A stretch of 64,000 bases of DNA from Thiocapsa bogorovii (GTDB lineage Bacteria; Pseudomonadota; Gammaproteobacteria; Chromatiales; Chromatiaceae), in contig NZ_CP089309.1 in assembly GCF_021228795.1 (NCBI RefSeq), positions 2,790,001 to 2,854,000 on the forward strand, in the 5' to 3' direction. This document shows, one piece after another, positions 1 through 64,000 of the stretch. The position numbers were made by a program, and so were the translations under genes. Below the pieces are notes generated by a model. It did no database searches. It worked only from the letters and a program-made list of their open reading frames with translations, and was not told the DNA's origin. The stretch's first letter is position 1; each line of letters opens with the position of its first letter.

Positions 1-165
1 GGTCCGCAGGAGGTGCGCAGCAGCAATCATCGCATTCAGGGCTGCTACTGGCAGATGCGCCAGCCCCAGAGCATCCCGGGCTCGGACGCCGCCATCGCGC
101 TCCTGTCGTTCTGGACCGATGCGGCACGCGGGCAAGCGGCGATCCTGCCGGACAAAAAACGCTGA
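1..165 (+). CDS. soxA: SoxA, C-terminal end (partial): sulfur-oxidation cytochrome c subunit
   Basis: The last 54 codons of a gene cut by the window edge, ending in TGA 27 bp before soxX. The visible tail has a conserved-looking Gly-Cys-Tyr followed by Gln-Met-Arg (about 14 codons in) and an alternating helix near the end, which resembles the C-terminus of the SoxA diheme subunit, where a cysteine forms the active-site haem ligand. SoxA pairs with SoxX to attach thiosulfate to the SoxYZ carrier in the periplasm. The call rests on this short tail plus direct linkage to soxX; the haem-binding CxxCH motifs lie outside the window and cannot be checked. Confidence 0.6.
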   Translation, partial: GPQEVRSSNHRIQGCYWQMRQPQSIPGSDAAIALLSFWTDAARGQAAILPDKKR

Positions 166-191
166 TTCCTGCTGATCACGGAGACACCCCC

Positions 192-929
192 ATGACGATC
201 GATCGACAGACCGCTTTCGGCGCGGCCCTCGCTGCCGGCCTGCTGGTACTCACCTCCGCTGCCTCGGCCGGACCGCCCGCGCCCCAGGCCGCCTACACCG
301 CCATGAGTCCGGAAGAGCTCGCGGACTATCTGATCTTCGAGGCCGGCGGCTTCGACCTCAACGCACCCACCCAGGACGGCGGCACGGCCCGCGATCGGAT
401 GGTCCAGGACCGGATCCAGAAGGTCTGCTCGGCCATCGGGCGCAGCGGCAAGGCGCTGGATCGAGCGACGGCCGCCAAGATCAGTGCCTTGGCCGAAGAG
501 TCCATGGTCTTCCCGGAGGGCGGCATCGTGCTCGGCGATTGGAAGCGCGGCGAGAAGATCGCTCGCTCCGGCTTCGGCTATCGCATCGGCCGGGATACCG
601 ACGATCACACCCGCGAGCCGCCCGGCGGCAACTGCTACGCCTGCCATCAGCTCGACCCGAAGGAGATCGCGCACGGCACGGTTGGCCCGAGTCTCGCCAA
701 CTACGGCACACTGCGCGGAACCAATGACGCGATGCTGAAACACACCTATCAGATCCTCTACAACGCGCACCTGTTCTTCCCGTGCACGACCATGCCGCGC
801 TTCGGCGAGCACGGCACGCTCACGGCGGAGCAGATCGCCGACGTCATGGCCTACCTGCTCGATCCCGCGTCGCCGGTGAACCAAGCGGCGCTCCCGACGG
901 CGGAGACGGCGCAGGCGGCCAGGGACTGA
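192..929 (+). CDS. soxX: SoxX: monohaem cytochrome c of the thiosulfate-oxidising SoxAX complex
   Basis: A 245-residue periplasmic c-type cytochrome. An N-terminal signal peptide runs to about residue 26 (ending ASA-GPP). One haem motif, Cys-Tyr-Ala-Cys-His at 148-152, is followed by a GPSLANYG segment, and the likely distal ligand is Met201 in a MPRFG motif; these are characteristic of SoxX. The ATG is preceded by GGAGA at good spacing. SoxX accepts electrons when SoxA couples thiosulfate to SoxY. It follows soxA by 26 bp, so the two are probably one transcript. The region before the haem (about residues 35-145) makes it longer than compact SoxX proteins; its role is not evident from sequence. 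Confidence 0.88.
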   Translation: MTIDRQTAFGAALAAGLLVLTSAASAGPPAPQAAYTAMSPEELADYLIFEAGGFDLNAPTQDGGTARDRMVQDRIQKVCSAIGRSGKALDRATAAKISALAEESMVFPEGGIVLGDWKRGEKIARSGFGYRIGRDTDDHTREPPGGNCYACHQLDPKEIAHGTVGPSLANYGTLRGTNDAMLKHTYQILYNAHLFFPCTTMPRFGEHGTLTAEQIADVMAYLLDPASPVNQAALPTAETAQAARD

Positions 930-958
930 GGCGCGCGATTCCAGGCTCGCAGCGGAGC

Positions 959-979
959 CGGCGCCTCGCCGAGGCGCCG
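959..979 (+). terminator. GC-rich hairpin after soxX, possible terminator
   Basis: A perfect 9-bp stem (CGGCGCCTC pairing with GAGGCGCCG) closes a 3-nt loop, 30 bp after the soxX stop. No T-run follows, so this may be a 3' end stabiliser or a Rho-assisted end rather than a classical intrinsic terminator. Confidence 0.4.
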
Positions 980-1616
980 ACAGCTCGGGTCGACGGCGTC
1001 CTGGATGATTTCGAGGACCTCCGTCCGCGTCCGTGCACCGAGATTGAGGTCACAGACGCTGGATCAACGGTGGGGATCCTCTGCGCAGAACGCCGCGAAG
1101 CGCCTCCGGTATCGGGGTCGTCTACCGCCTTGTCGAGCGTCTCGTTGCCGAGACACGGATGCCTGCAAACAAGATCCGAACCCAGCGGCCGCGACGAGCG
1201 ACGGCTACCCGCCGGGCGCCATCATTGGGGCACTCAAGCTGCCGGAGTTTAACCGAGGCGACCGGCTGGTGGAGATAGCCAATCCGAGCGGCATATCCTG
1301 GCCGATCGTGGGGCTCCTCCGCTCGGGCTCTTGACTATCGCCAAACACGTCAGAACCGACCTACAGGGGATCTGGACGGCGCCGACGCAGTGGGAACGCC
1401 AGCCGCTATCGATCAGATCGATGCTTGTCACGAATCCAGCTCTCCCTGAGGCGGGGGAGACCTTTGCGAGGTCCGGTGCGACCGGATTTCGGTGATAATC
1501 TTCGTACAGATTTTGATCCGTTTGTACTAAATTTATCAATCACTTAAATCAGTGTGGTAGCAGCGGAAGAATTACAGACATCATTGTACAAGAATACCGA
1601 GCCCTCGGGTCATGGC
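980..1616. other. Gene-free stretch between soxX and glmS
   Basis: About 640 bp with no reading frame I can support; the short open frames show no recognisable motif. The last 110 bp (about 1494-1605) are clearly more AT-rich than the surroundings and contain GTACA at 1504-1508, TGTAC at 1523-1527 and another TGTACA near 1585. It could be a decayed gene, or a control region used only under particular conditions. Confidence 0.45.
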
Positions 1617-3449
1617 CTACTCCACCGTGACGGATTTCGCGAGATTGCGTGGCTGATCGACATCGGTCCCCTTGAGGACGGCCACGTGATAGGCAAGCAG
1701 TTGCAGTGGAATGGTGAAGATGATTGGGTCGATCAGATCGTCTGTCTCGGGGAGACGGATGACGGTGACGCCCTCCTCTTCGACCATGGGGACATGTAGA
1801 TCGGCAAAGACATAGAGCTGACCGCCGCGTGCGCGGACCTCTTCGAGATTGGATTTGAGCTTTTCGAGCAGGGCGTTGTTGGGCGCGACTGCGACAACGG
1901 GCATCTGCTCGTCGATCAAGGCAAGGGGTCCGTGCTTGAGCTCGCCCGCCGGATATGCCTCGGCGTGGATGTAGGAGATCTCCTTGAGCTTGAGCGCGCC
2001 TTCCATGGCGATCGGATATTGCTCGCCGCGTCCGAGGAAGAGCGTGTGCTGCTTGTCGACGAAGACCTCGGCGAGATCGGCGATTCGGTCGTCGAGGTCC
2101 AGCACGGCCTCGACCTTGCCCGGGAGCGCTCGAAGCAGCGCGACCACATGGGCCTCGGCGGTGTCGCTCAGCGCATTTTCGCGGCCGAGCGCCACGGTCA
2201 TCAGCAACAAGGAGACCAGCTGGGTGGTGAAGGCCTTGGTGGAGGCGACACCGATCTCGGGGCCGGCATGGGTCAAGAGCACGAGGTCCGATTCGCGCAC
2301 CAGGGAGCTTTCGGGCACATTGCAGATGGCGAGCGTCGCCGCAAAGCCGGAGGATTTCGCCAGACGCAGCGCCGCGAGCGTGTCGGCCGTTTCGCCGGAC
2401 TGGGAGAGGGTCACGAACAGGGCGTCGGCCGGCACGACCTGCTTGCGATAGCGGTACTCGCTCGCAACCTCGACGGTACAGGGCAGGCCGGCGAGGGCCT
2501 CGATCCAATAGCGCGCGACCAAGGCGGCATGATAGCTGGTGCCGCAGGCAACCAGGGTGACCGCCTTGACCCGAGCGAAGATCTCGGGGGCCAGGTTACC
2601 GAAACTCTCGGGGAGAACGCGCGTGCCGGCCAGGCGACCTTCGAGGGTATCGTCGATCGCTCGGGGCTGCTCGAAGATCTCCTTGAGCATGAAATGGCGG
2701 TACTCGCCGCGTTCCGCGGCATCGACCGAGACAGCGGAGGTCGTCACCGGTCGCACGACGAGGTTCCCGTCGTGGTCCCAAATACGGACGGATTCTCGGG
2801 TCAGCTCGGCGATATCGCCCTCTTCGAGAAAGATGAAGCGATTGGTGACGGGCAGGAGGGCAAAGACATCGGAGGCGATGAAATGTTCGCCGAACCCGAC
2901 CCCGATGACCAGCGGGCTGCCCTGGCGAGCCGCGACCAGGTGCTCGGGATCCTGAGCATCGATGACGCCGAGGGCATAGGCGCCGCGCAGTCGTCTCCTC
3001 GCCAGGCGGACGGCATCGAGCAGGGCATGGCCGGCCTCGAGCTCGTCGAAAACCGCATGCACCACGACCTCGGTATCGGTTTCGGACGTGAAGCGGTGGC
3101 CGGCGGCGGTTTGCTCACGGCGCAGCTCTTCATGGTTTTCGATGATCCCGTTGTGCACGACCAGGCACCGGTCGCGGCAGACATGGGGATGGGCGTTGCG
3201 GGTCGCCGGCTCACCATGGGTCGCCCAACGGGTGTGAGCGATGCCCAGCGTGCCGGGCAAGGGCCGCTCGGCGACCGCCTCGGCCAGGCGCGCGACCTTG
3301 CCGAGCGTGCGGGCGCGATTCAAACGGCACGGCGCCTCGAGCACCGCGATACCCGCGGAATCATAGCCCCGATATTCGAGACGCCTCAGTCCCTCGAGCA
3401 GGATGGCCGAGACCGGACGTTGGGCGATTGCACCGACGATACCGCACAT
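1617..3449 (-). CDS. glmS: Glutamine--fructose-6-phosphate aminotransferase (isomerizing)
   Basis: Makes glucosamine-6-phosphate from fructose-6-phosphate and glutamine, the first step towards UDP-GlcNAc for peptidoglycan and LPS. The 610-residue length matches the family. The N-terminal nucleophile Cys2 begins an MCGIVGA motif; the glutaminase domain has the R-W-A-T-H-G segment near residues 74-79; two SIS sugar-isomerase domains follow, and the chain ends KSVTVE, a typical GlmS C-terminus that helps gate the synthase site. GAGGG lies 7 nt before the ATG. It follows glmU by 56 bp on the same strand, the usual glmU-glmS pair downstream of the atp operon. Confidence 0.97.
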
Positions 3450-3505
3450 GACTTATCCCTCGCGTGTCTTATGCCGACGAGACGCCGAGACCCGAGTCGG
3501 CTCGA

Positions 3506-4876
3506 TTAGGAGGCCGACCGCTTCCGAGGTCGCGTCCATCCCGGAATCGTCCTCTGCGAGACGCGCGTCAGCGTGAGTTGGTCCGCCGGGGCGTCGCGCG
3601 CAATCACGGAACCGGCGCCGATGGTCGCGCCCGCGCCGATACAGACTGGCGCGACCAGCGCGCTGTTGGAGCCGATAAAGGCCCCGTCTTCGATCCGGGT
3701 GAGCGACTTGTTGGCACCGTCGTAGTTACAGGTGATGCTTCCCGCGCCGACATTCACGCCCGCACCGATCTCGGCGTCGCCCAAGTAGGTCAGGTGGTTG
3801 GCCTTGCTGCCGGCACCGAGGCTGGTCTTTTTGATCTCCACGAAGTTGCCGACATGGGTGTTGTCGGCAAGGCGGGTCTCGGGGCGCAGTCGCGCAAACG
3901 GACCGATCCGCGCGTGAGCGCCGACGGAGGCCCCATCGATCACCGAGTTGGCGAGGACATGCGTGTCCGCGCCGATGCTGCAGTCCTTGAGGAGACAGTT
4001 GGGGCCGATCCGCGCGCCGCTCGAGAGCCGTACGACGCCCTCGAATATGCAGTTGATGTCGATGACGACGTCGGGATCGGCCTGAAGATCCCCGCGAAGA
4101 TCGAACCGCGACGGATCCGCCAGGGTCACGCCGGAGCGCATGAGATCTTCGGCGGAATGGCGCTGATAATCGCGCTCGAGGGCCGCGAGCTGAACCCGAT
4201 CGTTGACGCCGGCGACCTCCGCGAGTCGGCCTGGACGGGTCGATGCAACCGTGACACCCTCGGCTGCGGCAAGCGCGGTCACGTCAGTGAGGTAGTATTC
4301 ACCCTGCACGTTGTCGTTGTCGATGCGGGCGAGCCAATCGTCGAGACGCGCCCGATCGGCGACCAAGATGCCGGTGTTGATCTCGGCGACGGCGCGCTGT
4401 TCGGGGGTTGCGTCCTTCTCCTCGACGATCCCGACGATCCGACCGCGGCGATCGCGCAGGATGCGGCCGTACCCGACGGGATCCGGAACATCGGCGGTCA
4501 GGATCGCGAGATCGGTATCGGCGGCGACCCCAAGCAAGCGGTTCAAGGTCTCTGCCGAGATCAGCGGGACGTCGCCGTAGAGGATCAAGACGCGATCCAT
4601 CTCCGCGACTTCCGACATGGCCTGGATGACGGCATGTCCGGTGCCCAGTTGCTCGGCCTGCTCGGCCCAACGACACCCGGCATCGGCGAGCGCGGTTCGG
4701 ACCTCATCGCCGCCGTGCCCGTAGACGGTCACGATCCGCTCGGCACCGATCGCCCGCGCCGTGCTCAGGACGTGGGCGAGCAGTGGCTTTCCGGCCAAGG
4801 GATGGAGCACCTTCGGAAGGGCTGAACGCATCCGCTTGCCCAGCCCCGCCGCCAAAATCACGACTCCAAGCCTCAT
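3506..4876 (-). CDS. glmU: Bifunctional GlcN-1-P acetyltransferase / GlcNAc-1-P uridyltransferase
   Basis: Performs the last two steps to UDP-GlcNAc. The start at 4876 is chosen over an upstream in-frame codon at 4933 because the protein then begins MRLGVVILAAG, the normal GlmU N-terminus, and AGAGGACG lies just upstream. The uridyltransferase domain has the nucleotide-binding loop at residues 8-16 (LAAGLGKRM) and PKVLHPL; the C-terminal half carries left-handed beta-helix hexapeptide repeats with the HLTYLGDAEIG and TCNYDGANK segments of the acetyltransferase active site. The resulting 456 residues equal the usual length. It lies 25 bp after the slyD stop and 56 bp before glmS. Confidence 0.97.
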   Translation of the reverse strand: MRLGVVILAAGLGKRMRSALPKVLHPLAGKPLLAHVLSTARAIGAERIVTVYGHGGDEVRTALADAGCRWAEQAEQLGTGHAVIQAMSEVAEMDRVLILYGDVPLISAETLNRLLGVAADTDLAILTADVPDPVGYGRILRDRRGRIVGIVEEKDATPEQRAVAEINTGILVADRARLDDWLARIDNDNVQGEYYLTDVTALAAAEGVTVASTRPGRLAEVAGVNDRVQLAALERDYQRHSAEDLMRSGVTLADPSRFDLRGDLQADPDVVIDINCIFEGVVRLSSGARIGPNCLLKDCSIGADTHVLANSVIDGASVGAHARIGPFARLRPETRLADNTHVGNFVEIKKTSLGAGSKANHLTYLGDAEIGAGVNVGAGSITCNYDGANKSLTRIEDGAFIGSNSALVAPVCIGAGATIGAGSVIARDAPADQLTLTRVSQRTIPGWTRPRKRSAS

Positions 4877-4901
4877 CGTTTCGTCCTCTTCGAAGACCGA
4901 A

Positions 4902-5399
4902 TCAGTGCAGACTGCCACCTGGAAGCATTGCACCGCCGCCGAGGTCCGCCGTCAACTCCGCATGTGTGGGGTCGCGGACCTCCTCGATCCGGACATGCAC
5001 GCGCAGGGTCTTGCCGGCGAGCGGGTGGTTGCCGTCGACGGTGAGCTGACCGTCCTCGATCCGGGTCACGTGGAACTGCCGGGTCTCCCCGGCCTCGTTT
5101 TCCATCTGCACCTCGGCACCGACGAACCTGAATTCCGGCGGCACGTTCTCCAAGTCGTCCGTAAAGGTCAGATTCGGGTCACGCGGACCAAAGCCTTGGT
5201 CCGGTCCCAGGACCAGCTCGACCTCGTCGCCGGCACACCGCCCGTCGACGGCGGCGTCCATGCCGCCGATCAGCTCGGTTTGGCCCCCGTGGATATAACT
5301 CACGGGGATATCGGTCTGTTCCAGGATCGTACCTTGGCCGTCTTCGATTCGATAGGTCAGTGCGACAAGCTTGCCGGCACGGATGAGAGGTTCTGACAT
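4902..5399 (-). CDS. FKBP-type peptidyl-prolyl isomerase, SlyD-like
   Basis: A 165-residue cytoplasmic protein with the SlyD layout: an FKBP half-domain, an inserted chaperone flap of about 55 residues containing the GPDQGFGPRDPNL segment, and a return strand (VDGNHPLAGK...). It would catalyse proline cis-trans isomerisation and assist folding. It lacks the His/Cys-rich nickel-binding tail of E. coli SlyD and ends in a glycine-rich stretch, so a metallochaperone role is not supported. The start at 5399 has GGAGG upstream; the longer open frame to 5564 overlaps the atp terminator and is not used. It lies between the atp terminator and glmU. Confidence 0.85.
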   Translation of the reverse strand: MSEPLIRAGKLVALTYRIEDGQGTILEQTDIPVSYIHGGQTELIGGMDAAVDGRCAGDEVELVLGPDQGFGPRDPNLTFTDDLENVPPEFRFVGAEVQMENEAGETRQFHVTRIEDGQLTVDGNHPLAGKTLRVHVRIEEVRDPTHAELTADLGGGAMLPGGSLH

Positions 5400-5504
5400 G
5401 CTGGGGTTCGCCTCCGGGTCGGGATGGGCCGGCGGGGGCCCCTTACGGGTCGCCCGTGGGGAGTGAAGAACACAGGGCGCAGGACGGGACGAGCGGTTGC
5501 CGCT

Positions 5505-5538
5505 GAAAATGGAGGGCCCGCTCGTGTCGGAGCGGGCC
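5505..5538 (-). terminator. Rho-independent terminator of the atp operon
   Basis: Read on the minus strand after atpC, a perfect 9-bp stem (GGCCCGCTC with GAGCGGGCC, 5515-5523 and 5530-5538) has a 6-nt loop, followed within five nucleotides by TTTT. It lies 37 bp after the atpC stop. Confidence 0.75.
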
Positions 5539-5574
5539 TCTGAACGCGGACCGTCAAGGAGCAATCCGGAGGGA

Positions 5575-5997
5575 TCAGCCCTTCATCTTTCGAAGCTTCT
5601 CGATTGCGCGCAATTGCGCAATCGCCTCGGCGAGCTCGGCTTGCGCCTTCGCATACTCGAACTGAGCCGTGTGGCCGGCGAGCGCCTCCTCGGCACGGCG
5701 TTTCGCGTCGAGTGCCGCGGCCTCGTCGAGGTCGCGCGCTCGGATCGCGGTGTCGGCCAAGACGGTCACGACATGGGGCTGGACCTCAAGCATGCCCCCG
5801 GAGACGTAGAAATGCTCCTGTTCGCCATGCTCGTTCTCGACCCGCACATCGCCCGGCTTCAGACGGCTGATGAAGGCGGTATGCCGGGGCGCGATACCGA
5901 CCTCGCCCAGCTCGGCGGTCGCGTACACCATGGTCGCCTGACCCGAATGAATCGCCCCTTCGGCGCTTACGATATCGACGTGAATTGTCATCGCCAT
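5575..5997 (-). CDS. atpC: F1Fo ATP synthase epsilon subunit
   Basis: A central-stalk subunit that couples rotation to catalysis and inhibits ATP hydrolysis. An N-terminal beta-sandwich (about residues 1-85, containing GEVGIAPRHTAF) is followed by a helical hairpin ending in IEKLRKMKG. The start at 5997 is preferred because GGGG precedes it at short spacing; a second ATG at 5991 is possible. It is the last gene of the operon. It is separated from atpD by about 200 bp, an unusually long gap holding an 87-bp inverted-end element and an A-rich tract, which suggests separate control of epsilon output. Confidence 0.95.
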   Translation of the reverse strand: MAMTIHVDIVSAEGAIHSGQATMVYATAELGEVGIAPRHTAFISRLKPGDVRVENEHGEQEHFYVSGGMLEVQPHVVTVLADTAIRARDLDEAAALDAKRRAEEALAGHTAQFEYAKAQAELAEAIAQLRAIEKLRKMKG

Positions 5998-6008
5998 AGT
6001 GCACCCCA

Positions 6009-6095
6009 TTAAACCGCGTCTTGTTGTCAAACATGACGTTCTTGCGGAATCGGCCGGAAGCGGACTTCAGCCCCGTCTGCGCCGACGCGGTTTAA
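6009..6095 (-). repeat. 87-bp inverted-end intercistronic element, copy 1 (atpD-atpC)
   Basis: It begins with TTAAACCGCGTC (6009-6020) and ends with its exact reverse complement GACGCGGTTTAA (6084-6095): a perfect 12-bp inverted pair 63 bp apart. In the direction of transcription its end is 11 nt before the atpC start. An A-rich tract (6091-6120) flanks the other side. Four further elements of exactly the same length with related ends occur at 18362, 55924, 58679 and 60514. Confidence 0.7.
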
Positions 6096-6196
6096 AATGA
6101 AAAAATAAAATCCTAAAACTCGGCAGCTCCGACATCTGTGTAGAAGTGCGCCGCCCGACCAAAATCACCTACAGCGCACGCCACACAGGCCGCGTT

Positions 6197-7591
<1,395 letters not shown>

Positions 7592-7680
7592 TTATGCCTT
7601 CCGGCCAATAGCGATTCTGTTTATGTCCGAGCGCTCGATGTCCGAGCGTTGGGCGCGAGCGACTGCGACGTACCGGGCGA

Positions 7681-8544
7681 TCACACGGCGGCGGCGCCGC
7701 TCACAATCTCGGAGATCTCTTGCGTGATCGCAGCCTGTCGGGCCTTGTTGTAGACGAGTTGCAGCTCGCCGATCAGGTCGCCGGCATTGTCCGACGCGGA
7801 CTTCATCGCGACCATTCGCGAGGCTTGCTCGCAGGCGCCGTTCTCGACGACCGCTTGGTAGACGAGCGACTCGATATAACGGGTCAACAGGGAATCGAGA
7901 ACCGTGCGTGCGTCGGGCTCGTAGATGTAGTCCCAGTGGTAGGGCATCGCGGACTGCTCTTCACCGACGATCGGCACCAATTGCCGGATCATGGGACGCT
8001 GGGTCATGGTGTTGACGAATTCGTTGCTCGCGACATAGATGGCGTCGAGCTCCTTGGCCTCGAAGGCATCCAACATGACCTTCACGGGTCCGATCAGGTC
8101 CTCGATATGAGGTTTGTCGCCGAGATTCGTGACCTGCGCCTTGACGTCGCCGCCGAAGCGCTTGAAGAAGCCCAGCGCCTTGGATCCGATGGTGCAGAAT
8201 GCAGGCTCGGTTCCTGCCGCACGCTTTTCTTTGATGTCGGCCACGAGACGCCGAAAGAGATTGCTGTTGAGCCCCCCGCAAAGCCCTCTGTCGGACGAGA
8301 CCACGATGTAGCCGACCCGCTTGTGGGGACGTTCCACCGCCATGAAGGAATGACGGTACTCGGGCGTCGCTCGGGCCAAATGGCTGATGACTTGCAGCAT
8401 CTTCTCGGAATAGGGCTTCGACGCCGCCATCCGGTCTTGTGCCTTGCGCATCTTGGAAGCCGCCACCATCTGCATGGCGCCGGTGATCTTTTGCGTGCTT
8501 TTGATGCTCGCAATCTTGGTACGAATTTCTTTGGCGCCTGCCAT
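7681..8544 (-). CDS. atpG: F1Fo ATP synthase gamma subunit
   Basis: The rotating central shaft of F1. Its 287 residues match the family. The N-terminal helix begins [25 protein letters not shown] (quoted in part: [15 protein letters not shown]) and the C-terminal helix contains [18 protein letters not shown], the two segments forming the coiled-coil axle. It lies between atpA and atpD, separated from atpA by 137 bp containing a strong hairpin. Confidence 0.97.
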
Positions 8545-8634
8545 ATGTTCGCTCCCGGCCTTCGGCGACCAGCCTCCGACGCGAGCGCCGGGGTGGTGAA
8601 GGTTCGATACTTGTCAAAACGCACAACGCCAACT

Positions 8635-8662
8635 GGGCCGGCCCTCGGTGAGAGGCCGGCCG
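8635..8662 (-). other. Strong hairpin in the atpA-atpG gap
   Basis: GGCCGGCC occurs at 8636-8643 and again at 8654-8661 and pairs with itself; a short inner CTC/GAG stem can form in the loop. No T-run follows on the minus strand, so termination is unlikely. Within an operon such a structure could stabilise the upstream message or guide processing, and so help set alpha and gamma ratios. Confidence 0.5.
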
Positions 8663-8681
8663 CTGATGGCCGGCGGCTGCC

Positions 8682-10223
<1,542 letters not shown>

Positions 10224-10236
10224 GGCGGTGTCCCGT

Positions 10237-10776
10237 TCAGAATTGCAATGCGTGAGCCAGTTGCTTGAGCTTGCCGCGGACCGAGTCGTCGATGACGAGG
10301 TCCCCGGCGCGAATCTCGATCCCGCCGATCAGAGCGCTGTCGGTCTCGACGGTGACCTCGACCTGCCCGCCGAAGCGTTTCGCAAGTGCTGCGGAGACCG
10401 CCGCCTGCTCGGACTCGCTGACGTCGAAGGCGCTGCGAATCAGCACGTGGCGTACGCCCTGGTCGGCGGTCCGGCTCGCCTCGAACAGCCGTGCGATCTC
10501 GGGCAACGCCGCAAGCCTGGCGTTCTCGGTCAGCAACCCCAGGAGATTGGATGCCTCGGGCGGGAGATCATCACCGCAAACCTCGAGGATGATGTCGCGG
10601 ATGCGCTCGCGGGGCACGTTCGGGTTGGCGATCTGCTCGGCCATCTGGGGATCGCCCACGACGGCCGAGAGCATCTCGAGAGCTTGCGACCAGGCGTCCA
10701 ACTGACCGACCTCTTTCGCGCGCTCGAACACGGCCTCTGCGTAAGGCCGCGCGATGGTGGTGATGTCTCCGGCCAT
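10237..10776 (-). CDS. atpH: F1Fo ATP synthase delta subunit
   Basis: Joins the peripheral stalk (AtpF) to the top of F1. 179 residues, all-alpha N-terminal domain beginning [12 protein letters not shown], and a C-terminal region with the conserved segment around [16 protein letters not shown]. It lies between atpF and atpA with gaps of 9 and 13 bp, indicating tight co-translation. Confidence 0.96.
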
Positions 10777-10785
10777 GGGTGGTCC

Positions 10786-11256
10786 CTAAAGCTGCTTGGC
10801 GAACGATTCGACGAGGCCCTTGTGTGCCTTGATGTCGATCTCCTTGTGGAGGATCTTCTCGGCGGCGGCGACGGCAAGCGTGGCGACCCGCTCGCGTAGC
10901 TCCTCGCGGGCACGGTTGGTCTCCCGGTCGATCTCGGCTTGTGCGGCAGCGACGACGCGGCCGCTTTCGCTGCGCGCGTCCGCCTTGGCCTCCTCGACGA
11001 TCTCGGTTGCCCGCTTCTGAGCCTGCGCGACGATATCGGCGGCGGCAGCCTTGGCATCCTTGATGAGCGCGAGGGCGCGCTGCTCGCCGAGCGCCTTCTC
11101 TTGATGCCCGCGCTCTGCCGCGGCGAGGCCCTCGGCGATCTTCGCCTTACGCTCCGCCAGAGCCGTGACGATCGGCGGCCAGATAAACTTCATACAGAAC
11201 CCGACGAACACCGCGAAGGCGATCATCTGGGCAAACAGGGTCAGATTGATATTCAT
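10786..11256 (-). CDS. atpF: F1Fo ATP synthase subunit b
   Basis: Peripheral stalk protein. A single N-terminal membrane segment (about residues 4-27, starting [17 protein letters not shown]) is followed by a long charged alpha-helix expected to form a dimeric coiled coil. 156 residues equals E. coli AtpF. It precedes atpH by 9 bp and follows atpE by 81 bp. Confidence 0.97.
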
Positions 11257-11337
11257 AGCGTTGCCTCGTGCCTATGCCTCATACCGCGTCCGGGAGTAGT
11301 GACGATAGCCTCGACCCCGGCGGAAGTGGGATGGGTG

Positions 11338-11613
<276 letters not shown>

Positions 11614-11632
11614 TTAGAGCAGAAAAAGCGGG

Positions 11633-12893
<1,261 letters not shown>

Positions 12894-12936
12894 CAGATCG
12901 TCGTGGTTTGGTTGAGCACACCGCTCACCGGCGCGC

Positions 12937-12965
12937 AGTATAAGGGGTCGCGCATATAGGGTCAA
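12937..12965 (-). promoter_or_regulatory. Sigma-70 promoter of the atp operon
   Basis: On the minus strand TTGACC (12960-12965), a 17-bp spacer and TATACT (12937-12942), five of six matches in each box. It lies about 44 bp upstream of the atpI start at 12893 and rules out longer atpI starts. Confidence 0.75.
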
Positions 12966-13072
12966 CGCGATGTCGGCAATTCCGGCCGCGGCTGGTAGCG
13001 ATCCTCATGATTGAATAAGGCAATAGCGCCGTCCGGCGGCCCGTTCGGGTCTCAAGACATTCCGGAAGCGAA

Positions 13073-14002
13073 TCACTTGATGTGGGCCAGGATTCCGTCG
13101 AGCTCCTCAAGGCTGTTGTAGGCGATCACTAGTTTTCCCGCGCCGCGATTGCCTTGCTGGATTCGGACCCGTGCGCCCAGCTTGTCGGTCAAGTCGGTCT
13201 GAAGCCTTCGGATATTGGGGTCGAGATCGGATTTGTGCTCCGATGTCGCGAGCGCCTCGCCGGATTGCTGCATCCGGCGCACCAAGCGCTCCGTCTCGCG
13301 CACCGAGAGACCGCCGCGCACGACCTGAGCAGCGGTCGCGCTTTGATCATGACCCCGCAGACCGAGAAGGGCTCGGGCATGGCCCATCTCCAGCAGACCC
13401 TTTTCCAAGAAGTCCCGGACGTCCGAGTTGAGATCCAGCAGACGCAGCAGGTTGGTCACCATCGAGCGCGACTTGCCCAGCGCATCGGCGATCTGTTGGT
13501 GGGTCAGACTGAATTCCTTGAGCAAACGCTCCAGCGCTCCGGCCTCTTCCAGCGGATTGAGATCGGCACGCTGGATATTCTCGATGAGTCCGATCGCGAG
13601 CGCCGCCTGCTCGTCGACCTCGCGAACCACGACCGGGATTTCGGCAAGACCGGCCTGCTGACAGGCCCGCCAGCGCCGCTCCCCGGCAATGATCTCGTAG
13701 GTCTCCCCGGCAAGCGGGCGGACCACGATCGGCTGGATGACGCCTTGGGCGAGGATTGAATCGGAGAGCTCGCGCAAGGCATCCGGGTCGAAGTCGTGAC
13801 GGGGCTGGTAGCGTCCGGGCCGGATGCACTCCACGGGAAGGCGCGTGATCTTCTCGCCCGTCTTGTCGCTGACCATGGGGACAGAAGATTCGTCCTCCGG
13901 GCTCGATACCGCGACCACCGGCGCGCGGGCGGCACCGAGCAAGGCATCGAGACCTCGACCCAAACCTTTTTTCTTCGGCGGTAATTTTTGCTCGCTATCC
14001 AT
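13073..14002 (-). CDS. parB: Chromosome partitioning protein ParB (CTPase, parS-binding)
   Basis: Binds parS and spreads on DNA to form the partition complex. A basic N-terminus with KKKGLGRGLDALLG (the ParA-stimulating region), then the ParB/Srx domain with the GERRWRACQQAG motif that binds CTP, the helix-turn-helix region around SLTHQQIADALGKSRSMVTNLLRL, and a C-terminal dimerisation domain. The ATG at 14002 has GAGG upstream; a TTG 15 bp earlier is less likely. 309 residues. It follows parA by 11 bp. Two matching parS sites lie in recF about 15 kb away. Confidence 0.97.
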   Translation of the reverse strand: MDSEQKLPPKKKGLGRGLDALLGAARAPVVAVSSPEDESSVPMVSDKTGEKITRLPVECIRPGRYQPRHDFDPDALRELSDSILAQGVIQPIVVRPLAGETYEIIAGERRWRACQQAGLAEIPVVVREVDEQAALAIGLIENIQRADLNPLEEAGALERLLKEFSLTHQQIADALGKSRSMVTNLLRLLDLNSDVRDFLEKGLLEMGHARALLGLRGHDQSATAAQVVRGGLSVRETERLVRRMQQSGEALATSEHKSDLDPNIRRLQTDLTDKLGARVRIQQGNRGAGKLVIAYNSLEELDGILAHIK

Positions 14003-14013
14003 ACTCAACTGCC

Positions 14014-14802
14014 TCAAGCCGCAGACTTGCGCGTCTCGCGACGACGCAGCAGCTCGCTGGCGAGCGCAAGATAGGCCACGGCGCCCTTGGACGCCGGATC
14101 ATAGAGCAAGGCAGGCAGACCGTGACTCGGCGCCTCGGCTAGGCGCACGTTGCGCGGGATGATGGTGCGATAGACCTGATCCTTGAAATGGGTGACGAGC
14201 TGGGTCGAGACCTGATTGGCGAGGTTGTTGCGCGGGTCGTGCATGGTCCGCAAGATCCCCTCCACGCGGAGCCCCGGATTCCGGTTGGCGCGAATCTGCT
14301 CGATCGTGTTCATCAAGGCGGAGAGGCCCTCCAACGCGTAATACTCGCACTGAATCGGAATCAGGACACCCCCGGCCGCGACCAAAGCGTTGACCGTGAG
14401 CATGTTGAGCGACGGGGGACAGTCGACGATGACCAGCTCGTAGTCCTGGAGCGCATCGGCCAGCACCCGCGCGAAACGCCGCTCGCGATCCGGCGAGTCG
14501 ATCAACCCGATCTCTGCCGCAGTCAGATCGCCGTTGGCCGGCAGCAGATCGAAGCCCGGCGAGGGGTCATCGACGCGGCATAGACAGTCGGTCAAGGCGA
14601 TGTCGCCGAGCAACAGATCGCAGGTCGAGTTGAGAAGGGTGTGCTTGTCGACGCCGCAGCCCATGGTTGCATTGCCCTGCGGATCGAGGTCGACCAACAA
14701 GACGCGCCGCTTGAGCGAGGCCAGCGACGCGGCCAGATTCACCGCGGTCGTGGTCTTGCCGACGCCGCCCTTCTGGTTGGCAATGGCGATGATGTTGGCC
14801 AT
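14014..14802 (-). CDS. parA: Chromosome partitioning ATPase ParA (Soj)
   Basis: A deviant Walker-A ATPase that moves ParB-parS complexes over the nucleoid. The motif QKGGVGKTT is at residues 10-18, with the signature lysine in [11 protein letters not shown] is the A' motif and VIVDCPPSL the Walker B region. 262 residues from the ATG at 14802, 7 bp after the rsmG stop. A single-domain ParA without an N-terminal DNA-binding extension, as usual for chromosomal copies near oriC. Confidence 0.97.
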
Positions 14803-14809
14803 AGGCGAC

Positions 14810-15475
14810 TCAGTCACTCCGGAGCTCGATCAGGTGGCGCTCGACGTCGAGGAAGGGGATGCGCAGCGGGTGGACGAATAAGCACCCGTCCGACAGGTCT
14901 TGCAAGCGCGCGACGTCGTCGAGGTCGCGCCCCTTCATGAGAAGCAATCGGCCCGGACGCGCCAGCAGATCCCGGTGAGCGGCACCGAGAAGATCGGCGG
15001 CCGCGACGGCACGACTCACTATGGTACTGAAGTTTCGGCCCGGCCGGTATGTCTCGATCCGAGCATGGACCGCCTCGACGTTGTGGAGCCGCAGCTCGAG
15101 GACGGCTTGGCGGACGAATCTGAGCTTCTTCTGATTGCTGTCGAGCAGCCAGAAGCGCCGCTGCGGCTCGACGATCGCCAAGGGTAAGCCGGGCAAACCG
15201 GCGCCCGTGCCGAGGTCCAAGATGCTGTCGCCGAACAGAAAGGGCGTGACCGCGAGGCTGTCGAGCAGATGTTTGGCGACCATCTCGAACGGATCACGCA
15301 CGGCGGTCAGGTTGTAGGCCCGGTTCCAGCGCCCCAAAAGCGCAATCAGACGCAGCAGGCGGTCGTGCGCAGCGCCGTCCAGTGCGACACCCAGCCGGGC
15401 TGCACCTGTGGACAGCCGCTCGGACAGGTCCGATGCGGATGCACCTTCGCGTGCCGCAAGCGGTGCCGTCGACAT
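14810..15475 (-). CDS. rsmG: 16S rRNA (guanine527-N7)-methyltransferase
   Basis: Methylates G527 of 16S rRNA using S-adenosylmethionine. The SAM-binding motif [17 protein letters not shown] is in the middle of the 221-residue chain, preceded by [12 protein letters not shown] and followed by SNQKKLRFV. Its ATG overlaps the mnmG stop by one base (TGATG), implying translational coupling, as commonly seen for gidA-gidB pairs. Confidence 0.96.
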
Positions 15476-17349
15476 CAGGCGCAGCGCCGCTTGAGGTGAA
15501 TCAGCAGGAGCGACACCGCCGCCGGGGTCACGCCGGGGATGCGTGCAGCCTGCCCGACGGTATGGGGCCGGACCCGGTTGAGTTTCTCGCGCACCTCGGT
15601 CGAAAGGCCCCGGACCTGATCGAAGTCGAAATCCTCCGGCAGCGCTCGCGCGTCTTGATCACGATGACGCTCGATCTCGTCGCGTTGGCGTTCGATGTAA
15701 CCCTGATAGCGTGCCTGGATCTCCAGCTGCTCGGTGACCTCGGCCGCCAGAGGCTCGGGCGGATCCCCGGCAAGTGCAGCGACCCCGGCATAGCCGACGT
15801 TCGGGCGGGCGAGCAGGTCGGAGGCGCGGACCTCGCGCCGCAGCGGCTCGCCGAGGATGCGTTCGGTGAGCGCCTGATCGACCCGCTCGGGACGCACGAA
15901 GGTCTCGCGCAGCCGCTGGCGCTCTCGCTCGATCGCCTCGCGCTTGGCCTCGAAACGACGCCATTGCTCGTTGCCGACCAGGCCGAGCCGTCGGCCCGAC
16001 TCGGTCAGGCGCAGGTCGGCATTGTCTTCGCGGAGCATCAATCGATACTCCGCGCGGCTGGTGAACATCCGGTAGGGCTCGGCCGTCCCGCGCGTGATGA
16101 GATCGTCGACCATGACGCCGAGATAGGCCTCGTCGCGCCGCGGCAGCCAGGGATCGCGCCCCTGCACCTGGAGCGCCGCGTTGACCCCGGCCAGCAGGCC
16201 CTGGGCCGCAGCCTCCTCGTAGCCGGTCGTCCCGTTGATCTGACCGGCGAAGTAGAGCCCCTGGAGATGGCGGGTCTCCAACGAGGGCTTCAGATCGCGC
16301 GGATCGAAGAAGTCGTACTCGATCGCATAGCCCGGGCGGGTAATATGGGCCTTCTCGAATCCGACGATCGAGCGCACCAGGGCCTGTTGGATATCGAAAG
16401 GCAGGCTGGTCGAGATGCCGTTGGGATAGACCTCATGGGTCTCGAGCCCCTCGGGTTCAACGAAGATCTGATGCGACGTCTTTTCCGCGAAACGCACCAC
16501 CTTGTCCTCGATCGACGGACAATAGCGCGGACCGACACCGGCGATGACACCGGTGTAGAGCGGCGAGCGCGAGAGGCCCGAATGGATGATGTCGTGGGTG
16601 CGCGCGTTGGTGTGGGTGATATAACAGCTCACTTGGCGCGGATGGTCGCTCGCGTTCCCCATGTAGGAAAATACCGGCACGGGCTCGTCGCCGGGTTGCT
16701 CGGCCAGGCGTGCGAAATCGATGCTCCGGCCGTCGATGCGCGGCGGCGTTCCCGTCTTGAGCCGCTCGACGCGAAACGGCAGCTCGCGCAGGCGCCGCGA
16801 GAGGGCATTCGACGGTGGATCGCCGGCCCGTCCGCCCTCATAGTTCGAGAGTCCGATATGGATGCGTCCGCCCAGGAAGGTTCCGACCGTGAGCACGACT
16901 GTATGCGCCCGAAAGCGCAACCCCATCTGAGTCTCGACGCCGGCCACCCGGTCCTGCTCGATCAAGAGGTCTTCGACCGACTGTTGGAAGAGCGTAAGGT
17001 CGGGCTGGTTCTCGACCGCCGAGCGTACCGCCGCCTTGTAGAGGATCCGGTCGGCCTGAGCACGGGTCGCGCGCACCGCCGGACCTTTGCTGGCGTTGAG
17101 GATTCGGAACTGGATACCGCCGCGATCCGCCGCACGGGCCATCAACCCGCCCAGGGCATCGATCTCCTTGACCAAATGGCCCTTGCCGATTCCGCCGATA
17201 GCCGGGTTACAGCTCATCTGGCCGACCGTTTCGATATTCTGGGTCAGGAGGAGGGTGCGCTGGCCACATCGGGCAGCCGCAAGTGCCGCTTCGGTGCCCG
17301 CATGACCACCACCCACCACCACCACGTCGTAAGGATCGCCGACCATCAT
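15475..17349 (-). CDS. mnmG: tRNA uridine 5-carboxymethylaminomethyl modification enzyme MnmG (GidA)
   Basis: With MnmE, modifies the wobble uridine U34 of several tRNAs. The FAD-binding GGGHAGTE begins at residue 13; other family blocks are [20 protein letters not shown] (quoted to 20) and the Cys-rich YCPSIEDK region. 624 residues is full length. Two tandem ATGs (17349 and 17346) are possible starts and neither has a strong ribosome site. It is divergent from moxR across 62 bp. Confidence 0.98.
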
Positions 17350-17411
17350 GAAGGGAAACCCAAGTCTATGAGACCACGCAGTTTACCCCAGATGCCCGCA
17401 AGGACACCCCT

Positions 17412-18365
17412 ATGTCGACGCATCTGAAGCGGCGCATCCCGAGCGACTCGGCTATTCTCGGGGAGCGCGTGCTCGAGGCCGCGCGGGCCGTCATTCTCGG
17501 TAAAGACCGCGAGCTGCGGCTTGCCTTGGCCTGCCTGATGGCGCGCGGTCATCTCTTGATCGAGGATGTGCCGGGTGTGGGCAAGACCACCTTGGCGCAT
17601 CTGCTCGCACGCCTGCTCGGTCTGGAGTACGCCCGCATCCAGTTCACGAGCGACCTGCTGCCGGCGGACGTGATCGGGGTGTCGGTCTACGACCGGGCGG
17701 CCGAGTCTTTTCGCTTTCATCCCGGGCCCGTCTTCTCCCAGCTTGTACTCGCCGACGAGATCAATCGCGCCACGCCCAAGGCGCAAAGCGCGCTTCTGGA
17801 GGCGATGGAGGAGCGCCAGGTGACGGTCGAGGGTGAAACCAGACCTTTGCCCGAGCCCTTCTTCGTGATCGCGACCCAAAACCCGCTGTTTCAGGTCGGC
17901 ACCTTTCCGTTGCCCGAGTCCCAGTTGGATCGGTTCCTGATGCGGATCCGGCTCGGCTATCCGGCGGCCGAGCAGGAGAAGGCGCTGCTGGCGGGCGAGG
18001 ACCGCCGCACCATGGTCGCACGCCAACAGCCGGCCCTGACAGGCGAGCAGTTGATCGCGTTGCAGCAGCGGGTGGTCGAGGTCCACGCGGCGCCCGCCAT
18101 CATCGAATACGTCCATGCAATTCTTGCGCTTACGCGCAGCAGCGAACGGTTTCTGCACGGACTCTCGCCGCGCGCCGGGCTCGGCATGCTGCGCGCGGCG
18201 AAGGCGTGGGCGCTCCTTGCGGACCGCGACTACGTGATCCCGGAAGATATCCAGGCGATCCTGCCCTCCTGCGTCGTGCATCGACTCGTCGCGTCCGAGT
18301 ACGGGGGGCGGCTCGACGAGGAGACGGTGGCAAGCGCGATCCTGGATCACGTCGCGCTCGCCTAA
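17412..18365 (+). CDS. MoxR-family AAA+ ATPase
   Basis: 317 residues with Walker A VPGVGKT at 53-59, Walker B LADEIN at 112-117 and the RFLMRI sensor region. MoxR proteins act as chaperone-like ATPases that assemble or activate partner proteins; the partner is often encoded next door with a DUF58 protein and, as here, a transglutaminase-like membrane protein. Plus-strand block between mnmG and mnmE. Its TAA stop lies inside the left end of an 87-bp element. Confidence 0.92.
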   Translation: MSTHLKRRIPSDSAILGERVLEAARAVILGKDRELRLALACLMARGHLLIEDVPGVGKTTLAHLLARLLGLEYARIQFTSDLLPADVIGVSVYDRAAESFRFHPGPVFSQLVLADEINRATPKAQSALLEAMEERQVTVEGETRPLPEPFFVIATQNPLFQVGTFPLPESQLDRFLMRIRLGYPAAEQEKALLAGEDRRTMVARQQPALTGEQLIALQQRVVEVHAAPAIIEYVHAILALTRSSERFLHGLSPRAGLGMLRAAKAWALLADRDYVIPEDIQAILPSCVVHRLVASEYGGRLDEETVASAILDHVALA

Positions 18366-18448
18366 GCGGCGTCCGGCGGGAACCCGAACATCGCGAGCAG
18401 GCGCGACCGCTGGATCGACCCGATTCCGTCGGCGTTGATACCGCTTAA
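18362..18448 (+). repeat. 87-bp inverted-end intercistronic element, copy 2 (moxR-DUF58)
   Basis: Left end CTAAGCGGCGTC (18362-18373), right end GATACCGCTTAA (18437-18448); 9 of 12 positions pair as an inverted repeat. Same 87-bp length as the other copies. The left end contains the moxR stop codon TAA, and the right end lies 27 bp before the ATG of the DUF58 gene. The most diverged pair of ends together with the gspK-gspL copy. Confidence 0.5.
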
Positions 18449-18475
18449 GCGAGGATTTATTGGGTGAGGGGACGC

Positions 18476-19471
18476 ATGTTCGACGCGATGCGGTTGAAGC
18501 GGTGGCAACTGAGTCATTTGTTTCGCCGAGTGGTGCGTGGGGGCGACGGGGTTGCGCGGGTCGGACGCCGTCAGATCTATATCCTGCCGACGGGGAACGG
18601 GCTGCGTTTCGCCGGAGTGCTCTTCGTCATGCTGCTCGGTTCGCTCAATTACCAGAACAACCTGGGGCTGCTCTTTACCTTCTTTCTCGCCTCCGTCGCC
18701 CTCGTGGCCATGCACCACACCTGGTTCAACCTGCTCGGGCTTTCGGTTCAGGCCCGCGGCGGCCCGCCCGTCTTCGTCGGGGACGATGCCACCTTCGAGG
18801 TTGTCGTCGGAACCAACGGGACGCGGGCACGCTTCGACATCGGGATTCCGACGGGCGAGACGCGTCATCAGTCGATCGCGATCCTCGGTGGGGACTGCGG
18901 CACGATCCGCATCGCTCGACCGGCACTCCGACGCGGCCTGTCGACGCTCGACGAGGTGACGGTCGAAACGCGCTACCCGCTGCACCTCTTTCGGGCCTGG
19001 TGTTATGTCCAGACCGATGCGACGACCTTGGTCTATCCGAAACCGGCGCAAGTAGCGCCCGAGCCCGGATCCGCTGCCGGCGACACCGAGCCGCGTCGCC
19101 GGCAAGGTCCCGAGGGGATGGAGGATTATCTCGGTCCGCGGCCTTATCGAGACAGCGATTCACCCAGGCAGATCGACTGGAAGGCGTACGCGCGCGAGCG
19201 CGGGCTCGTCGTGAAGCAATTCGGAGGGGACCAAGGCCAAGAGGTCTGGATCGATTGGGCCGCATTGACCGCGGCGGACCCGGAAACCAGGATCAGCGTG
19301 CTCGCCCGCCAGGTCCTCGATGCCGGCGAAGCCCAAGTCCGGTTCGGGCTGCGACTGCCCGGTCTCGAAGAGACCCCGGGACGAGGTGCCGGTCATCTTC
19401 AACGTTGCCTGACACATCTGGCGCTCTACGATCATGTCCAAACGAACGATCCCCTCCAACGAGCGGCCTGA
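18476..19471 (+). CDS. DUF58 domain membrane protein
   Basis: 331 residues. Two membrane segments (about residues 45-85) follow a basic N-terminus, then a beta-rich region and a C-terminal DUF58/vWA-like domain with the conserved DYLGPRPYRDSDSPRQIDWK segment. DUF58 proteins accompany MoxR ATPases and transglutaminase-like proteins; their biochemical role is not settled. The ATG at 18476 is preferred to a GTG at 18464 because GAGGGG lies directly before it. Its 3' end overlaps the next gene by 38 bp. Confidence 0.88.
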   Translation: MFDAMRLKRWQLSHLFRRVVRGGDGVARVGRRQIYILPTGNGLRFAGVLFVMLLGSLNYQNNLGLLFTFFLASVALVAMHHTWFNLLGLSVQARGGPPVFVGDDATFEVVVGTNGTRARFDIGIPTGETRHQSIAILGGDCGTIRIARPALRRGLSTLDEVTVETRYPLHLFRAWCYVQTDATTLVYPKPAQVAPEPGSAAGDTEPRRRQGPEGMEDYLGPRPYRDSDSPRQIDWKAYARERGLVVKQFGGDQGQEVWIDWAALTAADPETRISVLARQVLDAGEAQVRFGLRLPGLEETPGRGAGHLQRCLTHLALYDHVQTNDPLQRAA

Positions 19472-21452
19472 GCGGGCCCAGATCCTCGGGATCACGCTTG
19501 TCCTGATCGCGGCCTATCTCCCGCTCGCGTGGCATCTTGCGCTTCAAATCAGCGCCTTTGTCGGGCTGCTCTTCGCGATCCGTCTTGCCTCGCTGCGCTG
19601 GCCCGTGGTCGTGCCGGGAACTTGGCCGTTGGCGGCCTTGACCCTGATCGGCGTCGCCAACGCGGCGGTGACCTATCAGGGCTGGTCGGGGCAGAACGCC
19701 GGAACGGCGCTCTTTGCCTCCATGCTGGCGCTCAAGCTCATGGAGCTGCGCCGCAAATCGGATATCCGTCTGGTCGCGACCCTGATCGGGTTTCTCGTCG
19801 TGGTTGAGTTCCTGTTCGACCAGTCGCCTTGGTTGGTGCTCTATCTGGCTGCCGTAGTGCTGGGGGCCATCGCCCTGCTTGTCGATCTGAACGGCGGACT
19901 CGGGGACGCACGTCGGCGCGGTGCATTTGCGGTCGCCGTCAGGCTCTCGCTCCAGGCGCTTCCGTTGACTCTCATTCTGTTTTTGTTGTTTCCGCGTTTG
20001 AGTGCCCCGCTGTGGAATCTGGGCCTGGATCCGAGCAAGGCCTCGACCGGGATCTCGGACAGCCTCGAGCCGGGCGCGATCAGCGAGTTGGTGCTCAACG
20101 GCGAGCTGGCGTTTCGCGTGCGTTTCGACGGCACGCCGCCCGCTTCCGATCAGCTCTACTGGCGCGGTCCCGTCCTCTGGGAGACGAACGGACGGCGGTG
20201 GTCGGCGGGGGAGGGTGTCGCCAAAGGCGCTCCGGCTAGACTCGTGGAGGCGGGACGCTCGATCGACTACGAGGTGACCTTGGAACCGACCGATCAGCGC
20301 TGGCTCTTCGCCCTGGACATGCCGGACAGCGTCCCGGACGGAGCCTTTATCAGTGCCGACCACCAATTGATCGCACGCCAGGTCGTGAGCACGGTCAAGC
20401 GCTATGAGGTGACCTCCGCGCTCGACTACCGGACCGCATTTTCCGATCCAGCGCGCCGTGCCGCCGGACTGCAGGTCCCGGACAACGTGACGCCGAGGAT
20501 GCGCCGCCTGGTCGAGGATTGGCAGCGCCGCTCGAACGACGATTGGGCGCTGGTCCAGTCCGGGCTGCAATTCTTCAACCGCGAATCCTTCCATTACACC
20601 CTAATGCCGCCGCGCCTCGGCGCGAATCCAACCGACGAGTTCCTGTTCGAGACCCAACGTGGATTCTGCGAGCACTACGCCAGTAGCTTTGCCGTCTTGA
20701 TGCGCATGGCCGGCATCCCCTCGCGAATTGTCCTCGGCTATCTCGGGGGCGAACTCAACCGCGTCGGCGGCTATCACATGGTCTGGCAGTCCGACGCCCA
20801 CGCCTGGGTCGAGGTGTTGATCGACGGGCGCGGCTGGGTACGCGTCGATCCCACCGCCGCCGTCGATCCCTCGCGCGTCGACAACAGCGGGGCCTCGCGG
20901 ATGCTCGGGGCCGGCCCGTCGGTGCGCTTCACCCTGGAGCAAGCCGACGCCATCGCGCGTTTCGTGCGCGATATGCGGCTCTTCGCCGATAGCCTGGACG
21001 CCGCCTGGCAGGATTGGGTGCTGGGCTTCTCGGTCGAGGACCAACTGGCGCTGCTCCAACGGCTGCGGCTAGGAGAGCTGCGCGAATACGGGTTGGTCGG
21101 TCTGATGCTTGCCGCACTCGGGCTGACCCTCGGGATCCTGGTGCTCGCCTCGATCCGCGAACGCAAACCTCTCGAGCCGCTTCAAGCCGAATATGGCCGT
21201 TTTTGCAGACGCCTCGAAAAAATCGGCCTCGGCCGTCTCCCCCACGAGGGGCCGATGGACTATGCCGGGCGGGTCGTCGCACAACGTCCGGATCTCGCCC
21301 CGACGGTCGAGCGCTTCATGGATATCTATATCCCCGCGCAGTACGGGCCGGGAGATCCGCGTGATGCGCTCGCACCACTCGCCGACGTACTGGGCACCTT
21401 TCGGCCTCAGTCGACTCGCCAAACGCCCGGACTGTTCCGGCGATCCCGATAG
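19434..21452 (+). CDS. TgpA-type membrane transglutaminase-like protease (DUF3488/DUF4129)
   Basis: 672 residues. About six membrane helices in the first 190 residues (DUF3488), a periplasmic transglutaminase-core domain with the catalytic triad Cys412 (GFCEHYAS), His456 (SDAHAW) and Asp472 (VDPT), then a further helix near 560 and a DUF4129-like tail. In Pseudomonas the homologous TgpA is a periplasmic enzyme essential for growth; the substrate is unknown. It overlaps the DUF58 gene by 38 bp, so the three plus-strand genes form one unit. Confidence 0.92.
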   Translation: MSKRTIPSNERPERAQILGITLVLIAAYLPLAWHLALQISAFVGLLFAIRLASLRWPVVVPGTWPLAALTLIGVANAAVTYQGWSGQNAGTALFASMLALKLMELRRKSDIRLVATLIGFLVVVEFLFDQSPWLVLYLAAVVLGAIALLVDLNGGLGDARRRGAFAVAVRLSLQALPLTLILFLLFPRLSAPLWNLGLDPSKASTGISDSLEPGAISELVLNGELAFRVRFDGTPPASDQLYWRGPVLWETNGRRWSAGEGVAKGAPARLVEAGRSIDYEVTLEPTDQRWLFALDMPDSVPDGAFISADHQLIARQVVSTVKRYEVTSALDYRTAFSDPARRAAGLQVPDNVTPRMRRLVEDWQRRSNDDWALVQSGLQFFNRESFHYTLMPPRLGANPTDEFLFETQRGFCEHYASSFAVLMRMAGIPSRIVLGYLGGELNRVGGYHMVWQSDAHAWVEVLIDGRGWVRVDPTAAVDPSRVDNSGASRMLGAGPSVRFTLEQADAIARFVRDMRLFADSLDAAWQDWVLGFSVEDQLALLQRLRLGELREYGLVGLMLAALGLTLGILVLASIRERKPLEPLQAEYGRFCRRLEKIGLGRLPHEGPMDYAGRVVAQRPDLAPTVERFMDIYIPAQYGPGDPRDALAPLADVLGTFRPQSTRQTPGLFRRSR

Positions 21453-21503
21453 GAACGCGGGGTAACCGACTGGTCGGCGTAGGTCGCCCGAGCAGCGCTT
21501 CGT

Positions 21504-22844
21504 CTACTTTCCAATACAGAATGTGGAGAAGATGCGTCCCAAGAGATCCTCGGAGGTGAAACGCCCGGTGATCTCGCCGAATGCATGCTGAGCTTGCAGA
21601 AGATCATCCGCCACAAGCTCGGCGCCGGCTCCTTGCTCAAGGGCGCGCTGTGCGGATGCGAGATGGTCGAGACCGAGGCGCAGGGCGCCGAGATGGCGAC
21701 GACGCGCAACGAAGGCACCTTCGGTGGAGCCGCCAAGGCCCGCGCGATCCCTCAGATGCGCGCGCAGCAGGTCGAGGCCTGCACCGGTCTTGACGGAAAG
21801 GCTGATCTGCGGACCTGTCTCAAGCTCCGCGATACCGGGCGAGAGACCGCGAAGGTCGATCTTATTGCGCACCCGGGTCACCGGGACCTGTTGCGGTAGG
21901 CTTTCGGGTGCCGGGGTATCCTCCGCTCCGGCGTCGGCATCATGGACCCAGAGAACGAGGTCCGCTTGGTCGAGCTCGGCGCGCGCGCGGCGCACGCCCT
22001 CGCGCTCGATCGGATCCTCGGTCCGGCGCAGACCAGCCGTATCCACGATACGGATCGGGAGCCCGTCGACCTGGATGTCGAGCTTCAAAAGATCGCGCGT
22101 GGTGCCCGGGATCGGTGTGACAATCGCCGCATCCTGACCGGACAACGCATTGAGTAAACTCGATTTACCGGCGTTCGGGGGACCCGCGATCACGACCGCG
22201 AGGCCCTCCCGAATGACCTGACCTTGGCGCGCTGAGCCCATGACCTCGCGGGTCTCGTCGATCATCGCCCGAAGATCCTCGGAAATCCCGAGATCGGTCG
22301 CAAGATCCAACTCCTCGTCGGGAAAATCGAGGGTCGCTTCGATGTAGGTCCGCATCCGGACGAGACGCTCGATGAGGTCATCGACCCGTCGCGAGAAGAC
22401 GCCTTGGAGGCTGCGACCGGCGAGTCGAACCGCGAGTGCGGTGGAGCTCTCGATCAGGTCGGCGACGGCCTCCGCTTGGGCAAGATCGAGCTTACCGTTC
22501 AGGAAGGCGCGCTCCGAGAACTCACCGGGGCGAGCGAGCCGTGCCCCGAGGTGCAAACAGCGTTGCAGGAGCAGGTCCATGACGACCGGACCGCCGTGGC
22601 CCTGAAGCTCGAGGACATCCTCTCCCGTAAAGGAGGCCGGCGCCGAGAAATAGAGGGCGATGCCTTCGTCGATGAAGTTTCCGTGCGCATCGCGGAAGGT
22701 CGCGAAGGTGGCCTGCCTGGGAGAGGGTAACTTCCCGAGCACGGCCTCCGCGATGGACGCGACGCGAGCACCGCTGATCCTCACGATCCCGACCCCGCCC
22801 ATTCCGGACGGGGTCGCCAGTGCGACGATGGTCTCCGTGGCCAT
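21504..22844 (-). CDS. mnmE: tRNA modification GTPase MnmE (TrmE)
   Basis: GTPase partner of MnmG for wobble-uridine modification. The 446-residue protein begins MATETIVALATPSG; the G domain has GPPNAGKSSLLNAL near residue 225, DTAGLR and NKIDL; the chain ends FCIGK, the C-x-GK motif whose cysteine is conserved in the family. The open frame extends upstream to 23750, but that part runs antisense to yidC and is not coding. Starts 20 bp after the yidC stop. Confidence 0.97.
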   Translation of the reverse strand: MATETIVALATPSGMGGVGIVRISGARVASIAEAVLGKLPSPRQATFATFRDAHGNFIDEGIALYFSAPASFTGEDVLELQGHGGPVVMDLLLQRCLHLGARLARPGEFSERAFLNGKLDLAQAEAVADLIESSTALAVRLAGRSLQGVFSRRVDDLIERLVRMRTYIEATLDFPDEELDLATDLGISEDLRAMIDETREVMGSARQGQVIREGLAVVIAGPPNAGKSSLLNALSGQDAAIVTPIPGTTRDLLKLDIQVDGLPIRIVDTAGLRRTEDPIEREGVRRARAELDQADLVLWVHDADAGAEDTPAPESLPQQVPVTRVRNKIDLRGLSPGIAELETGPQISLSVKTGAGLDLLRAHLRDRAGLGGSTEGAFVARRRHLGALRLGLDHLASAQRALEQGAGAELVADDLLQAQHAFGEITGRFTSEDLLGRIFSTFCIGK

Positions 22845-22864
22845 GACGGCCTCGGCGCCTCGGC

Positions 22865-24559
22865 CTAGCGCTTGTGTTTGACCGAGGCCGCCTGTTTCTC
22901 GATCGTCCGCGTGATGTGCCACTGCTGTGCGATGGACAGCAGATTGTTGACCGTCCAGTAGAGAACGAGTCCCGACGGGAAGAAGGCGAAGAAGACCGTG
23001 AAGACGAACGGCAAGGCCATCATGATCTTCGCCTGCATCGGATCCGGCGGCGGCGGATTCAACTTCATCTGCACGAACATGGAGACACCCATGATCAGCG
23101 GCAGAATGAAATAGGGATCCGGCGCCGAGAGGTTGTCGAGCCACAGCATGAAGGGCGCATTGCGAAGCTCGACACTCTCGAGCAACACCCAGTAGAGCGA
23201 GATGAAGACCGGGATCTGGATCAAGATCGGCAAACAGCCGCCGAGTGGGTTGATCTTCTCGGTCTTGTACATCTCCATCATGGCTTGATTCAGGCGCTGC
23301 TTGTCGTCGCCGTAACGATCCTTCAAGGCCTGCAGTCGCGGCGCGAGCTGACGCATGTTGGCCATCGACTTGTAGCTGGTCTCGGAGAGCTTGTAGAAGG
23401 CCAGCTTGATCAGGATGGTGAGGAAGATGATCGACCAACCCCAGTTTCCGATAAGCGCGTGGATCTTGCTCAGCACCCAGAAAATGGGCTGCGCAATCAC
23501 GGTCAGCCAGCCGTAGTCGACCGCCAGCTCCAGCCCCGGTGCCACGCTTGCAAGTTTGTCTTGGAGCTTCGGGCCCACAAAGAGATGGTTCTCGAAGACG
23601 TGGGTCCCACCGGGAGCGATGCTGACCGCGGGTGAGTATTTGCCGATGATGTAGCGCGAGTCGGCGAGGACGTTCGTATAGAAGGTCTCGAGCACGCCCG
23701 CCGGAGGAATCCAAGCCGCCAAGAAGTAGTGCTGCATCATCGCGATCCAACCATCGGCGACGCCGCGGTCAAGCTTGCCTTTGCGCATGTCGTCGAACGA
23801 CACCTTCTTGTACTTGTCCTCCGGGCTGTAATACACGGCACCCGTGTAGGTGTGAACGAAGCGGGATTCGTTCGGATCGATCAGATCGGTGCGCTGAAGC
23901 TGGTTGTACTGGCGAGCGACGAGGGGGGCGTCCGTGGCGTTGGTGATCGACTGACTTGCGCGGATCACGTAGCTACCGCGCTCGAAGCTGTAGCGCTTGC
24001 GGACCTCGATACCGGCGTCGTTCACCCAAAAGAGGTCGACATCGAGCGTGTCGTCGTCCGCGCCGAGGCTGTAGAGGGTCTGAGAACTTTGAAAGATGGC
24101 CTCGTGCGTCGGCAGCAAGGCCGGATCCTCACCCAACAGACCGGACTGGGCGACGAACATGTTGGGCGGAACCGGCTTGAGCAGCTGGAAGGGATCGTCC
24201 GGGCGCTCGGCAACCGTCGCGTAATCCAACAGCCACGCCGCGGAAACGGTCCCCCCCCGCGGAGAGATCTCGACGTGAAACACGTCCGTTTCGATGCGGA
24301 TCGGAGCCTCGGTCGGCACCGCCTGAGCATCGGCCGAGGACATAGCCGGAGCGAGAGACTCTGGAGTCGTCGCGACCTGCGGGACATCCGGCGCCGCGGA
24401 GGAAGAGGCGGAGGAGGAGGAGGGTGCATCGACCGTCAGACCGCGCTCCTGCGCAACCTGAGGCTGAACCGGGCGCCCGTAGTCTTCCATCCAGGCCGAG
24501 TAGATGAGAAACACCACGGCGGCCAGGGCGAAAAACAGGATTAAACGCTGGTTATCCAT
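22865..24559 (-). CDS. yidC: Membrane protein insertase YidC
   Basis: Inserts and folds inner-membrane proteins, including subunit c of the ATP synthase. 564 residues: an N-terminal membrane anchor, a large periplasmic beta-domain (about 60-340), then the conserved five-helix insertase core with [16 protein letters not shown] and [19 protein letters not shown] (quoted in part). A low-complexity Ser/Ala linker lies at about residues 45-75. It overlaps the yidD stop by 8 bp, as usual in the rpmH-rnpA-yidD-yidC-mnmE cluster. Confidence 0.98.
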
Positions 24560-24788
24560 GAGAGCAGGTCTGCCTTTCGGTTGGGACTGGATCGAAGCCG
24601 CCTTCGTGCCACGGGTGACAGCGCGATACCCGGCGCATTGCCAGATACCCGCCGCGAAGGAGTCCGTGGCGCTCGATTGCCTCGACGGCGTAATGCGAGC
24701 AGGAGGGATGGAACCGGCAATGCGGCCCGAGGAGCGGACTGATGCCGTACTGATAAGCGCGGATCAGGGCGATCAAGATTCGACGCAT
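24552..24788 (-). CDS. yidD: Membrane protein insertion efficiency factor YidD
   Basis: 78-residue protein with the family signature: [29 protein letters not shown], read in pieces as [10 protein letters not shown] and [11 protein letters not shown], then [15 protein letters not shown]. Three or more conserved cysteines. It helps YidC-dependent insertion. Start at 24788 ([10 protein letters not shown]); it overlaps the rnpA end by 16 bp and the yidC start by 8 bp. Confidence 0.95.
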
Positions 24789-25171
24789 GGTTGTTTCTCG
24801 ATGGTATCCCAGGCGCGGGCGAGGGTGGCGAACAAGCGCGGGCTGGGCATGGTCGGTGCGCCCGACACACACAGCACAACGATATCCCAGCCTTGGAGGC
24901 GCGAGCGGTTGAGCCTGAAGCTTTCGCGGACGATCCGTTTCAAACGTGCTCGGTCAACCGCGCGGCGCGCACACTTCTTGGCGATCGCGAGTCCGAGTCG
25001 AGGATGCCCCAAGCGGTTCTCGCGATACAGCACGAGAAAACCGGCGCCTCTGCAGCGCCGTGGTTCGGCAAAAACGTCACGAAACTGTCGGGAAAGGGTC
25101 AGTCGACAGGTCCGCGGAAAGGTCTGCTCGGACTCCGCGGGCGTCTCGGTGCGATTCTTCGGAAGGTTCAG
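24773..25171 (-). CDS. rnpA: Ribonuclease P protein component
   Basis: Protein subunit of RNase P, which trims tRNA 5' ends. Recognisable core: [18 protein letters not shown] near the start, [13 protein letters not shown] and the basic RNR-like helix [13 protein letters not shown]. The frame is open from 25351 but contains no ATG, GTG or TTG before the GTG at 25033, which would delete the conserved N-terminal strand and helix. I take the CTG at 25169-25171, which overlaps the rpmH stop, as the most plausible start, giving 132 residues; this is an inference. Confidence 0.8.
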
Positions 25172-25302
25172 GTCGCCAGGCGCACGCGACCCTTGGCGCG
25201 GCGTGCATTCAGGACCTTTCGGCCGTTCTTCGTCGCGCTGCGGGCGCGGAAACCATGGGTGCGCGCGCGCTTGAGGCGGCTGGGTTGGAAGGTGCGTTTC
25301 AT
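25168..25302 (-). CDS. rpmH: 50S ribosomal protein L34
   Basis: A 44-residue basic protein: [20 protein letters not shown] at the start, then [19 protein letters not shown] and a short RVRLAT end. Aligns closely with E. coli L34 (46 residues). First gene of the rpmH-rnpA-yidD-yidC-mnmE cluster, with a good promoter 64 bp upstream. Its stop overlaps the proposed CTG start of rnpA. Confidence 0.97.
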
Positions 25303-25365
25303 GCTCGGTGCTCCGGAAGTCTCGTCGTCCGGGACTCGACTGAGCCCCGCCTTAAAAGGCGCGGA

Positions 25366-25394
25366 AACATAAGCAATTTCCGTCTGAAAGTCAA
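25366..25394 (-). promoter_or_regulatory. Sigma-70 promoter of rpmH
   Basis: On the minus strand TTGACT (25389-25394), a 17-bp spacer and TATGTT (25366-25371). The start of transcription would be near 25358, about 55 nt before the rpmH ATG. Confidence 0.65.
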
Positions 25395-25427
25395 TGCCGT
25401 TCGGGTTCGGGGCACGGAACCACCGGT

Positions 25428-25436
25428 TGTGGATAA
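25428..25436 (-). promoter_or_regulatory. DnaA box between rpmH and dnaA
   Basis: TGTGGATAA, the reverse complement of the perfect strong box TTATCCACA. It is the only box I see in this gap, so it more likely takes part in dnaA autoregulation, or is the remnant of a second origin segment, than a full origin. Confidence 0.75.
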
Positions 25437-25585
25437 GTCTCGTCCGGGAGGCTAGACTGCTGCCTCACCGGACCGGCGAGAGCCCGGCGGGGGCAATCTC
25501 CCGACCGATCGTCGCAGCCATCGACACGGCCGGAGCGATCGGCGGCCTTGCTCGACACCAACTAGCGGTTTTTGGGGAGTCCACC

Positions 25586-26926
25586 GTGGGAGTATGGGAA
25601 CAGTGTGTCAGACAACTAAAAGGAGAGTTGACCTCGGCTGAGTTCAACACCTGGATCCTGCCGCTGCAGGCTCGGGTGGACGAGGGCCGGTTGCAGTTGT
25701 TCGCACCGAATCGGTTTGTGCTGGACTGGACGCGCCAGCACTACGAGGGTCGTCTACTCGATCTTTGCCGGTCCTACAGCGATGGCGCGATCGGAAGGCT
25801 GAGCTTTGAGGTCGGGGGCTTGGAGTCCGAATCGGGTGCTGCGGCCGCGCAGAGTACCGCCGCCGTTCCCGTCGACGCGGATGGCGAGCTTACCGCCAGA
25901 CGGGCGAGTGCCAACCTGAACGCGGATTTTACGTTCGACAGTTTCGTCGAGGGGAAATCAAACCAGCTCGCGCGGGCGGCGTCGATCCAGATCGGGCAGA
26001 ATCCGGGCACGGCGTATAACCCGCTCTTCATCTACGGCGGGGTCGGCCTCGGCAAAACACATCTGATGCACGCCGTCGGCAACATCGTCCTCGCCACCAA
26101 CCCGAACGCCCGGGTTGTCTATCTGCACTCGGAACGCTTCGTTGCGGAGATGATCAAGGCGCTTCAGCACAATCGGATCGACGAGTTCAAGAAGACCTAC
26201 AGGTCCGTAAACGCCTTGCTGATCGACGATGTGCAGTTCTTTGCCGGAAAAGAGCGCTCTCAGGAGGAGTTCTTTCACACCTTCAACGCGCTGTTCGAGT
26301 CGCGCCAGCAGATCGTCCTCTCCAGTGACCGCTTCCCGAAGGAGGTCGTTGGCCTCGAAGAGCGTCTGAAGTCACGGTTCGGTTGGGGACTGACGGTGTC
26401 GATCGAGCCGCCCGACCTCGAAACAAGCGTTGCGATCCTGCACAGTAAGGCCAGCCTTTGGGGAGTGGATCTCCCGGAGGATGTTGCGTTTTTCGTCGGG
26501 CGGCGGATTCGCTCGAACATCCGAGAACTTGAAGGGGCGTTGCGGCGCCTCGTCGCGAACGCTCAGTTCACCGGCAAGCCCATCAGCATGGAACTGGCAA
26601 AACATGCGCTTCGGGATATGTTGGCCGCACAGGACAAACAGGTCAGTATCGAAAACATCCAGAAGACGGTGGCCGAGTATTTCAAGCTCCGGACTTCCGA
26701 CATGATTTCGGCGAAACGAAGTCGCTCGATCGCACGCCCGCGACAGATCGCAATGGCGCTCGCGAAGGAGCTGACGAAGCATAGTCTCCCGGAAATCGGT
26801 CGAGCGTTCGGGGGCCGCGATCACACGACCGTCCTTCACGCCACTCGGACCATCAAAAACCTTCGCGACAGCGACGCATCGATCGAAGAGGATTACAAAA
26901 ACCTGTTGAGAACTCTGACCTCATAG
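25586..26926 (+). CDS. dnaA: Chromosomal replication initiator DnaA
   Basis: Binds DnaA boxes and opens oriC. The start is a GTG at 25586 ([19 protein letters not shown] follows), with GGGGAG 7 nt upstream; the open frame extends 64 codons further but without family similarity. 446 residues: N-terminal interaction domain, short linker (about 85-110), AAA+ domain with GGVGLGKTH at about 150, and the C-terminal DNA-binding domain with the signature [14 protein letters not shown] near residue 410. Confidence 0.98.
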
Positions 26927-26927
26927 C

Positions 26928-26936
26928 TGTGGATAA
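26928..26936 (-). promoter_or_regulatory. DnaA box, perfect
   Basis: TGTGGATAA, reverse complement of TTATCCACA, directly after the dnaA stop codon. Confidence 0.8.
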
Positions 26937-26973
26937 CGTGTTCACGGAAAACGCACGCAGTTGAAGGCGAGAT

Positions 26974-26982
26974 TTATGCACA
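26974..26982 (+). promoter_or_regulatory. DnaA box, perfect
   Basis: TTATGCACA, matching TTATNCACA at all defined positions. Confidence 0.8.
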
Positions 26983-27058
26983 GGCTGCCCAGAGGTTGTG
27001 CCGGCCATAAGCCAGGTTGACGTGACTGTTTCGTAACGGATTGTGGGTTGCCGCACAC

Positions 27059-27108
27059 TCATGCACAGGCCTTATTACTACAGGTTTTTTAAGTTTCTTA
27101 AGTATTAG
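27059..27108 (+). promoter_or_regulatory. Box, GC cluster, DnaA-trio-like tract and AT-rich unwinding region
   Basis: TCATGCACA (27059-27067, one mismatch) is followed by GGCC (27068-27071), then TTATTACTA (27072-27080), whose complementary strand reads 3'-AAT AAT GAT-5', the DnaA-trio pattern. TTTTTTAAGTTTCTTAAGTA-like AT-rich DNA follows at 27085-27108. Confidence 0.55.
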
Positions 27109-27117
27109 GAGATCACG

Positions 27118-28218
27118 ATGGAGCTCGTCGTCAACCGTGAAAGTCTATTGCCTGTGCTCAGCAAGGTCGTCGGCGTCGTAGAACGTCGACAAACTCTTCC
27201 GATCCTCGGGAACCTGTTGTTGTCGGCGTGCGATGACCGGGTCGACATCTGCGGAACGGATCTGGAAGTGGAGGTCAGAACGAGTTGTAGCGCGTCAGTT
27301 CCTCAAGAAGGGGAGACCACGCTGCCTGCGAGAAAGTTGATGGATATTTGTCGGAACCTAGCCGAAGGCACGGAGATCCGGTTTCGACTGAACAAGGAGC
27401 GTTGCGTCGTCACCGCTGGACGTGGTCGGTTTACGCTCGGGGTGCTGCCGGCGGCAGACTTCCCCTTGATGGACGCGGAGATCGATGGGGCGGATGTTAA
27501 GGTTCCCGAGGGTGTCCTGCGACAGCTTCTCGACAAGACGTCCTTCGCAATGGCCCAGCAGGATGTTCGCTATTACCTGAACGGTCTGCTGGTGGAGTGG
27601 GATCGCTCGGGGATTACGGCTGTCGGGACCGACGGGCATCGGCTGGCCAAGTTTCATCGAAGCCTGGATCTGGATCTTTCGGAGCGCGTTCAGGTCATCG
27701 TGCCGAGCAAGACGATCCTTGAGCTTCGTCGCCAACTCTCATCCACTGACGAGCCGGTCTCGGTTTCGGTTGGGTCGAGGAGTATTCGTCTGGCGGTCGG
27801 CGGGATGGTGATGACATCGAAGCTGGTCGATGGTCGTTACCCGGAATACGAACGGGTCATTCCGCGGGAGCTCGGCAAGGTTGCTCGGGTCAGCAACGAT
27901 GCGCTCAAGCGAGCTTTGGCACGGACCTCGATTCTGTCGAACGAGAAGTACCGGGGTGTTCGATTGGCGTTCGAGGATGGCGTCCTGAGGCTTCAGGCGC
28001 ACAATCCCGAGCAGGAAGAGGCGGAGGAGGAGATTGAGCTCGACTACAACGGGGAGTCCGTTGCCATCGGTTTCAACGTGGCTTACCTATCGGACGTTTT
28101 GGGGGCAGTCGAGGGTAGTGAGATCGAGGTCCGATTCAGCGATGCAGGGAGCAGTTCGGTGTGGCGCGGCGTCGGCGCCGAGGATGAAACGTATGTCGTT
28201 ATGCCGATGCGTCTGTGA
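27118..28218 (+). CDS. dnaN: DNA polymerase III beta subunit (sliding clamp)
   Basis: 366 residues forming the three-domain clamp that tethers the polymerase. Begins MELVVNRESLLPVLSKVVGV; other family blocks are GTDLEVEV, YYLNGLLVEW, GTDGHRLA and the C-terminal YVVMPMRL. AGGAG lies about 7 nt before the ATG. Transcription must cross the oriC AT-rich region if started from dnaA. Confidence 0.98.
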   Translation: MELVVNRESLLPVLSKVVGVVERRQTLPILGNLLLSACDDRVDICGTDLEVEVRTSCSASVPQEGETTLPARKLMDICRNLAEGTEIRFRLNKERCVVTAGRGRFTLGVLPAADFPLMDAEIDGADVKVPEGVLRQLLDKTSFAMAQQDVRYYLNGLLVEWDRSGITAVGTDGHRLAKFHRSLDLDLSERVQVIVPSKTILELRRQLSSTDEPVSVSVGSRSIRLAVGGMVMTSKLVDGRYPEYERVIPRELGKVARVSNDALKRALARTSILSNEKYRGVRLAFEDGVLRLQAHNPEQEEAEEEIELDYNGESVAIGFNVAYLSDVLGAVEGSEIEVRFSDAGSSSVWRGVGAEDETYVVMPMRL

Positions 28219-28230
28219 TCGTAGGGGTTG

Positions 28231-29367
28231 ATGGACGGTTTGATCGGTCCGCGACTATTGAGGCTGGGGGTCACGAATCTAAGGAACCTCCGCAGTGTGG
28301 ATTTGGACCTTCGGAAAGAATCCCATCGGATCCTGCTGACCGGCGCCAACGGAGCAGGGAAGACCACGTTCCTCGAGGCCGTTTATCTCTTGTCCCGAGG
28401 CCGGAGTTTTCGGGGTCGCAAGGCAGGATCTTTGACGACGGACGGCGAGACTCGAACCCTGATCGAAGGGGTGTTTCGGGAGGCGGACTCATCGGGCGAG
28501 TCGACGCTGGTCTTCGAGCGGAGCAGGCGGGGTAGTCTGAGGCGGTACAACGGTGTCGCGATGGGATCGCTCCCGCCGAGCGACAGCCCGCTCCGGGTCA
28601 AGCTCGTGGGTGAGAATCCTCAGGCTCTTTTGGAAGGGGAGCCGATGCTCAGGCGTGGGCTTTTGGACTGGAACGTGTTCCACGTGGAACATCGACTTGG
28701 ACGGTTGCGGGCCGATCTTCGTCGTGTCCTCGCTCAGCGGAATGCAGCGCTCCGACACGCCGGATCCGGCGTGTCCATCTGGGATCCGACGTTCGTCCAA
28801 CTTTCCGCCCGTATTACGGAGAAACGCGAGGCCTTCGTAGACCTGTGGCGGACTCAATTCAGATCGCTCGCGAACCACTTTTCTTTCCTTGACGATTTCG
28901 AGCTTGTATTCGAGCGCGGTTGGCCCCGAGACAGCGACTTGACCGAAATCCTGGAGCAGGGGCGAAGTGCCGACATTCAGCGCGGGCAAACGCTCGCGGG
29001 AGCGCATCGAGCGGATATCGGAATCAGTCGGGACCGCGCTCCACCCCGACTCTCACGCGGGCAGGCAAAGGTTGCCGTGTGCCTTCTTCAACTCGCCGCG
29101 GAGCGCGTCCACCGCGGGAAAGGTCTTGCCCCGTCGCTTTGGCTTCTCGACGACATCGACGCCGAGCTCGACACCGCTACGGGCGATCGATTATGGCGCT
29201 TGTTCGAGGAAGCGGAGGGACAGCGGATGGTCGCTCGGTTGGGCTACCATCCGACCGAGATCAAGGATGGATCGATCCACCAAGACACGATGTTCCACGT
29301 GGAACAGGGTATCGTGACATCCGCTGCCGTCGCCGATCGTCCACCCCCCCCGACGTCCTTGCCTTGA
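28231..29367 (+). CDS. recF: DNA replication and repair protein RecF
   Basis: An SMC-like ATPase that helps load RecA at gaps. 378 residues; Walker A GANGAGKTT at about 37-45, the LSRGQAK signature and a C-terminal WLLDDIDAELD Walker B. The ATG at 28231, with AGGGG upstream, is preferred to a TTG one codon earlier. Starts 12 bp after dnaN. Two parS sites are embedded in the coding sequence, each reading through as MFHVE or VFHVE. Confidence 0.97.
   Translation: MDGLIGPRLLRLGVTNLRNLRSVDLDLRKESHRILLTGANGAGKTTFLEAVYLLSRGRSFRGRKAGSLTTDGETRTLIEGVFREADSSGESTLVFERSRRGSLRRYNGVAMGSLPPSDSPLRVKLVGENPQALLEGEPMLRRGLLDWNVFHVEHRLGRLRADLRRVLAQRNAALRHAGSGVSIWDPTFVQLSARITEKREAFVDLWRTQFRSLANHFSFLDDFELVFERGWPRDSDLTEILEQGRSADIQRGQTLAGAHRADIGISRDRAPPRLSRGQAKVAVCLLQLAAERVHRGKGLAPSLWLLDDIDAELDTATGDRLWRLFEEAEGQRMVARLGYHPTEIKDGSIHQDTMFHVEQGIVTSAAVADRPPPPTSLP
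28676..28691. promoter_or_regulatory. parS: parS site 1 (ParB binding), inside recF
   Basis: TGTTCCACGTGGAACA, a perfect 16-bp palindrome equal to the parS form used by Pseudomonas ParB. It encodes Val-Phe-His-Val-Glu-His in recF. Confidence 0.9.
29291..29306. promoter_or_regulatory. parS: parS site 2 (ParB binding), inside recF
   Basis: TGTTCCACGTGGAACA, identical to site 1 and 615 bp away, close to the recF end. It encodes Met-Phe-His-Val-Glu-Gln. Confidence 0.9.
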
Positions 29368-29437
29368 TGGCATCACCGGCCGATGTCCTTGATCTGCGCG
29401 CAGTACGGCGCCTGAAGCGCTTCGGCCTACGTTCCCG

Positions 29438-32775
<3,338 letters not shown>

Positions 32776-32783
<8 letters not shown>

Positions 32784-33321
32784 AGAGCAGGGCATCGACG
32801 GCGGAGGCCAGATCGGCATAGACCGGAACCCCGGCAAGATGCGAGGAACCGCCAGCCACAGTGTCTTCTCCTTTTCCCGTGCGAACCATCCAGGGATCGG
32901 CCCCGGCAGCCCTTGCCGCCAGGACATCGCCGAGTGAATCACCGACAAAGGGTACGCCCGGGAGCTTCACCGAAAGGCGCCTCCCGATTTCCTGGAGCAT
33001 GCCCGGTCTGGGTTTGCGACAGTCGCAGCCGTCATCAGGGCCATGCGGGCAATAGACGATCATCTCGACTCGTCCTCCCTGTTCGGCCAACAGATCCCGA
33101 AGCTTGCGGTGCATGCTGTCGAGGTCGGCCGGTGTCAGCAGGCCACGCGCCAAACCCGATTGGTTGGTCGCCACGGCCACACGATACCCCGCGTGCGAGA
33201 GTCGCGCGATGGCATCGATACTGCCGGGCAACGGCATCCATTCATCGATGGATTTGACGAAATGTTCCGAGTCCGCGTTGATCACGCCGTCCCGATCCAG
33301 GATCACGACCCGCTCACCCAT
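32776..33321 (-). CDS. gmhB: D-glycero-beta-D-manno-heptose 1,7-bisphosphate 7-phosphatase
   Basis: HAD-family phosphatase in the ADP-heptose pathway for LPS inner core. 181 residues from the ATG at 33321 (GAGGG upstream). Catalytic DRDGVIN at 9-15, ATNQSG motif near 51, and a zinc-binding set Cys91, His93, Cys99, Cys101 that is characteristic of GmhB. It lies between glyS and plsC. Confidence 0.93.
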
Positions 33322-33378
33322 CACTGTTGCCCTCGAAGACAAAGAAGCAGCCTCCCCCTCGTCCGGTCGACGCGTTGA

Positions 33379-35469
33379 TCATTCCTGGAGACGCGAGATG
33401 TCTGCGACCAGCAGGAACAGCCCGGCCAGTGAATGGAGCAGTCGAATGCGGTTCTCGCGGATCTCGGGATCGTCCACCATCACCATCACCTGATCGAAAA
33501 AGGCCTCGAGATCGCCCTCGAGCTCCGACAAAAGTTGCAACACTCCCATGTAGTCGCGGGCTTGCGCGAGTGGTAAGACCAGAGAAGACAGCTCCGCGAC
33601 CCGAGCCGCAAGACGGATTTCGGCAGGCTCGTCGAGCAGCTCGCCGTTTGCCTCGAGACGGGCGGAGCCGACCCCGATGTCGATACCCGCTTTGCTTAGA
33701 ATATTGCGGATTCGCTTGTTCGCTGCTGCCAGGGATGCGGAGCCACTCAGCGCTCTGAACGCCGTCACGGCGGCCAGGCGGGCATCGAGATCGGCGGGTA
33801 CGGTGACCCCCGTCTGGAGGACCGCCTCGATCGTATCCCCGGCGACGCCACGCTCATGGTAGTAGCCCCGCAGCCGATCGATTACATATCCAAGCGCAGC
33901 AGCTTCGACATCCTTGCTCAAGAGCCCGGCCGGATAGCTGGATGCCGCCGAGGCAATCAACTCGCGCAGGTCGAGCTCCAAGGGAGTCTCGATCAGGATA
34001 CGGAGCACACCGATCGACGCGCGCCTCAGCCCGTAAGGATCCTTGGCCCCCGTAGGACGTAGCCCGATGCCGAAAATCCCGACGAGGGTATCGATCCGAT
34101 CGGCAATCGCCAGGACCCTCCCGCACGGGCTCGCCGGAAGGACATCGCCAGCGAACCTCGGCAAATACTGCTCCTCCATTGCCGCACAGACGCAGGGGGC
34201 CTCGTTCGCGTGCTCGGCGTAGTAGCGCCCCATCGTCCCCTGAAGGCCGGGAAACTCGTAGACCATCGAGGTCACCAGGTCACAGCGCGAGAGCCGCGCC
34301 GCGCGTGCGGCAAGGTCCGGATCGACCCCGATCGACGACGCGAGACCGCGTGCCAGATTGGCCACTCTGGCGCTCTTCTCGGCGACGGTCCCGAGCCGAT
34401 CCTGAAAAACGACGGTTTCCAGTCGTTCGGCGTACCCTTCCAACGGCTGCTTCAGGTCCTGGGCCCAAAAGAAGGCCGCATCCGCGAAGCGAGGACGGAT
34501 CACGCGCTCGTTGCCTGCACGGACCTGATCCGGATCTCGGCTCTCGATGTTGGCGACCGTGATGAAGGATGCCTGCAAGACACCGGAGGAGTCCTCGACC
34601 GGAAAATACTTCTGATTCGAGCGCATCGTCTCGATCAGAACCTCGGGCGGAATGGCGAGATATGCCTCGTCGAAGCGGCCGAGAATCGCTCTTGGCCATT
34701 CAACCAAGGCCGTGACCTCGTCGAGTAGCGCATCATCGATCCGTGCACTTAGGCCATTGGCTGAAGCCAGTTCCTCCACCCGGCTGCGAACCAGTTCGCG
34801 TCGCCGATCGAAATCCGGCTCGACCGATCCGCGCGAGCGCAGCAGCTCGGCGTATGCCGTCGCTTCGGGTACATCGATCGGCTCGGGGTGATGGAAGCGA
34901 TGTCCATGCGTCCGACGGCCGGCCTCGATGCCCAGTATCCGGCCCGGAATCGCCTCTGTCCCCAGCAGCAGACATACCCAGTGGACGGGACGGACAAACT
35001 CCTCCGAACCCTCGCCCCAGCGCATCCGTTTCGGGATGGGAAGCCTAGCCAACGCGGCGTCGGTCAAGTTCGGTACCAGAGAAGTCGTGAACTCTCCGAT
35101 AACCCTGCTTTGGAACGCCAGCCATTCACCCTTCTCCGTGACCTCGCGAGCGAGCGCATCGACCGGGACGCCGCAGGATCCGGCGAAACCCAAAGCCGCT
35201 CTTGTCGGCTGTCCGTCCGCGCCGAAGGCAGCTTGTATCGCAGGTCCACGCCGCAGGGTCTCTCGGTCGGGCTGTCGGGTTAGGATCCCACGTACCAAAA
35301 GAGCGAGTCGACGTGGCGAGGCGAAGGGCTCGATCGTCTCGAAGCCGATGCCGGCACCCTCGAGCTCATCGCGAAAACCCGCGACGAAAGCATTCGAGAG
35401 AGCAAGCAAGGCGGTCGGAGGGAGCTCTTCGGTTCCGATCTCGACCAGAAGGTTGCTGGTTGCGTCCAC
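33379..35469 (-). CDS. glyS: Glycine--tRNA ligase beta subunit
   Basis: The tRNA-recognising subunit of the bacterial alpha2beta2 glycyl-tRNA synthetase. 696 residues; begins with LLVEIGTEELPP, contains YYAEHANEAP and a C-terminal DALR-like anticodon-binding domain. Follows glyQ by 12 bp in the usual glyQS order. Confidence 0.97.
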   Translation of the reverse strand: MDATSNLLVEIGTEELPPTALLALSNAFVAGFRDELEGAGIGFETIEPFASPRRLALLVRGILTRQPDRETLRRGPAIQAAFGADGQPTRAALGFAGSCGVPVDALAREVTEKGEWLAFQSRVIGEFTTSLVPNLTDAALARLPIPKRMRWGEGSEEFVRPVHWVCLLLGTEAIPGRILGIEAGRRTHGHRFHHPEPIDVPEATAYAELLRSRGSVEPDFDRRRELVRSRVEELASANGLSARIDDALLDEVTALVEWPRAILGRFDEAYLAIPPEVLIETMRSNQKYFPVEDSSGVLQASFITVANIESRDPDQVRAGNERVIRPRFADAAFFWAQDLKQPLEGYAERLETVVFQDRLGTVAEKSARVANLARGLASSIGVDPDLAARAARLSRCDLVTSMVYEFPGLQGTMGRYYAEHANEAPCVCAAMEEQYLPRFAGDVLPASPCGRVLAIADRIDTLVGIFGIGLRPTGAKDPYGLRRASIGVLRILIETPLELDLRELIASAASSYPAGLLSKDVEAAALGYVIDRLRGYYHERGVAGDTIEAVLQTGVTVPADLDARLAAVTAFRALSGSASLAAANKRIRNILSKAGIDIGVGSARLEANGELLDEPAEIRLAARVAELSSLVLPLAQARDYMGVLQLLSELEGDLEAFFDQVMVMVDDPEIRENRIRLLHSLAGLFLLVADISRLQE

Positions 35470-35481
35470 AGTCGTCTCCCT

Positions 35482-36387
35482 TTAGCGGGTGAGCATCGGG
35501 AAGCCGAGGGCCTCCCGGCGGTCAAAATAAGCCTGGGCGACGGCGCGCGACAGGGTGCGTACGCGCAGAATGAACCGCTGTCGTTCGGTGACCGAGATTG
35601 CGCCGCGGGCATCGAGAAGATTGAAGGTGTGTGATGCCTTCAAGACTTGCTCGTAGGCCGGCAGGGGCAGGCCCTTCTCGACCAATGCAGCGCTTGCCGC
35701 CTCGCAGGTATCGAACAGTCCGAACAAGGCGTCGACGTCGGCATGCTCGAAGTTATACGCAGACTGCTCGACCTCGTTCTGATGGTAAACATCGCCGTAG
35801 GTGACGACGCCCGCCGGGGTACGGCTCCAGATCAGATCGTAGACACTTTCGACGCCCTGAAGGTACATGGCGATGCGTTCGAGTCCATAGGTAATCTCTC
35901 CGGTCACCGGCCGACAATCGAGTCCTCCGACCTGTTGGAAGTACGTGAACTGCGTCACCTCCATCCCGTTGAGCCAGACCTCCCAGCCGAGTCCCCAGGC
36001 TCCCAAGGTCGGCGACTCCCAGTTGTCTTCCACGAATCGAATGTCGTGGACAAGAGGATCGATCCCGAGACGGCGCAACGAGTCGAGGTAGAGATCCTGG
36101 ATCTCGAGCGGCGAAGGTTTTAGCACGACTTGGTATTGGTAGTAGTGCTGGAGGCGGTTCGGGTTCTCCCCGTAACGTCCGTCGGTCGGACGGCGCGAGG
36201 GCTGCACATAGGCACTGCGCCACGGCTCCGGTCCGATCGAGCGTAGGAAGGTCGCCGGGTGGAAGGTTCCCGCGCCGACCTCCATGTCAAGCGGCTGAAG
36301 GATGACGCATCCGTGCTCGGCCCAGTAACGCTCGAGGGCAAAAACGAGGCCCTGAAAGGTCGAGACATCCTCTCGATCGAGATTCAA
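35482..36387 (-). CDS. glyQ: Glycine--tRNA ligase alpha subunit
   Basis: The catalytic class II synthetase subunit that activates glycine. The protein reads (M)[14 protein letters not shown] and continues through [19 protein letters not shown] to [19 protein letters not shown] (quoted in pieces). No ATG is present at the expected start; a TTG at 36387 with AAGGAGAA 7 nt upstream fits exactly and gives 301 residues. The open frame further upstream to 36660 has no family similarity. Confidence 0.96.
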
Positions 36388-36696
36388 GATCGTTCTCCTT
36401 CGGCCAAGTGTTGACGAAAATCGGGCAGTATAGCGCTGATCGGCGAGGTCGCGCCAAAGCAGTACCACAGCGCAGCGTCGGGCCCCAACGCTCCTGGATT
36501 CTCGCCGCTGTGCACGCGTTGCTCCCGGAAAAACCCGCGAGGGCAGGGTATAGGTCGATCCCAGAGGGCATCGCGCAGCTGCTGGATTCGATCGCCGGGA
36601 GGACCCGTCCGCGCACATCAGGGTCTCGCCTGTTACCCTATTGCGGTGGTCCGACCGCATGCCCGGGCGCGGATCCGGCCTTCAAACATAACCTCG
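36388..36696. other. Divergent control region between glyQ and the cation efflux gene
   Basis: 309 bp without a gene. For glyQ, a TATACT -10 box (36427-36432, minus strand) with TTGGCG (36452-36457) at a long 19-bp spacing is the best promoter candidate. I see nothing convincing for the plus-strand gene. Confidence 0.4.
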
Positions 36697-37863
36697 ATGC
36701 CAACCGCCATGCGCACCTTCAACGATTCGTCAGCCGAACGTCGACATGCCGTAACCTACACGGCAATCGTCGGGGCAGCGATCAATCTCGTGCTCTCGGT
36801 CGTGAAGATCATTGCTGGCATTTTCGGTCATTCTCAAGCGCTCGTAGCCGACGGCATTCATTCGCTTTCGGATCTTTTGTCTGATCTGTTGGTCCTGTTG
36901 GCAGGTCGCCGGGCCAGCCAAGGTCCCGATCACGATCATCCTTACGGGCATGCTCGATACGAAACGGTTGCAACGCTCGTTCTGGGATTACTGCTCATCG
37001 CCGTGGCCGTCGGTATCGCCTGGGATTCCATCGAGCGACTGTTTCAGCCGGAGGCATTGCTCAAGCCGGAACCGCTGACCTTGCTTGCGGCTCTGGGGTC
37101 GATCCTCATCAAGGAATGGCTCTACTGGTGGACCCTCGGTTACGCCAAGCGGGTGAAGTCGGATCTGCTCCGCGCCAATGCCTGGCACCATCGTACTGAC
37201 GCGGTCTCCTCGGTGGTGGTCCTCGTGGGAATTGCCGGGACCATGGCCGGTCTGGCCTATCTTGATGCGATCGCAGCAGTCGTGGTCGCGATCATGATCG
37301 CAAGAATCGGCTGGGCGTTGGGTTGGGAGGCGATCAACGAACTGGTCGATACCGGGCTGGAATCCGAGCGGCTGAGCGCGGTCAAGGAGACCATTCGCTC
37401 GGTCGGCGGCGTGCGGGACATCCATATGCTGCGCACGCGCCGCTATGCCGGACAGGTTTCGGCCGATGTCCATGTCTTGGTGGATCCCTTCGTCAGCGTT
37501 TCAGAGGGCCACATGATCAGTCTCTTGGTGGAGCATCGACTCAAGCGGGAGATCGACGAGATCACCGACGTGACGGTCCACATCGATCCGGAGGACGACG
37601 ATCGCTTTCCTCCTCCCGTCGGGCTCCCGCTGCGGGCCGAGGCGATGGCGCGCCTAGCTTCGCTCTGGTCGGCGATTCCCGAGGCGAACGAGCGTCAACG
37701 GATGGTCTTTCACTATCTGCGGGGCGGAATCGACATCGAGGTCCATTTCCCGTTGGCCGCTTGCCGCCGAACGGGTGCGGACGTGGCCGATTTACAAGCG
37801 CGCCTCGCGAACGCGATCGCCGACGAACCGGCATTTCGGGAAGTCCGAATCTTTTTCGGATAG
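36697..37863 (+). CDS. Cation diffusion facilitator family transporter
   Basis: A membrane exporter of divalent metal cations in exchange for protons. 388 residues from the ATG at 36697 (36709 is also possible). About six membrane helices in residues 20-200; the metal-site motifs HSLSD and, in a later helix, HHRTD; then a cytoplasmic domain with the VHIDPEDD segment and an extended C-terminal part of about 90 residues. The metal (zinc, iron, manganese) cannot be assigned from sequence. It has its own terminator. Confidence 0.9.
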   Translation: MPTAMRTFNDSSAERRHAVTYTAIVGAAINLVLSVVKIIAGIFGHSQALVADGIHSLSDLLSDLLVLLAGRRASQGPDHDHPYGHARYETVATLVLGLLLIAVAVGIAWDSIERLFQPEALLKPEPLTLLAALGSILIKEWLYWWTLGYAKRVKSDLLRANAWHHRTDAVSSVVVLVGIAGTMAGLAYLDAIAAVVVAIMIARIGWALGWEAINELVDTGLESERLSAVKETIRSVGGVRDIHMLRTRRYAGQVSADVHVLVDPFVSVSEGHMISLLVEHRLKREIDEITDVTVHIDPEDDDRFPPPVGLPLRAEAMARLASLWSAIPEANERQRMVFHYLRGGIDIEVHFPLAACRRTGADVADLQARLANAIADEPAFREVRIFFG

Positions 37864-37867
37864 CGTT

Positions 37868-37892
37868 CGCACTATATCGGTGCGGTTTTTTT
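37868..37892 (+). terminator. Rho-independent terminator after the cation efflux gene
   Basis: CGCAC (37868-37872), a 7-nt loop, GTGCG (37880-37884), then G and seven T (37886-37892), starting 5 nt after the stop codon. Confidence 0.65.
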
Positions 37893-38342
37893 CCAAGGAG
37901 CCCTGCGAGGGTGCGTAGACGGGAAGAGCAGTCGCGGATGCCCGTGCGAAGAGTGTTTGTGCAATCGATACCGCGTTGGCTCGATCGGTCGGCCGACACG
38001 TCCAATCGGAAAATCACCTTTTTAAAACAGTATATTGAGATTCCATCCAGAGGTTGCCGCGCACGGACCAAGCGCAATAGTCCCCCTTTGGCGTGGTCTT
38101 GGCTCGGTAGATGCTTTACGCCCGGAAGGTGATCGACAGCACCGGTCGTTCTCCGTCGTACCCCACGAAGAGGACTCCATACAGACCGAATCACCGCGAC
38201 CCGCCGACGCACTGCGAGTCGTGCAGCCGGAGAGGCGACCTGCTAGGCTCCCATCCGCCTCGCCGCATCCGAGGGCGTAAGGCCTACCACGGCGCCGCCC
38301 CACGATCTTTCCCCCGAACCTACAGCAGCGGAGAAATCCCAA
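37893..38342 (+). other. Long leader and control region of glnA
   Basis: 450 bp without a gene. It contains a sigma-54-like promoter at 38089-38104 and an AT-rich patch with TATATT at 38031-38036 that might belong to a second, sigma-70 promoter lacking a clear -35 box. The start region of glnA has GGAGAAAT before the ATG. Confidence 0.45.
38089..38104 (+). promoter_or_regulatory. Candidate sigma-54 promoter of glnA
   Basis: TGGCGT, 5 bp, TGGCT: the invariant GG and GC dinucleotides are 12 bp apart as required, with 7 of 11 consensus matches. The predicted start is near 38115, giving a leader of about 228 nt. Supported by the neighbouring ntrBC, which activate sigma-54 promoters. Confidence 0.4.
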
Positions 38343-39746
38343 ATGACAGACGTGATCAAAATGATCAAGGACAACGACGTAAAGTTCGTCGACCTTCGCT
38401 TCACCGACACTCGCGGCAAGGAGCAGCACGTCTCCATGCCCTCCAGGGTGGTCGACGAGGATCTGTTTAAGGAAGGCAAGATGTTCGACGGATCGTCGAT
38501 CGCCGGTTGGAAGGGCATCGAAGCATCCGACATGATCCTGATGCCTGAACCGTCCACCGCAGTCATGGACCCGTTCACGGATGAAAACACCCTGATCATC
38601 CGTTGCGATATCCTCGAACCCGACACGATGACCGGGTACGAGCGCGATCCGCGCTCCCTGGCCAAGCGCGCGGAAGCCTATCTGAAGTCGACGGGCGTCG
38701 CCGATACGGCCTACTTCGGTCCGGAGCCCGAGTTCTTCATCCTCGACGATGTTCGCTGGGGCGCAGACATGAGCGGCGCCTTCTACAAGATCGATTCCGA
38801 GGAGGCCGGCTGGAACTCCGAGCGCGTCTTCGCCGACGGCAACATGGGGCATCGTCCGAGCACGAAAGGCGGTTACTTCCCGGTACCACCGGTCGATTCG
38901 CTGAACGATATTCGCGCAGCCATGTGTCTGACGCTGGAAGAAATGGGTGTCCCGGTCGAGGTGCATCACCATGAAGTCGCGACCGCCGGACAATGTGAGA
39001 TCGGGACCCAGTTCGATACGCTCGTGTCCCGAGCCGACAAGAATCAGATCACCAAGTACGTCGTGCAGAACGTCGCCCATGCCTACGGCAAGACCGCAAC
39101 CTTCATGCCCAAGCCATTGGTCGGCGACAACGGCAGCGGCATGCATGTTCACCAGTCGCTGAGCAAGGATGGCCAGAACATTTTCGCGGGGGACAAGTAC
39201 GCGGGCTTGTCCGACACGGCGCTCTACTATATCGGGGGGATCATCAAGCACGCCCGCTCCCTCAACGCTTTGACCAACCCGTCCACCAACTCCTACAAGC
39301 GTTTGGTGCCGGGCTTCGAAGCACCGGTGATGCTCGCCTACTCCGCGCGCAACCGCTCCGCGTCGGTCCGCATTCCTTATGTGGCCAGCCCCAAAGGCCG
39401 TCGCATCGAGGTACGCTTCCCGGATTCCACCTGCAATCCCTACCTGGCCTTCGCTGCGATGATGATGGCCGGTCTGGACGGTATCCAAAACAAGATTCAT
39501 CCGGGCGATGCCATGGACAAGGATCTCTACGATCTGCCGCACGAGGAGGCCAAGGCCATCCCGACGGTTTGTCACTCGCTGGATATGGCCTTGGACTATC
39601 TGGACAAGGACAGGGAATACCTCACCGCCGGCGGCGTCTTCACCGACGATCTGATCGATGCCTACATCGCTCTGAAGATGGGAGAGGTCACTCGCATCCG
39701 CATGACCACGCATCCTGTCGAATTCGACATGTACTACAGTCTCTAG
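38343..39746 (+). CDS. glnA: Glutamine synthetase type I
   Basis: Makes glutamine from glutamate, ammonium and ATP; forms a dodecamer in the cytoplasm. 467 residues. [13 protein letters not shown] near 47, FGPEPEFF near 128, [13 protein letters not shown] near 262, and the adenylylation tyrosine Tyr396 in LYDLPHEE, equal to Tyr397 of E. coli, so activity is likely controlled by covalent adenylylation. Followed by a GNRA-looped terminator hairpin. Confidence 0.98.
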
Positions 39747-39773
39747 ACTCCGGGCGCTCTTGAGCGCGCCAAC

Positions 39774-39793
39774 GAGGCCCCGCAAGGGGCCTC
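39774..39793 (+). terminator. Terminator hairpin after glnA
   Basis: A perfect 8-bp stem (GAGGCCCC with GGGGCCTC) and a GCAA tetraloop, 28 bp after the glnA stop, followed by ATTCGTT rather than a full T-run. Confidence 0.6.
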
Positions 39794-39839
39794 ATTCGTT
39801 CCGGTTGAGCCCGAAAACCGGGTCGACTATTCTTCGACC

Positions 39840-40355
39840 ATGATCAAGCACTCGCTCGTCGCCATCGTTCTGTTCGCGCCCCAAGCGTCGAGCGCCGAAA
39901 TCTTTCGCTGGGTCGACGCTGACGGACGTACTCACTTCTCGGATCGACGCCCTCCCGATACGGCGGTTCAACGCGTGGTACCCGAAACGGGTCAAGCCGA
40001 CTCCGCTGCCCCGGATCCCGAGGCCACAGTCGACATGCCGCTCCTCGGACCCTACGCGGTCTTCGAGATCCTCGCGCCGACGGCCGGAGCACTCCTGATT
40101 CAAACCACCGATACACTTGAGGTCAACCTCGCGCTGGAGCCGGCATTGCTCGAAGGGCATCGGCTCGAGCTTCTCCTCGACGATCGTCCGGTGACGGTCG
40201 AGGGGGGGTCGACGCGGTTTCAAATTCAGGGTGTCGGTTTCGAGTCGCACCGGATCCAAGCGCGTGTGCAGGATGCCCTCGGAACGGTCGTTGCAGCGAC
40301 GCCGTCGCTCGCGCTAGAACTGCGCCAATCCGCTCCCCCTGGGGTTTTGCCCTAA
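39840..40355 (+). CDS. DUF4124 domain-containing exported protein
   Basis: 171 residues. A signal peptide (about 1-19) leads into the DUF4124 motif E-I-F-R-W-V-D-A-D-G at 20-29 and HFSDRRP. The rest is a proline-flanked beta-rich domain. Function unknown; proteins of this family are often found next to glnA or ntrB in gammaproteobacteria, as here. Confidence 0.8.
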   Translation: MIKHSLVAIVLFAPQASSAEIFRWVDADGRTHFSDRRPPDTAVQRVVPETGQADSAAPDPEATVDMPLLGPYAVFEILAPTAGALLIQTTDTLEVNLALEPALLEGHRLELLLDDRPVTVEGGSTRFQIQGVGFESHRIQARVQDALGTVVAATPSLALELRQSAPPGVLP

Positions 40356-40569
40356 GCCTCCTTTATTGCACGGGCTTTCACGATAGACTCAAGCCGACCT
40401 GCGATGGTATGAGTTTCGCATGTCTCGGGAGTCGATATGCAGCCGAGTCTGTGTGTCGCGCCGTTCGTTTGCGTAAGCCTCCCGCAGCCCGAACGTGCAT
40501 ATCAAACCCACCGTCTTCGCGTGCGTCCTCGGTCACGCGTGAGCATGTAAGCCGTTCGGATGAGAAATC

Positions 40570-41652
40570 ATGAGTATTCAGCCAGCCCCGAAGCCGGCCT
40601 TAGAGCGGACGATTCTCGATCACCTGAACACGGCTGTCCTACTATTCGACAAGGACTTACGTCTCCTATATCTCAATCCCGCCGCCGAGATGCTCTTCGA
40701 GATTAGTGCTCGACATATGGTCGGCCACCATGCCCTAAACCTGCTCCCGTGCCCCGACCACCAGGTTGAAGAGCGCCTGAAAGCCGCTCTGGAGTCGCGC
40801 CACCCCTTTACCGAGCGAGAGATCAATGTTGTCGCGGGGGACGGACGCACCAAGACGGTGAACTGTACCGTCCTACCATTGCACCATTTCGATGCACAAG
40901 ATCAAGTGCTTGTTGAGCTTGCCCAGGTCGACCGGCAGCTTCGGATCACCCGGGAGGAACACCTGCTCTCTCAGCACCAGGCAACCCAGGCCCTGATCCG
41001 CGGATTAGCGCACGAAATCAAGAACCCGCTCGGCGGGCTGCGCGGCGCCGCACAGTTGCTTGAGCAGGAGCTTCCCGACCCGGGTTTACGTGAGTACACG
41101 CGAATCATTATCGACGAGGCCGACCGGCTTCAGGATCTGGTCAACCGGATGGTCGGCCCCAGTCGCCTACCGCGCCGAGCCTTGGTCAATATCCACAACG
41201 TCCTCGAGCATGTCCGCGGACTCATCCTCGCGGAGTCGCCGGCCGGTCCACGCGTGCAACGCGACTATGACCCGAGTATTCCGGACTTCATGGCGGATCA
41301 GGACCGCTTGATCCAGGCCTTCCTGAACCTCGCGCGCAATGCCGCTGCGGCGGCCGGAACGGCCGGACGCATCGAGCTGCGCACTCGAGTGCTGCGTCAA
41401 TTCACGATCGGCAACCGTCGTCATCGCCTTGTGCTGCAGGCGCAAATCCGTGACAACGGACCCGGAATACCGCAGGAAATCGAGGATCGCATCTTTTTTC
41501 CGATGGTCTCCGGCAACCAAGGTGGTAGCGGACTGGGTCTACCCATTGCCCAAGAACTTATCAATCAACACGGAGGCCTCATCGAGTGCGAGAGTCGGCC
41601 CGGCGAGACCACGTTCTACGTTTATCTTCCGTTGGAGACGGGCTATGAATAA
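40570..41652 (+). CDS. glnL: Nitrogen regulation sensor kinase NtrB (GlnL)
   Basis: Cytoplasmic histidine kinase that phosphorylates NtrC under nitrogen limitation. 360 residues: PAS domain (about 10-115), dimerisation/phospho-acceptor domain with His148 in GLAHEIKNPLGG, and an ATPase domain with the N box FLNLARNAAAAA, DNGPGIP and GGSGLGLPIAQ. ntrC starts within its last codons (8-bp overlap). Confidence 0.96.
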   Translation: MSIQPAPKPALERTILDHLNTAVLLFDKDLRLLYLNPAAEMLFEISARHMVGHHALNLLPCPDHQVEERLKAALESRHPFTEREINVVAGDGRTKTVNCTVLPLHHFDAQDQVLVELAQVDRQLRITREEHLLSQHQATQALIRGLAHEIKNPLGGLRGAAQLLEQELPDPGLREYTRIIIDEADRLQDLVNRMVGPSRLPRRALVNIHNVLEHVRGLILAESPAGPRVQRDYDPSIPDFMADQDRLIQAFLNLARNAAAAAGTAGRIELRTRVLRQFTIGNRRHRLVLQAQIRDNGPGIPQEIEDRIFFPMVSGNQGGSGLGLPIAQELINQHGGLIECESRPGETTFYVYLPLETGYE

Positions 41653-43105
41653 TCGCGAGCCCAAGGTCTGGGTGATCGACGACGACAGGTCCATTCGGTG
41701 GGTGCTGGAGCGCGCGCTGCGGAAGGCGGAAATGCATGTGACCTGTTTCTCCAACGGTGTCGGTGTCATGGAAGCGCTCCAACGCGAGCAGCCCGACGTC
41801 ATCCTGACCGACATCCGCATGCCGGGGATCGATGGATTAGACCTTTTGCGACAGGTTTCGGCCCGCTATCCGGGACTTCCCGTGATCATCATGACCGCGC
41901 ACTCCGACCTCGACAGCGCGGTGTCGGCCTTTCACGGCGGTGCCTTCGAGTATCTCCCCAAGCCGTTCGATCTCGACGAAGCGGTGGGGCAGGTCAACCG
42001 GGCGTGTCGACGTGGACGAGAGGAGCGTCCCGAAGAGATCGTCATGAGCAAAGCGCCGGACATCATCGGCGAGGCCCCAGCGATGCAGGAGGTCTTTCGG
42101 GCGATCGGTCGACTTGCACGTTCCAACATCACGGTTCTGATCAACGGGGAATCCGGAACCGGGAAAGAACTGGTGGCGCGCGCGTTGCACCGCCACAGCC
42201 CGCGAAGCGATCGGCCCTTCATCGCCTTGAACATGGCCGCAATCCCGCGGGACCTCCTGGAATCGGAGCTCTTCGGTCATGAGCGCGGTTCCTTCACGGG
42301 TGCCCAGAGTCGCCGTGAAGGGCGATTCGAGCAGGCCGACGGGGGAACCTTGTTCCTCGACGAGATCGGGGACATGCCCGCCGAGCTGCAAACCAGACTC
42401 TTGCGGGTACTCGCTGACGGGGAATTTTACCGTGTGGGCGGCGTTGCCCCGACACGGGTTGATGTGCGGATCATCGCAGCAACGCACCAGAACCTCGAGG
42501 ATTTGGTCCGCCAAGGCCGCTTTCGCGAAGACCTATTCCATCGCCTCAACGTCATCCGGATTCATCTGCCGGCGCTCCGTGATCGGCGCGAAGACGTCCC
42601 GGTCTTGATGCGCCACTTTCTCGCCCAAGCGGCCCTGGAGTTGACGTGCGAGCCGAAGGTGCTGGCGCCGAGCGCGATCGAACACCTGAAACGGCTCGAC
42701 TGGCCCGGCAATGTACGCCAGCTGGAAAATACCGCCCGCTGGGTCACCGTCATGGCATCGGGCAAAGAGATTCACGCCGAGGATCTTCCGCCTGAGCTCA
42801 ATGCGTCGTTCTCCGAGCCGGTCCGCGACGAGCCGTGGGAAACGGTGTTTCGCCGTTGGGTTCGTCAAAGCCTGAAACAGGGGCATGGTGCTTTGCTCGA
42901 TACGGCTATGCCGATCTTCGAGCAGATCCTCATCCAGACCGCCTTGGAGCATACGGGCGGGCGTCGGCAGGAGGCTGCGCGACTCCTCGGGTGGGGACGC
43001 AACACACTGACTCGAAAAATAAAAGAACTGCAACTCGATATCGAGATCGACCCGGAGGAACCCCCGCCGGATGAGGATTCGGCACGGAGCCCCCAAATCA
43101 GCTAG
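41645..43105 (+). CDS. glnG: Nitrogen regulation response regulator NtrC (GlnG), sigma-54 activator
   Basis: 486 residues: receiver domain with the phospho-acceptor Asp56 in [12 protein letters not shown]+ domain with GESGTGKE near 168, the sigma-54 contact loop GSFTGA near 214 (Ser in place of the commoner Ala), and a Fis-type helix-turn-helix at the C-terminus ([18 protein letters not shown]). Start at 41645; the larger open frame upstream overlaps ntrB out of frame and is not coding. Likely activates glnA. Confidence 0.97.
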
Positions 43106-43191
43106 GCGGAACGAAGACACGCCCCGCAGTCGTCGCTCCGCTGTATTCACCATTGCTATCGAATGAAGATTTGGAGAACGACTTGGACAGT

Positions 43192-43575
43192 ATGAGTATC
43201 GACCTGAAAGGCTCCGAGATCTCCTCGATCGATCTCGAGGACGGACGTCTGAGCCTGCATTTCTCGCGGGCCTATCTTGTCAAGACGATGACGGGCTCAA
43301 GCGAGCGCACGCGTTGGCATCAGGCAGGGGATTTGGTGATCGAGGGGGTCGAAGAAGCCCCAATGATTCCAAGCGGCCCGCTCGTCTGTCTGGGGGGGGA
43401 TATCGAGGAGAATATCTTCACTTATCGGGATATGGTCCCGGTTCCGCTCGAGAGTCGAGGCCATGCGCGCTGTGCGCTGATGTTCGAAGGGTTTTCCGAT
43501 CCGTTTGTCGCGCAGGGAACGACGGTCAAACTGGAAATGCACGATACGCCCAGGTACATTGAGCATCTACGCTGA
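43192..43575 (+). CDS. Hypothetical protein, about 127 residues
   Basis: Not recognised. The protein (MSIDLKGSEISSIDLEDGRL at the start) is acidic, soluble and probably beta-rich, with no signal peptide or membrane segment; one Cys pair-free core, single cysteines in LVCLGG and ARCALMF. The start could also be a TTG at 43153. Codon usage looks like its neighbours, which supports a real gene. It is followed by a hairpin and faces a second small gene. Confidence 0.6.
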   Translation: MSIDLKGSEISSIDLEDGRLSLHFSRAYLVKTMTGSSERTRWHQAGDLVIEGVEEAPMIPSGPLVCLGGDIEENIFTYRDMVPVPLESRGHARCALMFEGFSDPFVAQGTTVKLEMHDTPRYIEHLR

Positions 43576-43608
43576 ACGGCGTCTTGCGGAAAGGAATCAT
43601 CGTTAAGA

Positions 43609-43634
43609 GCCGCGTCCAGGATTTCGGACGCGGC
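43609..43634. terminator. Bidirectional terminator hairpin between two small convergent genes
   Basis: A perfect 9-bp stem (GCCGCGTCC with GGACGCGGC) and an 8-nt loop, 34 bp after one stop codon and 21 bp before the other. Short T-rich tail (TCTTAA) only on the minus-strand side. Confidence 0.5.
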
Positions 43635-43655
43635 GTCCGCCCCGAGCGCGTCTGC

Positions 43656-43880
43656 TCAGTTGCGCGCCGAACCGACGATCTCGTGAGCAATGTCCACGAC
43701 TCGGTTGGCCATATCCTGGTATTCCTGCCGATAGTTCACGAGCAAGCCATCGGTCGCCGCCCAGTAGTCTTTGCCCGACACCCCGTGCTCATGCTCGTAG
43801 TCGATGAATTGCTTTTGCATCCCGAGCATCTTCTCGATCAGCTCCTGCTTTTCTTTCTTCAGCGTGGCGATATCGCTCAT
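43656..43880 (-). CDS. Hypothetical small helical protein, 74 residues
   Basis: Not recognised by function. Highly charged N-terminal helix (LKKEKQELIEKMLGMQKQF), then YEHEHGVSGKDYWAATDG and a second long helix ending in IVGSARN; no signal or membrane segment. GGGGA lies 7 nt before the ATG and a TTGACC/TATATT promoter is upstream, so it is likely expressed. The HGVSGKDYW segment would be a useful search motif. Confidence 0.65.
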   Translation of the reverse strand: MSDIATLKKEKQELIEKMLGMQKQFIDYEHEHGVSGKDYWAATDGLLVNYRQEYQDMANRVVDIAHEIVGSARN

Positions 43881-43944
43881 GTCGGTGTCCCCATAGGGTT
43901 TTTGGCCGCCTTGGTGCGGCGATGTTAGAACTTTCCCAAACCTT

Positions 43945-43975
43945 AATATAGCATGCAGCGAGACGTCTCGGTCAA
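43945..43975 (-). promoter_or_regulatory. Candidate promoter of the 74-residue gene
   Basis: On the minus strand TTGACC (43970-43975), a 19-bp spacer containing the palindrome GAGACGTCTC, and TATATT (43945-43950). The spacing is longer than ideal, which could mean that a regulator is needed. Confidence 0.4.
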
Positions 43976-44054
43976 CCGCCGAACCCGCTCTTCGGTCCGT
44001 CGTTTCCGACCGCGATCGGCTTGCTCGCCCACGCCCGACTGACCTGGATCCGCG

Positions 44055-44525
44055 ATGTTTGATGTCATCCTCTACGAGCCCGAGATCCCGCCCAATACCG
44101 GTAATGCCATGCGCCTCTGCGCGAACGGTGGTCTGAGACTTAACCTCATCGAGCCTCTCGGGTTCGCGCTCGAGGATCGTCTGCTCAGGCGCGCCGGGCT
44201 CGATTACCGGGAATGGGCCGAGGTCGAGGTCTATCCAACCTTGGAGACCTGTTTAGGGATGCGTCTTCCCCAGCGGCTCTTCGCGCTTACGACCCGAGGC
44301 TCGACTCTCTATACGACCCCGCACTACCAAGCCGGCGACGCATTTCTGTTCGGCCCGGAAACGCGAGGCCTGCCGCAAGCCGTCCTCGATACCCTCCCGC
44401 ACGAGCAACGCCTCTATATCCCGATGCGACCCGGCAATCGCAGCCTCAACCTCTCGAATGCCGTTGCCGTCGTCGCGTTCGAGGCATGGCGTCAAACCGG
44501 GTTCGAGGGAGCTGTTCAGCGATAG
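44055..44525 (+). CDS. trmL: tRNA (cytidine/uridine-34 2'-O)-methyltransferase TrmL
   Basis: SPOUT methyltransferase acting on the wobble base of tRNA-Leu. 156 residues; N-terminal LYEPEIPPNTGNAMRLCA and the knotted C-terminal SAM site with FGPETRGLP and IPMRPGNRSLNLSNAVAV (in pieces), all typical. Convergent with gpsA; a 6-bp-stem hairpin (44586-44606) lies between. Confidence 0.95.
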   Translation: MFDVILYEPEIPPNTGNAMRLCANGGLRLNLIEPLGFALEDRLLRRAGLDYREWAEVEVYPTLETCLGMRLPQRLFALTTRGSTLYTTPHYQAGDAFLFGPETRGLPQAVLDTLPHEQRLYIPMRPGNRSLNLSNAVAVVAFEAWRQTGFEGAVQR

Positions 44526-44585
44526 GCTTGACTGCCGTCCAAGGCAGACGCCGTCAACGATCAAGCGATCGGCCTTCCGATGTGA

Positions 44586-44606
44586 GCCGCCTGTCATGAG
44601 GGCGGC
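44586..44606. terminator. Hairpin between convergent trmL and gpsA
   Basis: GCCGCC (44586-44591) and GGCGGC (44601-44606) with a 9-nt loop; a second short stem (CTGCC/GGCAG) is at 44532-44547. No T-runs. Confidence 0.35.
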
Positions 44607-44643
44607 CAAGGGCAGCGACGACACAGACCACGCCTCAGGCGGT

Positions 44644-45687
44644 CTAGCCGAACTCGGCCTTCGGCTCGCGCTCGAGCAGGGCGCGGGTTGCGCTCTCGGG
44701 CGAGGCACCTTCGTAGAGCACTCGGTAGACCTGCTCGCTGATCGGCATATCGATGCCCAAGCGTGATGCGAGCCGATGCATGGCAAGCGCGGTCACGACG
44801 CCTTCGACCTCTTGACCGATGTTGGCCTGTGCGTCCTTCAGACTCGCCCCGGCCGCGAGCGCAAGGCCCATTCGCCGGTTCCTGGACTGATTGTCCGTGC
44901 AGGTCAGGACCAGGTCGCCGATGCCGGCGAGACCCATGAAGGTCTCCTTGCGTCCGCCCAAGGCGGTACCGATGCGAATTAACTCGGCGAGACCGCGCGT
45001 GATGAGCGCAGCGCGGGTATTCGCACCGAACCCGAGACCATCGGCGATCCCGGTGGCGATCGCGAGGACATTCTTCGCGGCTCCGCAGACCTCGACACCG
45101 ACCATGTCCGAGCTGGTGTAGGCGCGAAAGCGATCCCCGTGAAGTCGCAGCGCAACCTGCTCCGCGAACGCGACGTCGGCCGAGGCGACCGTTACGGCAG
45201 TCGGGAGACCGTGCGCCACTTCCTGAGCAAAGCTGGGGCCGGACACGACCGCGAGTGACCGGGCGCCGAGACTCTCCTGTGCCACAGCGTGGAGCAACTC
45301 CCCGGTTGCGGGGTCCAGACCCTTGGTCGCCCAAGCGACGCCCATGGTTTCGGGCAGTCGTCGCGCGGTATTCTCCACCACTCGTCGGAAGGCGTGGCTC
45401 GGGACGACGATCAGGCAGTCGGTCGCCCCGCCAAGTGCCTCGTCCAGGGAGGCTGTCGCGGCCAAGCCCCTAGGGAGGGGAACTCCCGGCAGGAAGAGAC
45501 GATTCTCGCCGTCGCGACTAAGCGCCTCGATCTGCTCGACCTCATGACCCCACAGCCGCACGCGGTGCCCGTTGCGGCACAACAGGATGGCGAGTGCAGT
45601 TCCCCAGGACCCGGCACCCAGGACCGCAATGATTGCGCCCGAGGAATCTGGCTGGACGGACTCGGTCCGCGCGGAATCGCCCGACAT
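44644..45687 (-). CDS. gpsA: Glycerol-3-phosphate dehydrogenase [NAD(P)+]
   Basis: Supplies sn-glycerol-3-phosphate for phospholipids from dihydroxyacetone phosphate. 347 residues from the ATG at 45687 (a TTG 12 bp upstream overlaps secB). NAD-binding GAGSWGTALA near the start, ATKGL, GPSFAQEV and the catalytic GVEVCGAAKNVLAIA (K in AAKN). Last gene of the arsR-rhodanese-secB-gpsA row. Confidence 0.96.
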   Translation of the reverse strand: MSGDSARTESVQPDSSGAIIAVLGAGSWGTALAILLCRNGHRVRLWGHEVEQIEALSRDGENRLFLPGVPLPRGLAATASLDEALGGATDCLIVVPSHAFRRVVENTARRLPETMGVAWATKGLDPATGELLHAVAQESLGARSLAVVSGPSFAQEVAHGLPTAVTVASADVAFAEQVALRLHGDRFRAYTSSDMVGVEVCGAAKNVLAIATGIADGLGFGANTRAALITRGLAELIRIGTALGGRKETFMGLAGIGDLVLTCTDNQSRNRRMGLALAAGASLKDAQANIGQEVEGVVTALAMHRLASRLGIDMPISEQVYRVLYEGASPESATRALLEREPKAEFG

Positions 45688-45695
45688 ACTTCCGC

Positions 45696-46196
45696 TCAAT
45701 GCTGGCTCGGCGGTTCTGCCGCGTCGCCCTTGGCGCGCTGCATCGCCTCTTGCTGATGCTGCGCGAACAGGGCATCGAAATTGACATGTTGCAGAACGAG
45801 TTGCGGAAAGCTCCCTTTGGAGACCAGATCGGAGACGACCTCGCGGGCGTAGGGGAAGAGCAGGTTGGGGCAGTAGGCGCCGACCATCGCGCCCATCTCC
45901 TGCTCGCCGAAGCCACTGATCCCGAAGATACCCGCTTGCTGCACCTCGACGATAAAGGCCGTCTTGTCCCCGAGCTGCGCCGTCACGGTAACCGAGAGCA
46001 CGACCTCGTAAAGGTCATCCTGGATGCGATTGACCTTGGTACTGACGTTGAGCTCATGTTTGGGCTTCCATTCGCCGCGGAAGATGTCCGGTGCGTTGGG
46101 AGATTCAAACGAGGCGTCTTTGACATAGACACGCTGGACGGAGAACTGTCGCTCCGGCTGGGTACGGGGTTCGTTGCTTTGCGCGTTCTCGGCCAT
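45696..46196 (-). CDS. secB: Protein-export chaperone SecB
   Basis: Tetrameric cytoplasmic chaperone holding preproteins unfolded for SecA. 166 residues; QRVYVKDASFESPNAPDIF and the ANLLFPYAREVVSDL-like segment (CPNLLFPYAREVVSDLV) are conserved. grxC, its frequent upstream neighbour, is absent here; the membrane rhodanese is 91 bp upstream. Confidence 0.97.
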   Translation of the reverse strand: MAENAQSNEPRTQPERQFSVQRVYVKDASFESPNAPDIFRGEWKPKHELNVSTKVNRIQDDLYEVVLSVTVTAQLGDKTAFIVEVQQAGIFGISGFGEQEMGAMVGAYCPNLLFPYAREVVSDLVSKGSFPQLVLQHVNFDALFAQHQQEAMQRAKGDAAEPPSQH

Positions 46197-46287
46197 GTTG
46201 CGGTTCCTTATCGAAGACTGGATCGAAGATCGTGTAAGAGGATGGGTAGAGTCACCGTCGAATCCGCCATCGGGATCGACGTGCGCT

Positions 46288-46716
46288 TCAGCGTTTCTTG
46301 CGCGTGAGCGGGAGGCTGGCGGCTTCCCATGCCATGATGCCGCCGTGCAGGTTGAAGACCTGCTCGAACCCTTCCTTTCGCAGCTGGCTGCAGGCCATTG
46401 ACGACTGGGCGCCGGATCGGCAGCTGACGATGATGGGCTTGGCCTTGTGCTTCTTCAGTGTGGCGATCTGATTCTTGAATCCGTTCATCGGCACGTTGAT
46501 GGCATTGATGATATGCCCCTTTGCAAAATCGGCCGCGGGGCGAACATCGACCACCACCGCATCCTGATGGTTGATCATCTCGGTCGCGGCCAAGGGCTCG
46601 ACGCTCCCTTTACTGCCCACGATGATGTTGTAGGCGAGTAACCCCGAGATGACGATCAACGCCACGAAGAGGTACCAGTGGTTTCCCACGAATTCCATGA
46701 TTTGGTCTAGCAGCAT
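46288..46716 (-). CDS. Membrane-anchored rhodanese-like sulfurtransferase (YibN type)
   Basis: 142 residues. One N-terminal membrane helix (about 14-33), then a cytoplasmic rhodanese domain with VVVDVRPAADFAKGHI and the active-site Cys99 in SCRSGAQS. It could carry persulfide sulfur; in E. coli the yibN gene also sits near secB. Start at 46716; an ATG at 46698 is possible. Own promoter at 46839-46867. Confidence 0.9.
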   Translation of the reverse strand: MLLDQIMEFVGNHWYLFVALIVISGLLAYNIIVGSKGSVEPLAATEMINHQDAVVVDVRPAADFAKGHIINAINVPMNGFKNQIATLKKHKAKPIIVSCRSGAQSSMACSQLRKEGFEQVFNLHGGIMAWEAASLPLTRKKR

Positions 46717-46838
46717 CGCTCTGCGATCTCGTTGAATGGGCGAGAGTTCACGGACGGCGCGGCCGACGCCTCGACCATGAGCCGAGCGCATCGAGACTGC
46801 AGTTGCCCGCGGTTGCCCTGGATGACTTAAGGTGGCGA

Positions 46839-46867
46839 AGTATAAGGAGGAGGGACGCGGGCGTCAT
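46839..46867 (-). promoter_or_regulatory. Promoter of the rhodanese-secB-gpsA row
   Basis: On the minus strand ATGACG (46862-46867), a 17-bp spacer and TATACT (46839-46844), directly after the arsR stop. Suggests that rhodanese, secB and gpsA can be transcribed apart from arsR. Confidence 0.5.
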
Positions 46868-46883
46868 CCCGCACCGTCTCGCT

Positions 46884-47252
46884 TCAGTGCGCGTGCTGGC
46901 AGAAGACCTCGCGCATCATCCCGATCAACTGGAGTGTCCTTCCGTCGCTGACCCGGTAATACACGCGGTTCGCATCCTTGCGCGAAGCGAGAATGCCCTT
47001 GTCGCGAAGAATCGCCAGGTGCTGAGAGATGTTGCTCTGGGAGGTCCCCACGTGGTCCACGATCTCCTGGACACTGACCTCTCGGTCGCCCAAGGTGCAC
47101 AGGATCTTCAGGCGCAAGGGGTGCGACATGGCTTTCAGCGACCGGGAGGCGCGCTCGATGTCGGCATCGTCCGCGAACAGGTCGATCTCCTCGCGTTCGT
47201 CGACCGGGTCGTTCAGGACCGGGCGGGAAGGCTGGCTCAAATTGCTCACCAT
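46884..47252 (-). CDS. ArsR-family regulator, possible persulfide sensor (SqrR/BigR type)
   Basis: 122-residue winged-helix repressor: LKAMSHPLRLKILCTLGDRE, SQSNISQHLAILRDKGIL recognition helix, and a beta-wing with RVYYRVSD. The metal-binding ELCVCDL motif of arsenic sensors is missing (REVSVQEIV instead). Two cysteines, Cys52 (KILCTLG) and Cys118 (EVFCQH), occupy the positions of the reactive pair in SqrR, BigR and YgaV, which form a polysulfide bridge. Start at 47252 with AGGA upstream; two earlier in-frame codons are possible. Next to a rhodanese. Confidence 0.85.
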   Translation of the reverse strand: MVSNLSQPSRPVLNDPVDEREEIDLFADDADIERASRSLKAMSHPLRLKILCTLGDREVSVQEIVDHVGTSQSNISQHLAILRDKGILASRKDANRVYYRVSDGRTLQLIGMMREVFCQHAH

Positions 47253-47270
47253 CGGATCCTGTCTCATCAA

Positions 47271-47291
47271 TTATTAACAATACAATAATAA
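47271..47291. promoter_or_regulatory. AT-rich inverted repeat upstream of arsR, possible operator
   Basis: TTATTA (47271-47276) and TAATAA (47286-47291) with a 9-bp spacer, 19 bp before the arsR start, in an AT-only patch that contrasts with the GC-rich surroundings. Autoregulation is common in the ArsR family. Confidence 0.4.
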
Positions 47292-47442
47292 ACTTTTTCC
47301 GGCGGAGTGCGAAGTGGATGTCGGTCGCCGCCGGTGCCCCGGGGCCGTCGGAAGACGCCGGTCATGCTCCTGAAAAGAGAGAATCCGGAGCCTCCGCCCG
47401 CCGGTCGTCTCCTCGCCTTCCGATCACGCCTTAGACGACGCG

Positions 47443-47448
47443 TATAAT
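47443..47448 (+). promoter_or_regulatory. Candidate -10 box for envC
   Basis: A perfect TATAAT 38 bp before the GTG at 47487, without a clear -35 box. It favours the GTG as the real start. Confidence 0.4.
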
Positions 47449-47486
47449 CCAGCGACCGATTCGCATCAGGACCCCCCTCGACCGCT

Positions 47487-48788
47487 GTGCCCAGGACCGT
47501 CGCAACAGGACATCGCGAGTGGTTTTGCCGCCGCGAGCATGATGACAGGCGTGACCGAGCGCTCGACCGGTTCGGGCGTCCCCTGGCGTGCCTCGTTTTG
47601 GCGTGCGCCTTGGCGACGCCGACGGCTGCGCTGGAGACGGCGTCCGACGACACCTTCGAGACGCGCGCGAACGACCTTCAGGAGATCCAACGACAGGTCG
47701 AGTCGATCGGTCGGGAGCTCATCGAGCAGCACGCGGACCGTCGAGCCTTGATCGCGGAGCTCGAGGTGCGGGAGCGGGAGGTGGCCGAGGCGGCCGTCGC
47801 CGGCAGAGAATTGGCGCGAGCCGTTGCCGAGCAAACCCGGGTCGCGGAGGCGTTGCGGGTGCGTCATCTCGAAGAGCACGCTGCGCTTGAGCAGGAGCTC
47901 GCACTCTGGGCGGACCTGGTGCGCACCGCTTACGTTATGGGGCGGGCCGACCGCTTACGCTTAATCTTAAATCAAGAAGATACTGCCCAAGCAAGTCGGA
48001 TTCTTTCCTATTTCGCGTACTTGAACAGAGAGCAGCTTCGTCGAATCACGGCCATTCAAACGCGCGTCGAGCGCCTCACCCGATTGGCCCATGACGCCGA
48101 GCGCGAGGCCGAGCGCCTGATCGAGCTGGCTCGCCGCCAGGAGGCGGCGCGGCTTCGCTTGGAGGCCGCGCGCGAGGAACGCGCCGCCGTCCTCAGCCGG
48201 TTGGACGCGAGCATCGCCAGCCAGACAGATAATCTCGAGGTCCTCGAGCGGGATTCCGAGGCGCTGCGTCTCTTGGTAGAGCACCTGCGTCAGCGCGCTC
48301 AGATCCGTGCCGAGCTCGACATTCGGCGCGAACCCTTCCCCGAACGCCGAGGGCGCTTGACATGGCCGCTGCTGCACGGGGAGATCCTCGCCGAGTTTGG
48401 AACCCTCAAGCCCGACTCCGAGCTGCGCTGGGACGGCGTGCTCCTGGCGGCGCGACAAGGCGAGGAGGTGCGCGCCGTGCATGACGGGCGGGTCGTCTAT
48501 GCCGACTGGATGCGCGGGTTCGGATTGCTCATGGTGATCGACCACGGCGAAGGTTACATGTCGATCTACGGGCACAACGAGGCGCTTCTGAAGGAGACGG
48601 GCGAATGGGTGGCTACCGACGAAGTCATTGCCTTGAGCGGCGACAGCGGAGGTCGCGCAGAGCCGGTGCTCTACTTTGCCATCCGTCACAATGGCAAGCC
48701 GCAGGATCCGTCCGACTGGTGCGGCGCGGGGCAGCGGCAGGAATCTCTCTCGGATGCGGGCTCTGGTGAACGGGGCGAACGATCTTGA
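47487..48788 (+). CDS. envC: Murein hydrolase activator EnvC family protein
   Basis: 433 residues. Signal peptide after a long basic N-terminus (hydrophobic part about 32-48), coiled coil (about 55-285, rich in Glu, Arg, Ala, Leu) and a C-terminal LytM/M23 domain. The catalytic metal ligands are missing: RWDG replaces HxGxD and LYFAIRHN replaces the HxH region, as in EnvC, which activates amidases instead of cutting murein. Start is a GTG; no better in-frame codon precedes the hydrophobic segment. Confidence 0.85.
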   Translation: MPRTVATGHREWFCRREHDDRRDRALDRFGRPLACLVLACALATPTAALETASDDTFETRANDLQEIQRQVESIGRELIEQHADRRALIAELEVREREVAEAAVAGRELARAVAEQTRVAEALRVRHLEEHAALEQELALWADLVRTAYVMGRADRLRLILNQEDTAQASRILSYFAYLNREQLRRITAIQTRVERLTRLAHDAEREAERLIELARRQEAARLRLEAAREERAAVLSRLDASIASQTDNLEVLERDSEALRLLVEHLRQRAQIRAELDIRREPFPERRGRLTWPLLHGEILAEFGTLKPDSELRWDGVLLAARQGEEVRAVHDGRVVYADWMRGFGLLMVIDHGEGYMSIYGHNEALLKETGEWVATDEVIALSGDSGGRAEPVLYFAIRHNGKPQDPSDWCGAGQRQESLSDAGSGERGERS

Positions 48789-49014
48789 CCGGCGACGGGA
48801 ACGCGTCGGCGCAGAACCGATCAAACCGCAAGTTATATTGCCCTTCGGCGCTGTCGCCTGCTCCCCGACGTCCGGATCGACATCGGTTCCGCCTGACGAA
48901 AGCAGCGAAAACATGCGATGCTAGCCCATCCTCCCGCAAGCGCGGGTCGGATGTGCACGGCCTTGCTCCGCAAGGTGCGCCGAGTGGCGCGCCGATCCCA
49001 ACCGACGTGATTCC

Positions 49015-50373
49015 ATGATGCATGCCATGACCCGACGCCTATCCTTCGCCTCGACCTTGATCCTCGGAATTTGTCTCGTCTGGCCGAGCGCGCGAGGCGA
49101 TCGCGCCTTCGCCGAAACGGTCGAACACCCGGATATTCCCGAAACCGCACCGATGCCGGCCGAAACCGAGAGCGCACTCCCGCTGCGCGATCTTCGAACC
49201 TTTGCGGAGGTCTTCGGGCGAATCAAGGAGGAATACGTCGAGGGCGTCGAGGACAAGTCCCTTCTCGAAGGCGCGATCCGCGGCATGCTTGCGGGTCTCG
49301 ACCCCCATTCGGCGTATCTCGACAACGAGGAGTTCGAGGAGCTGCAGGTCGGCACCCGGGGAGAGTTCGGCGGTCTGGGGATCGAGGTCGGAATGGAAGA
49401 CGGTTTCGTCAAGGTGATCGCGCCCATCGACGACACTCCGGCTCAACGCGCGGGTCTGCAATCGGGCGATACGATCGTGCGCATCGATCAAAAGCCGGTG
49501 AAGGGGATGAGCTTGAACGATGCGGTGACTTTGATGCGGGGCGAGCCCGGCACGAGCATCGCGCTCACGATCGTGCGTTCCGGCGACGAGCGCCCATTCG
49601 ACGTGACGATCGAGCGGGCGATCATTCAGGTCGCGAGCGTGCGCAGCCGCACCTTGGAGCCCGGCTTTGGTTACATCCGCGTCTCGCACTTTCAATCGCG
49701 CACGACCGAGGATGTCCTGGCCGCGGTGGACACGCTCAAGGCAGCCAACAACGGCACTCTGCAGGGTCTCGTGCTCGATCTGCGCAACAACCCCGGTGGA
49801 GTGCTCAACAGCGCGGTCGGGGTGAGCGACGCCTTCCTCACGGAGGGCCTCATCGTCTATACCAAGGGTCGGCAGGACGACAGCAAGCTCCAGTTCCAGG
49901 CCGGACCGGATGATGTCCTGTCCGGTGCCCCGATCGTGGTTCTCGTCAACGGCGGCAGCGCATCGGCTTCGGAGATCGTTGCCGGTGCCCTGCAAGACCA
50001 CAAACGGGCCATCGTCATGGGCAACCAGACCTTCGGCAAAGGCTCCGTTCAGACCATCGTGCCGATCGACGACACAACTGCCCTCAAGCTTACGACCGCG
50101 CGCTACTTCACGCCCTCCGGGCGTTCGATTCAGGCCCAGGGCATCACCCCCGACATCGAGCTCGAGCGCGGGGAGTTTAAACCTCTGGCGTCGAACGGGG
50201 TGGAGGATCTCAAGGAGTCCGATCTGGTCCGTCACCTCGAGGACGAGGCCCCGGAGTCGGCATCCGAGGACGATGCGGGGGAGGGGTCGCTTGTCGCAGA
50301 GGACTTCCAACTGGCAGAAGCCCTCAACGTTCTAAAAGCGCTTAACATTTTTGGACAACTCGGTACGCCCTAG
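49015..50373 (+). CDS. ctpA: Carboxyl-terminal processing protease (S41 family)
   Basis: 452-residue periplasmic serine protease. Signal peptide to about residue 35, N-terminal helical region, PDZ domain (about 105-190) and a catalytic core with the Ser-Lys dyad: serine in GGSASASE near 312-320 and lysine in TFGKGSVQ near 343. An acidic C-terminal tail follows. Usual partner of EnvC in this gene order. Three in-frame ATGs (49015, 49018, 49027) compete as start. Confidence 0.94.
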   Translation: MMHAMTRRLSFASTLILGICLVWPSARGDRAFAETVEHPDIPETAPMPAETESALPLRDLRTFAEVFGRIKEEYVEGVEDKSLLEGAIRGMLAGLDPHSAYLDNEEFEELQVGTRGEFGGLGIEVGMEDGFVKVIAPIDDTPAQRAGLQSGDTIVRIDQKPVKGMSLNDAVTLMRGEPGTSIALTIVRSGDERPFDVTIERAIIQVASVRSRTLEPGFGYIRVSHFQSRTTEDVLAAVDTLKAANNGTLQGLVLDLRNNPGGVLNSAVGVSDAFLTEGLIVYTKGRQDDSKLQFQAGPDDVLSGAPIVVLVNGGSASASEIVAGALQDHKRAIVMGNQTFGKGSVQTIVPIDDTTALKLTTARYFTPSGRSIQAQGITPDIELERGEFKPLASNGVEDLKESDLVRHLEDEAPESASEDDAGEGSLVAEDFQLAEALNVLKALNIFGQLGTP

Positions 50374-50429
50374 TCGGTGTGTTCGAGTGACGTCCGCGGA
50401 GGCGCTCTCTCTCAACATCGGAGTCGATC

Positions 50430-50984
50430 ATGCCAAGCGTACTCGTCCCCCTGGCTCAGGGATGCGAAGAGCTCGAGGCCGTCACGATCATCGACCTGTT
50501 GCGCCGCGCCGCAATCGATGTCGTCACGGCCGGGCTCGATCATCGGCCGATCAGAGCGAGCCGAGGAACCCTGTTGATTGCGGATACCCGGCTCGAGGAC
50601 GTCACCTGGCGAACCTTCGATATGATCGTGCTGCCGGGCGGACAGCCCGGAGCCGACCATCTCGCCGCGGATCCGCGCATCATCGCCTTGCTTCGCAGTC
50701 AGCATGCAGCGGGGCGCTATCTCGCGGCAATCTGCGCCGCCCCCAAGGTTCTTGCCGGTGCCGGGTTGCTCGACGGGCGATCGGCGACCGCCTACCCGGG
50801 GTCGGTCGATCCTGCGGCCTATCCGAGGGTCAAGTTGACCGACGCGGCGGTCGTTGTCGACTCAACCCTCGTCACCTCGCGCGGCCCCGGCACGGCCATG
50901 GATTTCGCGCTGCAATTGATCGCGCTCTTGCTCGGGCCCGAATCGCGCGACCAGGTCGAACGCGGACTGGTTCGAACACTCTGA
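50430..50984 (+). CDS. DJ-1/PfpI family protein (YajL-like)
   Basis: 184 residues; nucleophile-elbow cysteine Cys102 in AAICAAPKVL, N-terminal glutamate in GCEELEAVTIIDLLRRA, and TSRGPGTAMDFAL near the C-terminus, the pattern of the YajL/DJ-1 branch rather than PfpI proteases. Likely a stress-protective protein acting on oxidised or glycated targets; that function is debated. Confidence 0.88.
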   Translation: MPSVLVPLAQGCEELEAVTIIDLLRRAAIDVVTAGLDHRPIRASRGTLLIADTRLEDVTWRTFDMIVLPGGQPGADHLAADPRIIALLRSQHAAGRYLAAICAAPKVLAGAGLLDGRSATAYPGSVDPAAYPRVKLTDAAVVVDSTLVTSRGPGTAMDFALQLIALLLGPESRDQVERGLVRTL

Positions 50985-51038
50985 CGGAAGAACGAAGACG
51001 CCGGCCCGGATTCCCGTGAGCCCAGGACATCAAGGATC

Positions 51039-52085
51039 ATGCCCCTCGACACGCCGATTTCGGCTGCTGCAGCCATCGCCTCGTTGTTGTTGAGCGTGTC
51101 GGCAACCCGCTGGCTGGCCTCCCACGGAGCCTCCGGGCGTGGACCGCTCGATTATCCCAATGCGCGCTCGCTGCACAGCACGCCCGTGCCCCGCAGCGGC
51201 GGTCTCGCGGTCCTGCTCGGCGTGGTTGCGCCGCTCGCGGTCTTGACCGCCTCGGGGATCTTCGCCCCCGAGTTGGGCTGGATTGCCGCAGCCGTGCTAC
51301 CGGTCGCGGGGATCGCCTTCCTCGACGACCTCGGGGAGGTCTCGCGCCGTCTCAGGCTCGTCGCCCAACTCGGCGCGGCTTTGCTGTTGATCGGCGGGGG
51401 GCTGCGCTGGGCTGTTCTGGATCTGCCGGGATCGGGCGTGGTCTTTCCGGGTTGGGTTGCCGTCGTGTTGACCCTCGTCTACGTCGTTTGGCTCATCAAT
51501 CTCTACAACTTCATGGACGGGATGGACGGATTCGCCGCAGGGATGGCCCTGTTCGGATTCTCCGCATTGGCGATCCTCGGCTGGTCAGGAGGCGAAACGC
51601 TCTTCGCGCTCGCTTCGGCCTGCGTCGCCGCGGCGAGCGCGGGGTTTCTGAGCGGTAACTTTCCGCCCGCCCGCATCTTTCTCGGTGACGCGGGTTCATC
51701 AAGTCTAGGCTTGTTCGTGGCGGCCTTCTCGCTCTGGGGCGCCCATCTCGGACTCTTTCCGCTTTGGAGCGCCTGGCTCGCCTTCTCGCCATTCATCCTG
51801 GACGCGACCTGGACCCTGCTGGCCCGTTTGGCGCGGCGCGAGCGCATCTGGGAACCGCATCGGCAACATCACTACCAGCGATTGGTGCTGGCTGGATGGA
51901 GCCATCGTCGAACCCTGCTGCACGCCTATCCGGTGATGGCTGCGGCGGCCGCGTGCGCGGTGGCCTCTCCACGTCTACCGCCCCACGAACAGTGGCTGTT
52001 GATCGGGGCTTGGGCGATGATTTATGCCATGATCCATTTGAAGGTACGCCTGGTCGAGCGCGCCGCCTCGACGGAGCCGTCATGA
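51039..52085 (+). CDS. Polyprenyl-phosphate sugar-1-phosphate transferase (WbpL/WecA-like)
   Basis: Loads the first sugar-phosphate on undecaprenyl phosphate to start a surface polysaccharide. 348 residues with about ten membrane helices; catalytic motifs LDDLGEVS (near 97), NFMDGMDGF (near 157), FLGDAGSSSLG (near 208) and a basic HRQHHYQRL loop. It overlaps the next gene by ATGA. The sugar is probably an N-acetylated 6-deoxy sugar made by the WbpM-type partner. Confidence 0.88.
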   Translation: MPLDTPISAAAAIASLLLSVSATRWLASHGASGRGPLDYPNARSLHSTPVPRSGGLAVLLGVVAPLAVLTASGIFAPELGWIAAAVLPVAGIAFLDDLGEVSRRLRLVAQLGAALLLIGGGLRWAVLDLPGSGVVFPGWVAVVLTLVYVVWLINLYNFMDGMDGFAAGMALFGFSALAILGWSGGETLFALASACVAAASAGFLSGNFPPARIFLGDAGSSSLGLFVAAFSLWGAHLGLFPLWSAWLAFSPFILDATWTLLARLARRERIWEPHRQHHYQRLVLAGWSHRRTLLHAYPVMAAAAACAVASPRLPPHEQWLLIGAWAMIYAMIHLKVRLVERAASTEPS

Positions 52086-53977
52086 ATCCGCTGCTCGACC
52101 GTCTGCGCTCGCGTACCGCCGCCTTCTCGCACGATCTCATCATGATCCCCGCGGCCTGGCTCGCCGCCTATTGGCTGCGTTTCAATCTCGGTCGGATCCC
52201 GCCGGAATTCGTCGACAGCGCCGTCAGCTCGTTGCCCTGGGTCCTCGTGATTCAAGGCACTGTCTTCTGGCTGTTCGGGCTCTATCGCGGGGTGTGGCGC
52301 TTCGCGTCGCTCCCCGATCTCGTGCGCATCGTCAAGGCTGCGGTTGCGGGAACGGTTCTGGTGGTGGTCGCGCTCTTTATTCTGAACCGGACCGAGCTGA
52401 TCCCGCGGTCCGTCCCCGTGCTCTTCCTGGGGCTTCAAGTGATCCTGTTGGCCGGTCCGCGGCTTCTCTATCGCTGGATGAAGGACCACCGACTCAACCT
52501 GAGCTCGGGACAGCGCGTCCTGATCGTGGGCGCCGGTCGCGCCGGGGAGATGCTGGTGCGCGACATGCTCCGCGATGCGAGCCGATCCTATTTCCCGGTC
52601 GGCTTCGTGGACGACAAGCCGCGTCGACAGGGCGGAGAGGTTCACGGTGTCCCGGTGCTCGGGCTGACCGAGGCGATCCCGGATATCGTCGTGAGCGAGG
52701 ATATCGATCTGCTGATGTTGGCCGTTCCGAGTGCAACGGCCAAGGAGATGCGCCGCCTGGTCGAGTTGTGCGAAGGCACCGGCCGGCCGCTCCGTACCGT
52801 TCCGGAGCTGCATAATCTCATGACCGGACAGGTCAGCATCAGTCAGTTGCGGCCTGTCTCGATCGAGGACTTGCTCGGTCGCGATCCCGTCAGCCTGGAC
52901 TGGGAGGGGATCCGTGCAGGACTTTCCGCACGCGCCGTTCTGGTCACGGGTGCCGGCGGCTCCATCGGCTCCGAGCTGGTGCGCCAGATCGCGGCTGCCG
53001 TTCCGTCTCGCTTGATCCTGATCGACAACGGCGAGTACAACCTCTACCGCATCGAGATGGAACTGCTCGAACACTATCCGAACCTACGCTTCACACGTCA
53101 CCTAGTGGACGTCGCGGATGCGGCCGGTCTGGACGCGGTCTTTGCCGCCGAGCGCCCCCAGATCATCTTCCATGCCGCGGCCTACAAACACGTCCCGATG
53201 CTCGAGGATCAGATCCGTGCGGCGGTACGCAACAACGTGTCCGGGACGCGTATTGTTTCGGAGGCGGCGTCGCGCTGGGCATGCGAGCGTTTCGTCTTGA
53301 TCTCGACCGACAAGGCGGTGCACCCCGCCAATGTCATGGGTGCCACCAAACGCGTCGCCGAGGCGATCTGTCAGGCCTTGGATCAGAAATCCGCGTGTCG
53401 CTACATCACCGTGCGATTCGGCAATGTTCTCGGATCCGCGGGCAGTGTCGTGCCGCTGTTCAGCCGCCAAATCGAGCACGGCGGCCCGGTCACCGTGACA
53501 CACCCGGATATCGAACGGTTTTTCATGACCATCCCCGAGGCGTGCCAGCTGATCATGCAGGCCGCCGTGATCGGAGACGGCGGTGAGATCTTCGTGCTGG
53601 ACATGGGCGAGCCGGTCAAGATCCGGTATCTTGCCGAACAGATGATCCGACTCTCCGGACGTGAGCCCGGCGAGGATATTTCCATCCACTACATCGGATT
53701 ACGCCCCGGGGAGAAGCTCTACGAGGAGCTTTTCTACGACTCCGAGGATCTTGTCCCAACGCGTCATCCAAAGATTCGTGTGGCCCGCGGAAGCGGCGGA
53801 CTCATCGCGGCCGCGCCTGCCGAGAGCGTCGCGGCACTGGAGCAGGCCGCAGCCGTCGACGATCGCTCCGCGATGGCGAACATCTTGCGGGCGATGCTGC
53901 CGGAATGGCACCCTGAGCCGCGCGACGAGACCCGATCGACCGAGGCCGTCCAAGACCGGAGAAATGCCGATGCATGA
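52082..53977 (+). CDS. Nucleotide-sugar 4,6-dehydratase, WbpM/CapD family
   Basis: 631 residues: four N-terminal membrane helices (about 15-130), a CoA-binding-like region, and a C-terminal SDR domain with the NAD motif TGAGGSIGSE near 290 and the MxxxK variant of the catalytic site in VMGATKR near 417, instead of YxxxK. Such enzymes convert UDP-GlcNAc to a 4-keto-6-deoxy sugar. It overlaps gspE by 8 bp, which is unusual. Confidence 0.92.
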   Translation: MNPLLDRLRSRTAAFSHDLIMIPAAWLAAYWLRFNLGRIPPEFVDSAVSSLPWVLVIQGTVFWLFGLYRGVWRFASLPDLVRIVKAAVAGTVLVVVALFILNRTELIPRSVPVLFLGLQVILLAGPRLLYRWMKDHRLNLSSGQRVLIVGAGRAGEMLVRDMLRDASRSYFPVGFVDDKPRRQGGEVHGVPVLGLTEAIPDIVVSEDIDLLMLAVPSATAKEMRRLVELCEGTGRPLRTVPELHNLMTGQVSISQLRPVSIEDLLGRDPVSLDWEGIRAGLSARAVLVTGAGGSIGSELVRQIAAAVPSRLILIDNGEYNLYRIEMELLEHYPNLRFTRHLVDVADAAGLDAVFAAERPQIIFHAAAYKHVPMLEDQIRAAVRNNVSGTRIVSEAASRWACERFVLISTDKAVHPANVMGATKRVAEAICQALDQKSACRYITVRFGNVLGSAGSVVPLFSRQIEHGGPVTVTHPDIERFFMTIPEACQLIMQAAVIGDGGEIFVLDMGEPVKIRYLAEQMIRLSGREPGEDISIHYIGLRPGEKLYEELFYDSEDLVPTRHPKIRVARGSGGLIAAAPAESVAALEQAAAVDDRSAMANILRAMLPEWHPEPRDETRSTEAVQDRRNADA

Positions 53978-55853
53978 CGACGCCGTCCTCGAAGAGGCAC
54001 CGAGCATCAGGGCGAGGCGCGACGACCTCGACGAGATCACTTCCGGGTCGCAAACGCTCGCCGCCCTCTCGGATTCGCCCGTTTCCTCGGCCACGCATGA
54101 TGCGGTAGACGCCGACCCGGAACGCGCCTCGGAGGGCTCGCCGACCCTGCATCCGGAGCCTCCGCCGGAAGGGCGCGTCGTCGCACACCTACACGGGTCC
54201 GGAAAGCTCTCGCCCGGCGATCTCGCGCGGGCGAGGCGACTCGCCGACGAGGCGGGCGACCCTCTGTTGCCGATGCTTGTTCGCTTGGGGCTCATCTCCG
54301 AGCGCGACATGGCGCAGGCGATGTCCGACGTGCTCGAGCTTCCCCTGACGGACGCGAGCACCTTCCCGTCCGAGCCGTTGCGCGAGGACCTCTTCAGTCT
54401 GCGGTTTCTCAAGGACGCCAAGATCCTCCCCGTGTCCGAGGATCAGGACAGCATCCAAGTGGCGTTCGCCGATCCGATCGATCGCTTCGCGGTCGAGGCC
54501 ATGCAGATGGCGGCGGGCAAACCGGTGAAGGCACTTGTCGGGCTGCCGAGCGAGATCGAGCTGGCCCTAGAACGCCTCTACGAGAAGGTCGAAGAGGCGC
54601 CGGAAAGCGCCGAGGCGGCGCTCGGTGATTTCGACGAGGAGGATATCGAGCACCTCAAGGATCTCGCCAGTGAGGCCCCGGTCATCCGGATGGTCAACCA
54701 GTTGATCCAAAAAGCCCTCGAATCAAGAGCATCGGATATCCACATCGAGCCCTTCGCCGACCAGCTCAAGGTGCGTTACCGCGTCGACGGGATCCTCAAG
54801 GAGGTCGATGCACCGCCCGTGCGCTCCACGGCCGCGGTGATCTCGCGCGTGAAGATCATGGCGAAGCTCAATATCGCGGAGCGCCGCCTGCCTCAGGACG
54901 GCCGTATCCCGATCCGTATCCAGGGCCGGGAGCTGGACCTGCGTGTCTCCACCGTTCCGACCATGTTCGGCGAGAGCGTCGTCATGCGTCTGCTCGACAA
55001 GGAAAGCGTGCGCTTCGACCTGGATGCGCTCGGCTTCGATGGCTCGCCGCGCGAACGCCTCAGGCTCATCCTGGAAAAGCCCTACGGCATCCTGCTCGTG
55101 ACAGGGCCGACGGGCTCGGGCAAAAGTACGACCCTCTACACGGCGCTCAGCCGAATGAACACCGAGGAGCGTAAGATCATCACGGTCGAGGATCCGGTGG
55201 AGTACCAGTTGGCCGGCATCAACCAGATTCAGGTGAAAAGCGCGATCGGCATGACCTTCGCCAGCGCGCTGCGCGCCATCGTTCGGCAAGACCCCGACGT
55301 GATCATGGTCGGCGAGATGCGCGACCTCGAGACCGCCCGGATCGCCGTCCAGTCGGCCCTCACCGGACATGTCGTGCTCTCGACCCTGCACACCAACGAC
55401 GCGGCCAGTGGCGTCACCCGATTGCTGGAGATGGGTGTCGAGGATTATCTGCTCACCTCCACGATCAACGGCATTCTGGCCCAGCGCCTGGTACGCAAGC
55501 TCTGCCCGCACTGTCGGGAATCCTATCCGGCGATCCCGGAGCTGGCGGTGCGTTTCGCCGCCATCGGCGCGGCGCCCGAGGATGTCGAGCTGCAACGCGC
55601 TGTCGGCTGCGACGCCTGCAACGGGACCGGCTATCGCGGCCGTCTGGTCATCACCGAGGTTCTGCTGATGACGGACCACATCCGCAAGGCCGTGCTGAAT
55701 CACGCAACAGCGACCGAGATCCGTCGCATCGCCATCGCCGAGGGTATGGAAACCATGTACCTGGACGGCCTGCGCAAGGCGCTCGATGGGCGCACGACGA
55801 TCGAGGAAGTGCTGCGTGTCGCCGAGGCAGGCGAAGAGCCGAGCGCCGACTGA
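53970..55853 (+). CDS. gspE: Type II secretion ATPase GspE
   Basis: Cytoplasmic hexameric ATPase that drives pseudopilus assembly. 627 residues from the ATG at 53970 (GGAG upstream; 53964 is also possible). A divergent, acidic N-terminal 70 residues, N1 domain, then the ATPase with GPTGSGKSTT near 379, the Asp and His boxes, and a zinc-binding CxxC pair (CPHC near 511 and CDAC further on). First gene of the gsp operon. Confidence 0.97.
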   Translation: MHDDAVLEEAPSIRARRDDLDEITSGSQTLAALSDSPVSSATHDAVDADPERASEGSPTLHPEPPPEGRVVAHLHGSGKLSPGDLARARRLADEAGDPLLPMLVRLGLISERDMAQAMSDVLELPLTDASTFPSEPLREDLFSLRFLKDAKILPVSEDQDSIQVAFADPIDRFAVEAMQMAAGKPVKALVGLPSEIELALERLYEKVEEAPESAEAALGDFDEEDIEHLKDLASEAPVIRMVNQLIQKALESRASDIHIEPFADQLKVRYRVDGILKEVDAPPVRSTAAVISRVKIMAKLNIAERRLPQDGRIPIRIQGRELDLRVSTVPTMFGESVVMRLLDKESVRFDLDALGFDGSPRERLRLILEKPYGILLVTGPTGSGKSTTLYTALSRMNTEERKIITVEDPVEYQLAGINQIQVKSAIGMTFASALRAIVRQDPDVIMVGEMRDLETARIAVQSALTGHVVLSTLHTNDAASGVTRLLEMGVEDYLLTSTINGILAQRLVRKLCPHCRESYPAIPELAVRFAAIGAAPEDVELQRAVGCDACNGTGYRGRLVITEVLLMTDHIRKAVLNHATATEIRRIAIAEGMETMYLDGLRKALDGRTTIEEVLRVAEAGEEPSAD

Positions 55854-55923
55854 GTCGCGCATCCCCAGGGGCCATTGATGCCATGTCTCGGCGCACCGCT
55901 CGACAAGAACCGCTTTTCATGTT

Positions 55924-56010
55924 TTGAACGGCGTCTCCCGCCGCGTCGATTGAGTCACTGGACGTCGATCAAACGCGAATCCGATGCATATCGCATGCGA
56001 CGCGGTTCAA
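55924..56010 (+). repeat. 87-bp inverted-end intercistronic element, copy 3 (gspE-gspF)
   Basis: TTGAACGGCGTC (55924-55935) and GACGCGGTTCAA (55999-56010); 11 of 12 positions pair. The right end lies 12 bp before the GTG start of gspF, with GAGGA in between. Aligned with the reverse complement of the gspI-gspJ copy without gaps, TTGASTCA at element positions 27-34 and GYCGATC at 41-47 are shared. Confidence 0.65.
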
Positions 56011-56022
56011 TAGAGGACTGAA

Positions 56023-57231
56023 GTGCCGAAATTTTTCTACAAGGCAGTGAAGCTCGACGGGGAAAGCGTGGAGGGCGAGCAGGAGGCGGTCGACGAGGCC
56101 GCGCTGGTGCGCCAGCTCCAATCGGAGGGATTGATCCCGATCGAGACCCGCTCCTCGGCGGGGCTGCGCGCTCGCTTCGTGCGGACGCGACGCCGGCGCA
56201 TCAACCAAAAGGAGATCGGCATCCTGACCCGCGAGCTGGCGACGCTCCTCGAGGCCGGGATGACCCTGGACCGATCGCTGCAGATCCTGGTCGAACTCAC
56301 CGAGGAGGAGCACCTGATCCAGGTCTTGTCGGATCTGCAGGATCGCGTGCGCGGCGGTGCGACCTTTTCCAGCGCGCTTGACCTGCAGGACGGGCAATTC
56401 CCCCGGCTCTACGTCAATATGGTGCGCGCGGGCGAGGCCAGCGGCGCACTGGACCAGGTCCTGAATCGACTCGCCGATTATCTCGAGCGCGTGGCGGAGT
56501 TGCGCCAAACGATCACCTCCGCACTGGTCTACCCCTCCATCCTCTTGGTCGTTGCGGGCCTGTCGGTGATTATGTTGTTGGTCTTCGTGGTGCCCCAGTT
56601 TACGGTGCTCTTCGATGACATGGGCGAGGCCCTGCCGCTGCCGACCCGGATCGTAGTCGCGACCGGCGATCTCTTCCGCAACTATTGGTGGGCCATGTTG
56701 GTCGTCATCGCCTTGATCGCGGTGGTGTTGGAACGCTGGTTTCAGGACCCTATCGTCCGCGATCGATTCGACAATAAGGTGCTTGGCGTGCCGCTGTTCG
56801 GCGATCTGATCTGGAAGATGGAGACGGCCCGACTCTGCCACACCCTGGCGACGCTCCTGAAAAACGGTCTGCCCCTGCTCAGCGCCCTGACGCTTGCCAA
56901 AGAGGTGGTCTCCAATCGCAAGCTCTCGGGTCTGCTCAACGAGGTCGGCGACGACCTCAAACACGGCCGCGGTCTCGCCGGACCCTTGGCACGTCTCGAG
57001 GTCTTACCGGATCTGGCACTGCAGATGATCCGTGTCGGCGAAGAGTCCGGCAGTCTCGACGCCATGCTTGCCAAGGTGGCGAACATCTACGATCGCGAGA
57101 CCCGGAACAGTGTCCAGAGTATGCTGACGCTGCTTGAGCCGATTCTCATCATCGGGCTCGGCGTCGTCGTCGCGGGGATCATCATCTCGATCCTGATGGC
57201 CATTCTCGGTGCCAACGAGTTGGTGTTCTGA
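56023..57231 (+). CDS. gspF: Type II secretion inner-membrane platform protein GspF
   Basis: 402 residues, two cytoplasmic helical domains alternating with three membrane segments (about 165-190, 215-240, 370-395). The start is a GTG with GAGGA upstream; begins PKFFYKAVKLDGESVEGEQE. Conserved FSSALDLQDGQFPRLYVNM-type segment (read as FPRLYVNMVRAGEASG). Confidence 0.96.
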   Translation: MPKFFYKAVKLDGESVEGEQEAVDEAALVRQLQSEGLIPIETRSSAGLRARFVRTRRRRINQKEIGILTRELATLLEAGMTLDRSLQILVELTEEEHLIQVLSDLQDRVRGGATFSSALDLQDGQFPRLYVNMVRAGEASGALDQVLNRLADYLERVAELRQTITSALVYPSILLVVAGLSVIMLLVFVVPQFTVLFDDMGEALPLPTRIVVATGDLFRNYWWAMLVVIALIAVVLERWFQDPIVRDRFDNKVLGVPLFGDLIWKMETARLCHTLATLLKNGLPLLSALTLAKEVVSNRKLSGLLNEVGDDLKHGRGLAGPLARLEVLPDLALQMIRVGEESGSLDAMLAKVANIYDRETRNSVQSMLTLLEPILIIGLGVVVAGIIISILMAILGANELVF

Positions 57232-57296
57232 CGCGCGCGACCATCGCCCGGGTGCCCGCGCCGATCGCCTTGGCCCTGCACCGTCGGCCCCATACA

Positions 57297-57773
57297 ATGA
57301 CCACACGTAGTCAAAGTCATCCGAGCCTATCTATGCACCCGAATCAATCCCGGAATCAATCAAGGCGCGTTCGCGGTTTCACGCTCGTCGAGCTGCTCGT
57401 CGTCCTCGCGATCCTCGGCCTTCTGGCGGGACTCGTCGGTCCCCAGGTCATGAGCTTCCTCGGCACCTCAAAGACCAAAACGGCCAAGCTCCAGGTCGAG
57501 AACCTTGCCGCGACCCTGGATATGTACCGATTGGAGGTCGGCCGCTACCCGACCCAATCGGAGGGCCTACAGGCCCTCGTGGAACGTCCGGCCAACATCC
57601 AGAGCTGGAACGGTCCCTACCTGAGAAAGGGCGACGTTCCGAAGGACCCTTGGGGCTTCGACTATCAGTACCGTTTCCCGGGCGAGAACGGGGCCTTCGA
57701 TATTTGGTCGCTCGGGGCGGACAACCGCGAGGGCGGTGACGGGGAGAACGCGGACATCCACAGTTGGGATTGA
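57297..57773 (+). CDS. gspG: Type II secretion major pseudopilin GspG
   Basis: Main subunit of the pseudopilus. Prepilin cleavage site RG-FTLVELLVVLAI, with the +5 glutamate; the mature domain has YPTQSEGLQALV, YLRKGDVPKDPWGF and GENADIHSWD, the calcium-binding end. Start 57297 or 57333; the leader is 27 or 15 residues. No convincing ribosome site for either. Confidence 0.95.
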   Translation: MTTRSQSHPSLSMHPNQSRNQSRRVRGFTLVELLVVLAILGLLAGLVGPQVMSFLGTSKTKTAKLQVENLAATLDMYRLEVGRYPTQSEGLQALVERPANIQSWNGPYLRKGDVPKDPWGFDYQYRFPGENGAFDIWSLGADNREGGDGENADIHSWD

Positions 57774-57810
57774 GCTCGGCACGTCATTGAGGTCTTGCGC
57801 AGACGCCGCC

Positions 57811-58278
57811 ATGAATCCGGTTGCAAGGCGCCGGAGCCGCCGCGGCTTTACGCTCGTGGAGCTGCTTGTGGTCCTGGCGATCGCGGCATTGGCCATGTCG
57901 GCCGTGCCGCCGCTCTTCTCGGCAGCGATGCCGGGCGTGGAGATGAAGGCTGCGGCGCGAAGAACCGTCAGCAGCCTTCGCCTGGCGCGCGAGCTTGCCA
58001 TTCGTCAGGGGACGGAGGTCGCCTTGATCGTGGACGTCGAGCAACATCGTCTCGAACTTCAAGGGCACCGCAGCCTGACGCTCCCGAAGCGTCTCGAGGT
58101 CACACTCGAGGCCGCCGATCGCGAGATGCTCGACGAGCAGCGCGGGGCGATCCGGTTCTTTCCCGACGGGAGCTCGACCGGGGGCCGCATCATCCTGGCG
58201 AACGACGACACCGGCTACCAGGTCGGTGTCGTTTGGTTGACGGGGCGCATCCGCATGGCGCCGTGGAGCGCGCGTTGA
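57811..58278 (+). CDS. gspH: Type II secretion minor pseudopilin GspH
   Basis: 155 residues; prepilin motif RRG-FTLVELLVVLAI at the N-terminus, then a GspH-type body containing AIRFFPDGSSTGGRI, typical of this minor pseudopilin. 37 bp after gspG and overlapped at its end by gspI. Confidence 0.92.
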   Translation: MNPVARRRSRRGFTLVELLVVLAIAALAMSAVPPLFSAAMPGVEMKAAARRTVSSLRLARELAIRQGTEVALIVDVEQHRLELQGHRSLTLPKRLEVTLEAADREMLDEQRGAIRFFPDGSSTGGRIILANDDTGYQVGVVWLTGRIRMAPWSAR

Positions 58279-58682
58279 GGATCCTGCGGCAGAAAAGACG
58301 ACCTCAGTCCGGCTTTTCGCTTCTCGAGGTCTTGGTCGCCTTCGCCATCCTCTCCGTGTCGCTCGGTGTCCTGATGCAGATCTTTTCGCAAGCCTCGCGG
58401 GCCACCCTGGTGTCCTCCCAATACAGCCGTGCCGCTTCGTTGGCCGAGTCCAAGCTCAATGCCGTGGGTACGGCGATCCCCTTGGAGGAAGGCTCCGTTT
58501 CGGGCGGCCCCGAGGGTGGCATTGCTTGGGAGGTGACCATCCTACCGGTCACCCTCGGCGAGGAGTTCGGTGCCGAGCCGCCAGCCACGCCCTACCGTGT
58601 CAACGCGACCGCGCTCTGGCAGGACGGGACCCAGGTCCGCAGCTTGACGCTTTCGACCTTGCGGCTCGGCGAACGGTTCTGA
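58263..58682 (+). CDS. gspI: Type II secretion minor pseudopilin GspI
   Basis: About 139 residues with the prepilin motif SG-FSLLEVLVAFAIL and a short C-terminal domain. No ATG; candidate starts are GTG 58263 or TTG 58275, and the TTG has GGAG 6 nt upstream and overlaps the gspH stop. The stop codon TGA lies inside the left end of an 87-bp element. Confidence 0.9.
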   Translation: MERALRILRQKRRPQSGFSLLEVLVAFAILSVSLGVLMQIFSQASRATLVSSQYSRAASLAESKLNAVGTAIPLEEGSVSGGPEGGIAWEVTILPVTLGEEFGAEPPATPYRVNATALWQDGTQVRSLTLSTLRLGERF

Positions 58683-58765
58683 GCCGCGTCCGCCATGCCA
58701 TGGAGCGTTTTCAACCGGGATCGGCTTCGAATGAGTCAACGATCCTCGCAGCAGACGCGGTTCAG
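58679..58765 (+). repeat. 87-bp inverted-end intercistronic element, copy 4 (gspI-gspJ)
   Basis: CTGAGCCGCGTC (58679-58690) and GACGCGGTTCAG (58754-58765); 11 of 12 positions pair. The left end contains the gspI stop codon. The right end runs into AGGAG, the ribosome site of gspJ, 13 bp before the ATG at 58779. Confidence 0.65.
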
Positions 58766-58778
58766 GAGTATGCATCTT

Positions 58779-59585
58779 ATGGATTTTGCATGCGTCGGCA
58801 CCGGTTCTCTCGGTTTCCCGGCGAAGACGGGCCCCTACCGAATCGCCGTCTTCGCTGCGGCTTGGTCTCGGACGCGTGCGACGAGAGTCCGGCGTCGGTC
58901 GCGTGACTCCGTGGGCTTTACCCTGATCGAGCTGCTCATCGCCCTGGCCATCGTCAGTCTCATCACCTTGATGCTTTTTTCCGGATTGAGCCTCGGATCG
59001 CGGGCTTGGGAAGGAGTAGACGCGACCTCCGAGCGGGTCTCCGAGGTTCGGGTCGCACGCGATTTTCTGATGTCGACCTTGAGTCAGGCTCGGGCGACGA
59101 CCTTGACGCTCGACGCCGAGATGATCAGCGTTTTTGCCGGCGACGCCGAGCGCTTGGAGTTTGTGGCGCCCCTGTCCACGCAGGTCGGCGTCCCCGGACT
59201 CTACATCTTGCGTCTGGAGCTTGTCCCGATCGATCGAGACGTGGGTTTGGTCCTGACGCGCTGGTTGGTGCATCCGGAGGTGCTCGAGGGAACCGACGAG
59301 ATCCCGAGCTGGGAGCCGCTCGAGGCCGACTCGGGCTTTGCGCTCGACTCGGTCCCGCTCGACATGGACGCCGCCGCGGGTGCCTTCGGCCGGACCCTTC
59401 TCCTGGATCGCGTTGCCGAGTTCCAGCTTGCGTATTTCGGTACCGCCGACGGGGAGATCGAGCCCGATTGGCATGAGGAGTGGATCGGACAATCGACGTT
59501 GCCGACCCTGCTGCAAATCCGCATGGCTACGCCCGCGCAGTCCTGGCCGGATCTGCTGGTCGGCTTGCCGGTGCGCCTCCTTTGA
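58779..59585 (+). CDS. gspJ: Type II secretion minor pseudopilin GspJ
   Basis: 268 residues from the ATG at 58779 (AGGAG 10 nt upstream). The prepilin motif SVG-FTLIELLIALAI follows a leader of about 46 residues, far longer than the usual 6-30. The body has SRAWEGVDATSERV and a C-terminal beta domain. Other in-frame ATGs lie at 58695, 58731 and 58770. Confidence 0.9.
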   Translation: MDFACVGTGSLGFPAKTGPYRIAVFAAAWSRTRATRVRRRSRDSVGFTLIELLIALAIVSLITLMLFSGLSLGSRAWEGVDATSERVSEVRVARDFLMSTLSQARATTLTLDAEMISVFAGDAERLEFVAPLSTQVGVPGLYILRLELVPIDRDVGLVLTRWLVHPEVLEGTDEIPSWEPLEADSGFALDSVPLDMDAAAGAFGRTLLLDRVAEFQLAYFGTADGEIEPDWHEEWIGQSTLPTLLQIRMATPAQSWPDLLVGLPVRLL

Positions 59586-59590
59586 GCGGG

Positions 59591-60517
59591 GTGCGCCCGC
59601 TCGCGCGACATCAACGGGGCATCGCCTTGGTTCTGGTGCTGTGGGTGCTGACCCTGCTCACCGTTATGGCCGTCGGCCTGACCGCGGCGCAGCGTACCGA
59701 GACGGCGCTGAGCGACAATCACGTCTCGGGCGCACGCTTTCGGGCCGCCGCCGATGCCGCTATCGCCTTTACGGTCCTGGTCTTTGCGATGCCGCCGCCC
59801 GATGCGATCGATCCGGACGTGCCCGTTTGGTTGCCCAACGGTGTCGCCGTGCCTTGGCGGTTCGGCGGGGTCGATCTTGCGATTCGGGTCTTTAACGAGG
59901 GGTCGCGGATCGATCTGAATCAGGCGCCGCCGGAGCTGCTCTCGGCGCTCCTCGTGACGCTCGGCATGGAGGAGGATCCGGCGACGTCGCTTGCCGCAGC
60001 GATCGTCGATTGGCGGGACGAGGACGATCTGTCGCTCCTGAACGGTGCTGAGGATGGCGACTATCGCGATGTCGGCCTGACCCTCGGGGCGAAGGATGCG
60101 CCTTTCGTGGCCGTCGAGGAGTTGATGCAGGTCCTCGGGATGACGCCGGAGATCTACGCGCGTTTGGCCCCGGAGGTCAGTGTCGATCTCGATGGGGCTG
60201 GATTCGACGAACGCTTCGCCTCCGCAGCGGCTATCGCCGCGACTCAGGGGATCCCATTCGAAGATGCACAGCTTCGCGTTGTCCAGCGCGACTCGCCTCT
60301 GTTCGAGGACAGCAGCGGCCCACGCGTCGTCGATCGGGCAGGCCCCCTTTACCGGATCGATGTTGCCGAGACCGGTCCGGGCGGGGGCGGGCGCCGCATG
60401 GAGGCGCTGATCGAGACAACCCCCGGACAGCAACCGCCCTATCAGGTGCGGTGGCGCCGTTTCGGCCTGTCCGCTGTGCCGTCGGCGCCGACCGACAGCG
60501 AAGCCGATGCCGGTTGA
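59591..60517 (+). CDS. gspK: Type II secretion minor pseudopilin GspK
   Basis: 308 residues; leader RHQRG-IALVLVLWVLTLLTVMA without the +5 glutamate, as usual for the tip protein GspK, then a large domain with RIDLNQAPPELLSALL and DWRDEDD. Starts at a GTG (59591) or the TTG overlapping the gspJ stop (59582). Its stop codon lies inside the left end of the fifth 87-bp element. Confidence 0.92.
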   Translation: MRPLARHQRGIALVLVLWVLTLLTVMAVGLTAAQRTETALSDNHVSGARFRAAADAAIAFTVLVFAMPPPDAIDPDVPVWLPNGVAVPWRFGGVDLAIRVFNEGSRIDLNQAPPELLSALLVTLGMEEDPATSLAAAIVDWRDEDDLSLLNGAEDGDYRDVGLTLGAKDAPFVAVEELMQVLGMTPEIYARLAPEVSVDLDGAGFDERFASAAAIAATQGIPFEDAQLRVVQRDSPLFEDSSGPRVVDRAGPLYRIDVAETGPGGGGRRMEALIETTPGQQPPYQVRWRRFGLSAVPSAPTDSEADAG

Positions 60518-60600
60518 CTGGCGTCGCGGCGACGGGTGGACGTACACTCAAGGGGTCGGCTAAGCGCGAGCACAGGCACGCGACATCCGACACGGATCGA
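60514..60600 (+). repeat. 87-bp inverted-end intercistronic element, copy 5 (gspK-gspL)
   Basis: TTGACTGGCGTC (60514-60525) and GACACGGATCGA (60589-60600); each end departs from the family consensus at 2-3 positions. The left end contains the gspK stop codon; the right end is 23 bp before the gspL ATG. Shares G-TCGGCT at element positions 41-48 with copy 4. Confidence 0.5.
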
Positions 60601-60623
60601 CAACACCACTCCGACTGGCACTC

Positions 60624-61721
60624 ATGTCCCTCAGCGATCGACTCAAACTCCTCGGCCAGCTCCCGAGCGGCCCCGCGACGGGCCTCGACGATGTCTACCG
60701 CATCCTCAGGCGCTCGCTCGAAGTCTGTCTGCCGATCCCGGTACGTCGTTTTCTTGCCCGCCGAGATCGCCGTTTGATCATCGAGCCCGAGGCATCGACC
60801 GCGCATCTTTTTCTGACGACCGGCGAGGAGCGCGAGCCGGTTGGCGAGCTTGGGCTCGATACCGCGATTCCGCTCCCCGAGATCGCACGACCCGGACCCG
60901 AGCGCTCCCCGACGCGGGTCTTGATGATGCCGCGCGAGGACATCCTGACCCGCAGTGTTTCGCTGCCGTCGCAGGTGCGCGCCAATCTTCCTCAGGTGAT
61001 TCGCTTCGAGCTGGATCGTCTCTCGCCGTTCCAGGCAGGCGACGTCCTCTACGATTTTCTCGCCAAGTCCGGTCCGAAAGGTGCCCCTCGCCTCAGGGTC
61101 GAGCTCGCCCTGTGTCGCCGTGATCTTGCAGCGGCTTGGGTCAAGCGCATGCGAGATGCGGGGGCACCGATCGATCGGATCGCTTGGGAAGGGGCTTGGG
61201 CATCGGCCAACCTCTTGCCGCCGGCGGAGCGCCCGAAACGCCGTCTTGACCTCTTCAGTGTCGACAAACTGCTTTGGGCCGCGATGGTGGTGCTCATCGC
61301 CGTTGCCCTGATCGGACCCTTGTGGCAGCAAAAACGGGTTGCCGAAGCCCTCGACACCGAGGTTCGGCGGGCGCGGGTGGAAGCGGTCGCGGTCGATGAT
61401 CTGCGCCAGGAGCTCGAGCGGGCGCGTCTGGGAAGTACGGCCGTCCTGCAACAGAAACGTGATGAGCCCAACATCCTCGTCTTGTTGCGCGAGCTCAGCG
61501 ACCGAATCCCGGACGACACCTGGATTCAGACCCTCGACTACAACAACGGGCAGGTCGAGCTGCGGGGCGAATCCGGACAAGCGACCGCCTTGATCGCGCT
61601 GCTCGAGCAAGCTCCCGGTATCGACGAGGTGTCGTTTCGCTCTCCCGTGACGCAGGTCCCGCAGACGGGTAAGGAGCGATTCAATATTTCACTGCGGTTC
61701 ACGCGCGCGAGGGAAGAATGA
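60624..61721 (+). CDS. gspL: Type II secretion protein GspL
   Basis: Inner-membrane protein linking the GspE ATPase to the platform. 365 residues: an N-terminal actin-like cytoplasmic domain (about 40-210), one membrane helix (about 213-232, LLWAAMVVLIAVALIG) and a periplasmic PilN-like domain. Followed by gspM with an ATGA overlap. Confidence 0.88.
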   Translation: MSLSDRLKLLGQLPSGPATGLDDVYRILRRSLEVCLPIPVRRFLARRDRRLIIEPEASTAHLFLTTGEEREPVGELGLDTAIPLPEIARPGPERSPTRVLMMPREDILTRSVSLPSQVRANLPQVIRFELDRLSPFQAGDVLYDFLAKSGPKGAPRLRVELALCRRDLAAAWVKRMRDAGAPIDRIAWEGAWASANLLPPAERPKRRLDLFSVDKLLWAAMVVLIAVALIGPLWQQKRVAEALDTEVRRARVEAVAVDDLRQELERARLGSTAVLQQKRDEPNILVLLRELSDRIPDDTWIQTLDYNNGQVELRGESGQATALIALLEQAPGIDEVSFRSPVTQVPQTGKERFNISLRFTRAREE

Positions 61722-62335
61722 AGGCTCCATCGCGCCCTACGATCGTCTGCGTTCTGGCTTGGGTTCTGTTTTTGTCGCTCCCCCTGCTGCTGATCGGCGG
61801 CCTAGCGATCGCCTGGACCAGCGAGATGGGTACGCTTTCCGGCCGGATTGCCGACAGCGAAGATCAACTCGTGCGTTATCGTCGGCTCATTGCAACGCTA
61901 CCCGAGCTGCGGTCGGAACTCGAGCGGGTCCGGGCCAACGAGAGCTTCAAGGCGTTTTATTTCGATGCACCGACAGCGGCCTTGGCGGGTGCGGAGCTTC
62001 AGCGTCAAGTTCAGGACATCGTCACGGCGGCGAGCGGCCGTCTGATCAGTACCCAAATCTTGCCCGGACCGCCCGAGGAGAGTCCGCCGCGGGTGCGTGT
62101 GCGCACGCAGATCCAAGGCTCGACCGAGACGCTCCTCGACGTCCTCTACGACATCGAGCAAGCGCGTCCTTTTCTGTTCGTCGATCAGGTCTCGGTGCGC
62201 TCCTCCGCGCGCCCTCAGCAGCCCGCCTCCGCGCCGAGGGGCCGCATGATTCGCCGTCCGCCCGTCAACCCGGCCGGTGAATTGACGGTGAGGCTGGATA
62301 TCTTCGGCTTTACCCTGGGAGGTGACACTCAATGA
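61718..62335 (+). CDS. gspM: Type II secretion protein GspM
   Basis: 205 residues; an N-terminal membrane helix (about 8-30), a coiled segment and a ferredoxin-like periplasmic domain, the GspM/PilO layout. Position between gspL and the next gene with ATGA overlaps on both sides supports the name. Confidence 0.85.
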   Translation: MKAPSRPTIVCVLAWVLFLSLPLLLIGGLAIAWTSEMGTLSGRIADSEDQLVRYRRLIATLPELRSELERVRANESFKAFYFDAPTAALAGAELQRQVQDIVTAASGRLISTQILPGPPEESPPRVRVRTQIQGSTETLLDVLYDIEQARPFLFVDQVSVRSSARPQQPASAPRGRMIRRPPVNPAGELTVRLDIFGFTLGGDTQ

Positions 62336-62907
62336 AGTGGCTCCCCGGATTCGTGCTGCTCGCCTTGGCGTCGACGCTCTTCTTTCAGTGGAAGGATTGG
62401 CCGCCCGGCCCGTCCGGCGCGGGCCTCGATTCGGCCTCTTCGCCGGGCCCGAATACCCTCGCCGGGAGCGAGCCGGACGCCGCGACGCAATTGCCTCCTC
62501 CGGATCCGAAAGACGCCTATGCCAGCGTGACCGACCGCCCGTTGTTTCGTCCCCAGCGTCGACCGGAAGAGGAGGTCGATCCGGAGGAACAGGCAAGCGC
62601 CGAATCGGATACCGCAACATCGCTCGAGGGCATGAACCTGAGCGCCGTGATCATCACCCCGACGCTTGTGTCGGCCTGGATACAGGATCCGAACGAGCCC
62701 AGACTCAGACGCCTGCGCATCGGAGATGATCTGGAGGGCTGGTCCGTCCAGACCATCCTTCCGGATCGCGTCCTGCTGGAGCGACAAGGCGAGCAGGATG
62801 CGCTAATATTGCGCGACTACGGAAAAACACCCAGTCCGGCTGCCCCGATGCCGGTCCCGCGGCGCCCGCCTCGGGTGCTTCAACCCGCGGATCCCCCGGA
62901 CCAATGA
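62332..62907 (+). CDS. Type II secretion protein GspN/GspC-like
   Basis: 191 residues: membrane helix at 3-19, a proline-rich linker, and a homology-region domain with the VTDRPLFRPQRRP entry motif and GWSVQTILPDRVLLER, the fold GspC uses to contact the secretin. No PDZ or coiled-coil tail; the protein ends in a proline-rich stretch. It may replace GspC, which is not seen in this window. ATGA overlaps with gspM and gspD. Confidence 0.75.
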   Translation: MKWLPGFVLLALASTLFFQWKDWPPGPSGAGLDSASSPGPNTLAGSEPDAATQLPPPDPKDAYASVTDRPLFRPQRRPEEEVDPEEQASAESDTATSLEGMNLSAVIITPTLVSAWIQDPNEPRLRRLRIGDDLEGWSVQTILPDRVLLERQGEQDALILRDYGKTPSPAAPMPVPRRPPRVLQPADPPDQ

Positions 62908-64000
62908 TCTCCAGGAATTCTGATTTCATCGGCCTGACGAGCCGAGCCGACTCGAACGAGGCCACGCTGGATCCAAAGCGCTGTCGCGGTGCCCGTCAAC
63001 CCCTGCGCAACCTACAGCGACTCGCGATCGTATTGATCCTCGCCATCGTCTCCTCGGCATGCGAGCGCGCCTATTGGGACCCGACCGTACGGGTCGACGA
63101 TATGGGCGAAGACGGGACTCGTGCGCTTCAGGGCGGAGCGCGCGGCGCCTCGTCAGCGCGCGGAACCGACGCAACCTCCATCGCCCTGGCAGGAGACGAC
63201 GAGCCCGGTCCGACCGTCGGGGCACTCCAGCGAGGGACGGGCACCTTTGTGCGCGAGATCTCACCGCCCAGTGTCGACACCACCCCCGGCGACGTCACCC
63301 TGAACTTCGACGGGACGGACATCCGCGAGGTCGTCAAGGTCATCCTCGGCGACCTGCTGCAGGTGAACTATGTCCTGCATCCCGCGGTTCAGGGCGTCAC
63401 GTCGCTACAGACCGGCCGTCCGTTGCGTCGCGACCATTTGATCCCGACCCTCGAAACCCTGTTGCGTATGAACAACGCCGCCATCGTCTACTCGGGCGGC
63501 ACCTACGAGGTGGTCCCGCTGGCGAATGCCGTTCAGGGTCGCGTCGTACCCCAGCTCGGCGAATCTGGCCGAGCCCTTCCGGAAGGCTACAGCGTCCAAG
63601 TCGTGCCGCTCCAATACATCGGCGCGGAGGAAATGAGCAACATCCTTCAGCCTTTGGCGCCTGAGGGGAGCGTAATCCGCGTCGACAACCTTCGCAATCT
63701 GGTCGTCATTGCCGGCACCAGTCCCGACATGGGTAATCTGCTCGACACCATTCGCGTCTTCGACGTCGATTGGATGGCGGGGCTCTCGGTCGGTTTCTTC
63801 TCCTTGGAATACGCCAAGGCCAACGAGGTGGTGACCCAGCTTCAGACCCTGTTGGGCGACGAAGGCAGCAATCCGCTCAAGGGTGTCTTCAGATTCGTCC
63901 CGGTCGAGAGCGCCAACGCGGTGCTCGTGGTGTCTCCGCAAGCCAGTTATCTCCAACAGGCCAGCAATTGGATCGAGCGGCTCGACATGGCCGAGGCGAC
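62904..64000 (+). CDS. gspD: Type II secretion secretin GspD (partial, cut by the right edge)
   Basis: First 365 residues of the outer-membrane secretin. A hydrophobic segment ending in VSSAC (Cys53) looks like a lipoprotein signal after a long basic N-terminus. An N0 domain follows (VTLNFDGTDIREVVKVILGD), then N1 and N2 repeats (VQVVPLQYIGAEEMSNIL; VGFFSLEYAKANEVV). The channel domain lies outside the window. The ATG overlaps the preceding stop codon. Confidence 0.92.
   Translation, partial: MISRNSDFIGLTSRADSNEATLDPKRCRGARQPLRNLQRLAIVLILAIVSSACERAYWDPTVRVDDMGEDGTRALQGGARGASSARGTDATSIALAGDDEPGPTVGALQRGTGTFVREISPPSVDTTPGDVTLNFDGTDIREVVKVILGDLLQVNYVLHPAVQGVTSLQTGRPLRRDHLIPTLETLLRMNNAAIVYSGGTYEVVPLANAVQGRVVPQLGESGRALPEGYSVQVVPLQYIGAEEMSNILQPLAPEGSVIRVDNLRNLVVIAGTSPDMGNLLDTIRVFDVDWMAGLSVGFFSLEYAKANEVVTQLQTLLGDEGSNPLKGVFRFVPVESANAVLVVSPQASYLQQASNWIERLDMAEA

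Follow-up and report, generated by a model that had tools for sequence, protein, structure and literature searches.

What are the segments of about 87 bp with inverted ends that lie between genes of core operons in Thiocapsa: folded RNA, mobile DNA or both? The question arises from a stretch of 64,000 nucleotides (here, the window), a 64-kb piece of the source genome (G000), which is a single contig of 5.65 Mb. The original prediction placed a family of such segments at five sites (6009, 18362, 55924, 58679 and 60514) and proposed that they are a folded RNA or a non-autonomous mobile element. We consider it likely that they belong to a family of non-autonomous mobile DNA hairpins in the Chromatiaceae (Thiocapsa and relatives), moved by an enzyme acting in trans into Y-TA-R-like targets.

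Units in the window

A unit of about 87 bp consists of two pairing 12-bp arms, YTRAACCGCGYC...GRCGCGGTTYAR, around an oriented interior of about 63 bp that is recognizable by its head, CCRGNGCGRNATGCG, but very divergent. Units stand alone or as inverted pairs of about 194 bp, the two members being about 21 bp apart. The window was scored with a covariance model, R1, trained on 107 G000 copies and run with filters off. The training set included 58679, 55924 and 6009; units 18362 and 6113 lay outside it. The features, with R1 scores, are as follows.

6009..6095, no strand assigned: atp unit 1, one half of the inverted pair in the atpD-atpC gap; ends 12/12 paired, TTAA...TTAA; 41.0 bits, E 6e-10
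6096..6112, no strand assigned: A+T-rich spacer joining both units of the atp inverted pair
6113..6200, minus strand: atp unit 2, the pair partner; non-consensus ends CTAAAACTCGGC / GCCGCGTTTTAG, 11/12 paired; 39.9 bits, E 1.3e-9
6197..6199, minus strand: atpD stop codon TAA, within the outer end of unit 2
18362..18448, plus strand: diverged single unit flanked by a MoxR-type AAA gene and a DUF58-matching gene; 20.3 bits, E 1e-3
18363..18365, plus strand: stop codon TAA of the MoxR-type gene, at unit nt 2-4
55850..55923, no strand assigned: probable eroded partner of the 55924 unit, whose outer end CTGAGTCGCGC bears the gspE stop
55851-55853: gspE stop codon TGA, inside the outer end of the eroded partner
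55924..56010, minus strand: unit in the gspE-gspF gap; 57.6 bits, E 7e-15
58679..58765, plus strand: single unit separating two prepilin-type type II secretion (T2SS) genes; 70.6 bits, E 8e-19
58680..58682, plus strand: stop codon TGA of the upstream T2SS gene, at unit nt 2-4

In the atpD-atpC operon, which runs on the minus strand, positions 6009-6200 form one inverted pair. The original prediction listed its first member and missed the partner at 6113-6200; it contained neither the inverted-pair composite nor the coincidence of units with stop codons. Specifically, at all four loci (atpD, MoxR, gspE and T2SS), the stop codon of the upstream gene occupies nt 2-4 of an outer end. In the case of gspE, the coincidence falls in the eroded partner at 55850-55923, a segment too short for R1 and hence listed without a score, and not in the 55924 unit. 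The arms at 18362 depart from the consensus yet match each other (CTAAGCGG-, TTAAGCGG-), with the same two departures at both ends. With these shared departures and an empty counterpart in G004, 18362 is a diverged member of the family.

The coordinates and the end pairing given earlier for the first four sites (12, 9, 11 and 11 of 12) are accurate, and these four sites are genuine members, 18362 in its diverged form. The fifth site, 60514, was described as more diverged, and indeed only 7/12 of its end positions pair; we do not retain it as a member. It is absent among the 22 R1 matches in the window (E up to 10), and the stretch is equally long in all seven genomes compared, G000 included. 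All five sites lie, as described, between two genes on the same strand according to our own gene calls, which were made with a codon-usage script that leaves starts uncertain and stops firm. The further claim that the segments end 11-27 nt before the next start agrees with the called starts at 6009, 18362, 55924 and 60514; the start after 58679 is uncertain. A weak match inside coding sequence, at 20754-20838 (11.3 bits, 9/12 ends), was taken as chance. The window holds no Rfam match at gathering score.

Copy number, anatomy and distribution

The family is abundant in the source genome. The pattern GACGCGGTTYAR occurs 194+198 times in G000 versus 5+0 times for the reversed pattern, and the paired ends AACCGCGYC-N40-70-GRCGCGGTT yield 247 tight copies versus 0 for reversed ends. 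A genome-wide R1 search, in which 150 candidates were scored, gave at least 150 matches. From a systematic sample of 60 stretches of 20 kb, we estimate about 580 units in G000, based on 122 units counted in the 1.186 Mb sampled beyond the window, with up to three mismatches allowed in the ends. In the sample and the window together (1.25 Mb), 186 pairs of ends lie 30-200 bp apart, and reversed ends give 2 such pairs. Separations peak at 84-90 bp (123/186) and, owing to the inverted pairs, at 190-200 bp (41/186). Because 123 of the 186 pairs fall at 84-90 bp and reversed ends give only 2, the family is not a product of chance. The claimed length of exactly 87 bp is the mode (57/139 copies); copies range from 84 to 90 bp in a search that allowed 83-91.

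Conservation is concentrated at the ends. Alignment of 107 G000 units gives a consensus interior with head CCGGNGCGANATGCG and strong conservation in the 12-bp arms only; RNAalifold finds no conserved interior structure in the same units. In these 107 copies, standard pairs make up 95.0% of the arm helix versus 89.8 in shuffled alignments, double-changed cells number 106 versus 43.1, and the covariation score is 0.229 versus 0.130 when shuffled and at most 0.072 when slid. Positions 1, 3 and 11 hold most of the covariation. Pairing begins sharply at position 1 with none outside, and the flanks display no base preference. The commonest ends of singles are TTAA...TTAA (31/128), CTAA...TTAG (27/128) and CTGA...TCAG (19/128), and TG...CA ends occur in 19/107 copies. 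Among 59 clean singles, 42 carry YTAA...TTAR ends, and position 1 is complementary in 33 of these 42 (p 5e-4).

Inverted pairs account for 85 of 215 clusters in 2.4 Mb from seven genomes. The heads point outward in 72 of the 85, the A+T-rich spacers measure 18-22 bp in 73, and the ends of the pair extend over about 24 bp: TAAACCGCGYCCAGNGCGRNATGC. The outer bases of pairs are mutually independent (16, 18, 9, 10; p 1.0; 53/85 pairs with such ends). In G028, a genome from outside the genus, a similar unit passed the filter in 18/20 stretches, and the spacer plus the start of a second unit was seen by eye in 14 of these 18; its copies resemble one another and look recent. Two minor forms were also encountered. 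One is a 25-bp miniature, TTAAACCGCGCCCGGTGCGGTTTAA, in a sampled stretch of G010 (416884-416908, joined coordinate), like a unit that has lost its whole interior. The other consists of nested ends, in which units appear to be inserted in another unit's arm (G001 101666 and G010 367193, joined coordinates).

In relatives, copies are distributed patchily. Including the source genome, eight of the 11 genomes of the genus are rich in units: the paired-end pattern gives 161-645 copies in seven of the ten other congeners, one copy in G005 and 0 in G006 and G009. The same pattern gives 61 matches in one other genus. Across the GTDB family, at least one match occurs in 38/210 genomes and 13/61 genera, with reversed controls at 0-2 per genome; many genomes have only 1-3 matches, which may be chance. 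Outside the genus, G143 (254) and G028 (60) are strongly represented, as are two genera, one with 43-97 matches in three of its seven genomes and the other with 30-50 in three of its eight. Among the matches listed are Thiocapsa, Thiobaca, Thiocystis, Lamprocystis, Thiorhodococcus and Chromatiaceae MAGs. R1 also detects eroded relics, giving 8 matches in G005 and 20 in G009 among 150 candidates scored per genome, counts in which one place may appear on both strands; none of the 150 candidates scored in G006 matched. Because relics persist where intact copies are few or missing, the family must be old in the genus, with decay in some lines. Seven matches on viral contigs reach at most 19.7 bits (best E 0.0017). 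The open-access searches made turned up no account of these ends: text matches to six 12-mer ends are unrelated by title, and papers on Chromatiaceae or Thiocapsa repeats among the matches listed lack the family in their titles and opening abstract text. In Chromatiaceae genome papers searched for repeats, the portions available mention CRISPR alone or contain no repeat term.

Empty sites and stop codons

The mobile half of the original proposal is supported by the dispersed copies, by their patchiness, and by the presence or absence of whole units in syntenic gaps. We queried 211 clusters with flanks, out of 215, and defined a short counterpart as one with less than 60 bp between aligned flanks. 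Short orthologous counterparts exist at 16 sites. At 10 of these (11/17 rows), exactly 4 bp replaces the whole single or pair; the remainder is 3 or 5 bp at three others and -2, 22 or 33 at the last three. Because 4 bp replaces either form entirely, singles and pairs both come and go as units. These comparisons span species, with flanks mostly 3-16% different and more at a few, and the counts for G000, G001 and G010, which have orthologs in common, are not independent. At two G010 sites, 204914 and 241054, the unit is missing in three other congeners each and the remainder is 4 bp, once 5; these look like gains. At 18362, the unit is present in G001 and G010 and missing in G004, where a single TTAA joins the flanks. 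Since congeners beyond G004 carry the unit, the empty state is most simply a loss; for that reason, some of the 4-bp remainders may have arisen by deletion between short repeats and may not be empty targets.

The remaining window loci vary similarly. The atp pair is present in G001-G004, G007, G008 and G010. G009 and G006 retain it in eroded form, and G005 lacks it, with 90 bp versus 256 separating the same flanks. The 58679 unit occupies the same gap in G001-G004, G007 and G010, is truncated in G008 and is missing from G005, G006 and G009. Between gspE and gspF, an inverted pair stands in G002, G004 and G010. At the same place G003 has a pair whose second unit is diverged, G000 a unit with an eroded partner, and G001 and G007 a single. 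Pairs and singles thus replace each other at this site. Two contigs of G028 share an oppositely oriented flank, and one is without the pair's second unit, with TTAG left, like a precise loss. The eroded atp pair of G009 (contig 104, about 9000-9186) sits in a genome without tight copies, as if the family had died there.

The letters at the termini bear on how units enter. No clean target duplication is seen. A 2-bp duplication fits termini of the form TA...TA but not TG...CA. A direct duplication of 4 bp was considered and rejected: in most copies the 4-mer on the left is the reverse complement of the one on the right, with CTAA...TTAG and CTGA...TCAG common. By our reading, TA occupies the middle at only three of the ten clean 4-bp sites.

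The coincidence with stop codons extends well beyond the window. In G000, the neighbor's stop lies exactly at nt 2-4 in 46 of 96 stop-facing outer ends, 1-20 nt away in 17 and farther in 33. Of the coinciding ends, 43 read Y-TRA, and the three others read TTAG, GTAA and ATAA. At least one end coincides with a stop in 42/90 clusters, and both ends do in four inverted pairs. The finding repeats in G010 (31/71) and G001 (21/46), which are partly orthologous. We envision an enzyme that acts in trans, recognizes the arms and places units into Y-TA-R-like sites. Such sites would be rare inside the genes of G+C-rich genomes, and stops would make up a fair share of the harmless ones. The first base of the unit after TA is A, and hence insertion into a TAA or TAG stop would rebuild TAA. 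Insertions at stop codons would thus be kept because harmless sites are rare and the stop is restored. The numbers indicate that this is not the entire story. YTAR sites in the sample number 1000 between genes, 728 in genes and 158 on stops; stops therefore represent 158/1158 of non-coding sites (~14% expected), versus 47% of clusters (binomial p 4e-14). Given this 3.4-fold excess over the YTAR expectation, an account from target preference plus selection is incomplete.

Two other accounts address the coincidence. One holds that the hairpin is directed to stops: entry at Y-TRA would rebuild the stop, the essential-operon junctions of ATP synthase and type II secretion would be colonized harmlessly, and one candidate enzyme, recognizing the paired 12-bp ends, would move both the 87-bp unit and the 194-bp pair. 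We regard this stronger version as possible, though on the unlikely side. The other invokes selection alone, such that units insert randomly near gene ends and the survivors are those whose own TRA ends the gene cleanly. The outer end does always offer TRA in one frame, and only one of 125 copies lies inside a called gene (seven more are at stretch edges). Against it, the empty genome stops at the same codon at four of five polymorphic stop-coinciding sites (the fifth does not), the empty 18362 site of G004 keeps the same stop codon, and G005, G006 and G009, which lack the 58679 unit, stop at the same codon in the alignment. At those sites, because the empty orthologs share the stop, the insertion point is the natural stop, and the gene was left untruncated. 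Selection alone is therefore already disfavored, and we think it quite improbable. At one empty site the stop is TGA, and the filled copy there has TAA. In G063, from another genus, the reading frame immediately upstream of a unit seems to be closed by the unit's TAA (stretch L260, ~197-283).

Arm pairing, mobilization and known repeats

We return to insertion in trans at Y-TA-R-like sites. The copy number, the pairing and covariation of the arms, the presence or absence of whole units, their sharp ends and the coincidence of outer ends with stops are best read as those of a new MITE/REPIN-like family with a Y-TA-R-type target. If so, one unrecognized mobile family explains several hundred sites per genome in classical phototrophs, and the coincidence with stops would reveal how a dense, G+C-rich genome absorbs insertions in core operons with little damage. 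The combination of near-fixed length, free interior and co-varying arms furthermore provides a test case for distinguishing structural selection from homogenization by template switching.

What, then, keeps the arms paired? In 55 one-direction ortholog comparisons, in which the requirement for intact query arms biases the arm rates, difference rates for arms, interiors and flanks are 0.112, 0.177 and 0.128 in singles and 0.045, 0.191 and 0.108 in units in pairs. A less biased set of five unit-loci (atp unit 2 and 18362 lie outside the strict end search; two loci have 3-4 genomes) has 22/120 varying columns in arms versus 134/316 in interiors (p 2e-6). Together with the location of units in core operons (atp, T2SS) and the largely maintained pairing of the non-consensus 6113 and 18362 stems in relatives, this lower variability would suit RNA elements past stop codons that keep their stems for mRNA protection or RNase processing in operons. 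Other observations run counter to such a role. On the sense strand of codirectional gaps, G-U mismatches number 70 and A-C mismatches 60 (p 0.43, orthologs included), a near-equality that does not favor an RNA function. The 58679 stem is as variable as its interior (11/24 versus 24/63), revealing no arm constraint. In the 55 ortholog comparisons, changes in single-unit stems are mostly one-sided (84 pair changes, 83 of them breaking or restoring pairing) versus 12 double changes, 8 compensated, and the interior has no structure. An RNA function is thus unlikely in our estimation: of the folded-RNA half of the original proposal, the paired, covarying stem stands, but the mismatch counts do not favor it and the interior has no conserved structure.

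Arm covariation could instead be mutational, with template switching copying one arm of an imperfect inverted repeat onto the other and no selection for pairing at all. The available text of PMC8794818 describes such a mechanism for RNA genes. Such copying would account for the slower change of the arms as well as for their joint changes. Arms vary at under half the interior rate, G-U is not preferred, and atp unit 1 orthologs carry TTAA/TTAA, TTGA/TCAA and TTAA/TCAA, that is, A-T/G-C swaps with an A-C intermediate. Position 1 is mostly paired in the clean singles, and the two outer ends of a pair vary independently, as copying within a unit would have it. Conversely, a 63-nt loop seems long to us, atp unit 2, with 1/24 stem columns varying in eight genomes, is more conserved than half-rate copying predicts, and the mechanism accounts for pairing only and not for spread. 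We deem this purely mutational origin a serious contender, if somewhat short of even chances; the alternative is selection for pairing, for example by the mobilizing enzyme. Under the mobile-hairpin reading that we prefer, the interior would drift after insertion. The arms would change slowly and at times jointly, probably because DNA-level template switching copies one onto the other, or because of weak selection on the hairpin.

The enzyme was sought at transposase loci of seven genomes, with about 1.5 kb inspected on each side. No transposase bracketed by unit ends was found at 30 of 36 IS630-type (PF13358) loci. Y1 (PF01797) matches exist in all seven genomes, with a large set of 14 in G000, and 0 of the 39 loci inspected of 62 are bracketed by units. 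In G000, a clear unit lies within about 1.5 kb at 1/14, not bracketing the gene; the 25 loci inspected in the six other genomes (48 matches there) are all unbracketed. The 2.4 Mb of sampled sequence contains no autonomous element with the same ends. A 3357-bp pair of lone ends in G001 was rejected as a long element on the grounds that it spans host genes, and five G063 stretches with head pairs resembling long bracketed elements proved to be separate units. The cognate transposase was thus not found in the searched loci and sample, a result that does not establish its full absence.

Among known repeats, REPINs come close. Like them, the units have inverted, conserved ends at a near-constant distance and a compensatory hairpin; like MITEs, they are short elements with terminal inverted repeats in many dispersed copies. 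With REPIN/REP-BIME elements and their RAYT transposase, as presented in the accessible text of PMC3116915, they share high copy number, inverted ends at near-fixed distance, a variable and less conserved spacer, a hairpin with compensatory changes, higher-order clusters and extragenic position. One might therefore suppose that the units are REPINs, inverted REP doublets mobilized by a RAYT (Y1) transposase as single-stranded hairpins, and the Y1 matches in every genome searched would be in keeping with this. In P. fluorescens, according to the same partial text, the 16-mers of GI REPINs start 71 bp apart (PMC3116915). Compared with REPINs as portrayed there (PMC3116915), the units differ in having no GTAG tag or REP hairpin per end, no RAYT found at their ends, heads-outward pairs as a second mobile unit, and an outer end on stops. 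The 107-copy consensus contains neither the tag nor a conserved small hairpin in each end, CGTC sits in the paired stem (paired in most copies) and not in an unpaired tag, and the Y1 loci are unbracketed as described above. Membership among the REPINs consequently strikes us as improbable.

CGTC-tagged REPs, in the sections of PMC3733652 at hand, are 20-40 bp long; their stems measure 8-9 bp and their CGTC tag is unpaired. The units have in common with them palindromic inverted dimers without a known transposase and the letters CGTC, and differ in that CGTC lies inside a 12-bp stem closing a loop of about 63 nt (PMC3733652). TA-target MITEs such as RUP of pneumococcus and Correia/NEMIS, as far as the portion of PMC2229807 extends, resemble the units in being <200 bp and intergenic, with terminal inverted repeats, and in having TA at both termini in most copies. 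Unlike RUP and Correia elements (PMC2229807, same portion), the units are not A+T-rich, their interiors are far more diverged than their ends, TG...CA variants occur, and a matching IS was not found in the loci searched. On this comparison, the architecture would appear nearest to REPINs and TA-target MITEs (RUP, Correia), with the defining REP features missing. MIRUs of Mycobacterium tuberculosis are small repeats at overlapping stop/start codons (DTGA sites), characterized by short ORFs and tandem arrays, and are not known as paired-end hairpins. With the Thiocapsa units, they share the habit of lodging at stop codons.
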